Positions 1 through 64,000 of a stretch of 64,000 nt of DNA are shown one piece after another. Under the pieces are notes generated by a model, which was not told where the DNA came from, did not search any database, and saw only the letters and a program-made list of their open reading frames with translations. How positions within the stretch are numbered: the stretch's first letter is position 1; every line of letters begins with the position of its first letter. The stretch covers positions 3,162,001-3,226,000 of the forward strand of contig NZ_CP027869.1 in the NCBI RefSeq assembly GCF_005490985.1. The letters are read 5' to 3'. The position numbers were made by a program, and so were the translations under genes. This stretch comes from Curtobacterium sp. SGAir0471. GTDB lineage: Bacteria > Actinomycetota > Actinomycetes > Actinomycetales > Microbacteriaceae.

Positions 1-557
1 CCTTCGAGGGCGCTGTTCAGCGACACCGAACCGGTCGCGAAGGAGCGGAGGTCGCTCGGACGCGCCGACGACGTCCCGCCGCCTCCGCCCCCACCGGAAC
101 CCGGGGTCGGCGTCTCCCGGGGCCGCGCGCGCACGTCCGGTTGCTCGAAGGTCGGCGGCGCGTCGTTCTTGATGTCCGGCATCGGGTCGTAGTGGAAGGT
201 GTCGTTCCAGAAGTCCTGGAACCCGTTCCGCTCGTCCTCACGCGCCTGCCACTCGCGCGCACGCCTGCGGTTCTCCCGCTCCTTCGCCGCGGCTTCCTTC
301 ATCTGGCCGACCCACCCGGCGACCTTCTCGAGTGCCTCCGCGATGCGGCCGGCGTCGGAGTCGGCCACGTCGGCGTTCGACGAGAACAACTGGGCGAAGC
401 GGCCGCGGAACTCCTGCGACGCCGTGGAGACGTACGAGCGACGGGAACCGCGCTGGCCGTTGATCGCCCCCGCCGCGGACTTCATCGCGCTCTGCAACGC
501 GTCGGCCGTCGCGTCGTCGAACTCGATCGGATCCATGTTCGCGTGGATCTGGGCCAT
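1..557 (-). CDS. WXG100-like N-terminal domain protein, cut by the window edge
   Basis: An open frame runs from ATG at 557 to the left edge with no stop, giving about 185 residues of a longer protein. The first 110 residues are predicted mostly helical and charged (MAQIHANMDPIEFDDATADA, then a KEAAAKERENRRRAREWQAR coiled-coil-like stretch). A Pro/Gly-rich linker with a run of Gly follows near residue 150. It lies 114 bp downstream of a WXG100 gene in the same direction. This layout, a helical ESX-like N-terminus, a flexible linker and an unseen C-terminus, is typical of type VII-secreted effectors or polymorphic toxins. That role is an inference because the C-terminal domain lies outside the window. 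No catalytic motif is visible. Confidence 0.6.
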   Translation of the reverse strand, partial: MAQIHANMDPIEFDDATADALQSAMKSAAGAINGQRGSRRSYVSTASQEFRGRFAQLFSSNADVADSDAGRIAEALEKVAGWVGQMKEAAAKERENRRRAREWQAREDERNGFQDFWNDTFHYDPMPDIKNDAPPTFEQPDVRARPRETPTPGSGGGGGGGTSSARPSDLRSFATGSVSLNSALE

Positions 558-606
558 GGTCGTTCCCCCCGAAGCTGGTGCTGGTCGTACTGATCGTGCT
601 GTGGTG

Positions 607-660
607 CGGTCGGCCCCCCGACCGCGAACGCCCGGCCCACCGAGACGGTGGACCGGGCGT
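607..660 (-). terminator. Two tandem hairpins between the WXG genes
   Basis: The first hairpin is CGGTCGG-cccc-CCGACCG (607-624). The second pairs ACGCCCGGCCCACCG with CGGTGGACCGGGCGT around a 3-nt loop (628-660), with one mismatch. They lie between the stop of the 672-953 gene and the start of the next gene on the same strand. They could therefore partly terminate transcription, or protect the upstream message so that the small WXG protein is made in excess. There is no T tract, as is usual in this group. Confidence 0.55.
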
Positions 661-671
661 GGGCTGGGTGC

Positions 672-953
672 TTACGCGCCGCCACCCGCGGTGAAGATGT
701 CCTGCGAGATCTTGTCGAGCTGCGTGCGGAGCTGCTCGAGCTCGGTCTTCGCCTTGTCGAGGGCCGCCTTGGTCTCGGGCCAGGTCGACCCACGGAAGGT
801 CGAGGCGAGCGGGCCGTCCCACACGTTCGAGTCGGACAGGATGCGCCCCTGGGCGTCGAGCTGCGAGATCTGGTCCGTGAACCCACCGTTCACGATGGAC
901 TGGATCTGGCGGATGGCGGTCTTCGCCTGCTCGGTGGAAAGGACACGCGACAT
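672..953 (-). CDS. WXG100 family type VII secretion target
   Basis: This is a 93-residue protein, the usual WXG100 size. It has two predicted helices around a central turn carrying a W-x-G signature (VWDGPLAST near residues 43-51). It has no signal peptide, as expected for ESX substrates, which are secreted as helical-hairpin dimers. The ATG at 953 is chosen because GAGG lies 8 nt upstream and the protein then has family length; upstream in-frame codons look non-coding. A promoter sits at 1024-1052. The gene is followed by a second WXG-like gene. No ESX ATPase (EccC) is visible in this window. Confidence 0.75.
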
Positions 954-1023
954 GGTCAACCTCATTCTCTTCGTACCTGCACCCCCGCGCAGTGGAATCC
1001 CCCCGGAGGCCTGAACGCCGCCC

Positions 1024-1052
1024 ACCATACCCGCGAAGCCCGACCATGTCAC
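1024..1052 (-). promoter_or_regulatory. Sigma70-type promoter for the WXG genes
   Basis: On the minus strand GTGACA (1052-1047) and TATGGT (1029-1024) are separated by 17 bp. The transcript would start about 65 nt before the ATG at 953. Confidence 0.5.
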
Positions 1053-1133
1053 CGTCCGTATATCGTGACGTTTCCTCCCCCAGTCCGAGGGGCACGGTCG
1101 GGCGCTCGGGTGACACTCCTGCACAGCCCGGTC

Positions 1134-1166
1134 GTTCACGCGCGCTTTCCCCAGCGGTCACGTGCG
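1134..1166 (+). promoter_or_regulatory. Degenerate PHO-box-like direct repeats upstream of ppk
   Basis: Three 11-nt units start at 1134 (GTTCACG), 1145 (CTTTCCC) and 1156 (GGTCACG). The first and third match the GTTCACC/GGTCACC-type PhoP repeat unit known from Streptomyces and the middle one is poor. The 11-nt register and the position just upstream of a polyphosphate gene make PhoP control plausible. A CAGGAT box (1193-1198) lies 6 nt before the ATG. Confidence 0.35.
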
Positions 1167-1204
1167 CTCCTCCGGGCGGAGGGGGCTGGTGGCAGGATGT
1201 CGAC

Positions 1205-3370
1205 ATGGACACCGAACCGCAGCTCGACGGCGAATCCGTCGCTCCCGACCTCGACGACTTCGACGAGGTCGTCGAGATCGAGCACGAGTCGCTGCCCTCG
1301 GACCGCTACTTCGACCGCGAACTGAGCTGGCTGCGGTTCAACCAGCGCGTGCTCGAACTGGGCGAGGATCGCACGCAACCGCTGCTCGAGCGCGCGAACT
1401 TCCTGGCGATCTTCGCGTCCAACCTCGACGAGTTCTTCATGGTGCGCGTCGCGGGACTCAAGCGCCGCATCGACACCGGGATCGCGGTCCCGACCAACGT
1501 CGGGCGGGCTCCGAGCGACGTCCTGCGGGACATCGCCGCGAAGGCCCACGAGCTGCAGGACCGGCACGCGGCGGCGTTCATCGAGTCGCTGAAGCCGGAC
1601 CTCGACGCCGCGGGCATCCACATCGAGCACTGGTCCGACCTCGATGAGGCAGACCGCCTGCGCATGCGGGAGTACTTCAACGAGCAGATCTTCCCGGTCC
1701 TCATGCCGCTCGCGGTCGACCCGGCACACCCGTTCCCCTACATCTCCGGCCTGTCGCTGAACCTGGCGGTCCGGGTCCGCAACCCGAAGTCGCAGCGGCA
1801 GGAGTTCGCGCGCCTCAAGGTCCCGCAGAACTTCTCGCGCTTCATCGCGCTGCCCGACGACGGCTCAGGGCGGATGCGGTTCATCCCGCTCGAGGACCTC
1901 ATCGCGAACCACCTCGACGACCTGTTCCCGGGGATGGAGGTCCTCGAGCACCACGTCTTCCGCGTCACCCGCAACGAGGACGTCGAGATCGAGGAGGACG
2001 AGGCCGAGAACCTCATCCAGGCACTCGAGCGCGAGCTGCTCCGTCGCCGCTTCGGTCCGCCGATCCGTCTCGAGATCACCGAGGACATGGACCCGGTGAC
2101 CCTCGACCTGCTCGTGCGCGAACTCGACATCACCGAGCAGGAGGTCTACCGCCTGCCGTCCCCGCTCGACCTCGGCGGCCTCTTCGAGATCGCGAAGATC
2201 GCCCGCCCGGACCTCCACTACCCGCGCCACGTCCCGACGACGCCGGTGCAGTTCCAGCCCGGCGAACCGAACACCAAGCCCGACCTGTTCCGCGCCATCG
2301 GCTCGCGCGACGTCCTCGTGCACCACCCGTACGAGTCCTTCGCGACGAGCGTGCAGGCGTTCCTCGAGCAGGCCGCCGCCGACCCGAACGTCCTGGCGAT
2401 CAAGCAGACGCTGTACCGCACGTCCGGCGACAGCCCGATCGTCGAGGCCCTGATCGACGCCGCCGCGGCGGGCAAGCAGGTCCTGGCCCTCGTCGAGATC
2501 AAGGCACGCTTCGACGAGCAGAACAACATCACCTGGGCACGGAAGCTCGAGAAGGCCGGCGTGCACGTCGTCTACGGCCTGGTCGGGCTGAAGACGCACT
2601 CGAAGCTCGTGCTCGTCATCCGGCAGGAGGGCGGCACGCTCAAGCACTACAGCCACATCGGCACGGGCAACTACAACCCGAAGACCTCCCGCATCTACGA
2701 GGACATGGGGCTCTTCACCGCGGACGACACCGTGGGCAAGGACCTCACCCGCCTGTTCAACGAGCTGTCGGGCTACGCGATCGAGAAGAAGTTCAAGCGC
2801 CTGCTCGTCGCGCCGCTGCACCTGCGCAAGGGGCTCGTGAAGCGGATCCAGACCGAGGCCGCGAACGCCCGCGCCGGCAAGCCGTCCGGCATCCGGATCA
2901 AGGTCAACTCGATGGTGGACGAGCAGGTCATCGACGCGCTCTACCTCGCGAGCCAGGCCGGTGTGCCGATCGACGTCTGGGTGCGCGGCATCTGCTCGCT
3001 GAAGCCCGGCATCGAGGGGGTCAGCGAGACGATCCGCGTGCGCAGCGTCGTCGGCCGGTACCTCGAGCACTCGCGCGCCTTCACGTTCCACAACGACGGC
3101 GACCCGGTCGTGTTCATCGGCTCGGCGGACATGATGCACCGTAACCTCGACCGTCGCGTCGAGGCGCTGGTCCGGCTCACCGATCCGGCCCACGTGGCCG
3201 AGGTCGAGGAGATGTTCGACCTGGCGATGGCGGATTCGACGAGCTCGTGGCACCTCGAGTCGGACGGCGAGTGGACGCGCCACTCCACGGACCCGGACGG
3301 CCGTCCGCTCGACGACGTGCAGAATGTGCTCATGCGGAAGATCTCGGCGCGGAAGCGTTCGGCTCGGTGA
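1205..3370 (+). CDS. ppk1: Polyphosphate kinase 1
   Basis: This enzyme reversibly polymerises the ATP gamma-phosphate into inorganic polyphosphate. The protein has 721 residues, a normal PPK1 length. The N-terminal domain opens with the conserved [17 protein letters not shown] and [17 protein letters not shown] blocks. The C-terminal phospholipase-D-like core contains the conserved histidines at about residue 465 (KTHSKL) and 484 ([12 protein letters not shown]), and [16 protein letters not shown] near residue 640. The start is set where the family N-terminus begins. A CAGGAT box 6 nt upstream suggests a leaderless or very short leader. The stop overlaps the GTG of the next gene, so the two are probably translationally coupled. 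Neighbouring pst genes suggest shared phosphate control. Confidence 0.97.
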
Positions 3371-4320
3371 GCGGCGGCCCCACGGGGCCCGTCGTCGCGG
3401 CGGGTGCGGTCGTCTGGCGCGAGCGCGAACGGGACGGCATGCCGCTGGTGCTGCTCGTCCACCGTGACCACCACCAGGACGTCTCCCTGCCGAAGGGCAA
3501 GGTCGACCCCGGCGAGAGCATCCCGACGACCGCCGTGCGGGAGATCGACGAGGAGACCGGGTACCGCGTCCACCTCGGGGCGCCGCTCGGCACCGCGGAG
3601 TACGTCCTCCCGAGCGGTCGCGACAAGGTCGTGCACTACTGGTCCGCCCGCGTCGGCTCGAAGGAGTACGACCGCGCGGGCAAGTTCCGGCCGAACGACG
3701 AGGTCGCCGCGATCGAGTGGGTGACCGTCGACAAGGCCCGGGCGCGGCTCACGTACGAACGCGACGTCGCGATCCTCGACCGGTTCGCCGATCGCGTCGC
3801 AGCGGGCGAGCACCGGACGTTCGCGCTGATCGCCCTCCGCCACGCGAAGACCGTGCCCGGCTCGGACTGGGACGGCCCCGACGCCACGCGACCGCTGCTG
3901 CCGGTCGGGCGATCCCAGGCCAAGGCCGTCGCGGCACCCGTCGCGGCGTTCGGTCCGAAGAAGATCGTCAGCAGCACGGCGGCACGGTGCCTCGCGACCG
4001 TCGAGCCGCTCTCCGCCCGGACGAAGGTCGGGGTCTCGAGCACGACGGACATCAGCCAGGACGCCCACGACCGCGGTGCCGCCGACGTCAAGGGCGTGGT
4101 GCAGAAGCGCATCGCGAAGGCGAAGTCCGCCGTGCTGTGCTCCCACGGTCCGGTGCTGCCGGACATCATCGCGCGCATCGCCTCGGCCACGGCTGACGAC
4201 CGCCGTCGCTTCGACCTCCGTCGGGCCGCGATGCTCTCGGTCGGGGACTTCGCGGTGCTGCACATCGCGGGCGAGAAGCTCGTCGCCGTCGAGACCCACC
4301 GCAACACGATCCCGGCCTGA
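3367..4320 (+). CDS. MutT1-like NUDIX hydrolase fused to a histidine phosphatase
   Basis: The 317-residue protein has two domains. The N-terminal NUDIX domain carries a full Nudix box (GKVDPGE, seven residues, REIDEETGY, about residues 43-65). The C-terminal SixA/phosphoglycerate-mutase-type domain carries the LRHAKT arginine-histidine pair near residue 158 and a second catalytic histidine in [11 protein letters not shown]. This architecture matches mycobacterial MutT1, which hydrolyses 8-oxo-dGTP and diadenosine polyphosphates and also lies next to ppk1. The GTG start overlaps the ppk stop (GTGA), which fixes the start. The substrate itself is inferred. Confidence 0.9.
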
Positions 4321-4328
4321 GTCGAGCG

Positions 4329-4470
4329 CCCGGCGCGACCGGGCCGTACCGCAACCGGAGCGCGCTGCGCCCGGCGCAACCGGCCGAACCGCGTCCGGCG
4401 CAACCGGGCCGGATCGCGCACGGCGCGACCGAGCCGGACCGCGCCCGTCACGGCGGGACCGCCGGACCGC
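4329..4470. repeat. Degenerate ~25-bp tandem repeats
   Basis: The stretch between mutT1 and pstS (4321-4928) holds no gene I can support. It opens with degenerate units built on CCGGCGCAACCGG at roughly 25-bp spacing (clear at 4371, 4396 and 4421). A reverse copy of the GCCTCCAGGCCGG motif follows at 4492-4513. Confidence 0.55.
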
Positions 4471-4563
4471 GGGCGACGAGGCGGTGGCGAGGCGCGCCTC
4501 CAGGCCGGCACCGGATCCCGCGCCGTCCCACCCGTCCCGGCGAGCGCGTGCCCAGCCCGGAGC

Positions 4564-4647
4564 GCGCACGCCCGCCCGAGCAGCACGCGCCCGTCCGAGC
4601 AGCACGCGCCCGTCCGAGCACCGCACGCCCGTCCGAGCAGCGCGCGG
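4564..4647. repeat. 19-bp tandem repeat array
   Basis: A unit CCGAGCAGCACGCGCCCGT recurs at 4576, 4595, 4614 (diverged) and 4633 (partial). It reads open in several frames only because it is GC-rich. Nothing suggests that it is translated. Confidence 0.6.
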
Positions 4648-4706
4648 ACCCGTCGCGGGAGAGCGCGCGGAGACCGCCGACAGGACGCTGCGACACCTTC
4701 GTGAAC

Positions 4707-4722
4707 CGATGCGATCGCATCG
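4707..4722. promoter_or_regulatory. 16-bp perfect palindrome
   Basis: CGATGCGATCGCATCG is perfectly self-complementary and lies 80 bp upstream of the PHO box. It is long enough to bind a dimeric regulator. No specific factor is suggested by its sequence. Confidence 0.35.
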
Positions 4723-4800
4723 TCCGCACCAGCGCACAGTGACCCGATCCTGCACCCTCCTCCGGCCGGGCGTCCGGCACCCGAGCCGGGACAACCCCTC

Positions 4801-4822
4801 GTTCACCTTCCGTTCACCGAGG
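4801..4822 (+). promoter_or_regulatory. PHO box for the pst operon
   Basis: Two exact GTTCACC units start at 4801 and 4812, giving the 11-nt direct-repeat spacing of PhoP boxes in Streptomyces. A possible -10 element TACAGT lies at 4850-4855. The start codon of pstS is at 4929. PhoP-dependent induction under phosphate limitation is inferred. No phoR/phoP gene is in the window. Confidence 0.75.
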
Positions 4823-4928
4823 AGCGCCATCCCCGTCACCTCGCGTCCCTACAGTCGCTCCCGGGTCAGCACCGGCCCGAGGGACCAGCAGCGGTCCCGC
4901 CTGCAATGACATTCCCGAAGGGACCCCT

Positions 4929-6035
4929 GTGAACATCAAGCGAATCGGTTCGATCGCAGCGATCGCGATCGCCGGCGCCGTCGTGCTGTCCTCCTGCGCG
5001 GCGAACGAGAGCGGCAGCGGCGACACCGCTGCGCCGACCTCGAGCTCCGGCACCGACTACTCGAAGCTCTCGGGCACGCTGACCGGCTCCGGCTCGTCGG
5101 CGCAGCAGACCGCTGAGGCCACCTGGGCTGCGAACTTCCAGAACGTCGCCTCCGGCGTGACGGTCAACTACTCGCCGGACGGCTCCGGCGCCGGCCGCAA
5201 GAACTTCATCTCGGGTGCCGCGGACTTCGCCGGCTCCGATGCCGCGCTCAAGGACGAGGAGCTCTCGGGCTCGTTCGACCTGTGCACGGACAAGGCCATC
5301 GACATCCCGGTGTACATCTCCCCGATCGCCATCGCCTACAAGGTCGAGGGCGTCTCCGACCTGACGCTCGACGCGAAGACCATCGCGGGCATCTTCTCGG
5401 GCAAGATCACCAAGTGGAACGCCTCGGAGATCGCCGACCTGAACAAGGGCGTCGACCTGCCGGACGCGAACATCACCGTGATCCACCGCTCCGACGACTC
5501 GGGCACCACGCAGAACTTCTCCGAGTACGTCTCGGCGAACGCGTCGGACGTCTGGACCGAGGCCCCGAGCCAGACCTTCCCGTACCAGGTCGGCGACTCG
5601 GCCAAGGGCACCTCGGGCGTCGCCTCGGCGATGGCCAGCGCCTCGAACGCCATCACCTACATCGACGACTCCGGCGCCGGTGACCTCGACAAGGCGAAGC
5701 TCATGGTCGGCGACAAGGCCACCGAGATCTCGGCCGAGGGCGCTGCCAAGGTCGTCGCGGACTCCGACACGGTCTCGGGCCGCTCGGAGAACGACCTCGC
5801 GATCGACATCAACCGCAAGGACACCGCCGAGGGTGCGTGGCCGCTGGTCCTCGTCTCCTACGCGATCGCCTGCCAGGAGTACAAGGACGCCGACAAGGGT
5901 GCGCTCGTGAAGGGCTACCTCGACTACGTCGTCACGCAGGACGCGCAGGAGGCCGCCGCGAAGGAGGCCAAGTCGGCCGCCCTCTCGTCCGACCTGTCGG
6001 AGAAGGCCGCGAAGGCCGTCGCCTCCATCAAGTAA
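4929..6035 (+). CDS. pstS: Phosphate ABC transporter, substrate-binding lipoprotein PstS
   Basis: This is the high-affinity extracytoplasmic phosphate receptor of the Pst importer. The 368-residue protein starts with a lipoprotein signal peptide ending in VLSSC (Cys about residue 19), followed by a Ser/Gly/Thr-rich linker. The mature part carries LTGSGSSAQQ near residue 50 and RSDDSGTTQNFSEY near residue 190, the phosphate-binding loops of the PstS family. The GTG start has GAAGGGA upstream. A hairpin terminator and a repeat array separate it from pstC, which would let this receptor be made in excess over the membrane subunits. Confidence 0.97.
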   Translation: MNIKRIGSIAAIAIAGAVVLSSCAANESGSGDTAAPTSSSGTDYSKLSGTLTGSGSSAQQTAEATWAANFQNVASGVTVNYSPDGSGAGRKNFISGAADFAGSDAALKDEELSGSFDLCTDKAIDIPVYISPIAIAYKVEGVSDLTLDAKTIAGIFSGKITKWNASEIADLNKGVDLPDANITVIHRSDDSGTTQNFSEYVSANASDVWTEAPSQTFPYQVGDSAKGTSGVASAMASASNAITYIDDSGAGDLDKAKLMVGDKATEISAEGAAKVVADSDTVSGRSENDLAIDINRKDTAEGAWPLVLVSYAIACQEYKDADKGALVKGYLDYVVTQDAQEAAAKEAKSAALSSDLSEKAAKAVASIK

Positions 6036-6048
6036 GTCCCGCTGAGCA

Positions 6049-6090
6049 CCCGGACGCCGGTCCCACCCATCCTGACCGGCGTCCGGGTTC
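6049..6090 (+). terminator. Intra-operon hairpin after pstS
   Basis: A 13-bp perfect stem, CCCGGACGCCGGT (6049-6061) with ACCGGCGTCCGGG (6075-6087), is followed by TTCT. It lies 13 bp after the pstS stop. Partial termination here would lower pstC-A-B expression relative to pstS. Confidence 0.8.
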
Positions 6091-6104
6091 TCGCCCGTCC
6101 AGCC

Positions 6105-6243
6105 CGGACGCAGCACCAGCAGCACCGGCCCGACCGGACGCAGCACCGGCAGCACCGGCCCGACCGGACGCAGCACCAGCAGCACCGGCCCGATCGGACG
6201 CAGCACCAGCAGCACCGGCCCGACCGGACGCAGCACCAGCACC
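6105..6243. repeat. 30-bp tandem repeat, four and a half copies
   Basis: The unit starts CGGACGCAGCACCAGCAGCA and ends CCGGCCCGAC. Copies start at 6105, 6135, 6165, 6195 and 6225 (partial), with only one or two substitutions each. It fills the pstS-pstC gap. The 30-bp period keeps any reading frame open, but there is no start signal, so I read it as non-coding. Confidence 0.85.
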
Positions 6244-6306
6244 ACCCCCGTCGCCTCCCCCGGCCGCTCCCCCACGGAGCCCGGCCTCCCCTCCGACAGG
6301 AGTCCC

Positions 6307-7257
6307 ATGACGACCGCACCGGCCCAGCCAGGGGCCACCGTCTCCCCCACCAAGCCGAAGGCCGTCGTCCGCGTCGGCGACCGGGTGTTCTCGACCGCCT
6401 CGGTGGTCGCCGGCAGCCTGATCCTCTTCGTGCTCGTGCTCGTCGCCGCCTTCCTGGTCTGGCAGAGCATCCCCGCCTTCACGGCGAAGGTCGGCGAGCT
6501 GCCGAACAACGCCACGAGCTTCTGGGACTACGTCGGTCCGCTCGTCTTCGGCACCGTCTACTCGGCCCTGATCGCGCTGGTCATCGCCGTGCCGCTCTCG
6601 CTCGGCATCGCGCTCTTCATCTCGCACTACGCACCGCGCCGGATCGCGCCGGTGCTCGGGTACGTCATCGACCTGCTGGCCGCGGTGCCGTCGGTCGTCT
6701 ACGGCCTCTGGGGCATCGTCGTCCTCGCCCCGCTCCTCAAGCCGTTCTACGGCTTCCTCAACGAGTACCTCGGCTGGTTCCCGCTGTTCTCCGGCCAGGT
6801 GTCCGGCACCGGCCGCACGATCCTGACGGCGTCGATCGTCCTCGCGGTGATGGCGATCCCGATCATGACCGCGGTCATGCGCGAGATCTTCCTGCAGGCA
6901 CCGACCCTCAACGAGGAGGCCGCGCTCGCCCTCGGTGCGACGCGATGGGAGATGATCCGCCTGTCGGTCCTGCCGTTCGCGAAGTCGGGCATCGTGTCGG
7001 CGATCATGCTCGGTCTCGGCCGTGCGCTGGGCGAGACGATGGCGATCGCCCTCGTGCTGTCCGTCTCGACGAACGTCACCTTCCAGATGCTGACGTCGCT
7101 CAACCCCTCGACGATCGCGGCGAACATCGCGCTGCAGTTCGCCGAGGCCTCGGGCACGGCCCTGAACGCGCTGGTCGCATCGGGTCTGATCCTCTTCGTC
7201 ATCACCCTGGTCATCAACATGCTGGCGCGCTACATCGTGCGCAAGCGGGTCTCCTGA
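6307..7257 (+). CDS. pstC: Phosphate ABC transporter permease PstC
   Basis: PstC is one of the two inner-membrane subunits of the phosphate importer. The 316-residue protein has about six membrane spans. The first is near residues 38-58 (VAGSLILFVLVLVAAFLVW). The coupling-loop motif EEAALALGATRWEM, which contacts PstB, is near residue 205. The ATG has AGGAG 8 nt upstream. It follows the repeat array and is 13 bp from pstA. The core matches the PstC family well. Confidence 0.96.
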   Translation: MTTAPAQPGATVSPTKPKAVVRVGDRVFSTASVVAGSLILFVLVLVAAFLVWQSIPAFTAKVGELPNNATSFWDYVGPLVFGTVYSALIALVIAVPLSLGIALFISHYAPRRIAPVLGYVIDLLAAVPSVVYGLWGIVVLAPLLKPFYGFLNEYLGWFPLFSGQVSGTGRTILTASIVLAVMAIPIMTAVMREIFLQAPTLNEEAALALGATRWEMIRLSVLPFAKSGIVSAIMLGLGRALGETMAIALVLSVSTNVTFQMLTSLNPSTIAANIALQFAEASGTALNALVASGLILFVITLVINMLARYIVRKRVS

Positions 7258-7270
7258 GAGGTCACGCCCG

Positions 7271-8356
7271 ATGTCCCTCGCCCTCCGTCAGACCGGCACC
7301 GCCGGCAACGTCTACGCCAACGGCAAGCTGCACAAGTCCGTGCCGTGGCTCCTCCTCATCGGCTCCTGGGTCGCCCTGATCGCGGTCTTCGCCCTGCTGA
7401 ACGCGGGCGGCGCGGTGAAGGACTTCAACGTCGTCGCCGCCCTGTTCCTCGGCACCGTCCTGTTCGACGTCCTCATCGTCGTCGTGTCGCGCATCGTCGA
7501 GGGCGGACGCAAGGCGGTCGACCGGCTGATCACCTCGCTGGTGGTCACGGCGTTCGTCATCGCGGTGCTGCCGCTGGTGTCGCTGCTCTGGACCGTCCTG
7601 GCCGACGGCCTGGCCCGCTTCGACGCCCAGTACTTCAACTCCTCGATGCGCGGCGTCATCTCCGAGGGCGGCGGCGCACTGCACGCCCTCATCGGCACGC
7701 TCGAGATCACGCTGTTCGCCGCGCTCATCTCGGTGCCGATCGGCCTGCTCACCTCGATCTACCTGGTCGAGTACGGCAAGGGCGCCCTGGCGAAGGGCAT
7801 CACGTTCTTCGTGGACGTGATGACGGGCATCCCGTCGATCGTCGCCGGTCTCTTCGCCTACTCGCTGTTCGCGCTGTTCCTCGGCCCGGGCGCCCGCTTC
7901 GGTCTCGTCGGCTCGATCGCGCTGAGCGTGCTGATGATCCCCGTGGTCGTCCGCTCCACCGAGGAGGTCCTGAAGATCGTCCCGATGGAGCTCCGCGAGG
8001 CCTCGTACGCCCTGGGCGTGCCGAAGTACCTGACGATCCTCAAGGTGGTGCTGCCGACGAGCCTCGCCGGCATCACGACGGGCGTCATGCTGTCGATCGC
8101 CCGCGTCATCGGTGAGACCGCGCCGCTGCTCGTCACGGCCGGCTTCACCGCGAGCATGAACTACGACCTGTTCAAGAACCCGATGATGACGCTGCCGGTG
8201 TTCGCGTACACGCAGTACTCGCAGCAGGGCGCCAATCCGGTGCCGTTCGTCGACCGGGCCTGGACCGCAGCGCTCGTGCTCATCCTCATCGTGATGCTGC
8301 TCAACCTGCTCGCGCGCTTCATCACCCGACTCTTCGCCCCCAAGCTCCCCCGCTAG
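7271..8356 (+). CDS. pstA: Phosphate ABC transporter permease PstA
   Basis: PstA is the second membrane subunit, pairing with PstC. The 361-residue protein is a little longer than typical because of an N-terminal extension with extra hydrophobic segments. The conserved core includes [27 protein letters not shown] and the coupling motif [16 protein letters not shown] near residue 240. The ATG is preceded by GAGAGG. It is 13 bp after pstC and 49 bp before pstB. Confidence 0.96.
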
Positions 8357-8405
8357 CGCCGAGCGCCAGCGAAGCGGCAACTCCACCCACCCCGAAGGAA
8401 ACCAC

Positions 8406-9185
8406 GTGTCCAAGCGCATCGAGGTCGACGGCCTCAACGTCTACTACTCGAAGTTCAAGGCCGTCGAGGGCGTCGACATGACGATCGAGCCCCGCACCGT
8501 CACCGCCTTCATCGGCCCGTCGGGCTGCGGCAAGTCCACCTTCCTCCGCACCCTCAACCGCATGCACGAGGTCATCCCCGGCGCGTACGTCGAGGGCTCC
8601 GTCAAGATCGACGGCGACGACCTGTACGGCCAGGGCGTCGACCCGGTGCTCGTCCGTCGCCAGGTCGGCATGGTCTTCCAGCGCCCGAACCCGTTCCCGA
8701 CGATGTCGATCCGCGACAACGTCCTCGCCGGCGTGAAGCTCAACAACAAGCGCGTCTCGAAGTCGGAGAGCGACGACATCGTCGAGCGCTCGCTGCAGGG
8801 CGCGAACCTGTGGAACGAGGTCAAGGACCGCCTCGAGAAGCCCGGCATGGGTCTCTCCGGTGGGCAGCAGCAGCGTCTGTGCATCGCCCGCGCGATCGCT
8901 GTGCAGCCGGACGTCCTGCTCATGGACGAGCCGTGCTCGGCCCTCGACCCGATCTCGACGCTCGCGATCGAGGACCTCATCGAGGAGCTCAAGAAGGACT
9001 TCACGATCGTCATCGTCACGCACAACATGCAGCAGGCGTCGCGCGTCAGCGACAAGACCGCGTTCTTCAACATCGCGGGCACCGGTGCGCCGGGCAAGCT
9101 CATCGAGTTCGACGACACCGCGACGATCTTCTCGAACCCGTCCGTGCAGGCGACCGAGGACTACGTCTCGGGTCGCTTCGGGTGA
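8406..9185 (+). CDS. pstB: Phosphate ABC transporter ATPase PstB
   Basis: PstB is the cytoplasmic ATPase that drives phosphate import. The 259-residue protein has Walker [10 protein letters not shown] (about residues 37-45), a Q-loop in [10 protein letters not shown], signature LSGGQQQR and Walker [14 protein letters not shown]. The H-loop is in IVTHNM. The ATPase has the usual PstB length. The GTG start has AAGGAAA 5-10 nt upstream. It is the last gene of pstSCAB. No phoU follows, which is unusual compared with enterobacteria but common in actinobacteria. Confidence 0.97.
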
Positions 9186-9219
9186 TCGGTGTCCGGTCCG
9201 TCTCCTGACGGTCGGCCTG

Positions 9220-9259
9220 GAGGCCCGGTGCACGTCCGCCACGGACGGCACCGGGCCTC
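9220..9259 (+). terminator. Terminator of the pst operon
   Basis: GAGGCCCGGTGC (9220-9231) pairs perfectly with GCACCGGGCCTC (9248-9259), and CGTCCG pairs with CGGACG inside. The left arm is a copy of the GGCCTGGAGGCGCGG-type motif found across the window. Confidence 0.85.
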
Positions 9260-9327
9260 TCGTCGTCGGGGGCGCGGGGCGCCGCGCGCGCGACGGATCC
9301 GCTGTCGCACGACGACGCCAGACGCAG

Positions 9328-9362
9328 GACGGCGGGCAGCGGATGATCCGCTGCCCGCCGTC
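9328..9362 (-). terminator. Terminator of sigK-rskA
   Basis: A perfect 16-bp stem, GACGGCGGGCAGCGGA with TCCGCTGCCCGCCGTC, encloses a 3-nt TGA loop. It starts 10 bp past the rskA stop. With the pst terminator next to it, it insulates two convergent operons. Confidence 0.88.
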
Positions 9363-9372
9363 CGGGCGGTTA

Positions 9373-10290
9373 CTACGCCTGGGTCGTGGGGACGGCCATG
9401 AGCGGCGTCGAGGTCGGCTGGTCGGAGCCGCCCTCGGGCTCGACGGTCATGCCGATCGCGTCACCGGGGGTCAGGTCGCCCTCGAGCACCGCCGTGTGCA
9501 CACCGTTCCGAGCCCCGTCGACGAGGCCGGCCGGCACCACCTTCGTGCCCTCGGAACCGATGTACCAGAGCTCGTAGGTCTTGCCCGCCGGAGCCTGTTC
9601 GACGCCGTCGAGGATGACCGCGGACTTGCCGACGTCGTGCGACCAGACCACCGTCGCCGAGCCGCCACCGGGGACCTTCGCGGTCGTGCGCTGGAAGTCG
9701 GACGCGGCGTAGATCGAGTCGAGGGTGCCCGAGGCCTGGGTGGTCCCGGGGCCGTTCCCCTCGGTCTGACCGAAGTTCGTGCCGACGCCGAGTCCGACAC
9801 CGAGGAACACCACGGCAACGGCGGCTGCAGCGGACAGGGCGGCCGCCGGACGCTGGAACCAGCGGCGGCGGGCCTTCGACGATGCCGGTCCCTCGACGTC
9901 GGCAGCGGCGGGAGCCGCACCGAACGCGAGGACGTTCGCGGAGTCGGCGACCTGCGCGGGAGCGGGAGCCGCACCGACGCCGGGGGCGGACGACGGGGTG
10001 GAGGCGAGCGGGGCCTCCAGGCCGGCGACCGGAGCAGCGGCGTCTGTGGGAGCCGCCTGCGGGGTCCGGGCGATCTGCGCCATCAGCGAGGCCTTGAGCG
10101 ACGCGGGCGGCTCGATCGGCTCGACGGCGTACGCGAGCTGCAGGGCGGTCTCGCGGAGCGAGTCCGTCTCCGACTGCAGCTCCGGCGAGGTCGTCAGGGC
10201 GTGCTCGAGGAGCGCGCGCTCGTCGTCCGACAGGGCGTCCAGGGCGTGCGACCCGGTGAGCAGGGCAGGGTCGTCGTGCCGTTCGGTCAT
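9373..10290 (-). CDS. rskA: Anti-sigma-K factor RskA-like membrane protein
   Basis: RskA binds and silences the extracytoplasmic-function sigma factor encoded just upstream. The 305-residue protein has an N-terminal anti-sigma domain (ALDALSDDERALLEHAL, about residues 15-31), an Ala/Pro-rich linker, a single membrane span near residue 155 (AAVAVVFLGVGLGVG) and an extracytoplasmic C-terminal domain (GKTYELWYIG near residue 232). No ZAS-type HxxxCxxC motif is present, as in RskA. The ATG overlaps the sigK stop (ATGA), so the pair is coupled. Release is expected to follow regulated proteolysis by site proteases that are not encoded here. Confidence 0.88.
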   Translation of the reverse strand: MTERHDDPALLTGSHALDALSDDERALLEHALTTSPELQSETDSLRETALQLAYAVEPIEPPASLKASLMAQIARTPQAAPTDAAAPVAGLEAPLASTPSSAPGVGAAPAPAQVADSANVLAFGAAPAAADVEGPASSKARRRWFQRPAAALSAAAAVAVVFLGVGLGVGTNFGQTEGNGPGTTQASGTLDSIYAASDFQRTTAKVPGGGSATVVWSHDVGKSAVILDGVEQAPAGKTYELWYIGSEGTKVVPAGLVDGARNGVHTAVLEGDLTPGDAIGMTVEPEGGSDQPTSTPLMAVPTTQA

Positions 10291-10886
10291 GACGTCACCC
10301 CCATCTCGTCTCGGAGTCGGATCATCCCGTCACGGAGACGGGTCTTGACGGTGCCGATCGGGACACCGAGCCGTTCGGCCATCTCGCTGTGCGAGTAGCC
10401 GCCGTAGTACGCGAGCTGCACCGCCTGCCGCTGGAACTCGGTGAGCTTGCCGAGCGCCCGGCTGACCCGTTCGTGCTCGATCCGGATCTCGACCGACTCG
10501 GAGACCTGGTCGAAACCGGACTCCAGGTCGCGGATGCCGATCTTGGTGTCCCGGTCGTGCGACGCCTGCGATGCGCGGACCCGGTCGACTGCGCGGCGGT
10601 GGGCCATGGTGAGCACCCAGCTGGCGGCGGTGCCGCGTGCACGGTCGAAGCGGGTGGCCTGCTGCCAGACCTCGAGGAAGACCTCCTGCGCGACCTCCTC
10701 GGACTGGGCGCGGTCCTTCAGGAGGCGCGTCACCAGACCGAGCACGCGGCCGGACAGGGCGTCGTAGAGGTCGGAGAAGGCTGCCTGGTCGCCGTCGGCG
10801 ACACGGGCGAGCAGATCGTCGGGCGACACGGGGGTGGGCTCGGTGGAGCTCCAGGCCTCGGTGTCGTGTTCCACGAGCGCAAGCAT
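10287..10886 (-). CDS. sigK: ECF sigma factor, SigK-type
   Basis: This is an alternative sigma factor of 199 residues. Region 2 is at about residues 40-95 (DLYDALSGRVLGLVTRLLKD, then AQEVFLEVW). Region 4 is the helix-turn-helix LAYYGGYSHSEMAERLGVP ending IGTVKTRLRDG near residue 175. The ATG at 10886 is preferred over upstream in-frame starts because GGGGGGAAA lies 6-12 nt upstream and the longer versions add non-conserved residues. It is coupled to rskA by a 4-nt overlap. The target promoters are unknown from the sequence. Confidence 0.9.
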   Translation of the reverse strand: MLALVEHDTEAWSSTEPTPVSPDDLLARVADGDQAAFSDLYDALSGRVLGLVTRLLKDRAQSEEVAQEVFLEVWQQATRFDRARGTAASWVLTMAHRRAVDRVRASQASHDRDTKIGIRDLESGFDQVSESVEIRIEHERVSRALGKLTEFQRQAVQLAYYGGYSHSEMAERLGVPIGTVKTRLRDGMIRLRDEMGVTS

Positions 10887-11202
10887 TGCAGGTTTCCCCC
10901 CTCTCGGTGGCATTGCGTCCGACATGTGCAATCACTTCGCAGGTCGGGTACGGGTCGTTCGGATCCTCGCGGCGGTGGAGTCGGGGCGAGGGCCGCACGG
11001 CCCGCAGGGAATTGACCGGCGGGTACCGGACCGGGTCGAGCGGGCCCTCGCTGTGACGTCCGCGAGGAGCGTCACACCCTCTGTTCGGCACCGTCGGCGG
11101 AGTGGATTGGGCGAGCTGCGTCGTCCTCGTGTCCGGGGCACGCCCGGCCGCGCATCGTGTCCACCGAGAGTGAACACGGCGGCGCGCACAGCACGTGTCT
11201 CG

Positions 11203-11294
11203 TAGAATCGATGTCGCCGGGCCGCAGCAAGCCCCGGGCTCCAAAATTCGCCGCTTCGAGCGGCCTCGCGCCGAGAGGCGCTTCTGCGGCCCGG
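11203..11294 (+). ncRNA. Candidate structured small RNA with its own -10 box
   Basis: A TAGAAT box (11203-11208) lies 9 nt before an 11-bp perfect closing stem, CCGGGCCGCAG (11217-11227) with CTGCGGCCCGG (11284-11294). Inside are three possible hairpins: AGCCC/GGGCT, GCCGC-ttcga-GCGGC and GCGCC-gaga-GGCGC. This would be a cloverleaf of about 78 nt. It lies in gene-poor DNA between sigK (minus strand) and the 11505-12134 gene. I do not recognise it as a known family, and I find no convincing -35. The rest of 10887-11202 holds the sigK leader and nothing else I can name. Confidence 0.45.
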
Positions 11295-11341
11295 TCTTCG
11301 CATGTCCGGGGGCGGTCACGCCGTGCGCTCGTGCGTCGTCG

Positions 11342-11482
11342 TCGCGGTGGTCGTTGCCGTCTGTGCGGCGTCGCGGTCGCGGTAGTCGTGCCCGGTCCGG
11401 AGGCGCGGCGTCACGTCGCGGTGTCGTTGCCGTCTGTGCGGCGTCGCGGTCGCGGTGGTCGTGCCCGGTCTGGAGGCGCGGC
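11342..11482. repeat. 73-bp direct repeat, two copies
   Basis: The copies are 11342-11410 and 11416-11482. They share TCGTTGCCGTCTGTGCGGCG and run through CCCGGTCYGGAGGCGCGGCG with only a few differences. Each ends in the GGTCTGGAGGCGCGG motif. The second copy ends 22 bp before the stop of the next gene and may form part of its terminator. Confidence 0.8.
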
Positions 11483-11504
11483 GGCGGTCCGCCCCGCCGC
11501 CCGC

Positions 11505-12134
11505 TCAGTCCAGGCTGTCGCGACGCCAGAGCGCCGCCGCCTCCGTCAGGTCGGCCGCCAGCTCCGTCAGCCGCAGCGCACGCCGGGTCAGCTCGGTCGC
11601 GCGCTCCCCCGCCGTCAGGTCCGCGTCGTCCGCCACCGAGGTCGCACCCGCTGCCGTCAGTCGGCAGAACGCCGCCCCGCGATCGAGCGCCACCGCGAGG
11701 TCACCCGTGTACAGCCCGTGCAGGATGCTGTCCGCCAGGGTCAGGATCTCCGCCGGACCCGTCGGCTGCTCGGCACCCGCGACGGCCTCGTCGATCGTGC
11801 CGATCTGCGCCGTGCCGCGCTCGAAGAAGTACGAGATCTCCTCCGGGTTCTGCCGGATGACCACCCGCACGAGGTAGATCCGCCACAGCGCGCCGGGGAG
11901 CGTGTGCGCGCCGACGCGTGCCCACAGCTCGGCGATCGCGTCGATGCCGTGCACGTCCGTGTAGGTCACGAGCCGCTCGACCACCGCCGGGTCCGGGTCC
12001 TGCCGGACGCGGTGCAGCAGCGCGTTCGCGGTCTCGTGCGCGACGCGGTTCACCAGAGCCGGGTCGTCGCCGCCCTGGATCGCGGCGAACTCCTGGTCGG
12101 TGAAGTGGACGGGACGGTGGTGATCGCGAGGCAC
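11505..12134 (-). CDS. Conserved hypothetical protein, probably leaderless
   Basis: I do not recognise a function. The 209-residue protein is soluble and largely helical, without a signal peptide or membrane span. It contains FTDQEFAAIQGGDDPALVNR near the start and LLHRVRQDPDPAVVERLVTY in the middle. The GTG at 12134 is chosen because a TACACT box (12146-12141) ends 6 nt before it, so the transcript would begin at the start codon. An upstream in-frame ATG exists but would place the promoter inside the gene. Confidence 0.75.
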   Translation of the reverse strand: MPRDHHRPVHFTDQEFAAIQGGDDPALVNRVAHETANALLHRVRQDPDPAVVERLVTYTDVHGIDAIAELWARVGAHTLPGALWRIYLVRVVIRQNPEEISYFFERGTAQIGTIDEAVAGAEQPTGPAEILTLADSILHGLYTGDLAVALDRGAAFCRLTAAGATSVADDADLTAGERATELTRRALRLTELAADLTEAAALWRRDSLD

Positions 12135-12260
12135 CCGGCGAGTGTAGGCGCGGCCGCCGACGTGCACGTCCCCCGTTCGCCACGAACGCAACCGGGCGCG
12201 CGCGGGTACCGTGCTCCGGCAGGGAGGCACTCCTCCCGGACGTTGAGAAGAGGAGACTCC

Positions 12261-12422
12261 ATGAACGCCCTGCTCGTCATCCTGGCCGTGATCGCGGTCG
12301 TCCTGCTGTTCGTCGGTGGCTTCACAGCGAGCCTGAAGTTCCTGCTGTGGGTCGGCATCGTGCTGCTCGTCATCGCGGTGATCATGTGGCTCCTGCGGAC
12401 GCTCACCGGGCGCCGCAGCTGA
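12261..12422 (+). CDS. Small hydrophobic membrane protein
   Basis: The 53-residue protein is nearly all hydrophobic. The first span is at about residues 3-21 (ALLVILAVIAVVLLFVGGF). The second is at about residues 26-46 (FLLWVGIVLLVIAVIMWLL). The tail TLTGRRS is basic. The ATG has AGGAG 5 nt upstream. Similar two-span peptides are common stress-associated proteins in actinobacteria, but I cannot assign a role. tRNA-Lys lies 53 bp downstream in the same direction. Confidence 0.75.
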   Translation: MNALLVILAVIAVVLLFVGGFTASLKFLLWVGIVLLVIAVIMWLLRTLTGRRS

Positions 12423-12445
12423 CCGAGGGCACTGGTTCTCGTCTG

Positions 12446-12482
12446 GAGGCCCTCACCCGCTAGCCTTGCGGGTGAGGGCCTC
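12446..12482 (+). terminator. Perfect hairpin whose right arm is the tRNA-Lys 5' end
   Basis: GAGGCCCTCACCCGC (12446-12460) pairs perfectly over 15 bp with GCGGGTGAGGGCCTC (12468-12482) across a TAGCCTT loop. The last seven bases of the right arm (12476-12482) are the 5' acceptor strand of tRNA-Lys. It can terminate the small membrane-protein gene. The loop contains TAGCCT, a possible -10 for the tRNA. Confidence 0.75.
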
Positions 12483-12548
12483 TAGCTCAGTTGGTAGAGC
12501 ACCGGACTTTTAATCCGAGGGTCGTGGGTTCGAGCCCCACGGGGCCCA
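12476..12548 (+). tRNA. tRNA-Lys (anticodon TTT)
   Basis: The cloverleaf folds as follows: acceptor GGGCCTC with GGGGCCC, a D arm in TAGCTCAGTTGGTAGAGC, anticodon loop CTTTTAA (TTT), T arm GTGGG-TTCGAGC-CCCAC, and discriminator A at 12548. The base pair at 27-43 is C-A, so the anticodon stem has one mismatch. CCA is not encoded. No integrase lies nearby, so this tRNA is not visibly used as an attachment site. Confidence 0.97.
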
Positions 12549-12729
12549 CCTTCTTCCCCGCGCGAGGCCCCACCGGGGTACAACCCGGACACAGGATGTT
12601 CATGGTGCGTCTTGTGCACAGTCCAGTCCCCGCTCAGCGGTTTGCCTGCACGACGCCGATAGTGTCGTTCCCGGTCCTTTTCCACGGACCGAACAGCACC
12701 GCAGCACCAGAGAACGAACGGGGTACACC

Positions 12730-13050
12730 GTGACCGAGCCCATCGACGCCACGCAGACCAGCACCACCGGTGACGCGCGCCGCATCGTCGAGCTCGCAGC
12801 AGCGACGAACACCACCATGAGCAACCAGCTCCTCCTCGACACCCTGCGCCGCAGCGCGCGGGTCACGACGCGGCACATCCGCACCGACTTCGTCGAGGTG
12901 GCCACCGCCTCCGCCGTCCTCGGGTACGTGTGCCGACAGGGCAGCGAGTACACCGCCCTGCGCGGCGACGACCCGGCATGGGCGCAGGAGATCGGCCGCT
13001 ACGGCACCGAGTCCCTCGCGGTCGAGGCACTGCGCATGCGCCGCGCCTGA
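12730..13050 (+). CDS. Hypothetical protein
   Basis: I do not recognise a function. The 106-residue acidic, mostly helical protein has no membrane span. Residues 10-60 include DARRIVELAAATNTTMSNQL and the C-terminus is RYGTESLAVEALRMRRA. The GTG start has only a weak AACGGGG upstream. It is followed by a strong terminator. Its codon use is like its neighbours, which supports it being a real gene. Confidence 0.65.
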   Translation: MTEPIDATQTSTTGDARRIVELAAATNTTMSNQLLLDTLRRSARVTTRHIRTDFVEVATASAVLGYVCRQGSEYTALRGDDPAWAQEIGRYGTESLAVEALRMRRA

Positions 13051-13069
13051 CGCCCAGCGCACACACGAC

Positions 13070-13097
13070 GAAGGCCGCCCCACTCGGGGCGGCCTTC
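13070..13097 (+). terminator. Terminator after the 12730-13050 gene
   Basis: GAAGGCCGCCCC pairs perfectly with GGGGCGGCCTTC around a 4-nt loop, then ATCGT follows. It begins 20 bp after the stop. Confidence 0.88.
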
Positions 13098-13154
13098 ATC
13101 GTGTCCGCGGCTGTCGGGCACGCCGACCTGGCGCTCGAGGGCCTCCTGCGCGCC

Positions 13155-13275
13155 GTTCCGGTCGAACGACCCGCCCGCCCGCGCCGCTCCGGTCGCACGA
13201 CGTGCCGCCGGCGATCGTTCCGGTCGCACGACGTGCCGCCGGGCAGCGACGTGAGCGGCATGTCTTGCGACCGGA
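13155..13275. repeat. 31-bp direct repeats with one inverted copy
   Basis: TCCGGTCGCACGACGTGCC occurs at about 13188 and 13219 (31 bp apart), with a degenerate copy from 13157. An inverted copy, GGCATGTCTTGCGACCGGA, lies at 13257-13275. The last direct and the inverted copy can pair as a stem of about 19 bp. The remainder of 13098-13335 shows no gene. Confidence 0.65.
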
Positions 13276-13335
13276 CCCCACCCGGACAGACCGCACGTGC
13301 GCGCCGGAGGGCCGGCCAGGGCGATCCCGCCGCGC

Positions 13336-14271
13336 TCAGGACCACACGCGGCGGATGCCCCAGGTACCGGTCCAGGTCTCGTCGGGCTCGAGCCAGCGCA
13401 GGCCCTCGCCCGAGTTCAGGGCGTTCGCGGGCGCCGTCATCGGCTCCACCGCCACGGCCAGCCCGGTGCCGTCACCGCGGGGGAACTCCCGGGAGGTGAA
13501 GACCTGCACGTACGGGAACGACTCGTCCTGCCACAGCTCCACGCCGTCACCTTCCGGGCCGTGCAGCGTCGTGCGGCGGACACCGTGCTCGTCGGCAGCG
13601 ATGTCCCGGTAGGCGGTGTCGAGGTCGGCGTCACCGGCACGCTGCCCCGGGCGCAGGTCGTACGGGGTCCCCTCGACCGGCACCGTGCCGTCCGGGATCT
13701 TGTGCTCGTCGACGGTGAAGGCCGTGGCGGCGTCGAGGGTCACGACGAGGTCATCGGCCGGGGTGTCGCCTGCGCGCAGGTACGGGTGCGCCCCGACGGC
13801 GAAGGGAGCGCGGACGCCGGAGCGGTTCGTGATCGTGTGGGTCACCCGGACGCCGTCGTCGACGAGCTCGTGGTGCACACGGGTCTCGAGGGTGAACGGC
13901 CAGCCGTGCTGCGGGTGGACCGTCGCCTGCTGCTCGATCGACGACTCGGTCTGGTCCACGACGCGGTACGGCGAGAACCGCAGCAGTCCGTGCGAGGCGT
14001 TGCCGTACTTCGGCTCGGAGACGTCCAGCTGCTGGCGCTTCCCGTCGAGCTCCCATACGGCGCCGGCGACGCGGTTCGGCCAGGGCACGAGCACGATGCC
14101 GTCGGCACCCGGCGGCAGCGAGGTCACGGGGAACGGCTCGGTCAGGTCGAACCCGGCGACGCGGAGCTCCCGGATGCCCGCCGCCACCTCGGTGACGACG
14201 GCCTCGACGACCCCGTCCGGCCCGGCGTGGCGGAGGTGGTACTGCGCTCCGGTGGGTGCTGCTGCGGTCAT
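13336..14271 (-). CDS. galM: Aldose 1-epimerase (galactose mutarotase)
   Basis: The enzyme interconverts alpha and beta anomers of galactose or glucose ahead of galactokinase. The 311-residue beta-sandwich protein has VPWPNRVAGAVWELDG (about residues 64-79, the substrate arginine), GNASHGLLRF (catalytic-type histidine) and PFAVGAHPYLR near residue 165. The ATG overlaps the stop of the DeoR gene (ATGA). It faces away from galT-galK, completing the Leloir cluster apart from galE, which is not in the window. Confidence 0.92.
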   Translation of the reverse strand: MTAAAPTGAQYHLRHAGPDGVVEAVVTEVAAGIRELRVAGFDLTEPFPVTSLPPGADGIVLVPWPNRVAGAVWELDGKRQQLDVSEPKYGNASHGLLRFSPYRVVDQTESSIEQQATVHPQHGWPFTLETRVHHELVDDGVRVTHTITNRSGVRAPFAVGAHPYLRAGDTPADDLVVTLDAATAFTVDEHKIPDGTVPVEGTPYDLRPGQRAGDADLDTAYRDIAADEHGVRRTTLHGPEGDGVELWQDESFPYVQVFTSREFPRGDGTGLAVAVEPMTAPANALNSGEGLRWLEPDETWTGTWGIRRVWS

Positions 14272-15137
14272 GCGTGCGACTTCCTTCCGTCTGGTGCTGC
14301 GCCGCCGTCCTCGTCGGCCACGACGACCCGGACCCCGGCCGCCCGGATCGGGGCGACGGCGTCCGCCGTGACCTCGGCGGTGACGACGACGTCGATGTCC
14401 TCGAGCGGGCGGACGACACCGAGGTGGGCCCGGCCGAACTTCGAGCCGTCCGCCACCACGACGGTACGCCGGGCGGCGTCGGCCAGCATCCGCTTCGCCT
14501 CGGTCTCGGGCAGGTTCACATTCGTCAGGCCGTGCTCGACGTCGAGCCCGGTGCCGCCGAGGAACACCACGTCCGCGGCGATCATCGGCAGGACCGCGCC
14601 GAGGAAGGGTGCGACGAGCGAGTGCTGCAGCGGGCGGAGGGTCCCACCGGTGACGACCACGGTGAACCGCGGGACCGCCGGTTCGAGTGCGAGCGCCGTC
14701 GTCAGCGAGTTGGTGACGACGGTCAGGTCGGTCAGGTCCTCCCGCGCGACGAGCGCCGAGGCCACGGCTGCAGGCGTGGTGCCGACGTCGAGCACGACGC
14801 ACTCGCCGGACCGGACCATCGCGGCCGCGGCGCGGCCGATGGCGGCCTTGGCCACCTGGTGCTCGACGGCGGTCTCCTCGAAGGGGCGCTCGGGGGAACC
14901 GGCCCCGCGGCGGACCGCACCGCCGCGGACCCGCCGGATGCGGGCCTCCTGGTCGAGCAGGGCGAGGTCCTGGCGGACGGTGACCTCGCTGGTCCCCAGC
15001 GCCGCTGCGAGGGAGGCGGTCCGGACCAGGCCCGGGGCGCCCTCGACGATGGAGACGATGCGGTCCTGCCGTAACGGCGCGGGCAGCGACCCGTCGAGGA
15101 AGGAGAGGTCGTCGCGCACCGGACGAGTTTCGCGCAC
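14268..15137 (-). CDS. DeoR-family transcriptional regulator of the gal cluster
   Basis: The 289-residue protein has an N-terminal winged helix (RQDRIVSIVEG, then LAAALGTSEVTVRQDLALLD, about residues 23-62). A DeoR sugar-phosphate sensor domain follows (VLDVGTTPAAVASAL, VVVTGGTLRPLQHSLVAP, FLGGTGLDVEHGLTNVN). It is divergent from galT, and the 46-bp gap must hold the operator. Repression of galT-galK, relieved by a sugar phosphate, is the likely role, inferred from family and position. GTG at 15137 is used; another in-frame GTG six codons later (15119) is possible. Confidence 0.9.
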   Translation of the reverse strand: MRETRPVRDDLSFLDGSLPAPLRQDRIVSIVEGAPGLVRTASLAAALGTSEVTVRQDLALLDQEARIRRVRGGAVRRGAGSPERPFEETAVEHQVAKAAIGRAAAAMVRSGECVVLDVGTTPAAVASALVAREDLTDLTVVTNSLTTALALEPAVPRFTVVVTGGTLRPLQHSLVAPFLGAVLPMIAADVVFLGGTGLDVEHGLTNVNLPETEAKRMLADAARRTVVVADGSKFGRAHLGVVRPLEDIDVVVTAEVTADAVAPIRAAGVRVVVADEDGGAAPDGRKSHA

Positions 15138-15183
15138 TTACGGATGCTTTCGCAACGCTTCGCGAGGCGAGTAGGCTGTCCCG
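15138..15183 (+). promoter_or_regulatory. galT promoter and probable DeoR operator region
   Basis: A TAGGCT box (15172-15177) ends 6 nt before the galT GTG, predicting a leaderless transcript. Upstream, GCTTTCGCAACGCTTCGCG contains two imperfect GCTTTCGC/CGCTTCGC half-sites 10 bp apart. This is a plausible DeoR binding site between the divergent genes. Confidence 0.5.
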
Positions 15184-16281
15184 GTGATCACCAAGCGCGT
15201 GACGACGCTCGCCGACGGCCGCGAGCTCATCTACTTCGACGACGCCGACACCCAGCTGCCCGCGGAGCGCAGCATCGACCAGCGCGTCCTCGACCCCCGG
15301 CCCGAGACGGCCCGGATGCGACAGGACGTCCTGACCGGCGAGTGGGTGTCCATCGCCTCGAGCCGGCAGAACCGCGTGTTCCTGCCGCCCGCCGACCAGG
15401 ACCCGCTCGCGCCGCAGACCGCCGCGAACCCGTCCGAGATCCCCAGCCGGTACGACGTCGCCGTGTTCGAGAACCGCTCCCCGTCGTTCGGTCCCCTGCT
15501 CGAGGCGGACGACGCACCGGAGTCGCTCGAGTCGCTGTCCGACGTCGGACTGAACCGTCAGCTCCGGAGCGTCGGCCGCTGCGAGGTCGTGTGCTTCTCC
15601 CCCGAGACGAGCGGCTCGTTCGCCTCGATCAGCGAGTCGCGCGCCCGCACCGTGGTCGAGGCCTGGGCGGATCGCACCGCCGCGCTGTCCGCGATGCCCG
15701 GCATCCAGCAGGTCTTCCCGTTCGAGAACCGCGGCGAGGCGATCGGCGTCACCCTGCACCACCCGCACGGGCAGATCTACTCGTACCCGTACGTCACCCC
15801 GCGCACGCAGCGGCTGCTCGCGTCGATCGAGCGCTTCGGTCCGGACCTGTTCGAGCAGCACCTCGCGAACGAGCGAGCCTCGGAGCGCGTCGTGCTGCAG
15901 GGCGAGCACTTCACCGCGTTCGTGCCGTTCGCCGCGCGCTGGCCGATCGAGATCCACATGCTGCCGCACCGGCACGTCCCCGACTTCGCCGCGCTCACCG
16001 ACGCCGAGAAGGACGAGCTCGCGCACATGCACCTACGACTCACCCGCGGGCTCGACGCGCTCTACGACACCCCGACGCCGTACATCGCCGCCTGGCACCA
16101 GGCACCGGTGCACACCGCGCGGGACACCGTGCGGCTCATGCTGCAGATCACGTCGCCGCGCCGTGCGGCCGACAAGCTCAAGTTCCTGGCCGGCAGTGAG
16201 GCCGCCATGGGCGCCTGGATCGGGGACCTCGTGCCCGAGAAGGCGGCCGAGTTCATCCGAGGAGGGATCGAACGCGCATGA
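15184..16281 (+). CDS. galT: Galactose-1-phosphate uridylyltransferase
   Basis: GalT transfers UMP from UDP-glucose to galactose-1-phosphate through a uridylylated histidine. The 365-residue protein has the HHPHGQIYSYPYV active-site block near residue 190 and ENRSPSFGP near residue 98, both family hallmarks. The GTG start follows a TAGGCT box by 6 nt, so the mRNA is probably leaderless. The stop overlaps the galK ATG (ATGA). Confidence 0.96.
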   Translation: MITKRVTTLADGRELIYFDDADTQLPAERSIDQRVLDPRPETARMRQDVLTGEWVSIASSRQNRVFLPPADQDPLAPQTAANPSEIPSRYDVAVFENRSPSFGPLLEADDAPESLESLSDVGLNRQLRSVGRCEVVCFSPETSGSFASISESRARTVVEAWADRTAALSAMPGIQQVFPFENRGEAIGVTLHHPHGQIYSYPYVTPRTQRLLASIERFGPDLFEQHLANERASERVVLQGEHFTAFVPFAARWPIEIHMLPHRHVPDFAALTDAEKDELAHMHLRLTRGLDALYDTPTPYIAAWHQAPVHTARDTVRLMLQITSPRRAADKLKFLAGSEAAMGAWIGDLVPEKAAEFIRGGIERA

Positions 16282-17414
16282 CGTTCCAGCAGGTCTACGG
16301 GTACGAGCCGGCGGTGCAGTACTCCGCCCCCGGTCGCGTCAACCTGATCGGTGAGCACACCGACTACAACGACGGGTACGTGCTGCCCTTCGCGATCGAT
16401 CGCCGCACGGTGGCCTCGATCGGGCAGCGGGACGACCGGTTGCTCCGGGTTGCCTCGGCCTTCGAGCCGGACGCGGTGCACGAGCTCTCGCTCGACGACC
16501 TGGCGCCGGAGAACATGGACGGCTGGTCGGCCTACGTGTTCGGCATCGCCTGGGCGCTGCGCGAGCAGGCGGGCGCGGACCTGTCCGGCAAGACCGGGTT
16601 CGACGTCTTCATCGACTCGGACGTGCCGGTGGGCGCGGGCCTGTCGTCGAGCGCCGCGATCGAGTGCGGTGTCGCGCTGGCCTTCACCGACCTGTGGGAC
16701 CTCGGCCTGTCGCGCAAGCAGTTGGCGCGTGTCGGGCAGTACTCCGAGAACCACGCCGTCGGCGCACCGACCGGCATCATGGACCAGTCCGCCTCGCTGC
16801 TCGGGGAGCAGGACGCGGTCGTGTTCCTCGACTGCCGGACGCTCGACACCGCCGTGGTCGACCTGGCACTCGAGGCGAACGGCCTCGAGGTCCTGGTCAT
16901 CGACACCCGCGTCGAGCACGCGCACGCCACCGGCGGCTACAAGGCGCGTCGCGAGTCCTGCGAGCGCGGTGCTGCGGCGATGGGTGTCCCGGCGCTCCGT
17001 GACGTCGCGGTCGAGGACCTGTCCCGCGCCGAGGAGCTGCTCGACGACGAGACCTTCCGGCGCGTGCGGCACATCGTCACCGAGGACCAGCGCGTCCTCG
17101 ACACGGTCCGCACGCTCCGCGAGCAGGGTCCGCGGGCGATCGGCGAGCTGCTCGTCGCCTCGCACGCGTCGATGCGCGACGACTTCGAGATCTCGGTGCC
17201 GGAGCTCGACCTGGCCGTCGAGACGGCGATGGCGCACGGCGCCGTCGGCGCACGCATGACGGGTGGCGGGTTCGGCGGTGCAGCCATCGCGCTGGTCGAC
17301 CGGGAGGCCCGTGGCGCGATCACGGACGCCGTCACCTCCGCCTTCGCCGCGGCCGGGTACCGCGAGCCCACCGTGTTCACGGTGCACGCAGCGCAGGGCG
17401 CCCGCCGCGACTGA
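16278..17414 (+). CDS. galK: Galactokinase
   Basis: GalK phosphorylates alpha-D-galactose with ATP. The 378-residue GHMP kinase carries the galactokinase signature GRVNLIGEHTDYNDGYVLPF (about residues 17-36), the phosphate loop PVGAGLSSSAAIE near residue 120 and the C-terminal GGGFGGAAIAL block. ATG overlaps the galT stop. A long inverted repeat 79 bp downstream ends the operon. Confidence 0.97.
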   Translation: MTFQQVYGYEPAVQYSAPGRVNLIGEHTDYNDGYVLPFAIDRRTVASIGQRDDRLLRVASAFEPDAVHELSLDDLAPENMDGWSAYVFGIAWALREQAGADLSGKTGFDVFIDSDVPVGAGLSSSAAIECGVALAFTDLWDLGLSRKQLARVGQYSENHAVGAPTGIMDQSASLLGEQDAVVFLDCRTLDTAVVDLALEANGLEVLVIDTRVEHAHATGGYKARRESCERGAAAMGVPALRDVAVEDLSRAEELLDDETFRRVRHIVTEDQRVLDTVRTLREQGPRAIGELLVASHASMRDDFEISVPELDLAVETAMAHGAVGARMTGGGFGGAAIALVDREARGAITDAVTSAFAAAGYREPTVFTVHAAQGARRD

Positions 17415-17492
17415 CGCGCTCCGCGCGCCCGGCGCCGCGCACGCCGGGCGTCGTGCGTCGTGCGTCGTGCGTCGTGCAGCTCGAACGGAGCG

Positions 17493-17561
17493 CGTCGAAC
17501 CACGTTCCCGACAACGAACCAGCACACGCGGCTGGTTCGATGTCGGTTTCGTGGTTCGACG
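17493..17561. terminator. 31-nt inverted repeat after galK
   Basis: The left arm 17493-17523 begins CGTCGAACCACG and ends CGAACCAGC. The right arm 17531-17561 is its reverse complement at 27 of 31 positions, with a 7-nt loop. It lies between convergent genes and can terminate both. Just upstream, at 17449-17476, GTCGTGC is repeated four times. Confidence 0.75.
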
Positions 17562-17622
17562 ACCGCGGGCCGGGCGACGCGGCAGCGCGGCAGCCCGGCC
17601 GTGCGGGCGGCCGAGCGCTCGG

Positions 17623-18072
17623 TCAGCCGAGGTAGTCGGCGTACCGCGTCGTCTCGACGACGTTCCCGAGCACGAACGGGTGCGGCCGACCGTGCTCGAC
17701 GGCCCACTGCACCCACGCGATCTGCACGGGCATCAGCAGCCAGACAGCCACGGTCAGACCGAGCACGCCGGCGAGCGTGAGTCCCATCACGGTGTGCTCG
17801 TCGAACCGGCTCGCGCCCCGGCGGGCGACCGCGACGAGGAACCCGCCGACGGCGACCGCCACGGTCAGGAGCGTCGTCCCGGGCGCCGGTGACGAGCGGA
17901 AGTCGTACTCCTGGCCAGCGTGGAAGAACGTCGTGCCCCAGGTCGATCCGGGCTGCTGGAAGAGGATGCAGAGCGCCACGATGACGATCAGCCAGCGGGC
18001 GTCCTTCGTGAACTGGGACGGCTCGGGCCGCGGGCGCAGCACCGGTTCGGTCAGTTCTCGTTCGTCCCCCAT
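17623..18072 (-). CDS. Four-span membrane protein, unknown function
   Basis: The 149-residue protein has an acidic, Pro-rich N-terminus and hydrophobic segments at about residues 26-39 (WLIVIVALCILF), 63-80 (TTLLTVAVAVGGFLVAVA) and 96-115 (VMGLTLAGVLGLTVAVWLLM). The C-terminus is YADYLG. The ATG at 18072 is chosen because a TACGGT box (18084-18079) ends 6 nt before it. I cannot assign a function. Confidence 0.75.
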   Translation of the reverse strand: MGDERELTEPVLRPRPEPSQFTKDARWLIVIVALCILFQQPGSTWGTTFFHAGQEYDFRSSPAPGTTLLTVAVAVGGFLVAVARRGASRFDEHTVMGLTLAGVLGLTVAVWLLMPVQIAWVQWAVEHGRPHPFVLGNVVETTRYADYLG

Positions 18073-18148
18073 GCGGCGACCGTAGCACCGCGGGAGGCAC
18101 GTGGCGGCGGTGATCCGCGCCTCCAGGCCGGGGCTTGGTGGCGAGCAC

Positions 18149-18210
18149 CTCACGCGCTCAGCGACACCTCACGGCCAGGGAGTCGCGTGAGGTGTCGCTG
18201 AGCGCGTGAG
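18149..18210 (-). terminator. 25-bp perfect inverted repeat after folD
   Basis: The left arm (18149-18173) begins CTCACGCGCTCAGCGACACC. The right arm (18186-18210) is its exact reverse complement, and the loop is 12 nt. It starts 28 bp past the folD stop on the minus strand. A reverse GCCTCCAGGCCGG motif lies next to it at 18118-18131. Confidence 0.8.
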
Positions 18211-18237
18211 AACGCGCGGCCGCCCCAGCGCGACGCG

Positions 18238-19161
18238 CTACCGCAGGTGGCGCTCGGCGGCCTCGACGACGTTCTTCATGAGCATCGCGCGGGTCATCGG
18301 CCCGACGCCGCCCGGGGTCGGCGACAGGAACCCGGCGACCGACGCCACCGCGGGGTCGACGTCACCGCGCAGCTTCGCCTTCCCGGTGGCCTCGTCGACG
18401 ATCCGACTGATGCCCACGTCGATGACCGCTGCGCCCGGCTTCACCCAGTCCGGCTGCACGAGCCCGGCGACACCGGCGGCCGCGACGATGATGTCGGCGC
18501 GACGGCACTCGGCGGCGACGTCCTCGGTCAGCGAGTGCGTCAGCGTCGCGGTGGCCTCGAGCCGGGTCAGGAGCAGCCCGAGCGGACGACCGACCGTCAG
18601 GCCCTGCCCGATGATCGTGACGTGCTGCCCGCGGATCGGGACGTCGTAGGCCTCGAGCATCGCGACGATGCCGCGCGGGGTGCACGGCAGCGGTGCGTCG
18701 ATCGTGCCGGCGCCGCCGGGGACGGCCAGCACGAGCTCACCGAGGTTCGTCGGGTGCAGGCCGTCGGCGTCCTTCGCCGGGTTCATCAGCTCGAGCATGG
18801 GGATCGGGTCGATGCCCTGCGGCAGCGGGAGCTGCACGATGAACGCGGTCACCCGGGGGTCGTCGTTCATCTGCAGGATCGCCGCACGGATGTCGGCCGC
18901 CGAAGCGGTCTCCGGCAGGTCGATGCGGACCGAGTCGAGCCCGATCTGTGCCGAGTCCTTGTGCTTGCCGGCGACGTACGACACCGAGCCCGGGTTCTGG
19001 CCGACCATGATCGTGCCGAGCCCGGGTCGGAACCCGTGGTCGTGCAATCGGTCGATGCGGACCTTCAGGTCGTCGAGCGTGCGGGCGGCGAGGGCGGTGC
19101 CGTCGATGCGGACGGCACTGCCCTCACCTGCCCAATGCTCGCGAGGGAGCGCGGCGCTCAC
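18238..19161 (-). CDS. folD: Methylene-THF dehydrogenase/cyclohydrolase
   Basis: FolD converts 5,10-methylene-THF to 10-formyl-THF, the donor for purine synthesis. The 307-residue protein has [15 protein letters not shown] (catalytic Lys region, about residues 62-76), [19 protein letters not shown], the cofactor loop [15 protein letters not shown] and [13 protein letters not shown] near the C-terminus. The GTG at 19161 overlaps the glyA stop (GTGA), which fixes the start. It is co-transcribed with glyA behind a ZTP riboswitch. Confidence 0.95.
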
Positions 19162-20447
19162 GCGTAGAGCGGGAACGCGTCGGTCAGGGCCTTCACCCGG
19201 GCCGAGAGCGCTGCGATGTCCGGGTTCGGCATGAGGGTCAGCGCGATGATGTCCGCCACCTCGGTGAACTCGGCGTCGCCGAAGCCGCGGGTCGCCAGCG
19301 CCGGGGTGCCGATGCGGACACCGGAGGTCACCATCGGCGGGCGCGGGTCGAACGGCACGGAGTTGCGGTTCACGGTGATGCCGACCTCGTGCAGCAGGTC
19401 CTCTGCCTGCTTGCCGTCGACCTCGGACTCGCGCAGGTCGACGAGCACCAGGTGCACGTCGGTGCCGCCGGTGAGGACGTCGATGCCCGCTGCCCGCGCG
19501 TCGGCCTGGGTGAGCCGGTCCGCCAGCAGACGAGCACCGCGGAGCGTGCGCTCCTGGCGGTCCCTGAACTCCGGCTGGCCCGCGAGTAGGAACGCGGTGG
19601 CCTTGGCGGCGATCACGTGCATGAGCGGACCGCCCTGCTGGCCCGGGAACACCGCGGAGTTCAGCTTCTTGAAGAGCGACTCCTCGTTGGACAGGATGAT
19701 GCCCGAGCGGGGGCCGGCGAGCGTCTTGTGCACGGTCGAGGACACGACGTGCGCGTGCGGCAGCGGCGACGGGTGCAGACCCGCGGCGACGAGACCGGCG
19801 AAGTGCGCCATGTCCACCCAGAGCGTCGCGCCGACCTCGTCCGCGATCTCGCGGAACTTCGCGAAGTCGAGCTGGCGCGGGTACGCCGACCAGCCGGCGA
19901 TGAGGACCTTCGGCTGGTGCTCGATCGCCTTCGCGCGGATGTCGTCGTAGTCGACCTCGAACGTCTCCGGGTCGACGCCGTACGACACGGCGTTGTAGAT
20001 GCGGCCGGAGAAGTTGAGCTTCATGCCGTGGGTCAGGTGACCGCCGTGGGCGAGCTCGAGGCCGAGGATGGTGTCCCCGGCGGAGGCGATGGCGTGCAGG
20101 ACCGCGGCGTTCGCGCTGGCGCCGGAGTGCGGCTGCACGTTCGCGTAGGCGGCGCCGAACAGGGCCTTCGCCCGGTCGATGGCGAGCTGCTCGGCGACGT
20201 CGACGTACTCGCAGCCGCCGTAGTAGCGCTTGCCCGGGTAGCCCTCGGCGTACTTGTTCGTCAGGACGGAGCCCTGCGACTCGAGGACGGCGCGCGGGAC
20301 GAAGTTCTCGGATGCGATCATCTCGAGGGTGTCGCGCTGGCGGCCGAGCTCGTCCTGCAGCACGGCGGCGATCTCGGGGTCGACCTCGGCGAGCGGGGCG
20401 TTGAACGTGGACTGCGCGGTGGCAGGCGTCAGATCGGTGATGGACAC
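19158..20447 (-). CDS. glyA: Serine hydroxymethyltransferase
   Basis: GlyA converts serine and THF to glycine and 5,10-methylene-THF using pyridoxal phosphate. The 429-residue protein has [38 protein letters not shown], the PLP-lysine block [16 protein letters not shown] near residue 235 and [13 protein letters not shown]. The GTG at 20447 has AGGAG 3 nt upstream, and that RBS is the element the riboswitch can hide. It is the first gene of glyA-folD. Confidence 0.96.
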
Positions 20448-20449
20448 GG

Positions 20450-20578
20450 GACTCCTCGTTGTCTGATCGCCGCGCGGACGCGACGAGGTGGACGGGTGGG
20501 CGCGGCCCAGGCGTACGGCCGCGCTCCGTGTCAGGTGTCGCTCCCCGATGGTGACCCATCCAACGCCAGTCGCGACCC
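20450..20578 (-). promoter_or_regulatory. ZTP (pfl) riboswitch controlling glyA-folD
   Basis: On the minus strand the aptamer begins GGGGTCGCGACTGGCG (20578-20563). It continues through ATCGGGGAGCGACACC, whose GCGAC pairs with GTCGC to close the first stem. It then forms a hairpin GCGCGGC...GCCGCGC (20524-20500) whose loop carries CGTACGCCTGG. The GACTGGCG, GGGGAGCGA and CGCCTGGGC blocks are those of the ZTP riboswitch family. Downstream, CCTCGT (about 20483-20488) can pair with ACGAGG of the glyA ribosome-binding site, suggesting translational control. ZTP binding would raise expression under folate stress. Confidence 0.88.
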
Positions 20579-20582
20579 CTCG

Positions 20583-20611
20583 ATCGTACCGAGCGGGCAC
20601 GTTCGTGTCAC
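20583..20611 (-). promoter_or_regulatory. glyA promoter
   Basis: GTGACA (20611-20606) and TACGAT (20588-20583) are 17 bp apart on the minus strand. The transcript would start near 20576, at the first base of the riboswitch. Confidence 0.7.
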
Positions 20612-20661
20612 CCTTGGGGACATGCACCCGAGCATCCCCGTCGACGCATGACCGACGACGC

Positions 20662-20961
20662 ATGACCCTGACCAGCCCCGACGTCGAGGAGCGCACCGAC
20701 CTCGCCGCCCGGTTCGACGTCCCGTGGGTCACCGTGGTCTGGGACGACCCGGTGAACCTCATGTCGTACGTCACGTACGTCTTCCAGAGCTACTTCGGCT
20801 TCTCGCACGCCCGCGCCGAGCGGCTCATGCGCCAGGTGCACGACGACGGCCGGGCGATCGTCGCGACGGGCGCCCGCGAGGCGATGGAGCGTCACGTCGA
20901 GGCGATGCACGGCTACGGCCTGCAGGCCACGGTCGACCGCGCCGCGGGGCCGGACGCGTGA
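20662..20961 (+). CDS. clpS: ATP-dependent Clp protease adaptor ClpS
   Basis: ClpS delivers N-degron substrates to the ClpA/ClpC unfoldase. The 99-residue protein has the ClpS fold signature [20 protein letters not shown] (about residues 22-41) and [15 protein letters not shown] near residue 57. The ATG at 20662 gives the family N-terminus. The stop overlaps the GTG of the next gene (GTGA), a pairing conserved in actinobacteria. Confidence 0.94.
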
Positions 20962-21434
20962 TCCCCTTCACGCGGCAGCGGGACGGGGTGCACCTCGCGA
21001 TGTCCGAGGGCGAGCGCGCGGTGCTCGCCTCGCTCACGGAGCAGCTGCAGCAGGTGCTCGCCGGCGACCTGGCCGCCGACCCCGTCGCTGCGCGGATGTT
21101 CCCGGACGCCTACCCGTCGGACTCCGAGGCGAGCGACGAGTTCCGCCGCTGGACGCAGGCGGACCTGCTGACGCAGAAAACCGCGAACGCCGACGTCGTG
21201 CACGACTGGCTGACCGGCACACGGGACGGCGCGTTGACCGCGCAGGACGAGCAGGCCTGGCTGCGGTGCCTCACCGACCTGCGGCTGACGATCGCGGAGC
21301 GGCTCGGCATCACCGACGCCGCATCCGAGGAGGCCTCGTACGCCGGCGACGCCGGCCTCGGCCTCCGCGACGTCTACGACTGGATCGGGTACGTGCAGGA
21401 ACACCTGGTCACGACCCTCACCTCCGCGGGCTGA
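20958..21434 (+). CDS. DUF2017 family protein
   Basis: The 158-residue protein is the usual companion of actinobacterial clpS. It contains [21 protein letters not shown] near residue 28, [19 protein letters not shown] and [15 protein letters not shown]. The GTG overlaps the clpS stop. The biochemical role is unknown. Conserved linkage suggests a part in ClpS-dependent proteolysis. Confidence 0.85.
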
Positions 21435-21489
21435 CGGGACGGCCGGGAGGCACGGCGCACGTCCGCCGCGTCAGCCCCGGCCCGTCAGC
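21430..21489. terminator. Bidirectional terminator overlapping both stop codons
   Basis: GCTGACGGG (21430-21438) pairs with CCCGTCAGC (21481-21489). The left arm includes the DUF2017 stop, and the right arm lies inside the 3' end of the opposing gene. The loop contains the GGCCGGGAGGCACGG motif. Confidence 0.5.
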
Positions 21490-22349
21490 TGCTCCCGGTG
21501 CTCGCGTGCCCAGTCCGCCAGGGACCGCGGCGGCCGCCCGGTGATCCGGGTCACGTCGTCGCTCATGACGTCGACACCGTCGAGTCCACGGCGGAGCACC
21601 CGCCCGAACTGCTGCCGGAGCCCCTCCGCCTGCCAGGCCGGGACACCGCCGGCGCGGACGACTGCCCGGTACACCCGGCTCGGCAGGTGCAGGGGGCGCA
21701 CGCGGCGCCCGAGTCCCGACGAGAGCCCGGCCGCGATCCCGTGGGCGTCGAGGGCTGCGGGTCCGGTGAGCACGGGCTCCGTGCCGTCGTGCCCGTCCTC
21801 CGTCAGCACCGCCGCGGCGGTCCGGGCGATGTCGGCCGTGTCGATCCAGCCCGCTCGGCCACGGCCGGTCGTGTGCGGGTACCAGCCACGTCGGATCGCG
21901 GGTGCGGAGGGCAGCAGGTTCGTCATGAACGCCGACGGGTGCAGGATCGTCCAGGCCAGGCCGCTGTCCCGCAGGAGCCGGTCGGTCCGCCACGCCGCCG
22001 CGGCCCAGGGCATCGGCGAGTGCTGCGCCGCGTCCCCGCCGGACAGGTGCACCACCCGGGGTACCCCCGCACGCTCCGCCGCGCGGACACCGGTCTCGCC
22101 CTGCTGCGCCTGGCGCTCGCTGACCGGCGTGACGAGGAAGAAGCGGTCGACACCCTCGAGCGCGTGGGTCATCGCGTCGAGGTCGTCGAGGTCCGCGAGC
22201 CGTGCATCGATGCCCCGTGCGCGGAGCCGCTCGGCCTGCTCGGGACGACGGACGACGGCGCGGACCGGCGCACCGGAGCCGTGCAGCAGCTCGAGCGTCT
22301 TCCCACCGACGTCCCCGGTGACGCCCGTGATCGCGATCGTGTCGGTCAT
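21471..22349 (-). CDS. NmrA-like NAD(P)-binding protein
   Basis: The 292-residue protein is an atypical short-chain dehydrogenase of the NmrA/quinone-reductase type. It has an N-terminal Rossmann motif IAITGVTGDVGGKTLELL (about residues 5-22), RPEQAERLRARGI, a substrate region WTILHPSAFMTNLL and a C-terminal LADWAREHREQL. Family members bind NAD(P)H and reduce quinones or act as redox sensors. The substrate here is unknown. It is divergent from a marR gene across 60 bp, so MarR probably controls it. Confidence 0.85.
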   Translation of the reverse strand: MTDTIAITGVTGDVGGKTLELLHGSGAPVRAVVRRPEQAERLRARGIDARLADLDDLDAMTHALEGVDRFFLVTPVSERQAQQGETGVRAAERAGVPRVVHLSGGDAAQHSPMPWAAAAWRTDRLLRDSGLAWTILHPSAFMTNLLPSAPAIRRGWYPHTTGRGRAGWIDTADIARTAAAVLTEDGHDGTEPVLTGPAALDAHGIAAGLSSGLGRRVRPLHLPSRVYRAVVRAGGVPAWQAEGLRQQFGRVLRRGLDGVDVMSDDVTRITGRPPRSLADWAREHREQLTGRG

Positions 22350-22364
22350 GCGACCCCTCCCTCG

Positions 22365-22382
22365 GTATCAGTTTCCTGTTAC
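22365..22382. promoter_or_regulatory. Probable MarR operator
   Basis: GTATCAG-TTTC-CTGTTAC is an inverted repeat with one mismatch, placed between divergent nmrA-like and marR genes. The size and position fit a MarR-family site. Confidence 0.55.
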
Positions 22383-22409
22383 TCAACGCTACGCCGGTAG
22401 GCTCGGGTC

Positions 22410-22868
22410 GTGTCCAGCGAACTCTCGGTGCACCACGACGACGTCGACGCCGTCGCCGCGTGGACGGTGATCCGTGCCGCGCGGGAACTCGCCCGTCGAC
22501 TCGCCGAGGAACTCGAACCCCTCGGCCTGAGCCCGGTCGAGTTCGGCGCACTCGTGCAGCTCGCCGCCGGCGGCGAGCACAACCAGGCCGAGCTCGCCCG
22601 CGCCGTGGGCGTGCGCCCGCAGAGCATGGCCGCACTGGTGGGTGGGCTCGAGACGCGGGGACTCGTCGAGCGGGGTGCCGTGCCGGGTCGGGGACGGGCC
22701 TCCCGGCTGCACCTGACCCGGGACGGACGCGAGCTACTGGCGGACGCCTGGCCCCGCGTGCAGGCGAGCAACGCCTGGTTCGGCGACGACGTCGACGGCC
22801 TGGTGGTCGCGCTGCGTCCGTTCACGACGGACGGCACCATCGGCTCCGCCGCGGACGGCCTCGTCTGA
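22410..22868 (+). CDS. MarR-family regulator
   Basis: The 152-residue protein has a winged-helix domain with LSPVEFGALVQLAAGGEHNQ, AELARAVGVRPQSMAALVGG (recognition helix, about residues 64-80) and a wing LVERGAVPGRGRASRLHL. The GTG start is 6 nt after a TAGGCT box (22398-22403), so it is likely leaderless. It probably represses itself and the divergent NmrA-like gene through the inverted repeat between them. The inducer is unknown. Confidence 0.9.
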   Translation: MSSELSVHHDDVDAVAAWTVIRAARELARRLAEELEPLGLSPVEFGALVQLAAGGEHNQAELARAVGVRPQSMAALVGGLETRGLVERGAVPGRGRASRLHLTRDGRELLADAWPRVQASNAWFGDDVDGLVVALRPFTTDGTIGSAADGLV

Positions 22869-22881
22869 TCAGAAGGAAGCC

Positions 22882-22910
22882 TTGCAAGTTGCCCTGCTGA
22901 GTCGTATCGT
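22882..22910 (+). promoter_or_regulatory. Promoter of marR2-MFS with palindrome at -35
   Basis: TTGCAA (22882-22887) and TATCGT (22905-22910) are 17 bp apart. The palindrome CTTGCAAG (22881-22888) covers the -35 and may be the operator. The start codon is 6 nt after the -10. Confidence 0.65.
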
Positions 22911-22916
22911 TCCGGT

Positions 22917-23336
22917 GTGGAACCGATCGAGACACTCGCGGACGACCTGCTGACCCTGCACGGTCGCATCCGCCGCACGGTCCTCGCCGGGAAGGCCGAC
23001 GAGGTCACCGCGTCCCAGACCGCCGCGCTCGGTCGACTCCTGCGCCACGGGGAGAGCACCGTCGCCGACCTCGCGCGCGCCGAGGGGGTCCGCCCGCAGT
23101 CGATGGGCGCGACCGTGCAGGCGCTCGTCGACCTCGGGCTCGTCGAACGCCGTCCGGACCCGGCGGACGGGCGCCGCACCCTCGTCCGGGCCACCGAGTC
23201 GGGCTCCCGTGCTCGCGCCGACGCGTGGACCAACCGGTCCCGCGTACTCACGGACCGCCTGGCGGCCCTGCCCGAGGACGAGCGCGCCACGGTCGCCCGC
23301 GCCCTCGCGATCCTCCTGCCGCTCACCGACGACTGA
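22917..23336 (+). CDS. MarR-family regulator of the adjacent MFS exporter
   Basis: The 139-residue winged-helix protein has TASQTAALGRLLRHGESTVA, LARAEGVRPQSMGATVQALV (recognition helix, about residues 56-75) and wing RRPDPADGRRTLVRAT. The GTG at 22917 follows a TATCGT box by 6 nt. It is directly upstream of an MFS drug exporter, the classic MarR-exporter pair. It probably represses the operon until a drug-like ligand binds. The ligand is unknown. Confidence 0.9.
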   Translation: MEPIETLADDLLTLHGRIRRTVLAGKADEVTASQTAALGRLLRHGESTVADLARAEGVRPQSMGATVQALVDLGLVERRPDPADGRRTLVRATESGSRARADAWTNRSRVLTDRLAALPEDERATVARALAILLPLTDD

Positions 23337-23353
23337 CCCGGAAGAAGCCCACC

Positions 23354-24769
23354 ACGTCCACCTCGACCTCCCCCGTCCCGACCACCGCCGACACCGCCAC
23401 CACCGGCGGGAGCGGCTTCGGCCCGAAGCTCCTCGTCCCCGTCCTGGTCGGGCCGCTGCTCAACCCGATCAACACGACGATGGTCTCCGTCGCCCTCGCC
23501 CCGATCTCCCGCGACCTCGGCATCGGGGCGTCGCAGGCGATCTGGCTCGTCGCGGCGCTCTACCTGGCGAGCGCGGTCGCACAGCCGACGATGGGCAAGC
23601 TCGCCGACCGGTTCGGCCCGAAGAAGGTGTTCCTCACCGGGCTCGTGATCGTCGGCGTCGCGGGCGTCGTGCCCGAGGTGCTGACCGGCTTCGGCGGAGC
23701 GGTCACCGCGCGGGTGCTCATCGGGATCGGGACGTCGTCGGCGTACCCGGCAGCCCTGACCACGCTGCGGCAGCACTCCGCCCGGATCGGCAGGCCGACC
23801 CCGCCGCTCGTGCTCGGGGCCCTGTCGATCACCTCGCTCGTGTCCGCCGCCGCCGGACCACCCCTCGGCGGGGCGCTCATCGCGGCGTTCGGGTGGCACG
23901 CGATCTTCCTGGTGAACGTCCCGCTCGCCGTGTTCGGCATCGTCGTCGCCGCGATGTGGCTGCCGTCCGACCGGTTCCGGCCCCGTGACGCCGAGCAGCT
24001 GCCGGTCCGCACCGCGCTCGACCCGCTCGGCATGGTGCTCATGACCGGTACGGTGTCGGCGCTGCTGGTGTTCCTGCTCGACCTCGGTGCCGGGCTCTGG
24101 TGGCTGCTCGCGGTGGCGGTCGCGCTGCTCGTGGCACTCGTGCTGTGGGAGCTGCGCGCGACGAAGCCCTTCGTCGACGTGCGGCTGCTCGTCCGGAACG
24201 GCGCCCTGTCCCGCACCTACGCCCGGCTGTTCCTGACCTACCTGCTCGCGTACACGATGACGTACGGGTTCTCGCAGTGGGTGCAGGACGTGGCGGGCTA
24301 CCCGAGCGACGTCGCCGGGTACCTGCAGCTGCCCGCTGCCGTCGTGGCCGGGGTGGTGTCGTTCGTCGTCGCACGGCGGACCACCGTCCGTCGACCGCTC
24401 GTGGTCGCTGCGCTCGTCCCCCTGCTCGGGGCCGGGCTCCTGCTCCTGCTGCACGCCGGATCGCCACTCGTGCTCCTGCTCGTCGTGCCGGCGCTGTTCG
24501 GCGTCCCGCAGGCCCTGGCGTCCGTGTCGAACCAGGCGGCGCTCTACAAGGTGGTGCCCTCGGAGTACATCGGCGCCGCGGCCGGGCTCTCGCGCACGAG
24601 CATCTACATCGGCGCGATCGCGGCGTCCTCGCTCATCGGCGGGGTGTTCGGGCAGGCCCCGACCACACCGGACCTGCACGTGCTCGCGTGGGTGATGCTC
24701 GGCGTCGGCGTGCTGCTCGCCGTGCTGACGCTGGCGGACCGGGCGCTGGCGCGGGCGGACGCGCGCTGA
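23354..24769 (+). CDS. MFS exporter (DHA2/EmrB type) without a normal start codon
   Basis: The protein has about 13-14 spans. Span 1 is LLVPVLVGPLLNPINTTMVS, followed by the motif-A loop GKLADRFGPKKVFLTG and the antiporter motif-C-like ALSITSLVSAAAGPPLGGAL. It resembles drug:proton antiporters of the QacA/EmrB group. No ATG, GTG or TTG lies between the marR stop and span 1. GGAAGAAG sits 7 nt before ACG TCC ACC at 23354, where ATG would be expected. Alternatives are CTG at 23333, a GTG at 23225 deep inside marR, or ATG at 23480, which would lose most of span 1. The start is therefore provisional. Confidence 0.85.
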   Translation, partial: TSTSTSPVPTTADTATTGGSGFGPKLLVPVLVGPLLNPINTTMVSVALAPISRDLGIGASQAIWLVAALYLASAVAQPTMGKLADRFGPKKVFLTGLVIVGVAGVVPEVLTGFGGAVTARVLIGIGTSSAYPAALTTLRQHSARIGRPTPPLVLGALSITSLVSAAAGPPLGGALIAAFGWHAIFLVNVPLAVFGIVVAAMWLPSDRFRPRDAEQLPVRTALDPLGMVLMTGTVSALLVFLLDLGAGLWWLLAVAVALLVALVLWELRATKPFVDVRLLVRNGALSRTYARLFLTYLLAYTMTYGFSQWVQDVAGYPSDVAGYLQLPAAVVAGVVSFVVARRTTVRRPLVVAALVPLLGAGLLLLLHAGSPLVLLLVVPALFGVPQALASVSNQAALYKVVPSEYIGAAAGLSRTSIYIGAIAASSLIGGVFGQAPTTPDLHVLAWVMLGVGVLLAVLTLADRALARADAR

Positions 24770-24869
24770 CGCGAGCCGACGAGCCCTCACCGACCAGCCT
24801 GCCCGCGTGGGGCGCACGCCGGGCGCACCACGGGCCTCCAGGCCGGAGCGCCCCGGTACCCTGATCTCC

Positions 24870-25730
24870 GTGACCGACCCGAACCCCACGCACTGGACCC
24901 TCACGCTCGTCTGCGACGACCAGCCCGGGATCGTGCACGCCGTGTCCGGAGCCGTCGTGGCGGCCAACGGCAACATCACCGAGTCGCAGCAGTTCTCGAG
25001 CGCCGACACGAACTCGTTCTTCATGCGCCTGCAGGTCATGGCGCCGGTCGACCGCGAGACCTTCGAACAGGCCCTCGCCCCGGTCGTCGAGCGCTACGAC
25101 ATGCGTGTCCAGCTCGACGTGGTCGGACGTCCGATGCGCACCCTGGTGCTCGTGTCGAAGGCCGGGCACTGCCTCAACGACCTGCTCTACCGGCAGCGCG
25201 GCGGGCAGCTGCCGATCGAGGTCCCGCTCGTCCTGTCGAACCACGCCGACCTGTCCGGGCTGGCGTCCTTCTACTCCGTGCCGTTCGAGCACCGGCCGGT
25301 CACCGACGCGGACTCCAAGCAGGCGATGGAGCAGCGGATCCTGGAGGCGGTCGAGGAGCACGACGTCGAGCTCGTCGTCCTCGCGCGCTACATGCAGATC
25401 CTGTCGCCGGAGCTCTGCGCCGCGCTCGAGGGTCGCGCCGTCAACATCCACCACTCGTTCCTGCCGGGCTTCAAGGGCGCCAACCCGTACCGGCAGGCGC
25501 ACGCTCGCGGCGTGAAGCTCATCGGCGCCACGGCGCACTTCGTGACGAGCGACCTCGACGAGGGGCCGATCATCGAGCAGAACGTCGTCCGCGTGGACCA
25601 CACGAAGGAACCCTCCGAGCTGGTCTCGATCGGTCAGGACGAGGAGTCCCGCACCCTGACGCAGGCGGTGCGCTGGATCGCGGAGGACCGCGTCCTGCTC
25701 GACGGCGCCCGCACCATCATCTTCCGGTAG
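24870..25730 (+). CDS. purU: Formyltetrahydrofolate deformylase
   Basis: PurU hydrolyses 10-formyl-THF to formate and THF, balancing one-carbon pools. The 286-residue protein has an N-terminal ACT domain (TLVCDDQPGIVHAVSGAV, about residues 10-27) and a C-terminal formyltransferase-like domain with RYMQILSPELC, NIHHSFLPGFKGANPYRQAH and the catalytic Asp region SDLDEGPIIEQ. The GTG follows a TACCCT box by 7 nt, so it is probably leaderless. YrdB-like and nagA genes follow closely. Confidence 0.96.
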   Translation: MTDPNPTHWTLTLVCDDQPGIVHAVSGAVVAANGNITESQQFSSADTNSFFMRLQVMAPVDRETFEQALAPVVERYDMRVQLDVVGRPMRTLVLVSKAGHCLNDLLYRQRGGQLPIEVPLVLSNHADLSGLASFYSVPFEHRPVTDADSKQAMEQRILEAVEEHDVELVVLARYMQILSPELCAALEGRAVNIHHSFLPGFKGANPYRQAHARGVKLIGATAHFVTSDLDEGPIIEQNVVRVDHTKEPSELVSIGQDEESRTLTQAVRWIAEDRVLLDGARTIIFR

Positions 25731-25737
25731 GCACCGC

Positions 25738-26151
25738 ATGACGAACGCACCGCAGAGTCCCGTCGACTGGGGCGACGTCCCGCCGCCCACGGATCCGGCT
25801 CCCGCTCGCCGGCGGGTCTCCTTCTCCGGCTGGGTGGTGCTGCGCGTGCTCGTGTGCGCGTTCGGGCTGCTGTCGCTGGCGTACTGGGGCTACCTCGCGT
25901 GGCCGTTCCCGTTCCCGGGCGTGCTGTTCATGGTCGGGGCGCCGCTGTTCGCCGCGGTCGTCTGGTTCCTCTTCCGGTCCCCGCGGTCACCGATCGACAC
26001 GGACGTGGTGGGCAAGGTGATCGTCGAGACCGCGCTCGTCATCGCCGCCGGCGGCGCGTGGCTGTCGCTCGGGCACCCGGTGGTCGGGTTGGTCTTCGTG
26101 CTGGTCGCGGCGCTCTCCGGGGTGGTCGCGTTCCGGCGGGAGACGGCGTGA
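25738..26151 (+). CDS. YrdB-like (DUF2568) membrane protein
   Basis: The 137-residue protein has four predicted spans at about residues 30-50 (VVLRVLVCAFGLLSLAYWGY), 60-79 (GVLFMVGAPLFAAVVWFLF), 93-110 (VETALVIAAGGAWLSLG) and 112-130. The W after span 2 and the RSPRSP loop match the YrdB/DUF2568 pattern. Function is unknown. It starts 8 bp after purU, and its stop overlaps the nagA GTG. Confidence 0.8.
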   Translation: MTNAPQSPVDWGDVPPPTDPAPARRRVSFSGWVVLRVLVCAFGLLSLAYWGYLAWPFPFPGVLFMVGAPLFAAVVWFLFRSPRSPIDTDVVGKVIVETALVIAAGGAWLSLGHPVVGLVFVLVAALSGVVAFRRETA

Positions 26152-27419
26152 GCGGGCCTTCGCGGTCCGCCGGGTCCGTCGGATCGGCCGGGTCCGTCGG
26201 GTCGGCCGGGTCGGCCGGGTCGGCCGGGTCGGCCGGGTCGGCCGGGTCCGGCTCCGGTCTGGAGGCGCGGCGCACCCTGGTCCGCGCTGCCCGCGTCGTC
26301 GACGCGGCTGGCTCGGTCGAGGACGGCTGGGTCCTGCTCTCGGGTGGCGAGATCGAGGCGGTCGGCTCGGGTGTCGGCCTGCCGGACGCCGCTCCGGGTG
26401 CCGAGGTCGTCGACCTCGGTGACGCCGTCCTGACCCCCGGCTTCGTCGACCTGCACGGGCACGGCGGGGGCGGAGCCGCGTACGAGGACGACACCTTCGA
26501 CGCCGCGCTCGCCGTGCACCGGGCGCACGGGACGACCCGCTCGGTCCTGTCGCTCGTCGCGGAACCGCTGCCGTCGCTCGCCGCGTCGCTCGACCGCATC
26601 CGCACCGTCGCCGCGGCCGACCCGCTCGTGCTCGGCGCGCACCTCGAGGGCCCGTTCCTCTCCCCCGACAACAGGGGCGCACACAACGCCTCGTACCTGG
26701 TGGACCCGGCACCGGCAGCGGTGGACGCCCTGCTCGCCGCGGGCGCCGGGCTCCTGCGCCAGGTCACCGTCGCACCCGAGCTGCCGGGAGCGCTCGACGC
26801 CGTCCGCCGCTTCGTCGACGCCGGGGTCAGGGTCGCCGTCGGCCACACCGTCTGCTCGTACGACCAGGCCCGTGCCGCGTTCGACGCCGGCGCCACCCTG
26901 CTCACCCACGCGTGCAACGCGATGCCGGGGCTGCACCACCGGGCACCCGGACCGATCGCCGCCGCGCTCGAGGACGACCGGGTGACCCTCGAGCTCATCC
27001 TCGACGGTGTGCACGTGCACCCCGCCGTCGCCCGGGTGCTGCTGCGCGGTGCCCCCGGCCGGGTCGCGCTGATCACCGACGCGATGGCCGCAGCCGGCTC
27101 GCCCGACGGCTCCTACGCGCTCGGGTCGCTCGCGGTCGACGTGGTGGACGGCGTCGCGCGGGTCGCCGGCACGGACACGATCGCCGGTTCGACGCTCACG
27201 CAGGACGCGGCGCTGCGGCTCGCCGTCTCCGCAGCCGGGGCCACGCTGCCCGAGGCGGTCGCCGCCCTGACGAGCACGCCGGCCACGGCGCTGGGACTCG
27301 GCGACCGCCTGGGTCGGATCGCGCCCGGGTACGCCGCGGACCTCGTCGCGCTCTCCCCCGCGCTCGAGGTGCGGCGGGTGTGGGGCGCGGGCACGGAGCT
27401 GACGTCCGCCGAGTCTTGA
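26148..27419 (+). CDS. nagA: N-acetylglucosamine-6-phosphate deacetylase with a repeat-encoded N-terminus
   Basis: NagA removes acetate from GlcNAc-6-P, giving the substrate of NagB. The 423-residue amidohydrolase has metal-site and substrate motifs DLHGHGGGG, AHLEGPFLSPDNRGAHN (metal Glu), VGHTVCSY, THACNAMPGLHHRAPG and the catalytic Asp in ITDAMAAAG. The first 38 or so residues are unlike the family. A 9-bp repeat encodes Ser-Ala-Gly and Ser-Val-Gly triplets, followed by SGLEARR from the GGTCTGGAGGCGCGG motif. The GTG overlaps the previous stop (GTGA). No later usable start precedes the conserved LVRAARVVDAAG. Confidence 0.93.
   Translation: MSGPSRSAGSVGSAGSVGSAGSAGSAGSAGSAGSGSGLEARRTLVRAARVVDAAGSVEDGWVLLSGGEIEAVGSGVGLPDAAPGAEVVDLGDAVLTPGFVDLHGHGGGGAAYEDDTFDAALAVHRAHGTTRSVLSLVAEPLPSLAASLDRIRTVAAADPLVLGAHLEGPFLSPDNRGAHNASYLVDPAPAAVDALLAAGAGLLRQVTVAPELPGALDAVRRFVDAGVRVAVGHTVCSYDQARAAFDAGATLLTHACNAMPGLHHRAPGPIAAALEDDRVTLELILDGVHVHPAVARVLLRGAPGRVALITDAMAAAGSPDGSYALGSLAVDVVDGVARVAGTDTIAGSTLTQDAALRLAVSAAGATLPEAVAALTSTPATALGLGDRLGRIAPGYAADLVALSPALEVRRVWGAGTELTSAES
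26164..26250 (+). repeat. 9-bp in-frame tandem repeat in nagA
   Basis: About nine units of GGGTCGGCC or GGGTCCGTC lie head to tail at the start of nagA. The 9-bp period means copy-number changes add or remove triplets of residues without breaking the frame. Confidence 0.88.
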
Positions 27420-27450
27420 CCCGGACGGGGCACGGCGGGACCATCGTCCC

Positions 27451-27852
27451 GTGACCCTCTTCATCGCCTGCCCGGTCGCGAGCGTCGAGCGCGCCACCGC
27501 GTTCTACACGGCCCTCGGGTGGACCCTCGACCCGCGGATGTCGCGGGAGGACGTCTCGTGCATCGTGTTCGGCCCCGACCAGTACCTGATGCTCAGCAGC
27601 CGCGAGGCCTACGCGAGCGTCGGCGGCACCGAGGACCTGATCGGCGGCCCGGACACCCCGTCGAAGGTCACGCTGTCGTTCGACCTCGACAGTCGGGAGG
27701 CCGTCGACGACCTCGTCGAACGCGCTCGTGCTGCGGGTGGTCGGATCGGGGACACCGACGAGTACCCGTTCATGTACCAGCGGCAGTTCGACGACCCGGA
27801 CGGGTACCACTGGTCGCCGTTCTGGATGCGTCCCGACACCGCCGGCGCCTGA
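27451..27852 (+). CDS. VOC/glyoxalase-superfamily protein
   Basis: The 133-residue protein begins LFIACPVASVERATAFYTAL and ends with FDDPDGYHWSPFW, both typical of single-domain VOC proteins (PhnB/glyoxalase-like). Metal ligands in this subgroup are degenerate, so the activity is unassigned. The GTG start gives the normal length. It is 31 bp after nagA and may be read through from that operon. Confidence 0.85.
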   Translation: MTLFIACPVASVERATAFYTALGWTLDPRMSREDVSCIVFGPDQYLMLSSREAYASVGGTEDLIGGPDTPSKVTLSFDLDSREAVDDLVERARAAGGRIGDTDEYPFMYQRQFDDPDGYHWSPFWMRPDTAGA

Positions 27853-27853
27853 C

Positions 27854-27876
27854 CCCGGCGGTCCGCTCCCGCCGGG
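27854..27876. terminator. Terminator between convergent VOC and fucosidase genes
   Basis: CCCGGCGG pairs perfectly with CCGCCGGG across 7 nt. It fills the 27-bp gap and can serve both strands. Confidence 0.7.
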
Positions 27877-27879
27877 CGG

Positions 27880-29439
27880 TCACTGGTGGAGGAAGTCCTG
27901 GCGGGGCTGATCCGGCTCGGGTGCGAAGCGGATCCGCAGCACGGGGCCGCTGTGCTCGGTCGTGGAACCGTCGACCGCCACCTCGAGGGCGTCCGGTGTC
28001 CGGTCCCACCGGGTGACGGTGCCGGATCCGAGCACCGCGACGTCGCTGATCGTGCGGGTGAGGAGCGCGGAGGTCGACGCGAGGGCGCGCAGCCGTGCGA
28101 CGCCGTCGTCGGGCTGCGCGAGCAGGACCGCGTAGAGGGCGTCACCCGTGACGTCGTGCCGCATCGTGTAGCGGACGTCCTCCGCCGTGTACGCGGGGGC
28201 GGCACCGTCGACGAAGGACCCCGACGCGACCACGGTCGGCCCCTCGGACGGCACCGTCCAGGGGCGGGTGCCGTAGATCGCCTCACCGTGCAGACCGAGC
28301 CAGTGCCCGATGCCCTCGAGCAGGCGCTGCTCCTCGTCCGGGATCGTGCCGTCCGGCTTCGGACCGACGTTGAGCAGCAGCACCCCGCGCTTCGCGACGA
28401 CGTCGACGAGCTCGGCGACGAGTTCGCGGACGCTCTTGTACTCGTGTCCCTCCACCCAGCACCAGGACGTCCGGGACACCGACGTGTCGTTCTGCCACAC
28501 CGTGGGCTCGACCCCCGCGACGGCTCCGCGTTCGATGTCGTACACGGCGGTGCCGGGCGCGAAGGCCCCCCACTTGTAGTTGATGACGACCTCGCGCCCC
28601 CACTCGGCCGCACGGTTGTAGTAGTAGGCGGCGAGCGTCCGCAGCACCGGGGCGAACGCCGGCTGCTCGATCCACCAGTCGAACCAGAGCACCTGCGGCC
28701 GGTACCGGTCGATCACCTCGACGGTGCGCAGGAGCCAGTCCTCGAGGAACCGCTCGTTCGGGGCCGTCTCCTCCCGCTGTGCCGGGCCGTAGAAGTCCGA
28801 CCACCGCGGGTCGAGCACGTCGGAGTCGAACCGGGCACCGCCGTTCATGAAGAACCAGTGCTCGGCACGGTGCGACGAGGCACCGCGGACCATCCAGGCC
28901 TCGTCGACCGCGCGGGAGAGCTCCCCGAAGACGTCATGCTGTGGCCCCATCCGGGCCGCACTCCACCGGGACCGGTCCGTGTCGTACATCGCGAAGCCGT
29001 CGTGGTGCTCGGCCACGGGCACGACGAACTGCGCGCCGGCCCGACGGAACAGCGCGGCCCACCCGGCCGGGTCGAAGTGCTCCATCGTGAAGGACGGGAT
29101 GAAGTCCTTGTACCCGAAGTCCCGGTGCTCGCCGTAGGTCGCGCGGTGGTGCTCGTGGGCGTCGGTGCCCTGCCGGTACATCTCGCGGGAGTACCACTCG
29201 TTGCCGAACGCCGGGACGGAGTACACGCCCCAGTGCAGGAAGACGCCGAACTTCGCGTCCTCGTACCAGCGCGGCGGCTCGTAGGCGGCGAGGGACTCCC
29301 ACGTCGCGTCGAACGGTCCGGCGGCGACGACCTCGTGCACGGCCCGCAGCGCTGCACTGTTGTCGCTCACGTCGACCGGTTCCGGGAGCGACCCGGGGTC
29401 GAGCGGGGTGGGACGGCCCGACACGGCGCGTTCTGTCAT
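27880..29439 (-). CDS. Alpha-L-fucosidase (GH29)
   Basis: The enzyme releases L-fucose from glycans. The 519-residue protein has the GH29 N-terminal block WYEDAKFGVFLHWGVYSVPA (about residues 57-76), FVVPVAEHHDGFAMYD, the probable nucleophile Asp in QVLWFDWW near residue 244 and LLLNVGPKPDGTIP. No signal peptide is visible, so it probably acts on imported oligosaccharides. The ATG at 29439 has AGGAGT 6-11 nt upstream. It is a lone gene; no fucose catabolic genes are alongside. Confidence 0.93.
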   Translation of the reverse strand: MTERAVSGRPTPLDPGSLPEPVDVSDNSAALRAVHEVVAAGPFDATWESLAAYEPPRWYEDAKFGVFLHWGVYSVPAFGNEWYSREMYRQGTDAHEHHRATYGEHRDFGYKDFIPSFTMEHFDPAGWAALFRRAGAQFVVPVAEHHDGFAMYDTDRSRWSAARMGPQHDVFGELSRAVDEAWMVRGASSHRAEHWFFMNGGARFDSDVLDPRWSDFYGPAQREETAPNERFLEDWLLRTVEVIDRYRPQVLWFDWWIEQPAFAPVLRTLAAYYYNRAAEWGREVVINYKWGAFAPGTAVYDIERGAVAGVEPTVWQNDTSVSRTSWCWVEGHEYKSVRELVAELVDVVAKRGVLLLNVGPKPDGTIPDEEQRLLEGIGHWLGLHGEAIYGTRPWTVPSEGPTVVASGSFVDGAAPAYTAEDVRYTMRHDVTGDALYAVLLAQPDDGVARLRALASTSALLTRTISDVAVLGSGTVTRWDRTPDALEVAVDGSTTEHSGPVLRIRFAPEPDQPRQDFLHQ

Positions 29440-29760
29440 GCGGCACTCCTTCGTGCGTCGACTGCGGTCCACCACTCCTATCGGTCGGACCCGTGTGTCC
29501 GGTGGATCGCGTGCGGCCTGTGGCGGGCGGTCAGGGCAGCCGGACGACGACCAGGGCCGTCGACGGACCCCGCACTACTCGCTCATCCGGCAGATACCAG
29601 CGTCAACCAGCGACTTTGATCCCAAGCATCCACTCTGGTGGGATGGCTCGGAAATACTCCGGCCGAGACTGTCATCGACTGCTGAAGCCGACTCCCCGTT
29701 TGCAGCACGATGAAGCACTCCAGCAGGTTCACTAAGCCATCGGGGGCGACGCACAACACT

Positions 29761-30453
29761 CTAGAGTTCGGGATAATCATCCAAGGCGCTAGCCACCTCG
29801 GCATCAACAAATGTTGACCCGATTTTAGCCAATTCCTTGATGTAGTGGCGCACTTCAGCGAAAGGACCCGATTGCAACGTTTCCAAAACCAAAGACGCTT
29901 GCTTCGGCCGGGCATCGACCAGCCGCACGTAATCCACAACTAGGCTACTGAACGTGACAGCGGCGTCACGACGACCTCGCGTTAGTCTGTCCCGATTCAG
30001 GTCGAATATCTCGATATTTACCAGGCCTCGCCGCGTCCGCGCTGTGATCTCACCGAGTACGAGGTCAACACTCAAATCAGTGCGTGGGTCCTCGACCGTA
30101 GGGTCGATCAAGTCGGGGGTCCCAGCGGTTACAGGGAACCGATTTCTTTTGCGGTTCGAGTTGCAAAACGAACACGCGAGGAGCCAGTTGACCCAAGTGA
30201 ACGTTTGCTCGTGATAGGTCGAACGGGGGTAGAAGTGTTCGATATCCGTTGCCTCATTATCGCCGCAGTACATGCAGTATTGTCGACCATTAGCCATTTC
30301 TTCGAGAGTGCGTCGGATGCTCGCGACCCGAACGCGGTCCCGGGCACGCCACGCCCCTTCGGCCGCCTCTTTTGACTGCCTCGCTTTCTCCGCCTCGGCA
30401 TTCAGATAGTTCTCATCCTCCAGCTGGAGGGACAACCTCTCGAGCCTAATCAA
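29761..30453 (-). CDS. HNH endonuclease, PtuB-like
   Basis: The 230-residue protein has a helical N-terminus (residues 1-50) and a zinc-finger HNH core. CMYCG (about residue 60) and CSFCNSNRK (about residue 94) form a CxxC...CxxC zinc site, and TDIEHFYPRS between them carries the catalytic histidine. Trp-Val-Asn precedes the second CxxC as in PtuB. The TTG start overlaps the ATPase stop (TTGA), so the two are coupled. In Septu, PtuB is the nuclease effector recruited by the PtuA ATPase. Function here is inferred from architecture and pairing. Confidence 0.85.
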   Translation of the reverse strand: MIRLERLSLQLEDENYLNAEAEKARQSKEAAEGAWRARDRVRVASIRRTLEEMANGRQYCMYCGDNEATDIEHFYPRSTYHEQTFTWVNWLLACSFCNSNRKRNRFPVTAGTPDLIDPTVEDPRTDLSVDLVLGEITARTRRGLVNIEIFDLNRDRLTRGRRDAAVTFSSLVVDYVRLVDARPKQASLVLETLQSGPFAEVRHYIKELAKIGSTFVDAEVASALDDYPEL

Positions 30454-31784
30454 ATCTCCGCCGCCAGTCGCTGGTTCAACCTGGCCAGTGCCATGGCCAC
30501 CTCATCGGAAGGGGTGACGCCCATATCGATCTTGGCTTCGTCGGTAAGTGGAGCGGAATCACCCCGCTCTACAGCCTCTCGCCACGCATCGCGGCGACGA
30601 TTGGTCTCGAGGCCGTAAGTAGTTTCGAGGCCGAACAACTCGCTCATCACAACCTGGTCAGCATCGCCATTGACAATTCGCCTAAACTCATCCTGTTCTA
30701 TCACTCGCGGCACTCGGTCTGCTTCGTCTGGCGCAGCCAGGCGAATCAATCCACGTGAACTTGCCGCTTGCACTATGAAAGGACTATGTGTAGATACAAT
30801 GAATTGGATGGCTGGGAAATGCTCGCGCATCCAGAAACCGATACGCTGCTGCCAACTTACATGTAAATGAACATCGACCTCGTCGATAAGTACAACACCC
30901 GGTTGTGAGCAAAATACCGAGCCGTCGTCGCGACTTTGCAGCTCGAAGCGGCCATATGAGGCGACTAGTCTCCTGATGACGTCTAGCACGAGTGCAGAAA
31001 CGACTCGATATCCGTCACTCATTTCTTCTAGAAGAAAACTATTGCCGTTCTGCTCAATCCAGAGCCCGTCCGAATTATACTGGGACACCCGAGAGTGTTC
31101 CGGCAAAAGCCCATCATCAAGCATCCGGATGACATCATCCTGCAACCCTTTAGCGGCCGCATCTCCTTCCAATACCTTCGGGTAGAGCTCCTGCAACCAC
31201 CAGGTGGATTCCGCCAAGGAAGCGGACTCATCGAACAGTGTGACTAGCGCAGAGGTTCTTTTATTTCCCAACATCAGCCTTTGAGCTTCCGCAGCCGCTC
31301 CTGTCAAGCGCCGGAAGGGACCGTACCCAGCCATAAACCATCCAACGGGATTGTCCGACCACGGCCCTCGTCGAGCAGTCAGCTTCGGCGCGCTTGGTGG
31401 AAGAGACTCCGTCATTTCAGGCACTGGGCCGGCCGTCGTGCGCTCCCAACGCAGACCCGCCCATGGTTGCCGCTTCGGCGGGGCGCCGCCGGGGCTAAGG
31501 GCGTCTCCTTCGCCAACGCTAAAGGCTGCCTGTATCAGCCCACTTTCCGCCCCGTCGCTCACCCAGTGCGAGAAACTTGGAACGAGCGTTCTCGCCACGT
31601 TCGGTCCCGCAAGCGCGAGGGATATCGCCCGGAGGAAAGTAGTTTTCCCGCTTCCATTTCGGCCGGCGAGCACAGTCCACCCCGCGTAGCCACCGTCGTC
31701 TCTCTTGAAATTGAGACGGGCTGGACCGTCAGGCGTTCGGAATCCGCGGATATTCTCAAAAACTAGGCTCTCGAGATACACCAT
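30450..31784 (-). CDS. RecF/AAA15-type ATPase, PtuA-like
   Basis: The 444-residue protein begins with the SMC/RecF-like VYLESLVFENIRGFR and Walker A LAGRNGSGKTTFLR (about residues 33-46). A signature-like MSDGYRVV lies near residue 255, followed by Walker B VVLIDEVDVHLH near residue 302 and the switch histidine in FIVSTHSPFIV. There is no long coiled coil and no TOPRIM domain, unlike OLD nucleases or SMC proteins. AGGAG precedes the ATG by one base and the next codon, GTG, by four, so GTG at 31781 may be the true start. With the coupled HNH gene it matches the two-gene Septu system. Confidence 0.85.
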   Translation of the reverse strand: MVYLESLVFENIRGFRTPDGPARLNFKRDDGGYAGWTVLAGRNGSGKTTFLRAISLALAGPNVARTLVPSFSHWVSDGAESGLIQAAFSVGEGDALSPGGAPPKRQPWAGLRWERTTAGPVPEMTESLPPSAPKLTARRGPWSDNPVGWFMAGYGPFRRLTGAAAEAQRLMLGNKRTSALVTLFDESASLAESTWWLQELYPKVLEGDAAAKGLQDDVIRMLDDGLLPEHSRVSQYNSDGLWIEQNGNSFLLEEMSDGYRVVSALVLDVIRRLVASYGRFELQSRDDGSVFCSQPGVVLIDEVDVHLHVSWQQRIGFWMREHFPAIQFIVSTHSPFIVQAASSRGLIRLAAPDEADRVPRVIEQDEFRRIVNGDADQVVMSELFGLETTYGLETNRRRDAWREAVERGDSAPLTDEAKIDMGVTPSDEVAMALARLNQRLAAEI

Positions 31785-31923
31785 GCTCCTAGGTCGATGT
31801 TCCCGTGAGTCTACGCCAGCCGAATCGTGCCGACACAGCAGGGCACGCCCAATAGCCTGGAAGGTAGAAGCTTCCAGTGCACCAACGAAGGCGGCTGCCA
31901 CTGTCGACTGCCAGGCTGGGCGC

Positions 31924-33093
31924 ATGAGCGTCATGGTCTCGGTCTTCGATGCACAACGGACCCGCACGAGCGAGAAGTACACGGCCTACCCGCCCGAGGT
32001 CCTGCCGATGTTCGTCGCCGAGATGGACTCGGTCCCCGCCGAGCCGGTGCGCGAGGCCCTCGCGCGAGCGATCCGGAACGGGGACACCGGGTACGTCGGG
32101 CACGCCCGGGTGCTCCCCGAGGTGTTCGCCGACTTCGCCGAGCGCCGTTGGGGGTGGGACGTCGACCCAGACCTCGTCCGGACCACCACGGACGTGTCGG
32201 TCGCGGCGGTCGAGGTGCTCCGACGGATCATCGACCCCGGCGACCAGGTCGTCCTCATGCCGCCGGTCTACCCGCCGTTCTGGGAGTACGTCCGCGAGGC
32301 CAGCGGATCCGCCACCGAGGTCCCGCTGCTCGCCCCGGAGGGCGCCCCCGACCCGTTCGACACGACGGCCGGGTGGCGGATGGACCTGGCCGGGATCGAG
32401 CGCGCCCTCGCCGACGGCGCCCGGACGGTGCTGCTCTGCAACCCGCACAACCCCCTCGGCCTCGTGCACGCGCGCGAGGACCTCGTGGCACTCGCCCGGC
32501 TCGCCGCCGAGTGGGACGCGGTCGTGGTGTCAGACGAGATCCACGCGCCGCTCGTGCACGCCGACGCGGTGTTCACCCCGTTCCTCACCTGCGGACCCGA
32601 GGCCGTGGGGCACGGCGTCGCCCTGACGAGCGCGAGCAAGGCGTGGAACCTGGCGGGGACGAAGTGCGCCCTGATGGTCGGCGCGTCCGAGCGGGCCCGC
32701 GGCTGGTTCGACGGGCTGCCCGTCGAGGTGGTCGAGCGCACCGGGATCCTCGGGTACACCGCGAGCGTCGCCGCCTTCCGCGACGGGGAGCCCTGGCTCG
32801 CGTCGCTGCTCGCCGAGCTGGCCGCGAACCGACGCATCCTGGCCGAGGAGCTCGGCACCGCCCTGCCCGGCGCGGGGTACCGGCAGCCGCAGGCGTCCTA
32901 CCTGGCCTGGCTCGACCTGCGAGCACTGCCCTGGGGCGACGACCCCGCCGTGCACCTGGTCGACGCAGCGAAGGTCGCGCTGACGAACGGTCGTGACTTC
33001 GGGCGACCGGGCATCGGCCACGCACGGCTCAACTTCGGGTGCTCCGAGGAGACCCTGCGCGAGGGCCTGGCCCGCCTGGCGTCGGCCCGCTGA
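31924..33093 (+). CDS. MalY/PatB-family PLP-dependent C-S lyase or aminotransferase
   Basis: The 389-residue fold-type I enzyme has PPEVLPMFVAEMDSVPAEPV (about residues 22-41), PPVYPPFWEYV, LLCNPHNPLG, VVSDEIHAPLV and the PLP lysine in SASKAWNLAGTKCA near residue 240. These are the PatB/MalY blocks, usually cystathionine beta-lyase. The enzyme may alternatively be an aminotransferase. A CAGGCT box lies 6 nt before the ATG at 31924; the in-frame ATG at 31933 is also possible. It abuts the defence island but has host-like composition. Confidence 0.88.
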   Translation: MSVMVSVFDAQRTRTSEKYTAYPPEVLPMFVAEMDSVPAEPVREALARAIRNGDTGYVGHARVLPEVFADFAERRWGWDVDPDLVRTTTDVSVAAVEVLRRIIDPGDQVVLMPPVYPPFWEYVREASGSATEVPLLAPEGAPDPFDTTAGWRMDLAGIERALADGARTVLLCNPHNPLGLVHAREDLVALARLAAEWDAVVVSDEIHAPLVHADAVFTPFLTCGPEAVGHGVALTSASKAWNLAGTKCALMVGASERARGWFDGLPVEVVERTGILGYTASVAAFRDGEPWLASLLAELAANRRILAEELGTALPGAGYRQPQASYLAWLDLRALPWGDDPAVHLVDAAKVALTNGRDFGRPGIGHARLNFGCSEETLREGLARLASAR

Positions 33094-33112
33094 CCTCGCG
33101 CCCACCCGCGGA

Positions 33113-33898
33113 TCACTCGAAGCGCTGCCACTCCGGCTTGTTCGCGTAGGTGTAGCGGTAGTAGTCGGCCAGGCGCAGGCCCGCGGCCGCCTCCTCGTCG
33201 ACCACGACGGTCGCGTGCTCGTGCAGCTGCAGCGCCGAGCCCGGCACGAAGGACGACAGCGGCCCCTCGACCGCAGCGGCCACGGCGTCGGCCTTCGCGG
33301 AGCCCTGCGCGACGAGGACGAGCTCCCGCGCCTCGAGGATCGTGCCGAGCCCCTGCGTCATGCAGTGCGTCGGCACGTCGTCGAGCGAGTCGAAGAAGCG
33401 CGCGTTCGCCTCGCGCGTGGACGGCGCGAGGGTCTTGATGCGCGTGCGGGACGCGAAGGACGACGTCGGCTCGTTGAAGCCGATGTGCCCGTTCGCGCCG
33501 ATGCCGAGGATCTGCACGTCGACCCCGCCGGCCGCCCGGATCGCGGCATCGTACTCCTTGGCCGCGAACGCCAGGTCGGCGGCCCGACCGTCGGGCACGC
33601 GGACGCGCGACGGGTCGAACCCGAGCGGCTCGACCACGTCGCGGGCGATGACCGAGGCGTAGGACTCCGGGTGCTCGAGCGGGATCCCGACGTACTCGTC
33701 GAGGGCGAACCCGCGGGCTGCGGCGAAGGACACCTCGCCCGCCTCGACCCGGCGGTGCAGGTCGGCGTAGATGCCCTGCGGGCTCGACCCGGTGGCGAGC
33801 CCCACGACGGCGGACGGCTTCTCGGCGACGACCGAGGCGATCTTGGCGGCGGCGACGCGTCCGACCTCGGCGGGCGTCGGCAGGATGATGATCTCCAC
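33113..33898 (-). CDS. nagB: Glucosamine-6-phosphate deaminase
   Basis: NagB converts glucosamine-6-P to fructose-6-P and ammonia, completing GlcNAc catabolism after NagA. The 261-residue protein has GLATGSSPQGIYADL (about residues 33-47), FALDEYVGIPLEHPESY (catalytic Asp) and LGIGANGHIGFNEP. The GTG start follows a TAGGGT box (33910-33905) by 6 nt, so the mRNA is probably leaderless. A palindrome of DasR-operator form overlaps the upstream edge of that box. Confidence 0.96.
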   Translation of the reverse strand: MEIIILPTPAEVGRVAAAKIASVVAEKPSAVVGLATGSSPQGIYADLHRRVEAGEVSFAAARGFALDEYVGIPLEHPESYASVIARDVVEPLGFDPSRVRVPDGRAADLAFAAKEYDAAIRAAGGVDVQILGIGANGHIGFNEPTSSFASRTRIKTLAPSTREANARFFDSLDDVPTHCMTQGLGTILEARELVLVAQGSAKADAVAAAVEGPLSSFVPGSALQLHEHATVVVDEEAAAGLRLADYYRYTYANKPEWQRFE

Positions 33899-33909
33899 GC
33901 TGTCACCCT

Positions 33910-33925
33910 ACTGGTCATGACCAGT
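33910..33925. promoter_or_regulatory. DasR/NagR-type operator (dre-like)
   Basis: ACTGGTCATGACCAGT is a perfect 16-bp palindrome. It differs from the Streptomyces DasR site ACTGGTCTAGACCAGT only in the two central bases. It abuts the nagB -10, so a bound GntR-family repressor would block transcription until glucosamine-6-P accumulates. No dasR gene is in the window. Confidence 0.78.
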
Positions 33926-33968
33926 CCGCGACAGAGGAAGGGCGGCACGGCATCGGTAGCGTGGGGGC

Positions 33969-34448
33969 ATGCCCACCCCTGACTTCGTCCTGTCCCTGCG
34001 CGAGAAGGTCGGGAACGACCCGCTCTGGATGACGGGCATCACCGCCGTCGTCACGCGCGGCGAGGGCCCGGATCGCGAGCTGCTCGTCGTCCGTCGGACC
34101 GACAACGGCGCGCTGACCCCGGTGACGGGGATCGTCGACCCCGGCGAGGAGCCCGCGGTCGCCGCCGAGCGCGAGGTCCTCGAGGAGGCCGACGTCGTCG
34201 CGGTCGCCGAACGGCTCACGTGGGTGCACGTGCTGCCCGAGATGACCTACCCGAACGGCGACCGCGCGCAGTACCTCGACCTGGTCTTCGCATGCCGGTA
34301 CGTGTCCGGCACGCCGGCACCCGCTGACGGCGAGAACACCGAGGCCTTCTGGGCCCGGCTCGACGCGCTCCCGGCGATGTCCGCCGACATGCTGGCACGG
34401 GTCGAAGCGGGCCTGACCGACGAGCCCGCCGCACGCTTCGAGCGCTGA
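33969..34448 (+). CDS. NUDIX hydrolase
   Basis: The 159-residue protein has the Nudix box GIVDPGE, seven residues, REVLEEADV (about residues 56-78). The glycine near its end is replaced by Asp, a mild departure. It hydrolyses some nucleoside-diphosphate derivative; the substrate is unknown. The ATG follows a TAGCGT box (33957-33962) by 6 nt. It is divergent from nagB, and the dre-like palindrome lies between them. Confidence 0.9.
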   Translation: MPTPDFVLSLREKVGNDPLWMTGITAVVTRGEGPDRELLVVRRTDNGALTPVTGIVDPGEEPAVAAEREVLEEADVVAVAERLTWVHVLPEMTYPNGDRAQYLDLVFACRYVSGTPAPADGENTEAFWARLDALPAMSADMLARVEAGLTDEPAARFER

Positions 34449-34461
34449 CCTCCACCGGTCT

Positions 34462-34493
34462 GGAGGCGCGAGGCGGGCCCGCCCCGCGCCTCC
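34462..34493. terminator. Terminator with GGTCTGGAGGCGCGG motif
   Basis: GGAGGCGCG (34462-34470) pairs with CGCGCCTCC (34485-34493), with GGCGGG/GCCCC pairing inside. It lies between convergent genes. The rest of 34494-34622 shows nothing I can name. Confidence 0.75.
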
Positions 34494-34622
34494 CGTCCGG
34501 AACCGGGTCGCCTTCACCCCCGCGGAAGCGACAGTCCGCCGACGGTCCGCGGCAGGGTGTCGCCTTCGCGGAACGCTCCGCGACGGTGGGAACGCTCGGG
34601 GCGGCTCGGCGGGCGCGGGGCG

Positions 34623-35693
34623 CTACGCGAGCGGGGCGACCGCGACCGGGGCGCCGAGCAGCCGCAGTGCCACGGCGTCACCGGCCGCCCGACGGTCGCC
34701 GACCTCGTGCTGCACGGTCACGACCGTGTCGTCGTCGAGCCGGACCGTGGTGCGACGGATCGACCCGAGGAAGCTCGACGCGACCACCGTGCCGGTGACG
34801 CCCTCGGCGGCGAACGCGACGTCCTCGGGCCGGACGTAGGCGAGCACCGGACCGTCCGCGGTGTCCGCGGCGAGCGCCGGGACACGGAAGCCGTAGACGA
34901 AGACGTCGCCGCCGCGCAGGTCACCGCGCAGACGGTTCGACTGCCCGACGAAGTCCGCCGTGAACGCCGAGACGGGGTGGCGGTAGAGCTCCTCGGGTGT
35001 GCCGACCTGCTCGATGCCGCCGGCGTGCATCACCGCGATGCGGTCGGAGACGGCGAGGGCTTCCTCCTGGTCGTGGGTGACGAACACGGTCGTGATGCCG
35101 AGGTCGCTCTGGATGCGGCGGATCTCGTCGCGCAGGGACACCCGCACCTTGGCGTCGAGCGCCGAGAGCGGCTCGTCGAGCAGGAGCACGCGCGGGCGGG
35201 TGACCAGGGCACGGGCGAGGGCGACGCGCTGCTGCTGTCCACCGGAGAGCTGGTGCGGGTACCGGTCGGCGAAGTCGGCGAGGTGCACCATGTCGAGTGC
35301 CTCGATGACCCGCTCCCGGCGTGCTGCGGCGGCGACCCGGCGCATCTCGAGCCCGAACGACACGTTCTGCCGCACCGTCATGTGCGGGAAGAGCGAGTAC
35401 TGCTGGAACACCATGCCGATGTCGCGCCGTTCGACCGGCACGGCGGCGACGTCGACGCCGTCGATCCGGATCGCGCCGGCGTCAATCGCCTCGAGCCCGG
35501 CGAGCGCACGGAGCGCGGTGGTCTTGCCGCAGCCGGACGGTCCGAGCAGCGAGACGAACTCGCCGGGCTCGATGCGGAGCGACAACCGGGCGAGCGCACG
35601 GTGAGAGCCGTAGTGCTTCTCGACGGCCTCGAGTTCGACGGTCGCGCCCTCGGTGGACAGCGACGCCGGGGCGGCGGGAGCGGTGACGGTCAT
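34623..35693 (-). CDS. ABC transporter ATPase, spermidine/putrescine-iron type
   Basis: The 356-residue ATPase has Walker A LLGPSGCGKTTALRALAG (about residues 48-65), Q-loop VFQQYSLFPHMTV, signature [15 protein letters not shown], Walker B RVLLLDEPLSALD and a C-terminal TOBE domain (LAYVRPEDVAFA near residue 285). This is the PotA/FbpC layout. The ATG overlaps the upstream permease stop (ATGA). It is the last gene of a four-gene importer operon. The substrate cannot be read from the sequence. Confidence 0.93.
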   Translation of the reverse strand: MTVTAPAAPASLSTEGATVELEAVEKHYGSHRALARLSLRIEPGEFVSLLGPSGCGKTTALRALAGLEAIDAGAIRIDGVDVAAVPVERRDIGMVFQQYSLFPHMTVRQNVSFGLEMRRVAAAARRERVIEALDMVHLADFADRYPHQLSGGQQQRVALARALVTRPRVLLLDEPLSALDAKVRVSLRDEIRRIQSDLGITTVFVTHDQEEALAVSDRIAVMHAGGIEQVGTPEELYRHPVSAFTADFVGQSNRLRGDLRGGDVFVYGFRVPALAADTADGPVLAYVRPEDVAFAAEGVTGTVVASSFLGSIRRTTVRLDDDTVVTVQHEVGDRRAAGDAVALRLLGAPVAVAPLA

Positions 35694-36565
35694 GCGGACT
35701 CCTTCGAGGTGCGCCGGCGGCCCGCGCCGACCCGGCCGATGACGACGAGCAGCACGAAGCCGAACAGCAGTGCGGCGAGCGAGAAGACCGCGGCGACGTA
35801 CGGGTCGGTCTGCTGCACGAGCACGAGCGCGGTCTGGAACGTGGTGCGGGACAGGAACGAGGCGAGGGTGTACTCGCCGAGGACGACCGTGATGGTCAGG
35901 AAGCACGCGGCGGTGATGCCGCGACGGAGGTTCGGTAGCAGGATCCGCCACGTGACCGTCCACCACGAGGCGCCGAGCGACCGCGCTGCCTCGGAGAGCA
36001 CGGTGACGTCGACCGCGGTGAGCGCGGTGGCGATGGGACGGAACGCGAAGGGCAGCGACACGATGCCGATCGCGAACGCGAGGGTCCAGGCGCCCGAGCC
36101 GAACACCTGGGCGACGACCTGGTACACGGGGATGAAGCCGACGACGAGCACCACGACGGGCACGGTGATCGGCACCAGGCAGACGAACTCGAGCACGCGG
36201 CGGAGGCGCGGGTAGCGGAGTGCGGTGACGATCTGGGCGGGCAGCAGCACGAACAGCACGATCGCGACGGTGATCACGGCGATGAGCAGGGACGCCACGA
36301 GGCCGTCGAAGACCGGCTGGTACGTGGCGGTGTTCGCGGGGTCGACGATCGCCGCGTAGTGGTCGAGGGTGAGCCCGCCGTCGGTGCCCTGCCGGAAGGT
36401 GAACTGCGCCAGGGCGACCAGCGGCACGGCGAAGACGAGTCCGACCAGGGCGAGCACGACGACGGCGGTGACCCGCGACGGGGCGACGCCGAAGCGGCCG
36501 ACGCGGGTGGGGCCTCCAGGCCGGGGTGCGGTCGCCACGGGGCGGACCGACGAGACGGCGGTCAC
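35690..36565 (-). CDS. ABC transporter permease (second membrane subunit)
   Basis: The 291-residue protein has six spans. The first is near residues 36-55 (VTAVVVLALVGLVFAVPLVA), and the coupling motif EAARSLGASWWTVTWRILLP is near residue 197. The GTG at 36565 overlaps the stop of the other permease (GTGA). The N-terminal tail includes APRPGGPTR, encoded by a copy of the GCCTCCAGGCCGG motif. It belongs to the PotC-like half of a polyamine/iron/phosphonate-type importer. Confidence 0.9.
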   Translation of the reverse strand: MTAVSSVRPVATAPRPGGPTRVGRFGVAPSRVTAVVVLALVGLVFAVPLVALAQFTFRQGTDGGLTLDHYAAIVDPANTATYQPVFDGLVASLLIAVITVAIVLFVLLPAQIVTALRYPRLRRVLEFVCLVPITVPVVVLVVGFIPVYQVVAQVFGSGAWTLAFAIGIVSLPFAFRPIATALTAVDVTVLSEAARSLGASWWTVTWRILLPNLRRGITAACFLTITVVLGEYTLASFLSRTTFQTALVLVQQTDPYVAAVFSLAALLFGFVLLVVIGRVGAGRRRTSKESA

Positions 36566-37647
36566 CGCTGCCACCGCGCAGCGCGACGCTGGAGCAGCGA
36601 GTAGGCGCCCATCACGACCGCCATGACCACGACCATGCCGAGGGCGAGCACGCCCGCGACGTTCTGCAGGCCGATGATCGTCTCGCTGGTGAGCTGCGTG
36701 CGGATCGTCAGCGGGACGATCCCGCCCTGCGAGATGAGCGCCGCGGCGGTGGCGAACGACGAGAACGCGTTCGCGAAGAGCAGGAGTAGCGAACCCCAGA
36801 ACGCCGGCGCGAGCACGGGCAGGGCGATGCGCCGCCAGTAGGTCGCGCGCGATGCGCCGAGGGTCGCGGCGGCCTCGCCCCACTGGGAGCGGACCCCCTC
36901 GAGCGCGGGCATGAAGGTGAGGACCATGAGCGGCACCTGGAAGTAGACGTAGGGGATGACGAGGCCGGGCACCGTGTAGAGGAAGGCGCCGTCGGCGTTG
37001 AGGTCGAGCCCGAAGGCCGACACCAGCCAGGTCGTGACGAGGCCCTGCGCGCCGATCGTGGCGATGAACGCGAACGCGAGCATCACGCCACCGAACTGGG
37101 CGAGCACGCTGGCTGCCGAGTCGATCATCGAGCGGACGAGTCCGTCGGGACGGAGCGCGGAGAGCGCCCAGCAGACCAGGGCGCCGATCACCGCGCCGAT
37201 CACGGCCGAGACGGCGGACAGGCCGAACGAGCCGCCGAAGGCGCGGAGGACGGACGGGTCGCGGAACGCCGCGAGGTTCGCCAGGGTGAACGCTCCGTCG
37301 CCGGTGGTGAACCCGCTGCCGACCGCGATCACGGCGGGGACGGCGAGGAACAGCAGGACGTAGGCGGCGAACGGGGTGAGGCCGAGCCAGGCGATGCCGG
37401 GGCGGCGGCGGGACGGTGCCCGCCGCCGCTGCGGCGCCGGTGTCGGCGTGGGTGCGGGAGTGGCATCGGCCACCGAGCCGACGGCAGCGCTCCCCGCTGG
37501 AGCGACGCCGGTGGCGCTGCTCCCTACGGGAGCGATGCCGGTGGCGGCCGGGACGGGAGGGTGTCCCGCCTGTCCCGGCTGCCCTGCCGGTCCCGGCTGT
37601 CCCGGCACGAAGGCGTTGCCGCCGCTCGGGGCCGATGCGGTGGTCAT
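36562..37647 (-). CDS. ABC transporter permease (first membrane subunit)
   Basis: The 361-residue protein has an unusual 80-residue Pro/Ala/Gly-rich N-terminal tail. Six spans follow, starting at WLGLTPFAAYVLLFLAVPAV near residue 90. The coupling motif GEAAATLGASRATYWRRIALP is near residue 258. The ATG is 5 bp after the binding-protein stop. It pairs with the 35690-36565 permease. The tail is probably disordered and cytoplasmic. Confidence 0.9.
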   Translation of the reverse strand: MTTASAPSGGNAFVPGQPGPAGQPGQAGHPPVPAATGIAPVGSSATGVAPAGSAAVGSVADATPAPTPTPAPQRRRAPSRRRPGIAWLGLTPFAAYVLLFLAVPAVIAVGSGFTTGDGAFTLANLAAFRDPSVLRAFGGSFGLSAVSAVIGAVIGALVCWALSALRPDGLVRSMIDSAASVLAQFGGVMLAFAFIATIGAQGLVTTWLVSAFGLDLNADGAFLYTVPGLVIPYVYFQVPLMVLTFMPALEGVRSQWGEAAATLGASRATYWRRIALPVLAPAFWGSLLLLFANAFSSFATAAALISQGGIVPLTIRTQLTSETIIGLQNVAGVLALGMVVVMAVVMGAYSLLQRRAARWQR

Positions 37648-37652
37648 GCTGC

Positions 37653-38801
37653 TCAGGAGCCCATCGTTGCGGACCACTTCGCGGCGAGGACCTTCGCCGC
37701 GTCGGTGACCTGCGCGTCGGTGAGCTCGACGTAGTCCTTCGGCATGCCGCCGGCGGCCTCGAGCGCGTCCTTGTCGACCTTGCCCGACTGCTCCATCGCC
37801 GCGAGGGTCGACGGGAAGGCGCCGGCCTGCAGGTACAGGTTCTGGGCATCCGGGCTGGCGATGTACTCCTGCCACAGGCGTGCCGCCGCGGGGTGCGGTG
37901 CGTCCTTGTTGATCGCCTGCGAGTAGTAGGAGCCGAGCGCCTGGCCCTCGGGGACGACCGTCTTCCAGTTCTCGTTGCCGCTCGAACCGGCTGCCGGGCC
38001 CCACGCGAGGTTGTTGTACGACCACTGGATGACGACCGGGGTCTCACCCGAGGCGACCGTCGCCTGCGTGGGCAGCACGTTCTGGAAGTTGCCGGCCTGC
38101 TTCAGCTTGCCGAAGTAGTCGACGCCCTTCGAGATGTCGTCGGCGGAGCCGCCGTTCTCGAGCGCGGCGAGGTACACCGCCGACGCGGCCTGGTTCGCCT
38201 GGGTCGGGTCGCCCGCGATCGAGACCTTGCCCTTGTACTCGCTGTCGAGCAGGTCGTTCAGGTCCTTCGGCGCGTCCTTGATCTTCGAGGAGTCGTACCC
38301 GATCGACATGAGGCCCGTGTAGTCACGCGTCCACTTGCCGTCCGCGTCCTTGAGCGTGTCCGGGATGTCCGACCAGTTCGCCACCTTGTAGTCGGTGAGC
38401 AGGTCGAGGTTCTGCTGCATCACGGCGTTGCCGAGGTCGAGCACGTCGGGGGCGGTCGACTGGCCCTTCTGCGACTTCACGGCGGCGACCTCGTCGGCGC
38501 TCGAGCCGTTCGGGTTCGCCGAGTTGATCTTGATGTCGTACTTCTTCTCGAAGCCGTCGATGATCTTGCCGTAGTTCGCCCAGGTCGGCGGGAGGGCGAT
38601 GACGTTGAGCTGACCCTCGGCCTTCGCGGCCTTCACGAGGGCGTCCATGCCGCCGGCCGACTCGGCGCTCGTGGCGGTCTTCCAGTCGGTGTCGCCGGAG
38701 CCGGAGCTCGTGCTCGCCGAGCTCGTGGCCGAGCAACCGGCCAGGGTGACGACTGCTGCTGCGGCCAGGGCGATGCCGGCCAGGGTGCGGGTGTGCTGCA
38801 C
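37653..38801 (-). CDS. ABC transporter substrate-binding lipoprotein
   Basis: The 382-residue protein has a lipoprotein signal ending TLAGC (Cys near residue 19) and a Ser-rich linker. A family-1 binding fold follows with LNVIALPPTWANYGKIIDGF near residue 60 and NGSSADEVAAVKSQKGQS. The pattern resembles PotD and Fe3+/2-aminoethylphosphonate binding proteins. The GTG at 38801 has GGAAGG 8-13 nt upstream. It is the first gene of the importer operon, so its promoter lies in 38802-38985. Confidence 0.9.
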   Translation of the reverse strand: MQHTRTLAGIALAAAAVVTLAGCSATSSASTSSGSGDTDWKTATSAESAGGMDALVKAAKAEGQLNVIALPPTWANYGKIIDGFEKKYDIKINSANPNGSSADEVAAVKSQKGQSTAPDVLDLGNAVMQQNLDLLTDYKVANWSDIPDTLKDADGKWTRDYTGLMSIGYDSSKIKDAPKDLNDLLDSEYKGKVSIAGDPTQANQAASAVYLAALENGGSADDISKGVDYFGKLKQAGNFQNVLPTQATVASGETPVVIQWSYNNLAWGPAAGSSGNENWKTVVPEGQALGSYYSQAINKDAPHPAAARLWQEYIASPDAQNLYLQAGAFPSTLAAMEQSGKVDKDALEAAGGMPKDYVELTDAQVTDAAKVLAAKWSATMGS

Positions 38802-38985
38802 GGGGTGTGCCTTCCGGGTGCTGTGGGGGTTCGGGTGTCCGGGGGTCCGGGTTCGGCACGATCGTGGACGGGTCCGGTTTCGGGGTCGTGCTGCGGCGGT
38901 GAACGGTGGCGGAACAGCGGGTGCGGCTGTACGGTTTCGCTGCCGGGGACGGTCCCCGGCGGGTCTCGACGGCCGGGAGGCACGG

Positions 38986-39423
38986 ATGCGGTTCACGACG
39001 ACGGTCCTGCAGGCGAGGAAGACGGCCACCGGCCTACCCGTCCCCGAGGAGGTCATCGACGGCCTCGGTTCCGGGAAGCGTCCCGCCGTGGTCGTCACGA
39101 TCGACGGCGGCTACACCTACCGGTCGACGGTCGGGGTGATGGGTGGGCAGTCCCTGGTCCCGTTGTCCGAGGCGCACCGCATCGCCGCGGGCATCGCCGC
39201 CGGGGACACGATCGAGGTCACGCTCGAGGTCGACACCCTGCCGCGGACGGTCGAGCTGCCTGCCGACCTGGCGGCGGCGTTCGAGGAGGCCGGGGTGCGT
39301 GCGGCCTACGAGACCCTGTCGGCGTCCCGGCAGCGGGCGCTCGTGGACCCGGTGCTCGCGGCGAAGGCCCCGGAGACGCGGCAGCGCCGGGTCGACAAGG
39401 CCGTGGAGGCGCTGCGCGGGTAG
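38986..39423 (+). CDS. DUF1905/YdeI-like protein
   Basis: The 145-residue protein has an N-terminal DUF1905 beta domain (TTTVLQARKTATGLPVPEEV, GLGSGKRPAVVVTIDGGYTY). A short C-terminal YdeI-type helical part follows (LSASRQRALVDPVLAAKAPE, TRQRRVDKAVEALRG). Function is unknown; relatives are linked to antimicrobial tolerance. The ATG is preceded by GGCCGGGAGGCACGG, so here the recurrent motif supplies the ribosome-binding site (GGGAGG). Confidence 0.85.
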   Translation: MRFTTTVLQARKTATGLPVPEEVIDGLGSGKRPAVVVTIDGGYTYRSTVGVMGGQSLVPLSEAHRIAAGIAAGDTIEVTLEVDTLPRTVELPADLAAAFEEAGVRAAYETLSASRQRALVDPVLAAKAPETRQRRVDKAVEALRG

Positions 39424-39491
39424 GCGCGGTGCAGGCGGGCGGGGCTCGTCCGGCGCTGACGCTGGCTGGCGCTGACTGGGGCTGACTGGGG

Positions 39492-39601
39492 CCAGGTGGG
39501 ATCGGGCGTACCTGGTCGTTCCGGGCGTACCTGGTCCTTCTGTTCGACCAGGCATGCCCGGTTCGATCAGGTATCGCAGCTGTTCTGGGAAGGAACGGGC
39601 G
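39492..39601 (-). repeat. Interspersed hairpin repeat, copy A
   Basis: Read on the minus strand it starts CCCGTTCCTTCCCA and runs through GCGATACC to two GGTACGCCCG blocks. The hairpin pairs CGGGCGTACCTGGTC (39522-39536) with GACCAGGCATGCCCG (39546-39560). It fills the gap between convergent DUF1905 and nnrD genes. Copies B (42341-42442) and C (49272-49381) share the same order of blocks. Confidence 0.85.
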
Positions 39602-39607
39602 ACACGG

Positions 39608-40489
39608 TCAGGCGCCGAGCTCGACCAGGACGCGCGGGATCTCGGTGAGGAGCTCGCTGGCCAGGTACCCGAGCGGTCCGACCTGTACCGCGAGCCGGTC
39701 CCCCGCAGCCGCGTGCACGTAGGACGCCCAGGCGACGGCCTGTGCTGGTTCGGCTCCACGAGCGAGCAGTCCGACGACCACGCCGGACAGCACGTCGCCG
39801 CTGCCGCTCGTCCCGAGTCCGCCGGACCCGGTGCCCTTCACCCAGGTCCGGCCGTCCGGGGCCGCGATGACGTCGGACAGCGCGACCACGGCGCCGTACC
39901 GCTCGGCGATCTCCCGGGCGTCGGCGACGTCGTCGTCCCCGCAGTCCCGACCGAGCAGCCGTTGCGCCTCACCGCTGTTCGGCGTGAGCACGAGCCGCCC
40001 TCGCAGGGGTCGGAGCCGGTCCTCGACGTCGGCGGCCACACCGAGCGCGAAGGCGTCGAGCACGACGAGGGTGTCCGGGCCGACGGCATCCGCGATGCCC
40101 GCGACCAGGTCGCGCGCGCCGTCCGGCTCGTCCAGGCCGGGACCGACCAGCACCGCGTCGGCTGCGTCGGCCGTGTCGCGGACCGCTTCGATCGCACCGA
40201 CGGCGACGTGTCCGGCGTCGTCCTCGTCGAGCGGGACGACGCCCGACTCGGGGACGGCGACCGCGACCTGGTTCGCCACGCTCGACCCGACCGCCAGCGA
40301 CAGTCGTCCGGCCCCGACGCGCAGTGCGGCGAGCGCCGACAGCATCGCGGCACCGGGGGTGTGCGCCGCGCCGCCGACGACGAGGACCTGCCCGCGGCCG
40401 TACTTGCCGTCGCCGGGGTCGGGCAGCGCCCACTCGCGGAGGACGTTGGGGGTGATGTGCTGCGGTGCCGCCGGTTCCTCAGCCGACAC
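39608..40489 (-). CDS. nnrD: ADP-dependent NAD(P)H-hydrate dehydratase
   Basis: NnrD repairs hydrated NAD(P)H. The 293-residue ribokinase-fold protein has KYGRGQVLVVGGAAHTPGAA (about residues 29-48), LVLTPNSGEAQRLLG near residue 170 and the nucleotide-site motif GTGSGGLGTSGSGDVLSGVV near residue 221. The GTG at 40489 overlaps the upstream phosphatase gene by 11 nt. The epimerase domain often fused to it is absent. Confidence 0.93.
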   Translation of the reverse strand: MSAEEPAAPQHITPNVLREWALPDPGDGKYGRGQVLVVGGAAHTPGAAMLSALAALRVGAGRLSLAVGSSVANQVAVAVPESGVVPLDEDDAGHVAVGAIEAVRDTADAADAVLVGPGLDEPDGARDLVAGIADAVGPDTLVVLDAFALGVAADVEDRLRPLRGRLVLTPNSGEAQRLLGRDCGDDDVADAREIAERYGAVVALSDVIAAPDGRTWVKGTGSGGLGTSGSGDVLSGVVVGLLARGAEPAQAVAWASYVHAAAGDRLAVQVGPLGYLASELLTEIPRVLVELGA

Positions 40490-41219
40490 GGGCGTCGTCC
40501 TTCCGGCCGCTGTGCTCGGTGACCTCGTCGTCGTCGAGGTGTCCCACGGCGGAGAACTCCACGAGGGTCCACGGGGCACCCGGCCCGTTGCGGTGCAGTC
40601 GTGTGAGCGAGGCGTTCGCGACCGTGTGGTCCTCGGCGAAGGCCATGAGTGCGTGCTCGTCGAGGTCGAGGCAGACCGCGACGGTGAGCATCACGACGGC
40701 GTCGTGCGCGGCGATGAGCAGCCGTTGGGTGCCCTCGAGCCGGTCGACGTCCGTCACCACGGTGCGGAGGCGGAGCATCACGTCAGCCCAGGACTCTCCG
40801 CCGGCGGGGCGGTGGTAGTACTTGCCGAGCCACTGTCGTCGGCGTTCCTCGTCCGGGTACCGGTTCCGTACGCCGTCGCGGGTGAGCAGGTCGAGGACGC
40901 CGAGCTCGCGGTCGCGCAGCCGTTCATCGACGCGCTTCGGCGGCTCGGACAACCCGCCCGCGTCGAGCGCGATGCCGATCGTCTGCTGTGCTCGGCGGTA
41001 CGGCGACACCCACAGCGCCACCGGGACGTCGTCGACGCCGCGGTGGGCGAGCTCCTGCCCGAGGGCTCGGGACTGTTCCTCGCCCAGCGGACTCAGCGGG
41101 ACGTCTGCGTCGCGGTGGTCGACCTCGATGACGTCGGCGCCCGCGGCCTCGGCTCTGGCAGCGGCGACGTTCGCGGTCGACTCCCCGTGGCGGACGAGCC
41201 AGATCTCGGTGACAGCCAT
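40479..41219 (-). CDS. Histidine phosphatase family protein
   Basis: The 246-residue phosphoglycerate-mutase-like protein has the catalytic RHG motif LVRHGESTANV (about residues 8-18), the conserved VSPYRRAQQT, the acid residue in ERLRDRELG and the second His in LLIAAHDAVV. The substrate is unknown. The ATG follows a TACCGT box by 7 nt, so it is probably leaderless. It is coupled to nnrD. Confidence 0.9.
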   Translation of the reverse strand: MAVTEIWLVRHGESTANVAAARAEAAGADVIEVDHRDADVPLSPLGEEQSRALGQELAHRGVDDVPVALWVSPYRRAQQTIGIALDAGGLSEPPKRVDERLRDRELGVLDLLTRDGVRNRYPDEERRRQWLGKYYHRPAGGESWADVMLRLRTVVTDVDRLEGTQRLLIAAHDAVVMLTVAVCLDLDEHALMAFAEDHTVANASLTRLHRNGPGAPWTLVEFSAVGHLDDDEVTEHSGRKDDARVG

Positions 41220-41289
41220 GGGCGCGACGGTAACCGCCTCCCCCTGGGCCGGCTCCCGGTCAGGGACCGCCGCACCAGCGCCCGCCGGA

Positions 41290-42249
41290 TCAGGCTGCCC
41301 CTGGTCGTGCGCTCCTCACCGGTCGATCCGGGCAGGGCAGTCCCGCTGCCCGGAAGCGTCGGACCAGCGCCTCGGGGTCGAACAGGTCGCGCCACTCGAG
41401 CCGGATGATCGTCCGCACGCCGGGCACGGTCAACAGCTTCTCGTGCCGCCGCTTCTCGTCGAGGAACACCTCGGTGGGGCTCCGACCTGCGAGGTACCGC
41501 TCCTGGGTGTACTTCGCTCGCCCGTCGATCTCGATGACGACGCCCTGCTCCGGGAACCAGAAGTCGACCGCGAACCGGCGCCCACCGACCACGAACTCCT
41601 GCTGCAGGACCGGTCTCGGCAGCCCGAGTTCGAGGAACACCACGCGAGCGAAGGACTCTGCGGTCGATCCGGCTCGGCCGTCCGCGAGGCCGAGCACGTG
41701 CTCCGCTCGGCAGCGCCCGCGTGCTCGGGGATCGACCGCCGCAGCGAGCTGCGCTGCTCCGACGCCGACTCGGAGCGCCCCGTCCGCGACGACCACCGCG
41801 GTGCGCAGGTCGTCCCGCATCGCGATGTCGACGACGGTGCGCGCCACGGTCGTCACCCCGATCCCCTGAGCCGTCAGTCGCTCGTCGGCTCGAACGGGAC
41901 GCGTGTGCAGGACGAGGTCGCGCGTCCGTCCGCGGTACATCGTCTCGGGCACGGTCGCGTGCACCGGGACCTCCCACCCACCGAGCGCCGGGAGCCCGAG
42001 CACCGCTGCCGCTGACGCGTGCGACGCGACCGCCGCGGTGCCGATCCGTCCGAGTCGGGCGTACACACGCGTCACGTAGCGCTGCCTCGGGCCCGCCGAA
42101 TCCCAGCGGCTCCCCTCGACGAAGGCGTTCGGGCCGCCCCGGACCAGCCGGTCAGCGCCGCTCGATCGCGTTCGGCGGCGCAAGGTCGTCGGGTCGCACG
42201 GGACCTCACGAGCCGGGCCCGCACGGAGGATGGGGAGTGGACGTTCCAT
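41290..42249 (-). CDS. DUF559 endonuclease-like protein with AbiEi-type N-terminus
   Basis: The 319-residue protein has an N-terminal winged-helix-like region resembling AbiEi antitoxins (TLRRRTRSSGADRLVRGG, then ASHASAAAVLGLPA near residue 78). Its C-terminal DUF559 restriction-endonuclease-like domain has FAVDFWFPEQGVVIEIDGRA near residue 226 and RRHEKLLTVPGVRTIIRLEW. The D...EID pattern fits a PD-(D/E)xK nuclease fold. Such genes are abundant and solitary in Microbacteriaceae, and the role is unknown. A CACGAT box lies 7 nt before the ATG. Confidence 0.82.
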   Translation of the reverse strand: MERPLPILRAGPAREVPCDPTTLRRRTRSSGADRLVRGGPNAFVEGSRWDSAGPRQRYVTRVYARLGRIGTAAVASHASAAAVLGLPALGGWEVPVHATVPETMYRGRTRDLVLHTRPVRADERLTAQGIGVTTVARTVVDIAMRDDLRTAVVVADGALRVGVGAAQLAAAVDPRARGRCRAEHVLGLADGRAGSTAESFARVVFLELGLPRPVLQQEFVVGGRRFAVDFWFPEQGVVIEIDGRAKYTQERYLAGRSPTEVFLDEKRRHEKLLTVPGVRTIIRLEWRDLFDPEALVRRFRAAGLPCPDRPVRSARPGAA

Positions 42250-42340
42250 GCCGCCGATCGTGCCCGGTCTCCACGCGTCGACGGGAGCCGATGGCGACGT
42301 CTGTGGACGAGCCTCCAGGCCGGGTGCCCTGTGCAGGACG

Positions 42341-42442
42341 CTCGTTTCTTCCCAAAGCGGGTGCGATGCCAAGTGCTTCCGGGCATACCGGGTCGGAAGG
42401 AATGACCAGGTATGCCCGAATCGACCTGGCACGCCCGATTCC
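42341..42442 (+). repeat. Interspersed hairpin repeat, copy B
   Basis: It starts CTCGTTTCTTCCCA, passes GCGATGCC and folds CGGGCATACC (42380-42389) with GGTATGCCCG (42409-42418), a perfect 10-bp stem extended by GGTC/GACC inside. It lies upstream of the DUF559 gene. A reverse GCCTCCAGGCCGG motif is just before it (42311-42323). Confidence 0.85.
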
Positions 42443-42503
42443 GCTGGGCACACCGCAGCGCCCGCGCCCCGCACCGCAGCACCCCGCGCGCGACGCGCGC
42501 GAC

Positions 42504-42543
42504 GCGGCGCCGGGGGAACGCACCCGTGCTCCCCCGGCGCCGC
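42504..42543 (-). terminator. Terminator of the mannosidase operon
   Basis: GCGGCGCCGGGGGA pairs perfectly over 14 bp with TCCCCCGGCGCCGC, loop 12 nt. It starts 42 bp past the GH38 stop on the minus strand. Confidence 0.85.
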
Positions 42544-42584
42544 AGCCGCACCGCCGGCCCCGCTGCCTCGGGACCGACGCAGCC

Positions 42585-45500
42585 TCAGGCCCGCCGCACC
42601 CGCAGCGTGACGATCTCGAACGGACGGAGCGTGAGCACGACGGGCTCCCCAGCGAGCCACGAACCCGAGCCGGAGTCCGACCCGAGCGGCCGCTCGAGCA
42701 GGTCGACTGCCTCGACCGTGTCCACGTCGAACCCGAACGACACCCCGACGTCCGAGGCCCGACCGCCCGATGCCTCGTAGAGCCGCACGACGACGTCACC
42801 CGATCGGTCCTCGGCGAGCTTCACGGCCTCGACGAGCACCTGCGGCGAGGACACCACGACCAGCGGCGCGACCTCGGCGGACCCCGGCACCGAGCGCACC
42901 GGCAGGTTGAGCCGGTACCCGGAGTCCGCCGCGTCGAGCACCGAGGCTCCCGTCCGCAGGACCGTGCGGAACACGTGGTGCCCCTGGTCGGCGTGCGGGT
43001 CCGGGAACGTCGGCGCGCGCAGCAGCGACTCCCGCACCAGGGTCGTCGTCCCCCCGTCCGCCCGGGTCGAGCGGGTGATGTCGTGTCCGTAGGTCGAGTC
43101 GTTCGCGACCGCGACGCCGAACCCGGGCTCCGCGACGTGCACCCAGCGGTGCGCGGAGGTCTCGAAGCGGGCCATGTCCCACGAGGTGTTCTGGTGCGTG
43201 GGCCGGTCGATGTGCCCGAACTGGATCTCGCTCGACGCGACGGACGCCCGGACGTCGAGCGGGAACGCGAGCTTGAGGAGCTTCTGCTTCTCGTGCCACT
43301 CGACCTCGGTCTCGACGTGCAGCTCGGGCTGCCCCGCGACGGCCGTGTACCGGGTGGTCACCGACGACGAGCCGAACGGCCGCGTCACGACGAGGGCATC
43401 GCCGTCCACGTCGACCGACGCCGCCGACAGCACGGTGCCGCTCCGCTGGTACGCGCGGTCGATGTCCCACGCCTCCCACTGGTTCGGGGTGTCCCGGAAC
43501 ACCGTGTACTGCGCCGCAGCAGCACCGGGTGCGATCGCGTCGCGTCCGGTCGCGTGGTCGACGAACGACACGAGGTTGCCCTCGGCGTCGACGGTCGCGG
43601 TCACGACACCGGTGTCGAAGACGAAGCGGTCACCGCTCCGGACGGGAGGCACGGCCTCCGCCACCGACACCGCGGAACCACCCAGGGCGGTCACCCCGCC
43701 CGCCGTCACGGGCGAGGCGTTGAAGCGCACGACGGTCCCGACCGCGGCGCTGCCGCCGGTCCCGACCGAGCCCGGGTCCCGGGGCGCGTCGAGCGCGGAT
43801 CCACCGTCGCCGGCGAAGGCGGTCGCGGACGCCCCGACCCCGGCGAGCGCCGGCGCCCCACCGCTCGCGAGCGCGGTCGTCGAGGCACCGATCAGGCCCT
43901 CGAGCACCCGGGCGACGCGGGCGTACTCGGCCTCGGCGTTCTCGTAGACCCACGCGATCGAGGACCCCGGCAGGATGTCGTGGAACTGCTGCAGGAGCAC
44001 GGTGTGCCAGACGGACTCGAGCTCGTCGTACGGGTACTCGGCGCCGAGTCGCACGGCCGCGGTGGCCGCCCAGAGCTCGGCCTCGCGGAGCAGGTGCTCG
44101 GAGCGCCGGTTGCCCTGCTTCGTGCGGATCTGCGACGTGTACGTGCCGCGGTGGAACTCGAGGTACATCTCCCCCGACCAGACCGCGGGTTCCGGCAGGA
44201 CGCGCTCGAGCTCCTCGAAGACGTCGGCCGGGGTGCCGAGGTTGACCCGGGGCGAGCCGTCGAGGTCGTGCTGGCGTCGAGCGGCTGCGACCATCTCGCG
44301 GGTGGGTCCGCCACCGCCGTCACCGAAGCCGTACAGGAGCATCGAGGTGTTCGCGACGCCGCGCTCCTTGTTGCCCCGCTCGCCGCGGTGCAGGTCGGCC
44401 GCCGAGACGTCCGAGTTGTACGTGTCGGCCGGGGGCAGGTGCGTCAGGACGCGGGAGCCGTCGATGCCCTCCCAGTGGAAGGACGTGTGCGGGATGACGT
44501 TCGTCTCGTTCCACGAGGGCTTCTGCGTGACGAACCACTTCGACCCGGCGGCGCGGACGATCTGCGGCAGGGCCCCGGTGTACCCGAACGAGTCGGGCAG
44601 CCAGGCCTCGGGGGTGTCGACGCCGAACTCCTCGAGGAAGAGCCGCTTGCCGGCGACGAACTGCCGGGCGAGCGCCTCACCCCCGGGCAGGTTCGTGTCG
44701 GACTCGACCCACATGCCGCCCACCGGGATCCACCGGCCCTCGGCGACGCGCTGCTTGATCCGGGCCCAGATCGACGGGTAGCCGTCCCGGATCCACGCGT
44801 ACTGCTGTGCCGACGAGCACGCGAACGTGAAGTCGGGGTCCTGGTCCATCAGGTCGAGCACGTTCGAGAAGGTGCGGGCGCACTTGCGGATCGTCTCGCG
44901 GACCGGCCAGAGCCAGGCGGAGTCGATGTGGGCGTGGCCGACCGCGACGGCGCGGTGCGCGGCCGCGCTGGCGGGGACGGCGAGCGCCGGGGCGAGCACG
45001 GCCCGGGCATCGGCGGCGGTGCCGGCGACGTCGTCCGGGTCGAGGGCGTCGGCGGCCCGCTCGAGCACGCGGAGCAGGTCGGCGCCGCGCGTGCCGTCGG
45101 TGGGCAGCTCGGCCATGAGCCCGCGGAGCACCCAGACGTCCTGCTGTAGCTCCCACACGGTGTCGTCCCGCTCGACGAGCTCAAGCGCACGCAGGCGATA
45201 GATCGGTTCCGTCCCGGCGGTCGTCTTCGACCCGAGCGGGGTCGCGCCCTGGAAGTCGTCGCCGCCGATGTCCGGGTTGGACGCGGCCTCGACGTACAGC
45301 TCGAACGAGCCGCCGGGGCCGACCTCGACGGGCACGGTGTCGTTCCGCGGCTCGATGCCCTTGATCGTGGAGCCGTCGGTGCGCCATGCGAGTCCCTCGG
45401 CCTGGAACCCGGGCTGCCGCTTCGAGAAGCCGAGGTCGACGCGGAGCTCGACGGTGGTGCCCGGGTCGACGCCGAAGTCCTCCGGCACGGTGCCGCGCAC

Positions 45501-45719
45501 GCGGAACCAGGTGGTCCCCCAGGGCCGACCACCCCACGCGTCGCCGACGGTGAACGGCGTGTACTCGGCGGCGACGGCCTCGGCGAACGGCACCGGTTCG
45601 TCCGGCACCTGCCAGGCGTCGACGGTGACCGGGGCCGAGCGACGGTGCACGGCGGGGTCGATGCGGTCCCGGACGAGACGGGCGATCCGGGCTTCGACGA
45701 GGGGTTCGTCGTGGTGCAT
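42585..45719 (-). CDS. Alpha-mannosidase (GH38)
   Basis: The enzyme hydrolyses alpha-mannosides. The 1044-residue protein has an N-terminal beta domain, then the GH38 catalytic core with zinc-binding GHAHIDSAWLWPVRETIRKC (about residues 257-276) and the nucleophile Asp in AWLPDSFGYTGALPQIV. A long C-terminal beta-rich region follows (WEAWDIDRAYQR, FGHIDRPTHQNTSWDMARFE). No signal peptide is seen, so it is cytoplasmic and probably cleaves imported oligosaccharides. It is the last gene of the SBP-permease-permease operon. Confidence 0.95.
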   Translation of the reverse strand: MHHDEPLVEARIARLVRDRIDPAVHRRSAPVTVDAWQVPDEPVPFAEAVAAEYTPFTVGDAWGGRPWGTTWFRVRGTVPEDFGVDPGTTVELRVDLGFSKRQPGFQAEGLAWRTDGSTIKGIEPRNDTVPVEVGPGGSFELYVEAASNPDIGGDDFQGATPLGSKTTAGTEPIYRLRALELVERDDTVWELQQDVWVLRGLMAELPTDGTRGADLLRVLERAADALDPDDVAGTAADARAVLAPALAVPASAAAHRAVAVGHAHIDSAWLWPVRETIRKCARTFSNVLDLMDQDPDFTFACSSAQQYAWIRDGYPSIWARIKQRVAEGRWIPVGGMWVESDTNLPGGEALARQFVAGKRLFLEEFGVDTPEAWLPDSFGYTGALPQIVRAAGSKWFVTQKPSWNETNVIPHTSFHWEGIDGSRVLTHLPPADTYNSDVSAADLHRGERGNKERGVANTSMLLYGFGDGGGGPTREMVAAARRQHDLDGSPRVNLGTPADVFEELERVLPEPAVWSGEMYLEFHRGTYTSQIRTKQGNRRSEHLLREAELWAATAAVRLGAEYPYDELESVWHTVLLQQFHDILPGSSIAWVYENAEAEYARVARVLEGLIGASTTALASGGAPALAGVGASATAFAGDGGSALDAPRDPGSVGTGGSAAVGTVVRFNASPVTAGGVTALGGSAVSVAEAVPPVRSGDRFVFDTGVVTATVDAEGNLVSFVDHATGRDAIAPGAAAAQYTVFRDTPNQWEAWDIDRAYQRSGTVLSAASVDVDGDALVVTRPFGSSSVTTRYTAVAGQPELHVETEVEWHEKQKLLKLAFPLDVRASVASSEIQFGHIDRPTHQNTSWDMARFETSAHRWVHVAEPGFGVAVANDSTYGHDITRSTRADGGTTTLVRESLLRAPTFPDPHADQGHHVFRTVLRTGASVLDAADSGYRLNLPVRSVPGSAEVAPLVVVSSPQVLVEAVKLAEDRSGDVVVRLYEASGGRASDVGVSFGFDVDTVEAVDLLERPLGSDSGSGSWLAGEPVVLTLRPFEIVTLRVRRA

Positions 45720-45798
45720 GGAGTGGTTCCTTTCCAGCAGGGACGGTCGGTCAGCGCGACGGCCGTCGGCAGGGACGGTCCGTCAGCGGGACGGTGGG

Positions 45799-46698
45799 TC
45801 AGCCCTTGATGCCGCCGGCGAGGGCGTTGCCCCCACCGAGGCCGCGGGACACGAGCACGTACAGGGCGATGACCGGCACGGAGTACACGATCGAGAACGC
45901 GGCGAGCTGCCCGTAGGCGACGGCCCCGTTCTGCCCGAAGAAGTTGAAGATGCTCACCGCGGCGGGCACCTTGTCGGGCGAGAGCAGCAGGACGAAGGGG
46001 ACGAAGAAGTTCCCCCACGCCTGGATGAACACGAAGATGAAGACGACGGCGATCCCCGGGCGCATGAGCGGCACGACGATGCGCGTCAGCGTGGTGAACA
46101 TCGAGGCGCCGTCGGTCCAGGCCGCCTCCTCGAGCGAGATCGGCACCGAGTCCATGAAGTTCTTCGCCATCCAGATCGCCATCGGCAGCGACGTGGCGGC
46201 GAGGAAGAAGATGCAGCCCCACACGTTGTCGATGAGGTTCAGCGACACGAACAGCGCGTAGACCGGCACCATCATCGCGGTGATGGGCAGGCCGGTGCCG
46301 AACAGGATGCTGTACAGGAACGGCTTGTTCACGCGCATCTTGTACCGGGACAGCGGGTAGGCGGCGAGCAGTGCGAACACCACGGTGACGATCGCGGTGC
46401 CGCCGGAGAGCAGCAGGCTGTTCGCGAGCGGGATGAACGACAGCTCCGGGGTGAGCACCTGCGTGAAGTTGTCGAGCGTGAACTGCGTCGGGATCTTCAC
46501 GGACAGCGACGCCTGCGTGTCCACCGAGGCGAGCACGAGCCAGAGCAGCGGCACCGCGAAGCACACGGCGATGACGAGCAGCACGACGTTCGACACCCAG
46601 CGCATGGTGCGGCCGCGCGGCGAGGTCATGTGCAGCGCACCCGGGGCGGTCACGGAGCGGGTCGCGTTCGACACGGGACGGTCAGCGGTGAGGGCCAT
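45799..46698 (-). CDS. Carbohydrate ABC transporter permease (MalG-like)
   Basis: The 299-residue protein has six spans, beginning VSNVVLLVIAVCFAVPLLWL near residue 35. The coupling motif EEAAWTDGASMFTTLTRIVVP is near residue 200. It is the G-type subunit of a CUT1 sugar importer. ATG lies 2 bp after the other permease stop. The gap to GH38 (45720-45798) has imperfect direct repeats around AGGGACGGTC and no gene. Confidence 0.93.
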   Translation of the reverse strand: MALTADRPVSNATRSVTAPGALHMTSPRGRTMRWVSNVVLLVIAVCFAVPLLWLVLASVDTQASLSVKIPTQFTLDNFTQVLTPELSFIPLANSLLLSGGTAIVTVVFALLAAYPLSRYKMRVNKPFLYSILFGTGLPITAMMVPVYALFVSLNLIDNVWGCIFFLAATSLPMAIWMAKNFMDSVPISLEEAAWTDGASMFTTLTRIVVPLMRPGIAVVFIFVFIQAWGNFFVPFVLLLSPDKVPAAVSIFNFFGQNGAVAYGQLAAFSIVYSVPVIALYVLVSRGLGGGNALAGGIKG

Positions 46699-46700
46699 GG

Positions 46701-47651
46701 TCAGTCCACCTCCGGCTTGAGCGCCCGGATGTAGATGATCGAGAACACCGCGCCGACGACCAGCAGGATCGTCGCGATCGCGGTCCCGAAGCCGAGCTGC
46801 GAGAACTTGAACGCCTCCTGGTACGCCAGGATCGGCAGGGTCGACGAGTTGGTGCCGGGGCCGCCGCCCGTCATCACGAAGATGAGGGTGAAGACCGACA
46901 GCGTCTGCAGCGTCGTGAGCATGAGGTTCGTCGAGATCGACCGTCGGATGACCGGCAGCGTGATGTAGATCAGCCGCTGCCACCCGGTGGCGCCGTCGAC
47001 CTCGGCGGACTCGGTGATCTCCTCGGGCACCTCGGACACGGCGGCCGAGTACACGAGCATCGAGAACGCGGTGCCGCGCCAGATGTTCGCCAGGATCACC
47101 GCGAGCATCGGGTACGTGTAGAGCCAGTTCGCCCCGGTGATGCCGATGGACGCCAGGAACGTGTTGAGGGTGCCGGTGTCGTTGAAGAACGCGTAGGCGG
47201 CGAACGAGGCGACGATCTCCGGCAGGACCCAGGCCGCGACGACGAAGGTGCCGACGACGGCGCGGACGACCTTGTTGGCGCTGCGCATGAGGAACGCGAG
47301 CCCGAGACCGAGCACGTTCTGCCCGACGACGGCGGAGGCCAGCAGGAACACGATCGTGAGCACCACGGACTTCGGGAAGTCCGGGTCCTGGAAGAGCTCG
47401 ACGTAGTTCGCGAAGCCGACGAACTGCTGGTTCGCCGCGCTCGCACCGGTCAGTGCCGAGTTGGTGAACGACCCGTAGAACGACGAGATGACGGGGCCGA
47501 GCAGGAAGACGACGAGGAGGACCACCGCGGGCAGGAGCGGGACGACACGCGTCGCGTTCCGCAGCGGTCGCCGCTTGCGCGGCACGGGAGGATCGGTGCG
47601 CTTCGGCGCACCGGGCGCCGACAGCGTCGGCGCGAGGGGGGTGCTGGACAC
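46701..47651 (-). CDS. Carbohydrate ABC transporter permease (MalF-like)
   Basis: The 316-residue protein has a basic N-terminal tail and six spans. The first is at about residues 34-56 (VVPLLPAVVLLVVFLLGPVI), and the coupling motif ESAEVDGATGWQRLIYITLP is near residue 215. It is the F-type partner of the 45799-46698 permease. The GTG at 47651 has GGAAGG 10-15 nt upstream. The lipoprotein gene lies 109 bp upstream with an intervening hairpin. Confidence 0.92.
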   Translation of the reverse strand: MSSTPLAPTLSAPGAPKRTDPPVPRKRRPLRNATRVVPLLPAVVLLVVFLLGPVISSFYGSFTNSALTGASAANQQFVGFANYVELFQDPDFPKSVVLTIVFLLASAVVGQNVLGLGLAFLMRSANKVVRAVVGTFVVAAWVLPEIVASFAAYAFFNDTGTLNTFLASIGITGANWLYTYPMLAVILANIWRGTAFSMLVYSAAVSEVPEEITESAEVDGATGWQRLIYITLPVIRRSISTNLMLTTLQTLSVFTLIFVMTGGGPGTNSSTLPILAYQEAFKFSQLGFGTAIATILLVVGAVFSIIYIRALKPEVD

Positions 47652-47703
47652 GGGTGGTTGCCTTCCGGGTGCGGAGAGGGTTCCGAAGGTGGGATGGGAC
47701 GGA

Positions 47704-47740
47704 CTGGAGGCGCGGTGCACGACGTGAGCCGCGCCTCCAG
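47704..47740 (-). terminator. Intercistronic hairpin in the sugar importer operon
   Basis: CTGGAGGCGCGG (47704-47715) pairs perfectly with CCGCGCCTCCAG (47729-47740). Both arms are copies of the recurrent motif. Placed between binding-protein and permease genes, it would keep the receptor message in excess. Confidence 0.75.
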
Positions 47741-47760
47741 ACCGTCAGGTGGTCGCGCCG

Positions 47761-49122
47761 CTACCCGGCGTCGACGGTGTTGTCCTTGCCGACGACCTGT
47801 TCGACGGACTGGTCGTAGACCTTCGCGGCCTCGGCGGGTGTCTGCTGCCCGGTCATGACCGACTCCATCGCGACCTGGATGGCGTTCGAGACCTGCGAGT
47901 AGTCACTCGTGGCGGGGCGGAAGTTGGTGTGCTGCACCAGGCCGGAGAAGAACTCGAACGTCGGGTTGGCACCGGTGTACGCCGGGTCCTCGGCGACGTC
48001 CTTGCGGACCGCGATCTGGCTGTTCTCGGTGTCGTACTTCAGCGAGCCGTCCTTGCTCAGGAACGTCGTGATGAAGTCGAACGCGGCCTGCGGGTTCTTC
48101 GACTTGGAGCCGACCGCGAGCGTCCACCCGCCGGACATCGAGTTGTAGCCCGGTGCCTGACCGTTCTGGGTCGGGAAGGCCGCCTGGCCCATGACGTCGT
48201 TCCACTCCTTCCACGGAGCGGTGCCGGACTCGAGCCACGTGCCGGACTGCCACGAGCCGTCGAGGTCGATGGCGAGCTTGCCCTCGGGGAGCCACGTCTG
48301 CGCGATCGTCGTGCCGACGTTGGTGTCGAGCGCCTGCTGCGGGGTCGGGCCGAGGCCGCCCTGGTAGACCTCCTTGATGAACTTCAGGGAGTCCTCGAAC
48401 TGCTTCGAGCCGACGACCCACTTCTTGTCCTTGTAGAGCGTGTTGCCGTCGCCGTCCGCGCCGTACAGGAGCATCTCGAAGCCCTGCATGGTCGAGGCCT
48501 CGCCCTGTGCCTTGCCGGAGTAGATGTTGAACGGGATGACGTTCGGGTCCTTCTCCTTGAGCGTCTTGGCCGCGGCGAGCACGTCGTCCCAGGTCTTCGG
48601 CTTCCACGGGACCGGGAGACCGGCCTTCTCGAAGAGGTCCTTGTTGTACCAGAGGGCGCGCGTGTCGGTGCCCATCGAGACGCCGTAGATCTTGCCGTCG
48701 TCGCCCTGGCCGGCCTGCTTCGCGTTGTCGTAGAACTGGTCCCACTCGTCCCACTTGTCGACGTACTGGTCGAGGGGGAGCAGGTAGCCGGCCTCCGCGT
48801 CGGACTTGATGAGGAAGGTGTCCTCGTACATGACGTCCGGGGCCGTCGCGGGCGCCTTGTTCATGAGCGCGAGCTTCGTGTAGTAGTCGTTGCCCTGCGC
48901 CTGGATCGGGACGAGGGTGACGGTCTTGCCCGGGTTCGCCTTCTCGTACTCGGTCTTCACTTCCTTCATCTGGGCGTCGAGCTGCTGGAAGGCGCCGAAC
49001 TTCTGGTACGCGATCTTGATCGTGTCGCTCGAGGCAGAGGACGAGCTGGAACAACCCGCCAGCCCGACCGCGGCGACTGCCACGGCTGCGAGACCGGCGA
49101 TGATTCGGGTGCGGCGTTTCAT
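47761..49122 (-). CDS. Sugar ABC transporter substrate-binding lipoprotein
   Basis: The 453-residue protein has a lipoprotein signal ending GLAGC (Cys near residue 24) and a Ser-rich linker. A CUT1 binding fold follows with MNKAPATAPDVMYEDTFLIK, YGVSMGTDTRALWYNKDLFE near residue 145 and GTTIAQTWLPEGKLAIDLDG. It delivers an oligosaccharide, plausibly mannose-containing given the operon's GH38. The ATG at 49122 has AAAGGAG 6 nt upstream. Confidence 0.94.
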   Translation of the reverse strand: MKRRTRIIAGLAAVAVAAVGLAGCSSSSSASSDTIKIAYQKFGAFQQLDAQMKEVKTEYEKANPGKTVTLVPIQAQGNDYYTKLALMNKAPATAPDVMYEDTFLIKSDAEAGYLLPLDQYVDKWDEWDQFYDNAKQAGQGDDGKIYGVSMGTDTRALWYNKDLFEKAGLPVPWKPKTWDDVLAAAKTLKEKDPNVIPFNIYSGKAQGEASTMQGFEMLLYGADGDGNTLYKDKKWVVGSKQFEDSLKFIKEVYQGGLGPTPQQALDTNVGTTIAQTWLPEGKLAIDLDGSWQSGTWLESGTAPWKEWNDVMGQAAFPTQNGQAPGYNSMSGGWTLAVGSKSKNPQAAFDFITTFLSKDGSLKYDTENSQIAVRKDVAEDPAYTGANPTFEFFSGLVQHTNFRPATSDYSQVSNAIQVAMESVMTGQQTPAEAAKVYDQSVEQVVGKDNTVDAG

Positions 49123-49175
49123 CGGTGCTCCTTTGCACGGGATGTCCGCGGGCTCCGTCACCCGCGCGCAGGATT

Positions 49176-49204
49176 AGTACAACGGATGGACTTATTCGTG
49201 TCAA
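49176..49204 (-). promoter_or_regulatory. Promoter of the mannoside importer operon
   Basis: TTGACA (49204-49199) and TGTACT (49181-49176) are separated by 17 bp on the minus strand, giving a leader of about 50 nt. No clear operator palindrome is visible around it. Confidence 0.65.
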
Positions 49205-49271
49205 GCACTTTTCGTCACGGCTCGGCAATGGTCCCGCTGCGGGGTGCGCGGGCTCGGTGCTGGCGCGCGCG

Positions 49272-49381
49272 CCGGGTCGGAACGGGCGTAGGGGGTCGGA
49301 ACGGGCGTACCTGGTCTGGCGGAACGACCCGGTACGCCCGGAAGCGCCAGGCATCGCGGGCGTGATGGGAAGGAACGGGCG
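49272..49381 (-). repeat. Interspersed hairpin repeat, copy C
   Basis: Read on the minus strand it begins CCCGTTCCTTCCCA and passes GCGATGCCTGG. It folds CGGGCGTACC with GGTACGCCCG (arms 49331-49340 and 49302-49311), a perfect 10-bp stem with GGTC/GACC inside. It lies between the phzF-like gene and the importer promoter. Confidence 0.85.
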
Positions 49382-49419
49382 CTCAGACATCACGGGCGCG
49401 GGCGGGCGGTGCCGCAGGG

Positions 49420-50262
49420 TCAGGCGATGGGGGTGGCGCCGCCCGTGACCGTGATGCCGCCGGACGCGGGCACGTCGACGAGCAGCACGCTCGGACGCCC
49501 GACGTGTCGACCCTGCCGGATCACGACGCGGCTCCCGGGCGACACCGCACCGACCGCACGCAGGTACGCGCCGGTCGACGCCGCTGCCGAGCCCGTCGCC
49601 GGGTCCTCGGTGATGCGCCCGGCGGGGAACAGGTTGCGCGCCTCGAACGCGAGCGGCCCGGTGCGGTGCAGGACCGTGACGGTGCCCTCCCACCCGTACT
49701 CCCGCTTCAGTGCGGCGAGCGCGGCGGGGTCGAACCGGAACTGGTGGAACAGCTCGGGGTCGGCGAGCACGACCACGGGGTGCCAGTTGCCCGCGAAGGA
49801 CTCGAGCACGGGGAAGCCCTCCGCGATGTCGTCGTCGAGGAGCCCGAGCAGGGCGGCGAGCCGCTCCCACCGCACGGGGTCGATCGGACGGGTGGCGGGC
49901 TCGACGCTCGTCATCGCGACCTGCACGCTCCCGTCGGGTGCGGTCGTGGCGTCGACGGCGATGTCCCCGGCGGCCGTGGCGAAGACCCGGGCACCCGTGC
50001 CCTCACGCTCGGCGAGCACGACGGCGGTGGCGACGGTGGCGTGGCCGCAGAACGGGACCTCGGCGGCCGGCGAGAAGTAGCGCACCCTGGCACCGTCCGG
50101 GGTCCGGCCGACGACGAAGGCGGTCTCGGGGTACGCCACCTGCTGCGCGATCGTGAGCATGTCCTCGTCGCTCATCCCCTCGGCGTCGAGCACGATCCCC
50201 GCGGGGTTGCCGCCCCCGGGCTCGGCGGCGAAGGCGGTGTAGCGGAGGACCTCGGAACGCAC
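49420..50262 (-). CDS. PhzF-family isomerase-like protein
   Basis: The 280-residue two-lobed protein has TAFAAEPGGGNPAGIVLD near residue 9, the catalytic-type Glu in QVAYPETAFVVG, VPFCGHATVATAVVL near residue 70 and DPATGSAAASTGAYL. These are the PhzF/diaminopimelate-epimerase-like blocks. No phenazine genes are nearby, so the role is unassigned. The GTG follows a TAGCGT box by 6 nt. Confidence 0.9.
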   Translation of the reverse strand: MRSEVLRYTAFAAEPGGGNPAGIVLDAEGMSDEDMLTIAQQVAYPETAFVVGRTPDGARVRYFSPAAEVPFCGHATVATAVVLAEREGTGARVFATAAGDIAVDATTAPDGSVQVAMTSVEPATRPIDPVRWERLAALLGLLDDDIAEGFPVLESFAGNWHPVVVLADPELFHQFRFDPAALAALKREYGWEGTVTVLHRTGPLAFEARNLFPAGRITEDPATGSAAASTGAYLRAVGAVSPGSRVVIRQGRHVGRPSVLLVDVPASGGITVTGGATPIA

Positions 50263-50397
50263 CCCCCGACGCTACCGCGCGACGCCGACGCACCCGTGAC
50301 GCGAGGCCCACGCGACGCCGGCGCCCGCGGGGTACCGCCAGGCGATGCCGACACCGGGGCGCGATGCCACGCGTTGCAGACACCTCGCGCGACGCGG

Positions 50398-50430
50398 ACG
50401 CCCCGCCGTCCGGTGGACGACGGGGCGTCG
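50398..50430 (-). terminator. Terminator of the LTD-protein gene
   Basis: GACGCCCCGCCGTC pairs with GACGACGGGGCGTC over 14 bp with one G-U wobble, loop 5 nt. It starts 19 bp beyond the stop on the minus strand. Confidence 0.82.
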
Positions 50431-50448
50431 GCGCAGAGAACCCGCGGG

Positions 50449-52935
50449 TCAGGCCGACGAGCCGACCGTCCGACGACGACGTACCACGAGGACACCGGCG
50501 CCGGCCGCGAGCAGCAGGAGCGCCGCCGTGATCCCGCCACCCAGCTCGGCACCGGTGAAGGCGAGCGAGCCGGTGGCGGCGTCGATCGTCACCCCGGTCC
50601 ACCCGAGCACGGTGCCGTCGAACGCAGCGACCACGAGGCGGTGCTGGCCGGCCGGCACGTCGGCGGGCACGACGACCGTCACGGTGCCGTCCGCGGCGAC
50701 GACCGGCGTGCCGAGCAGCCGCGGCGCGGAGAACAGCCAGACCGCGACGCGCTGCCCGGCGTGCTGCGTCCCGACGGTGATCGTCACCGAGGAGCCCGCG
50801 CGGACGCTCGACGGCGCGGACACCGAACCGCGGTTCCCGTCGGTGAGCGCCGAGGCGTCCGGCGCGACCGGTGCGGTCGGGGCCACCGGGGTGGTCGGAG
50901 CGGGAGCGGTCGGGGCAGGCGTGCCGCCGCCCGCGCCGCCGCCCGTGCCCGGGGTCGGACTGGGGGTCGGGGTGCTCCCACCGTCGCCCGGCGCAGGCGT
51001 CCCGCCGTCCCCGTCGCCCGGTCCGGGCGTCCCGCCGTCACCGTCGCCCGGCTCCGTCGTCGCGTCGCACGGGTACGTCCCGGTCCGCAGCGAGGACCCG
51101 TTCGTGTCGTTGTCGTCCGCGTAGTAGGTCGCCCGAGCACCGTCCACGCAGCGCCCCGAGATCGCGAAGCCCTCGTTGGCGAGCGCCCGGTCTGCGTTCG
51201 CCGGCGCCTCGTACAGCGTCGCGAGCGCGAACGCCCCGTCCTGCACGTCGAACAGCGCAGTGCGCCCGGAGCAGGCCTCGTCGCAGACGACCCAGAGCGC
51301 GTCGAGCGTCGGGTCGAACTGCACCTCGGCGACGAGCGAGAACGGCGTCGCGATCGTGGCGACGCGCTGGGAGGAGCCGTCGTCCATGAGCGCGTAGGCG
51401 TACACGCTCGCGGTGCCCTCGACCCCGACCAGGAAGAGCCCGTCGCCGTGGCCCGCGTACGAGGCAGGCTCGTAGGCCGCCCCGGTGTGCTGGTCGACGA
51501 ACCCGTGCGACGTCAGCCACGCGTCCGGCACCCAGGTCACGCCCTCGAGCCCGGCGTTCGCGCCGAGACCCGGGAAGTCCGCGGCGAGGTTCCACTCGTC
51601 CGTCGCGTGCAGGACCGACTCGGACCCGTCCGTGGTGGCGAAGCGCAGCACCGACGGACGGCTGACCTTGGACACGTCGTTGTCGCGCTCGGTCGACACG
51701 TAGACCGCGCCGGGGTCGTCCGCCGTGACGGTGACGCCCTCGGCGTCGGGCGTCCCGGTGCCGTCGGCGTACCGCAGGTCGACGCCCGCCGCGTTCGTCG
51801 GGGCCCACCCGCCCCGGCCGTCCGACGCCAGGTGGTAGAGCAGGCCGTCGCCGTTCTGCACGGCCCAGAGCTGCCCGTCCGCCGACGAGGCGGAGGTCGT
51901 CCAGTCGAGGCCGCTCAGGTCACCGGTGAAGGTGCCCTCGGCGTCCAGGACGGTCTCGTCCGGTCCACCCGGCCATGCCTCGGCCGTGATCACACCGGCG
52001 AACCGGTTGGTTGCGCCCTTGGTCGGCTCGGCCGTTTCGGCGAAGTCGCCGGTGCCGTCGGGGTTCCGGCCGAAGGTGGTCGCGGCGTGCGCGGTCCACG
52101 AGTACTGGTCGACGAGGAGTCCTCGGGCGTCGTACAGCCGCACGCTGTCGGCCTTCCCGAGCCCGAAGCCGAAGCCCGTACCCGTACCCGTACCCGTACC
52201 CGTACCGGCCTGCGCCTCGTCCAGCACGGTGAATCCGCCCGGCGCGACGGTCGTGCCCGCCGGGATCGTCCACGCGTGGTCGTCCTCGCTGTCCCTGAGC
52301 ACGTACCCGCCGAGGTCGACCGTGGTCGTCCCGACGTTCGTCAGCTCGACCCAGTCGCCGGGGGTGCCGTCCTGCGACTCGACTTCGTTGATGCGGACCG
52401 GCGAGGAGCAGTCGTTCGGCTTCCCCTTGGTCGACGCGGTGGTGTCGACGAGCGTGCCGGAGCCGTCCGGGCAGCTGCCGTACGTGACGGCCGCGTGCGT
52501 GGTCCACGCGTACCGCAGCGCGAGCGTGCCCGATGCGTCGTAGAGCCGCACGGCGTCGGCACCCCCGAGCCCGAAGTCGAAGCCCGGGCGGGTGGAGGTC
52601 TCCTGGTCGACGACGAGGTACCCACCGGCGGCGATCGTCGACCCCTGCGGCAGCGTCCACGCGGTGTGCGAGGAGTCCGAGTCGAGGAAGCGCCACCCGC
52701 TGAGGTCGATCGCGGCGGACGAGGTGTTGACCAGCTCGACCCAGTCGGTGTCGTCGGCGTTCGACTCCACCTCGTTGATCGCGAGGCCGGCGGCGGGGCC
52801 GGTGGTGACGCGGGCGCCGACGGTCGGGTCGTCGTCACCGACCGCGGCGACGGCTGGGGTGGCGGTCAGCACGCCGGCGGCGAGGGCGATGCCCGTCGCG
52901 AGGCCGGCACCGAGCCGCAGGGCAGGGGTGCGCAT
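50449..52935 (-). CDS. Secreted LTD-domain protein with LAFTG wall-sorting signal
   Basis: The 828-residue protein has a signal peptide (residues 1-30). Two lamin-tail domains follow, each starting INEVES (about residues 53 and 178), then a propeller-like esterase/phytase-type region (YVSTERDNDVSKVSRPSVLR, ANAGLEGVTWVPDAW). A Pro/Gly-rich stalk near residues 640-700 and an immunoglobulin-like domain come next. The C-terminus is LAFTG, a hydrophobic span and RRRR. LAxTG is the recognition form of class E sortases, so it is probably wall-anchored. The ATG at 52935 has AAGGA 8 nt upstream. An in-frame hexamer repeat encodes alternating Gly-Thr. Confidence 0.88.
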   Translation of the reverse strand: MRTPALRLGAGLATGIALAAGVLTATPAVAAVGDDDPTVGARVTTGPAAGLAINEVESNADDTDWVELVNTSSAAIDLSGWRFLDSDSSHTAWTLPQGSTIAAGGYLVVDQETSTRPGFDFGLGGADAVRLYDASGTLALRYAWTTHAAVTYGSCPDGSGTLVDTTASTKGKPNDCSSPVRINEVESQDGTPGDWVELTNVGTTTVDLGGYVLRDSEDDHAWTIPAGTTVAPGGFTVLDEAQAGTGTGTGTGTGFGFGLGKADSVRLYDARGLLVDQYSWTAHAATTFGRNPDGTGDFAETAEPTKGATNRFAGVITAEAWPGGPDETVLDAEGTFTGDLSGLDWTTSASSADGQLWAVQNGDGLLYHLASDGRGGWAPTNAAGVDLRYADGTGTPDAEGVTVTADDPGAVYVSTERDNDVSKVSRPSVLRFATTDGSESVLHATDEWNLAADFPGLGANAGLEGVTWVPDAWLTSHGFVDQHTGAAYEPASYAGHGDGLFLVGVEGTASVYAYALMDDGSSQRVATIATPFSLVAEVQFDPTLDALWVVCDEACSGRTALFDVQDGAFALATLYEAPANADRALANEGFAISGRCVDGARATYYADDNDTNGSSLRTGTYPCDATTEPGDGDGGTPGPGDGDGGTPAPGDGGSTPTPSPTPGTGGGAGGGTPAPTAPAPTTPVAPTAPVAPDASALTDGNRGSVSAPSSVRAGSSVTITVGTQHAGQRVAVWLFSAPRLLGTPVVAADGTVTVVVPADVPAGQHRLVVAAFDGTVLGWTGVTIDAATGSLAFTGAELGGGITAALLLLAAGAGVLVVRRRRTVGSSA
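52176..52206 (-). repeat. Hexamer microsatellite in the LTD gene
   Basis: CCCGTA is repeated five times. On the coding strand it gives alternating Gly and Thr codons between the second LTD strands. The 6-bp period preserves the frame. Confidence 0.88.
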
Positions 52936-53040
52936 GCAGGGTCCTTGTCGGGGAGGCCAGTGGGACCTGCACGACTGTTCAGCATCTCGGCGTCCGGCCG
53001 GTGGCGGGCAGGTGAACGACGGGTGTCGCGAGCAGGCGAC

Positions 53041-53082
53041 GGACGGGAGGCGCGGTGCGGGCCGGCACCGCGCCTCCCGTCC
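53041..53082. terminator. 18-bp perfect hairpin with the recurrent motif
   Basis: GGACGGGAGGCGCGGTGC pairs perfectly with GCACCGCGCCTCCCGTCC, loop 6 nt. Both genes point away from it (52935 leftward, 53182 rightward). It therefore ends neither gene and instead sits between divergent promoters. Confidence 0.7.
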
Positions 53083-53181
53083 GCCGTCGGTGCCGGCCCA
53101 CGGCCCGACTCGCGACTCCTCACAGGGGGCGCCGACAGGATGGTACGGACCACGCGAGCGCGTTCGGTCGGAGAGGGAACC

Positions 53182-53610
53182 GTGACGGACGACACCAGCA
53201 ACACAGCACTGCAGTCGATGATCGAGCGCGCCGGGCGGATCACCGCGGACGAGGCAGAGGCCCTCGACGTCGCCTGGAAGGCCGACGAGCAGATCGTCGT
53301 GCCGGTGTCGAGCGCGTCGCTCGCGGTCCAGGGCGGCGCGGACGGCCGGATGGTGACGAACGCCGACCTGCTGGCCGCCTGGCAGCACGCGCTCGACGCC
53401 GCCGGTGCCGCGGGCCGCGTCGACGAGATCGAGGCCGCGCAGGAGGCCGGGCGCGCGGTCAAGCACAGCGAGGCGCACCTCCGCGACCGCGCGGGGGCCG
53501 AGGAGGCCGTCCGGTCGGCGGTGCTGGCGACCGGCGTGCGCGACCTGCTGGCGGACGACGAGTACGACACCCTGACGGCGGTGTGGCGGAAGGTCCTCGG
53601 GGCGGTCTGA
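53182..53610 (+). CDS. Hypothetical protein
   Basis: I do not recognise a function. The 142-residue acidic protein is predicted helical with no membrane span. It includes MIERAGRITADEAEALDVAW near residue 12 and AHLRDRAGAEEAVRSAV near residue 98. The GTG at 53182 is chosen for the GGAGAGGG 5-12 nt upstream. Confidence 0.7.
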   Translation: MTDDTSNTALQSMIERAGRITADEAEALDVAWKADEQIVVPVSSASLAVQGGADGRMVTNADLLAAWQHALDAAGAAGRVDEIEAAQEAGRAVKHSEAHLRDRAGAEEAVRSAVLATGVRDLLADDEYDTLTAVWRKVLGAV

Positions 53611-53641
53611 CCGACGGCCCCGGGACGGCTGGTGCCGCGCG

Positions 53642-54727
53642 TCAGGAGCGGGCGACGCCGCTGAAGTCCGGAGATCCGTCCGCGGCTGCCGGCAGCGGTG
53701 TGCCGTCGACGTAGCGCGGCCAGGCGAGCGCCCGGGCGCCGTCCGGTCGGCGCTCGTAGAGCAGACCGTCGGTGCCCGCGACCGTCGTGGGCTCGGTGAC
53801 CCCGGTGGGCTCAGTGCTCACCGCTCGGCGCGCTGCGGCTGCGGCTGCGGTCGTGGCCGTGGCCGTGGCGGCTGCCGGGTCCGGCGTGGCCGACCAGCCG
53901 CCCGTGAACGGCGCGGCGGGGACACCGGGCGCACCCGGTCCCGACGGCCCTGCCAGCGGTGCCGGTCCTGCCGCCGGTGAGGTCCCCACTGCCGCCGGCG
54001 GCGCCGGCCACGACGCCGCGACGGTGCCCGTGGCGACCCCGACCCCCGACGCGGGGCGTCTCGGACGGAACAACGCGTTGCTGAGCGGCACGACGACGGT
54101 GCCGAGCAGGTCGAGGATCACCACGACCCACACGAGCCGCCAGTAGCCGCTGGCCAGGTCGAGGTCCGGCGCCAGGAGCGGCACCGAGAGCAGCAGGGCG
54201 AGTACCGCGATCACACCGACGGTGGTCTTCGCGACGAGCTGCAGCAGCGGGGTCGGGTAGCGCCGGTGGATGACGAGCAGCAGGTGGACGTGGAGCAGCG
54301 CGAACCGCGCGACGAAGACGATCCCGAGCCAGTGCCAGAAGTGCTCGCCGACGAGCCAGATGCCGTCGCCGCCGAAGGGGTCGGCCGGCACGACCCAGAC
54401 CTTGAACAGCCCGGTGACGAGCAGGTACATCGACACGACGATGCTCGCGAACGCGAACGTCCCGGACCGCCGCGAGGACACGTCGGCGTCGTACCAGGAG
54501 AGCAGCGCGAAGACGACGACCACGACCACCGTCAGCAGGAGCTGCACCGCGACGCGGCCGAAGTCCCCGAGGAGCACCGCGACGATGCCGACCAGCCCGG
54601 CAGCGACGACGGCGCCGATGATCGTCCGGAAGACCAGCGGTCGGACCCGCGCCCAGCGTGGATCGATGGTCCCCACCTGCTCGTCCGCGCTCGTCGTGTC
54701 CGTGCTCGTCACGACCGTGCTCGTCAT
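53642..54727 (-). CDS. Multi-span membrane protein with a disordered C-terminus
   Basis: The 361-residue protein has about six spans between residues 33 and 220 (IIGAVVAAGLVGIVAVLL, LLLTVVVVVVFALLSW, FASIVVSMYLLVTGLF and later ones). A His/Trp-rich segment (GEHFWHWLGIVFVARFALLH) lies in the middle. Residues 225-310 are Ala/Pro/Thr-rich and probably disordered. The C-terminus LLYERRPDGARALAWPRYVDG is well ordered. The histidines could bind a cofactor, but no cytochrome motif is clear. The ATG has GGGAGAG 5-11 nt upstream. Confidence 0.75.
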   Translation of the reverse strand: MTSTVVTSTDTTSADEQVGTIDPRWARVRPLVFRTIIGAVVAAGLVGIVAVLLGDFGRVAVQLLLTVVVVVVFALLSWYDADVSSRRSGTFAFASIVVSMYLLVTGLFKVWVVPADPFGGDGIWLVGEHFWHWLGIVFVARFALLHVHLLLVIHRRYPTPLLQLVAKTTVGVIAVLALLLSVPLLAPDLDLASGYWRLVWVVVILDLLGTVVVPLSNALFRPRRPASGVGVATGTVAASWPAPPAAVGTSPAAGPAPLAGPSGPGAPGVPAAPFTGGWSATPDPAAATATATTAAAAAARRAVSTEPTGVTEPTTVAGTDGLLYERRPDGARALAWPRYVDGTPLPAAADGSPDFSGVARS

Positions 54728-54857
54728 GCGACTCTCCCTCGCCTCGGTACCCACGCCCGTGCCAGGTCGGTGTCGGCCCCGGTGTCCCCGAACCCTAGCC
54801 GGGCGTCGACGAGCCGGACAGCACCGCGAACGGGGGCGGACCCGCTGCCGTCGGTGC

Positions 54858-56108
54858 TCAGCGCCGGATGAGCAACGCGCTCGCACGCGGTGACAGCGCC
54901 GCGTCGAGCACCAGGCAGGCGGCGCCGACCGCGGCCACGTCAGCACCCCGTCCGCTGTCCACGACCGCGACGGGGTGCTTGGGCACGAGCAGCGGCGAGC
55001 CCGTGATCGCCGCGCGCGCGGCCGGCAGCGCGACCGGTGCGATCCGCGACCAGAACGGCCCACCGAAGACCACGCGGTCGATGTCGAGCAGGTTGACGAT
55101 GACCACCACGGCCCGGCCCATCGCGGTACCGGCGTCGGCGGCGAGCCCGGATGCGACCTCGTCACCCGACACGATCGCGTCGCCGAGGGCGTCCCAGGCC
55201 TGCTGCACGGCGGTGACGTCGTCCGTCGGTGCACCGCCGGACAAGCGGAGCCCGCGGTCCCGCGCCACCTCGACCAGCCGCGCCGGGGCGACGGCGGCGC
55301 CGACCTCGCCCCGTGTGCCGGACCCGTCCGGGGTGCCGGCGAGCGCCCCCTGGTCGACCATGATGTGCCCGGCGTCGCCCGCGTTCGAGCCGACGCCGCG
55401 CACGGGCTCGTGGTCGACGACGAGTCCGACGCCGAAGCCCGTGCCGAAGTACACGAAGGCGAAGTTCCGCGCCGAGGACTCCCCCGCCAGGAACATCTCG
55501 CCGACCACCGCCGCGGTGACGTCCTTCTCGAGCAGGACCGGGTACCCCGTCGCCTCGGCGAGCGCGTCCCGCAGCGGCACGTCCCGCCACCGCGGCAGGA
55601 ACGGCGGGTCGAGCACGACACCGGCGTCGACGTCGATCGGTCCGGGGCTCGCGATGCCGACGCCGAGCACGCTCTCCCCCGCGACCCCGGCCTCCGCGAC
55701 GAGGCCGTCGACGGCGGTCGCGATGGTCCGGACGACCTCGGCGGGGTCGTCCGCGGACGGCGTCGACGTGGTGGTCTCGGCGACGACACTGCCGGCGAGG
55801 TCGAGGAGCACGTACGTCACGACCGCGGGGTCGACGTGCACGCCGACCGCGTACCGGCTCGTGGCCTCGAGACGCAGGATCGTCCGGGGCTTCCCGCGAC
55901 CGGCGACCACGGTTCCGGACTCGGCGATCATGCCGGCCTCGATGAGGAACCGGGTGACGTTCGACACGGTCTGTGCGCTGAGGCCCGTGCGCGCGGCGAG
56001 CTCCACGCGGCTCAGCCCGTCGGGTGAGCGGCGGACGGCGTCGAGCACGACGGTGCGGTTGAAGCCGCCGATCGACGGCAGGTTCGCCCCACGCCGATGC
56101 TCCGCCAT
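54858..56108 (-). CDS. ROK-family transcriptional regulator
   Basis: The 416-residue protein has an N-terminal winged helix (GLSRVELAARTGLSAQTVSN, about residues 31-50) and a ROK sugar-kinase-like domain (GVGIASPGPIDVDAG near residue 148, FGTGFGVGLVVDHEPVRG, VVFGGPFW). The ROK zinc motif CxCGxxGC is missing: after GDAGHIMVDQG the cysteines are absent. It may therefore bind its sugar differently. The ATG follows a TAGGGT box by 6 nt, so it is likely leaderless. No sugar operon is adjacent. Confidence 0.9.
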   Translation of the reverse strand: MAEHRRGANLPSIGGFNRTVVLDAVRRSPDGLSRVELAARTGLSAQTVSNVTRFLIEAGMIAESGTVVAGRGKPRTILRLEATSRYAVGVHVDPAVVTYVLLDLAGSVVAETTTSTPSADDPAEVVRTIATAVDGLVAEAGVAGESVLGVGIASPGPIDVDAGVVLDPPFLPRWRDVPLRDALAEATGYPVLLEKDVTAAVVGEMFLAGESSARNFAFVYFGTGFGVGLVVDHEPVRGVGSNAGDAGHIMVDQGALAGTPDGSGTRGEVGAAVAPARLVEVARDRGLRLSGGAPTDDVTAVQQAWDALGDAIVSGDEVASGLAADAGTAMGRAVVVIVNLLDIDRVVFGGPFWSRIAPVALPAARAAITGSPLLVPKHPVAVVDSGRGADVAAVGAACLVLDAALSPRASALLIRR

Positions 56109-56230
56109 GCCGCGACCCTACCGCCGCCCGGACACCCGGACGGCGCGCTGGCCACGGCGCTGCAACGGTGCTGCAACGGTCCGGGCGAGCTCCTGGCACC
56201 CGGACGGGGTGCACCGCTACCCTGAGCGGC

Positions 56231-56686
56231 ATGACGGACCTCCGCCTCGAAGCCCTCTCCGCGTCGACCGCCGCCGCGGCCAACTCGCTGACGCTCAAGC
56301 CCGGGCAGGAGCAGTTCGTGCAGCCGACGACGTACGGCGTCGCCGAGTCGGACGTGAAGCCGAGCTCGGCGTGGACCCGCGTGGTGCTCGACGGTGACCG
56401 AGTGGTCGGGATGATCATCGGCACCTTCGACGAGGACAACGCCGAAGAAGAACTGCGCAGCGCGATCTGGCGCGTCAACGTCGCCGCCGACGCACAGGGC
56501 CGCGGCGTCGGACGCTTCGCGGTGCACGGCCTGGCGGACGAGGCGCGGAGCCGCGGCTTCGAGCGCCTGACCGTCGTCTACGAGCCCGGCGGGAACGGCG
56601 GGCCCGAGGCCTTCTTCCGTGCGCTGGGCTTCGAGACCCTGCGCGAGACGCAGTACGGCGACCACTTCGCCGCCCTCGCGCTGTAG
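56231..56686 (+). CDS. GNAT-family N-acetyltransferase
   Basis: The 151-residue protein has the acetyl-CoA-binding motif WRVNVAADAQGRGVGRFAVH (about residues 80-99, with the Q/RxxGxG/A loop) and C-terminal FFRALGFETLRET. The acceptor substrate is unknown. The ATG follows a TACCCT box by 7 nt. The next gene starts 8 bp downstream. Confidence 0.9.
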   Translation: MTDLRLEALSASTAAAANSLTLKPGQEQFVQPTTYGVAESDVKPSSAWTRVVLDGDRVVGMIIGTFDEDNAEEELRSAIWRVNVAADAQGRGVGRFAVHGLADEARSRGFERLTVVYEPGGNGGPEAFFRALGFETLRETQYGDHFAALAL

Positions 56687-56694
56687 CCCGCCGG

Positions 56695-57075
56695 GTGGAG
56701 GAGCCTGACAGCGGCGCGACCCTGCCGGAGCCGGACTTCGGCGCGGCCGTCGCCGAGGTGGTGCGGCTGATCCCGGCCGGGCACGTCATGACGTACGGCG
56801 ACGTCGCGGCCGCACTCGGGTCGCGGGCGTCCCGGGCGGTCGGCAAGGTGATGGCGCACGAGGGCGCCGACCTGCCGTGGTGGCGCGTGGTGCGCGCCGG
56901 CGGGCTGCCGCCCGTCCGGCACGAGGCCCGGGCGCTCGAGCACTACCGTGTCGAGGGCACGCCGCTCGTGGAGCGGTCGACCGATTCGTCGGGGCCGTCG
57001 GGCGTCTCGGCCTGGAGGATCGACATGCGTCGCGCGCGCTGGTCACCCGCCACGGACGCGGACGACCCCTTCTGA
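56695..57075 (+). CDS. Alkyltransferase-like DNA repair protein without the active cysteine
   Basis: The 126-residue MGMT-family protein has IPAGHVMTYGDVAAALGSRA (about residues 26-45, the wing/helix) and a PWWRVVRAGG block. True alkyltransferases have PCHRV there, and alkyltransferase-like proteins have Trp for Cys, usually PWHRV. Both Cys and His are Trp here. Such proteins bind O6-alkylguanine and hand lesions to nucleotide-excision repair. The GTG is 8 bp after the GNAT gene. Confidence 0.88.
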   Translation: MEEPDSGATLPEPDFGAAVAEVVRLIPAGHVMTYGDVAAALGSRASRAVGKVMAHEGADLPWWRVVRAGGLPPVRHEARALEHYRVEGTPLVERSTDSSGPSGVSAWRIDMRRARWSPATDADDPF

Positions 57076-57094
57076 CACGCGTGGACGTGTGGGC

Positions 57095-57520
57095 TCACGC
57101 GTCGAAGCGCGCGCCCTTCGGGTTCGGCGGCAGCAGGAACATCACCAGCAGCACGATCCCACCGAGCACGGGCAGCACGTGCAGGAACTGCCAGAAGCCG
57201 GAACGGTCCGCGTCGTGCAGGCGGCGGGCGCCGAGGGCGAGCGATCCGATCAGCGTCACGAGTCCCCAGAGCACGAACAGGTAGGAGCCGACCGGGTTCT
57301 CGAGCACCGGGCTCCCCGGCGTGAACAGCTGCGGCACGAGCAGCAGCACGAGCCCGACCACGAACGACGTCAGCCACCACCACCAGTACTCCGCGCGCGA
57401 CGCCCGGCCGGTGAACACGGTGTACTTCCGCCAGAACCGTCGGACGGCCTCGGCGAAGGGGGCCCCGTAGAACGGGTCGCGCAGGGCGACGCCGCCGGGC
57501 TGCACGCTTTCGTTGCTCAT
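57095..57520 (-). CDS. DUF805 membrane protein
   Basis: The 141-residue protein has the DUF805 hallmarks RFWRKYTVFTGRASRAEYWW (about residues 28-47), three to four spans, and GARRLHDADRSGFWQFLHVL near residue 97. Function is unknown. It lies 32 bp downstream of the ABC exporter stop on the same strand and may be co-transcribed with it. No clear ribosome-binding site is visible at this start. Confidence 0.88.
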   Translation of the reverse strand: MSNESVQPGGVALRDPFYGAPFAEAVRRFWRKYTVFTGRASRAEYWWWWLTSFVVGLVLLLVPQLFTPGSPVLENPVGSYLFVLWGLVTLIGSLALGARRLHDADRSGFWQFLHVLPVLGGIVLLVMFLLPPNPKGARFDA

Positions 57521-57552
57521 GGGAGCAAGCCAACCACGTGCAGCCCGGTCCG

Positions 57553-59475
57553 TCAGACGAGCGAATCCCGCCAGGCCGCGTGCAGCTGGGCGAACCGGCC
57601 GGTGCCGGCGATCAGGTCGTCCGGCGTGCCGTCCTCGACGATCCGGCCGTACTCCATCACGAGCACCCGGTGGGCGATCGCGACGGTCGACAGCCGGTGC
57701 GCGATGATCACCGCCGTGCGGTCCGCGAGGAGCGTCTCGAGCCCCTCCTGCACGAGCCGCTCGGACGGGATGTCGAGCGACGCCGTGGCCTCGTCGAGGA
57801 TGAGCACCTTCGGGTCGGCGATGAACGCCCGGGCGAAGGACAGCAGCTGGCGCTGCCCGGCCGACACCCGGCCGCCGCGCTTGTTCACGTCGGTGTCGTA
57901 GCCGTCGGGCAGGGCCTCGATGAACGCGTGCGCGCCCACGGCCTTCGCCGCCCGGACGATCTCGTCGCGCGTCGCCCCTGGCTTGCCGAGCGCGATGTTG
58001 TCCGCGACCGAGCCGGAGAACAGGTACGCCTCCTGCGTGACCATGACGATCGCGCGGCGCATGTCCTTCGGGTCGATCTCCCGCAGGTCCACCCCGTCGA
58101 GTCGCACGGACCCCTTCGACGGGTCGTAGAACCGCGCCATGAGCTTCGCGAGCGTCGACTTGCCGGCGCCGGTCGACCCGACGAGCGCGATCGTCTGCCC
58201 CGCCGGGATGTGCAGGTCGAACTCGGGGAGCACGACCTTGTCGGCGTTGTACGCGAACTCGACGTCGTCGAAGTCCATCGCACCGGTGGCCTCGGGCAGC
58301 CGCACGGGCTTCGCGGGGTCCGGCACCGACGGACGTTCCTCGAGGACGCCGGAGATCTTCTCCATGGCCGCAGAGGCCGACTGGTACCCGTTGTAGAACA
58401 TCGCGAGCTCCTGCGCCGGGTCGAAGAACCGCTTGGCGTAGAGCGCGACCGCGAGCAGCGCGCCGACCTCGAGCGAGCCGCCGACGATCCGGAAGCCGCC
58501 CACGATGACGACCGCCGCGAGCGTGGCGTTGCCGATGAGCACGAGCACCGGGTCGAAGGTCCCGAACAGGTTGAACACCTTCGTGTTCGCCACCCGGTAG
58601 TCCTCGACGTACCGGCCGTACTCGTCGCGGTTGCGGGACTCCTTCCGGAACGCCTGCACCGCCCGGATGCCGGTCATGGTCTCGACGAAGTGCACGATGA
58701 CCCGGGCCGAGGTGACGCGGGTGGCCCGGAACAGCGTCTGCGAGTTCGTCTGGAACCAGCGGATGAGGAACCACAGCGGCACGAGCGACACCGCGAGCAC
58801 GAGCCCGGACGTCGGGTCGAGCGCGACGAGCGCGATGCCCGTGAACACCATGTAGAGCACGCCCTGGATGAGCTGGTTCAGCCCGGAGTCGAGCAGCTCG
58901 CGGATGGAGTCGAGGTCGCTCGTCTGGCGGGAGATGATCCGGCCCGAGGTGTACGTCTCGTGGAACTCGAGCGACAGCCGCTGCGTGTGCAGGAACACCC
59001 GCTTGCGGAGGTCGAACAGGATCGCCTGGCTGATCCGCGCCGCGAGCACGGTGTACCAGGCGGTGAGCACCGCGCCGAGCACCGCGACGACGATGTACGT
59101 CGCCACGACGGCGAACGCCGGCACCCAGTCGTTCGCGTCGAGCACCCGGGGCAGCGCGTTGTCGATGCCCCACGCGATGAGCGCCGGGCCGGCGACGGTG
59201 CCCGCGGTGGAGACCACCACGACGACGCCGAGCAGCACGAGCCGTGCCTTCAGCGGCGCCGCGAGCGACCCGAGCAGGGCGAGGGAGCGACGCCGCAGGC
59301 GCTTGCTCTCCGCCTTGCTGAAGTCCTCGCGCTCCTCGCCGCGCACGCCGAGCGTGGTGATCGCGGCGGTGTCGGGGCCGGCCGCCCCGGTGGCCGCGGT
59401 CTCGTCGAGGACGGGATCCGTGCCTCCCGGCCCGGCTGCCGTGTCGACGGGCGGTACCTGGTCCTGCTGGGTCAT
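57553..59475 (-). CDS. Heterodimeric ABC exporter subunit, catalytic Walker B half
   Basis: The 640-residue protein has an Ala/Gly-rich N-terminal tail, six spans (about residues 75-350) and a nucleotide-binding domain. Walker A is [15 protein letters not shown], Walker [12 protein letters not shown] keeps the catalytic Glu, and the H-loop is IIAHRLST. The signature is degenerate (VSAGQRQ instead of LSGGQ). The partner has the complementary defects, so together they form one good and one degenerate ATP site. The ATG overlaps the partner stop (ATGA). It probably exports drugs or lipids. Confidence 0.93.
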
Positions 59476-61295
59476 GCCATCGCCTCCTCTCGGGCGGGTG
59501 CGTCGTCCTCGTCGAGCGAGGAGATGACGTAGCGGTAGTGCTCGTTGGTGGCCATCAGCTCCGAGTGGGTGCCGACGGCGGTGATGCGGCCGCCCTCCAT
59601 GAGCGCCACACGGTCGGCGAGCGTCACGGTCGACGGACGGTGGGCGACGATGAGCGACGTCGTGTCCGCCAGGACGCGGCGGAGGCCCGCCTCGACCCGC
59701 GCCTCGGTGTCGACGTCGAGCGCCGACAGCGGGTCGTCGAGCACCAGCACCGACGGCCGGGCTGCGATCGCACGAGCCAGCGCCAGCCGCTGCCGCTGTC
59801 CGCCGGAGAGCGACAGGCCCTCCTCGCCGACGCGGGTGTCGACGCCCTCGGGCAGGTCGTCGACGAACGACGCCTGCGCGATGTCGAGCGCCTCGCGCAT
59901 GATGCGCTCGGCCTCGTCGCCGGACAGGTCGGGGCGACCGAGCAGCACGTTGTCGCGGACGCTCGTCGAGAACAGCGTGGCGTCCTCGAACGCGACCCCG
60001 ACGTGCCGGCGGAGTTCCGCGCGGGTAAGGTCGCGGACGTCGACGCCGTCGATCGTGATCGAGCCGCCGGTGACGTCGTACAGCCGGGGCACCAGCGACA
60101 GCAGCGTCGTCTTGCCGCTGCCGGTCAGGCCGACGAGTGCCATGGTCTCGCCGGGGTGCAGCTGCAGCTCGACGCCGTCCACCAGGTCCGGCACGTGCTC
60201 CGGCGAGTCCTGGTACCGGAAGTGCACGGCGGTGAAGGACAGCGCACCGTGCGGCTCGGCGATGGTCTTCGGCGCGGTCGGGTCCTGGATGGTGTTCTCG
60301 GAGTCCATGACCTCGAAGAACCGGTCGACCGCGGTACGGGTGTCGAACGTCATCGACAGGAAGAAGCCGATCGACTCGATCGGGAACCGCAGCACGGTCG
60401 CCGTCGCGAAGAACGCGAACAGCTGGCCGACCGTCAGCTCGCCCTGCGAGGCCAGCCAGATGCCGGCGAGCAGGCAGAGCGCGAACGCGACGTCCGGCAC
60501 GAGCAGCAGCCACAGCCAGATGCTCGCGATGGCCTTCGCCTTCTCGATCTCGGTGCCGCGCAGCGCCTCGGCCTGCTCGCTGAACTCGTCGAGCTTGAAG
60601 CGGCCGCGGCCGAACGCCTTGAGCACGCGGATGCCGTGCACCGACTGCTCGACGCTCGTCGCGAGGTCACCGACCTGGTCCTGGCTGCGGCGCGCGACGA
60701 CGGAGTACTTCCGCTCGAACAGCAGGCCGTTGATCCACAGCGGGATCGACGCCACCAAGAAGATCAGGCCGAGCAGCCACCCGAAGGTGAACAGCACGAC
60801 GAAGCCGACGGCGATCGTGACGATGTTCACGACGAGCAGCACCACGCCGAAGGCCAGCCAGCGGCGGATCAGCGACAGGTCGGAGACCGAACGGGAGAGC
60901 AGCTGCCCGGACTCCCAGCGGTCGTGGAAGGCCACCGGCAGGTCCTGCAGCTTGGCGTAGAGCGCGTTGCGCATGCTCGTCTCGATGCGCGTGGACGGTC
61001 GCATCACCAGCCGACGGCGGGACGCGATGAAGAGGGCCTCGAGGGCGCCGAGTGCGAGCACGCCGAGTCCGGCGGGCCGGATGAGCGCGGCGTCGCGCGA
61101 GGACAGCGGCCCGTCGACGAGCCACTGGAGCACGTACGGGATCACCAGGGCGACGAGCGATGCACCCATCGCCGCGGCCATGCCGCCGAGGAGTCGCCAG
61201 CGGTACGGCTTGACGTAGGGCCAGATGCGGCCGATGGCGCGCAGGGTCGAGGGGCGGTCGGTGGAGGGGGTCGCCTGGTCGGGCGTTGTGGACAT
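59472..61295 (-). CDS. Heterodimeric ABC exporter subunit, degenerate Walker B half
   Basis: The 607-residue protein has six spans (first at about residues 35-60, [20 protein letters not shown]) and a nucleotide-binding domain. Walker A is [15 protein letters not shown], the signature is canonical LSGGQRQR, and Walker B is [11 protein letters not shown] with Asp in place of the catalytic Glu. The H-loop is IVAHRPST. It pairs with the next gene as in BmrCD and TM287/288. A long leader of roughly 480 nt precedes it. Confidence 0.93.
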
Positions 61296-61476
61296 GCGGT
61301 TGCGTCCTCGTGCGTCGAGCCGCGTCCACCCGTCGGGTCGCGGTCCCGCCGACGGGTCGCGTCGGTGGGGGCGGTCCGGCCGGGAGGCGCGGTGTGGCAG
61401 TGCGGTGGTCGTCGGCCGGGCGCGTGGTCGCGCGCCGTCGCCGTCACTCGCGTGACGTCGACCGGGCCGGAGGGCA

Positions 61477-61496
61477 CCGGGGACACGGGTCCCCGG
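61477..61496 (-). other. Hairpin in the ABC exporter leader
   Basis: CCGGGGAC pairs with GTCCCCGG around a 4-nt loop. It lies between a small upstream open frame and the first exporter gene, a possible attenuator position. The rest of 61296-61562 holds a GGGAGGCGCGG motif copy (61381-61391) and nothing else I can name. Confidence 0.4.
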
Positions 61497-61562
61497 GTTC
61501 TCAGCAGGTGGTCCGCGCTCGCCGACGGTGTCGTCGGGCGCGAGGCCGTGGGAGGGGCCTGG

Positions 61563-61697
61563 CTAGACGGCGGCCGTGCCCGGGGTGCGGATCGGCATCG
61601 CCGTCCGGGTCCGGGGTCGCGGATCGGGAGTGGTCCCCACGAGGGACACGAGACCCGTCCGGGCAGCCGTCGCCACTGTTCCGGTCGTCGCGTCCAT
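61563..61697 (-). CDS. Possible leader peptide upstream of the ABC exporter
   Basis: A 44-codon frame starts at ATG 61697 with GGAG 6-9 nt upstream and ends TAG. The sequence begins MDATTGTVATAARTGLVSLV and ends MPIRTPGTAAV. Third-position G+C is about 84%, lower than in neighbouring genes, so coding status is uncertain. Its place in the leader recalls BmrB-type attenuation peptides of heterodimeric drug exporters. That comparison is inference only. Confidence 0.3.
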   Translation of the reverse strand: MDATTGTVATAARTGLVSLVGTTPDPRPRTRTAMPIRTPGTAAV

Positions 61698-61784
61698 CGT
61701 CACTCCAGTCGTCGTCTTCGTCACCGTTGTGTCCGCGGGCACGGCCGACCCGGTTGCGATCGTCCGTGCGGTGCGGAGCCTTAC

Positions 61785-61814
61785 AGACTATTCACAGTCG
61801 CTCGTGTTGCACAA
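61785..61814 (-). promoter_or_regulatory. Probable promoter of the ABC exporter leader
   Basis: TTGTGC (61814-61809) and TAGTCT (61790-61785) are 18 bp apart on the minus strand. The transcript would begin near 61778, about 80 nt before the small open frame. Confidence 0.45.
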
Positions 61815-61876
61815 GGGGTCGGCCGTTGTTGGACGCCGTCGATCTGATGGCGCAGCGGGGCCCTCAGGCTCTGCGG

Positions 61877-61945
61877 GGTCCGCCCGTCCTGCGCGGTCCG
61901 CCGGCTCCGCGGGGTTCGCCCGTCCTGCGTGGCCCGCCGGCTCAG
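61877..61945. repeat. 36-bp tandem duplication at the purH 3' end
   Basis: A unit containing CCCGTCCTGCGCGGTCCGCC occurs at 61877-61912 and again, slightly diverged, at 61913-61945. The second copy overlaps the purH stop codon. Confidence 0.7.
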
Positions 61946-63600
61946 TGGAAGAAGTGCCGCTCGCCCGTGAAGTACATCGTCACGCCGGCGGCCTGCGCTG
62001 CCGCGACGACCTCGTCGTCACGGACGCTGCCACCGGGCTGGGCGACGGCTCGGACACCGGCGTCGAGCAGGACCTGCAGGCCGTCGGCGAAGGGGAAGAA
62101 CGCGTCCGACGCCGCGACGCTCCCGCGGGCACGGTCGCCGGCGCGGTCCACCGCGAGGTGGCACGAGTCCACCCGGTTGACCTGCCCCATGCCGACCCCG
62201 ACGCTCGCGCCCTGGTCGGCGAGCAGGATGGCGTTCGACTTCACCGCGCGGCTGGCCTTCCACGCGAAGGCGAGGTCCGCCAGGGTCGCGTCGTCGGCCG
62301 GTTCGCCGGACACGAGGGTCCAGGTCGACTGGTCGAAGGCGGTGAAGCGGTCGGCGTCCTGCACGAGGAACCCGCCCGAGACCTGCTTGAGCTCACGGGT
62401 CGCGAGCGCGAAGTCCGACGGCAGCGTGAGGAGTCGGATGTTCTTCTTCTGCGACAGGATGTCGAGCGCCTCGGGGTCGAACGCCGGGGCGACGACGACC
62501 TCGGTGAAGATGTCGCGGACGGTCTCGGCCATCTGCTTCGTGACCGGGCGGTTGGCGGCGATGACCCCACCGAAGGCCGACAGCGGGTCGCACGCGTGCG
62601 CGGCCGCGTGTGCCGAGGCGATCGGGTCGGCAGCGTCGGCCGGGGCGGTCGCGATGCCGCACGGGTTGGCGTGCTTGATGATCGCGACGGCGGGGGTGTC
62701 GAAGTCGTACGCGGCCCGGACGGCGGCGTCGGCGTCGACGTAGTTGTTGTACGACATCTCCTTGCCGTGCAGCTGCGTCGCCTGCGCGATGCCCGCCCCG
62801 CCGGCGGTCGTGTAGAGGGCGGCGGCCTGGTGCGCGTTCTCGCCGTAGCGGAGCGTCGCGGTCAGGTCGGCCTCGATGCGGAGCGTCTCGTCGAACGAGC
62901 CCGGCGTCTCGAGGTCGCCGTCGACCGTGGGTGCAGCAGCGTGGTCCGCCACGGCAGCGGCGTCCGACGCGACCACGTCGGTCGCGAAGTACGACGCGAC
63001 CGCTGCGTCGTACGACGCCGTGTGGGCGAAGGCCTGCGCCGCGAGGCGCTTGCGGAGCTCGAGCGTGGTGCCGCCGGCGCGGACGGCTTCGACGACCTCG
63101 GCGTAGGACGACGGCGCGACGACGATCGCCACGTTGGGGTGGTTCTTCGCCGAGGCGCGGACCATCGCCGGTCCGCCGATGTCGACGTTCTCGACCACGG
63201 TGGCGCTGTCGGCGCCCGAGGCGACCGTCTCGACGAACGGGTAGAGGTTCACGACGACGAGCTCGAAGGGGGCGATGCCGAGGTCGGCGAGCTGCTGCTC
63301 GTGCGACTCCAGCCGCAGGTCGGCGAGCAGCCCCGCGTGCACGGCGGGGTGCAGGGTCTTCACGCGGCCGTCGAGCGACTCCGGGAAGCCCGTCACGCTC
63401 GACACGTCGGTGACGGCGTACCCGGCGTCGCGGATCGTCTGCGCCGTGCTGCCCGTCGACACGAGCTCCACGCCCGCGTCGGCCAGGGCACCGGCGAGCT
63501 CGAGCAGGCCGGACTTGTCGCTCACCGAGATGAGGGCGCGCCGCACGGGGACGACGTCGCGGTGGCGGTAGAGGCTGGGGTCGGCGGCGTGCACGCTCAT
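61942..63600 (-). CDS. purH: Bifunctional AICAR formyltransferase/IMP cyclohydrolase
   Basis: PurH makes the last two steps to IMP, using 10-formyl-THF and ZMP (AICAR). The 552-residue protein has the N-terminal cyclohydrolase domain ([18 protein letters not shown] near residue 22, [22 protein letters not shown]) and the formyltransferase domain ([38 protein letters not shown] with the catalytic Lys-His). The ATG overlaps the purN stop (ATGA). Its substrate ZMP is the precursor of the ligand sensed by the glyA riboswitch. Confidence 0.97.
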
Positions 63601-64000
63601 GCGCTCGGGGTGCCCTTCAGGTCGGTGGTGCCGTTGGCGATGTCGAGGATGGTCTGGATGAGCAGGCGGCGCTCGACCGGCTTGATGCGGTCGTGCAGCG
63701 TCGACTCGGTGTCGCCCGGCAGCACGGGGACGCGCTCCTGGGCCAGGATCGGGCCGGTGTCCACGCCGTCGTCGACCTGGATCACGCTGGCGCCCGTCTG
63801 CTCGACCCCGGCGGCGAGGGCGTCACGGACGCCGTGCGCACCGGGGAACTCGGGCAGGTACGCGGGGTGCGTGTTGATGATCGCAGGGGCGAACTCGGAC
63901 ACGACGGCGTGCGGGAGCAGGCGCATCAGTCCGGAGAGCACGAGGAGGTCGGGCGACCACGGGCGGATCTGCGCGGCGAGCTCGGCGCCCCACTCGTCGC
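63597..64000 (-). CDS. purN: Phosphoribosylglycinamide formyltransferase, 3' part
   Basis: About 133 C-terminal residues are present and the 5' end lies beyond the window. PurN formylates GAR with 10-formyl-THF. Visible motifs are [20 protein letters not shown] (the Asn/His active-site block) and the catalytic Asp in [16 protein letters not shown]. The frame stays open to the edge ([14 protein letters not shown]). It is coupled to purH by a 4-nt overlap. Confidence 0.93.

Follow-up and report, generated by a model that had tools for sequence, protein, structure and literature searches.

A ptuAB pair of canonical Septu type I form in Curtobacterium sp. SGAir0471, probably gained horizontally by block replacement

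In Septu, an oligomer of the ATPase PtuA reportedly restrains the nuclease PtuB, a result ascribed to Li et al. 2024 (NSMB). For the E. coli system Septu Ec-B88, PMC13096335 describes that substitutions in Walker A or Walker B of PtuA, or of H75 or N91 in PtuB, abolish defence, and that the variable loop of tRNA-Tyr is cut when phage infects. Where a reverse transcriptase gene precedes the pair, PADLOC calls the system Septu type II, according to PMC8565338. Here, we analysed a 64,000-nucleotide stretch of Curtobacterium sp. SGAir0471 (the window) that carries such an ATPase/HNH pair. It is very likely a canonical Septu type I system in the order ptuA then ptuB, probably gained horizontally by replacement of a block of genes, and by analogy probably antiphage.

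The gene pair and its family assignment

Both genes lie on the minus strand. ptuA (30450–31784, ATG start) encodes an ABC/AAA_21-type ATPase of 444 aa, as assigned by PADLOC, Pfam and motifs, and ptuB (29761–30453, TTG start) encodes an HNH endonuclease of 230 aa, as assigned by PADLOC, Pfam and invariant residues. In the window's open reading frames, ptuB follows ptuA directly on the same strand, its start overlapping the stop of ptuA by 4 nt (TTGA, 30450–30453, minus strand). By first residue, the ATPase carries Walker A GRNGSGKT at 41, the signature EMSDG at 254, Walker B IDEVD at 300 and the H-switch STHSP at 331, while the HNH protein carries CMYC at 60, EHF at 72 and CSFC at 94. These frames and motifs agree with the sequence-only reading, which had described two genes overlapping by TTGA and coding for 444 and 230 aa, with Walker A, Walker B, a switch His, two CxxC pairs and an EHF core.

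The key residues of Walker A, the signature, Walker B and the H-switch are intact in PtuA and invariant across the aligned relatives. This includes K47, D301, E302 and H333 in the 8-sequence PtuA alignment (A2, which leaves out L076 and L078). Likewise, C60, C63, H73, N89, C94 and C97 of PtuB are invariant in the 9-sequence alignment (A1, which leaves out L076). Identity to the aligned copies is 31–47% for PtuA and 26–37% for PtuB. The spacing of H73 and N89 in PtuB (16 residues) equals that of H75 and N91 in Ec-B88, as given in PMC13096335. As judged from their sequences, the two window proteins have what activity requires.

The real ptuA start may be the GTG at 31781, giving 443 aa, because the annotation of five plasmid relatives begins PtuA at GTG-Tyr or ATG-Tyr, a start that aligns with the second codon (GTG) and Tyr3 of the window gene, and because AGGAG lies only 1 nt ahead of the window ATG. 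A promoter scan predicted 0 promoters (1.0 expected), and 3 terminator-like sites were found (2.1 expected).

We compared both proteins with the PADLOC library of 2023. The ATPase matched PtuA1 (PDLC00269, 446 positions) at 2.7e-139 and 463 bits, with residues 2–400 on positions 1–401, and the HNH protein matched PtuB1 (PDLC00317, 244 positions) at 1.4e-58 and 197 bits, with residues 1–210 on positions 1–214. As both proteins match curated PtuA and PtuB models, the observation lies far beyond chance. Pfam AAA_21 (ATPase, 1.4e-20) and Pfam HNH (PtuB, 1.3e-05) were above their cut-offs, each among other Pfam matches. Searching solved structures with the single sequences placed PtuA and PtuB chains at the top, mostly from type I-A retrons. 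With profiles of the aligned relatives, PtuB matched structures of retron I-A PtuB (3.5e-18 for the best of them) and, at 1.9e-10, the PtuB of 8ee7, and PtuA matched retron Ec83 PtuA at 1.5e-31 and the PtuA of 8ee4 at 2.2e-29; we take 8ee4 and 8ee7 to be E. coli Septu proteins. The profile matches put the pair in PtuA1/PtuB1 and not in unrelated housekeeping families, which bears out the Septu identity and the PtuA–PtuB order proposed earlier, and we regard the assignment to Septu as almost certain.

Relatives and distribution

A tblastn search of PtuA against 72,556 plasmid records matched 90 of them, 43 at a coverage of at least 80%, and the best four plasmid matches were from Streptomyces and Kitasatospora (about 47% identity in PtuA). 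We collected 11 related loci, comprising 6 annotated plasmid regions and 5 genome regions, after dropping L068 from a set of 12 as the same place as L075. In 10/11 of these loci, tblastn found a PtuB-like match lying downstream of PtuA and in the same orientation. The remaining locus, L077 (G020), has a PtuA-like ATPase with no PtuB match nearby at E ≤ 1e-2, and this ATPase is possibly solitary or otherwise paired. In the more distant locus L076, the PtuB-like protein lacks the second CxxC pair. The PtuB proteins of the Streptomyces plasmids (L069–L071) are extended at the C-terminus by about 110 residues that the window PtuB lacks. Eight phage records gave partial matches, none reaching 80% query coverage. 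A peptide-pattern search of genome contigs matched 21 stretches, none of which encodes a relative, perhaps owing to poor conservation of peptide patterns drawn from a single sequence.

Gene overlap was examined in nine relatives (L069–L076 and L078; L079 was left out, having short matches only). By a rule that takes whichever ptuB start lies closest to the stop of ptuA, and so favours overlap, ptuB overlaps ptuA in 9/9 (by 4 nt in five, 1 nt in two, 8 nt in one and 11 nt in one), and the start codon is GTG in four, ATG in four and TTG in one. In the deposited annotation of the six plasmids, ptuB starts inside ptuA in four and past the ptuA stop in two (L069 and L072). Coupling is therefore widespread among relatives and a TTG start is nothing particular, which leaves the earlier suggestion that a coupled TTG start limits nuclease synthesis unsupported. 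The proteins had been called diverged; their lengths are ordinary in view of the model lengths and of PtuA in relatives (398–474 aa). Nor is this an under-described system, as the sequence-only reading had put it, because the public models cover the pair almost from end to end and the Streptomyces and Kitasatospora plasmids hold copies 47% identical in PtuA. The pair is an ordinary, already described Septu type I.

ptuA is patchily distributed. At E ≤ 0.001, PtuA had a match in 5/66 genus genomes (own included), and the best of these besides its own copy was 31% identical (2.4e-16). At E ≤ 1e-40, a copy was found in 0/65 other genomes of the genus, in 1/397 other genomes of the family sample (2/398 with its own) and in 0/395 other genomes of the phylum sample (1/396 with its own), the family and phylum samples being drawn from larger groups. 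Given this rarity and its low GC, the locus is neither shared by all relatives nor host-like in composition.

The low-GC segment and its insertion site

The pair lies on a segment (29582–31908, no strand) that we regard as foreign, as alignment to relatives stops there and its GC is 56.9%. Over 29585–31908, this value is the lowest in the window, which averages 71%; stretches of 2,323 bp outside 29000–32400 (step 50) have a mean GC of 71.9% (sd 2.0%, minimum 66.3%). The drop in base composition against the flanks, seen in the initial reading, is thus confirmed. GC3 is 0.58 in ptuA and 0.64 in ptuB versus 0.92–0.98 in four neighbouring genes. Alignment to relatives puts the left junction at about 29581–29584 and the right junction at about 31908–31909, with the G065 alignment stopping at 29584 and resuming at 31923, and the G023 alignment stopping at 29581 and resuming at 31908. 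By Pfam, the left neighbour is an alpha-L-fucosidase (27880–29475), matched in 22/66 genus genomes at E ≤ 1e-50, and the right neighbour is a class I/II aminotransferase (from 31924), matched in 60/60 genus genomes searched, the best match in G002 being short and weak (2.4e-17).

At the same site, G065 and G023 carry about 2.4 kb of 74.5–74.8% GC between the alignment breaks. This block codes for a putative lipoprotein (read as such from its N-terminus; Pfam gave no match), an HTH regulator (also labelled XRE) whose ligand domain is MmyB-like, and a short-chain dehydrogenase (SDR). The lipoprotein gene is whole in both genomes (L059 and L060), whereas the window retains only its final ~16 codons, at 29530–29584 on the minus strand. 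The sequence-only reading had proposed to look in related strains for an empty site: the site in G065 and G023 is indeed free of ptuAB, but it is occupied by the lipoprotein/HTH/SDR block. SDR and regulator genes adjoin the aminotransferase in 4/29 loci (G065, G023, G005 and G006, among L008–L036, each covering about 1.5 kb on that side, with weaker 35–40% SDR matches in L014, L019, L030 and L031 uncounted). Of the four relatives whose aminotransferase is most similar, G065 and G023 have the regulator/SDR block and G039 and G050 do not; as these last two also lack it, the regulator/SDR block is not fixed in the lineage, which counts against gain by replacement. In the genome of SGAir0471 itself, the best matches are 47% identical for the SDR and 48% for the regulator, which shows that the block is missing and has not been relocated.

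Most simply read, about 2.4 kb was replaced by about 2.3 kb carrying ptuAB. The relatives' block in place of ptuAB, together with the lipoprotein remnant, points to horizontal acquisition, and we infer that the replacement was a gain of ptuAB, since a gene remnant is left, the composition is foreign and ptuA is rare.

Two other relatives differ in their arrangement here. At L061 (G039, 5373–5486), a nagA-like amidohydrolase frame directly adjoins the aminotransferase, and of the SDR gene about 55 nt persist from its 3' end (a 115-column match, 80%), an arrangement that suggests repeated turnover at the site. At L062 (G050, 5624–6286), the putative lipoprotein gene is present between a glyoxalase-like gene and the aminotransferase, and the fucosidase and the regulator/SDR genes are absent from that interval.

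We also considered how the segment might have been carried. The repeat search found no pair joining both segment junctions. An 18-nt direct repeat (29570–29587) spans the left junction and has its partner inside ptuA (30631–30648, 89%), and near the left junction there is an arm of a 19-nt inverted repeat (29597–29615) whose partner is also inside ptuA; short two-copy repeat families such as these are often due to chance. Carriage by a repeat-flanked element was dropped, as the junctions are not joined by any repeat pair. A tRNA insertion site was dropped as well, since the sole tRNA found in the window (12476–12550) is 17 kb away.

Mode of action, alternative readings and known systems

Judging from studied relatives, PtuA would be an ATP-binding oligomer that keeps the PtuB nuclease in check. 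Phage infection would lift this restraint, and PtuB would then block phage replication by cutting an essential nucleic acid, of which tRNA is the slightly likelier candidate. By analogy, ptuAB of the window probably has antiphage activity.

We considered whether the pair could be something other than Septu type I. As effectors of a type I-A retron (Septu type II), the two genes would be expected to have a reverse transcriptase nearby. The NCBIfam models for retron Ec78 PtuA and Ec78 PtuB and TIGR02646 do match, but all three fall under their curated cut-offs (111.3 of 500, 43.6 of 150 and 42.3 of 52.15 bits), and a whole-genome RVT_1 search at E ≤ 0.001 found no reverse transcriptase beside ptuAB. 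The one RVT_1 match in the genome (L086, G000:C1:1501687-1502298, in a 541-aa open frame at 1.50 Mb) is outside the window (3.16–3.23 Mb), about 1.7 Mb away, and the pair is therefore Septu type I and not a type I-A retron; with the reverse transcriptase unlinked and the cut-offs missed, we dropped the retron reading, to which we give next to no credence. A second reading, type IV methyl-directed restriction (PADLOC mREase_IV), in which modified DNA would be recognised, draws on the second-best model for each protein (PDLC03660 at 1.7e-77 for the ATPase and PDLC03661 at 8.8e-34 for the HNH protein). These are outscored by PtuA1 (463 versus 259 bits) and PtuB1 (197 versus 115 bits), whose best stretches are also longer, and mREase_IV, which we consider very improbable, was dropped on these scores.

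Within Septu type I, the target of PtuB has to be weighed. By analogy with studied systems, we lean slightly towards tRNA rather than DNA. The same system could instead have PtuB degrade invading (nicked) phage DNA, a quite conceivable course that we do not favour: PMC11555353, on Septu, counts towards it, as does the HNH domain of this PtuB with its two CxxC pairs, while another E. coli Septu cuts tRNA-Tyr, as described in PMC13096335. The solved PtuAB are only distantly similar to the window pair and the second CxxC pair is missing from retron I-A PtuB (two structure-search alignments) and from L076, so the substrate may not carry over. It is unlikely, though conceivable, that the Septu subfamily formed by the window pair and the Streptomyces and Kitasatospora plasmid copies, in which both PtuB CxxC pairs are intact and identity to the copies found is at most 47%, differs from the studied E. 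coli PtuAB in its trigger or in the nucleic acid it cuts.

The locus adds one more well-bounded Septu type I in a high-GC genome and leaves the picture of the family unchanged; it could also be used to test whether the target reported for E. coli PtuAB, tRNA or DNA, holds elsewhere in bacteria. Compared with known systems, the PADLOC mREase_IV pair consists of a related ATPase and HNH protein, against which the window proteins score much lower than against PtuA1/PtuB1. The PtuAB of type I-A retrons (Ec78/Ec83) are homologous ATPase and HNH effectors, whereas the window pair is without a linked reverse transcriptase, stays under the NCBIfam cut-offs and keeps the second CxxC pair. Set beside Septu type I, the window ptuB has a TTG start, and no difference is demonstrably beyond the spread of the family; the likeness comprises an ATPase gene followed by an HNH gene, overlap of the two genes, near-full-length matches to PtuA1 and PtuB1, and conservation of the essential residues.
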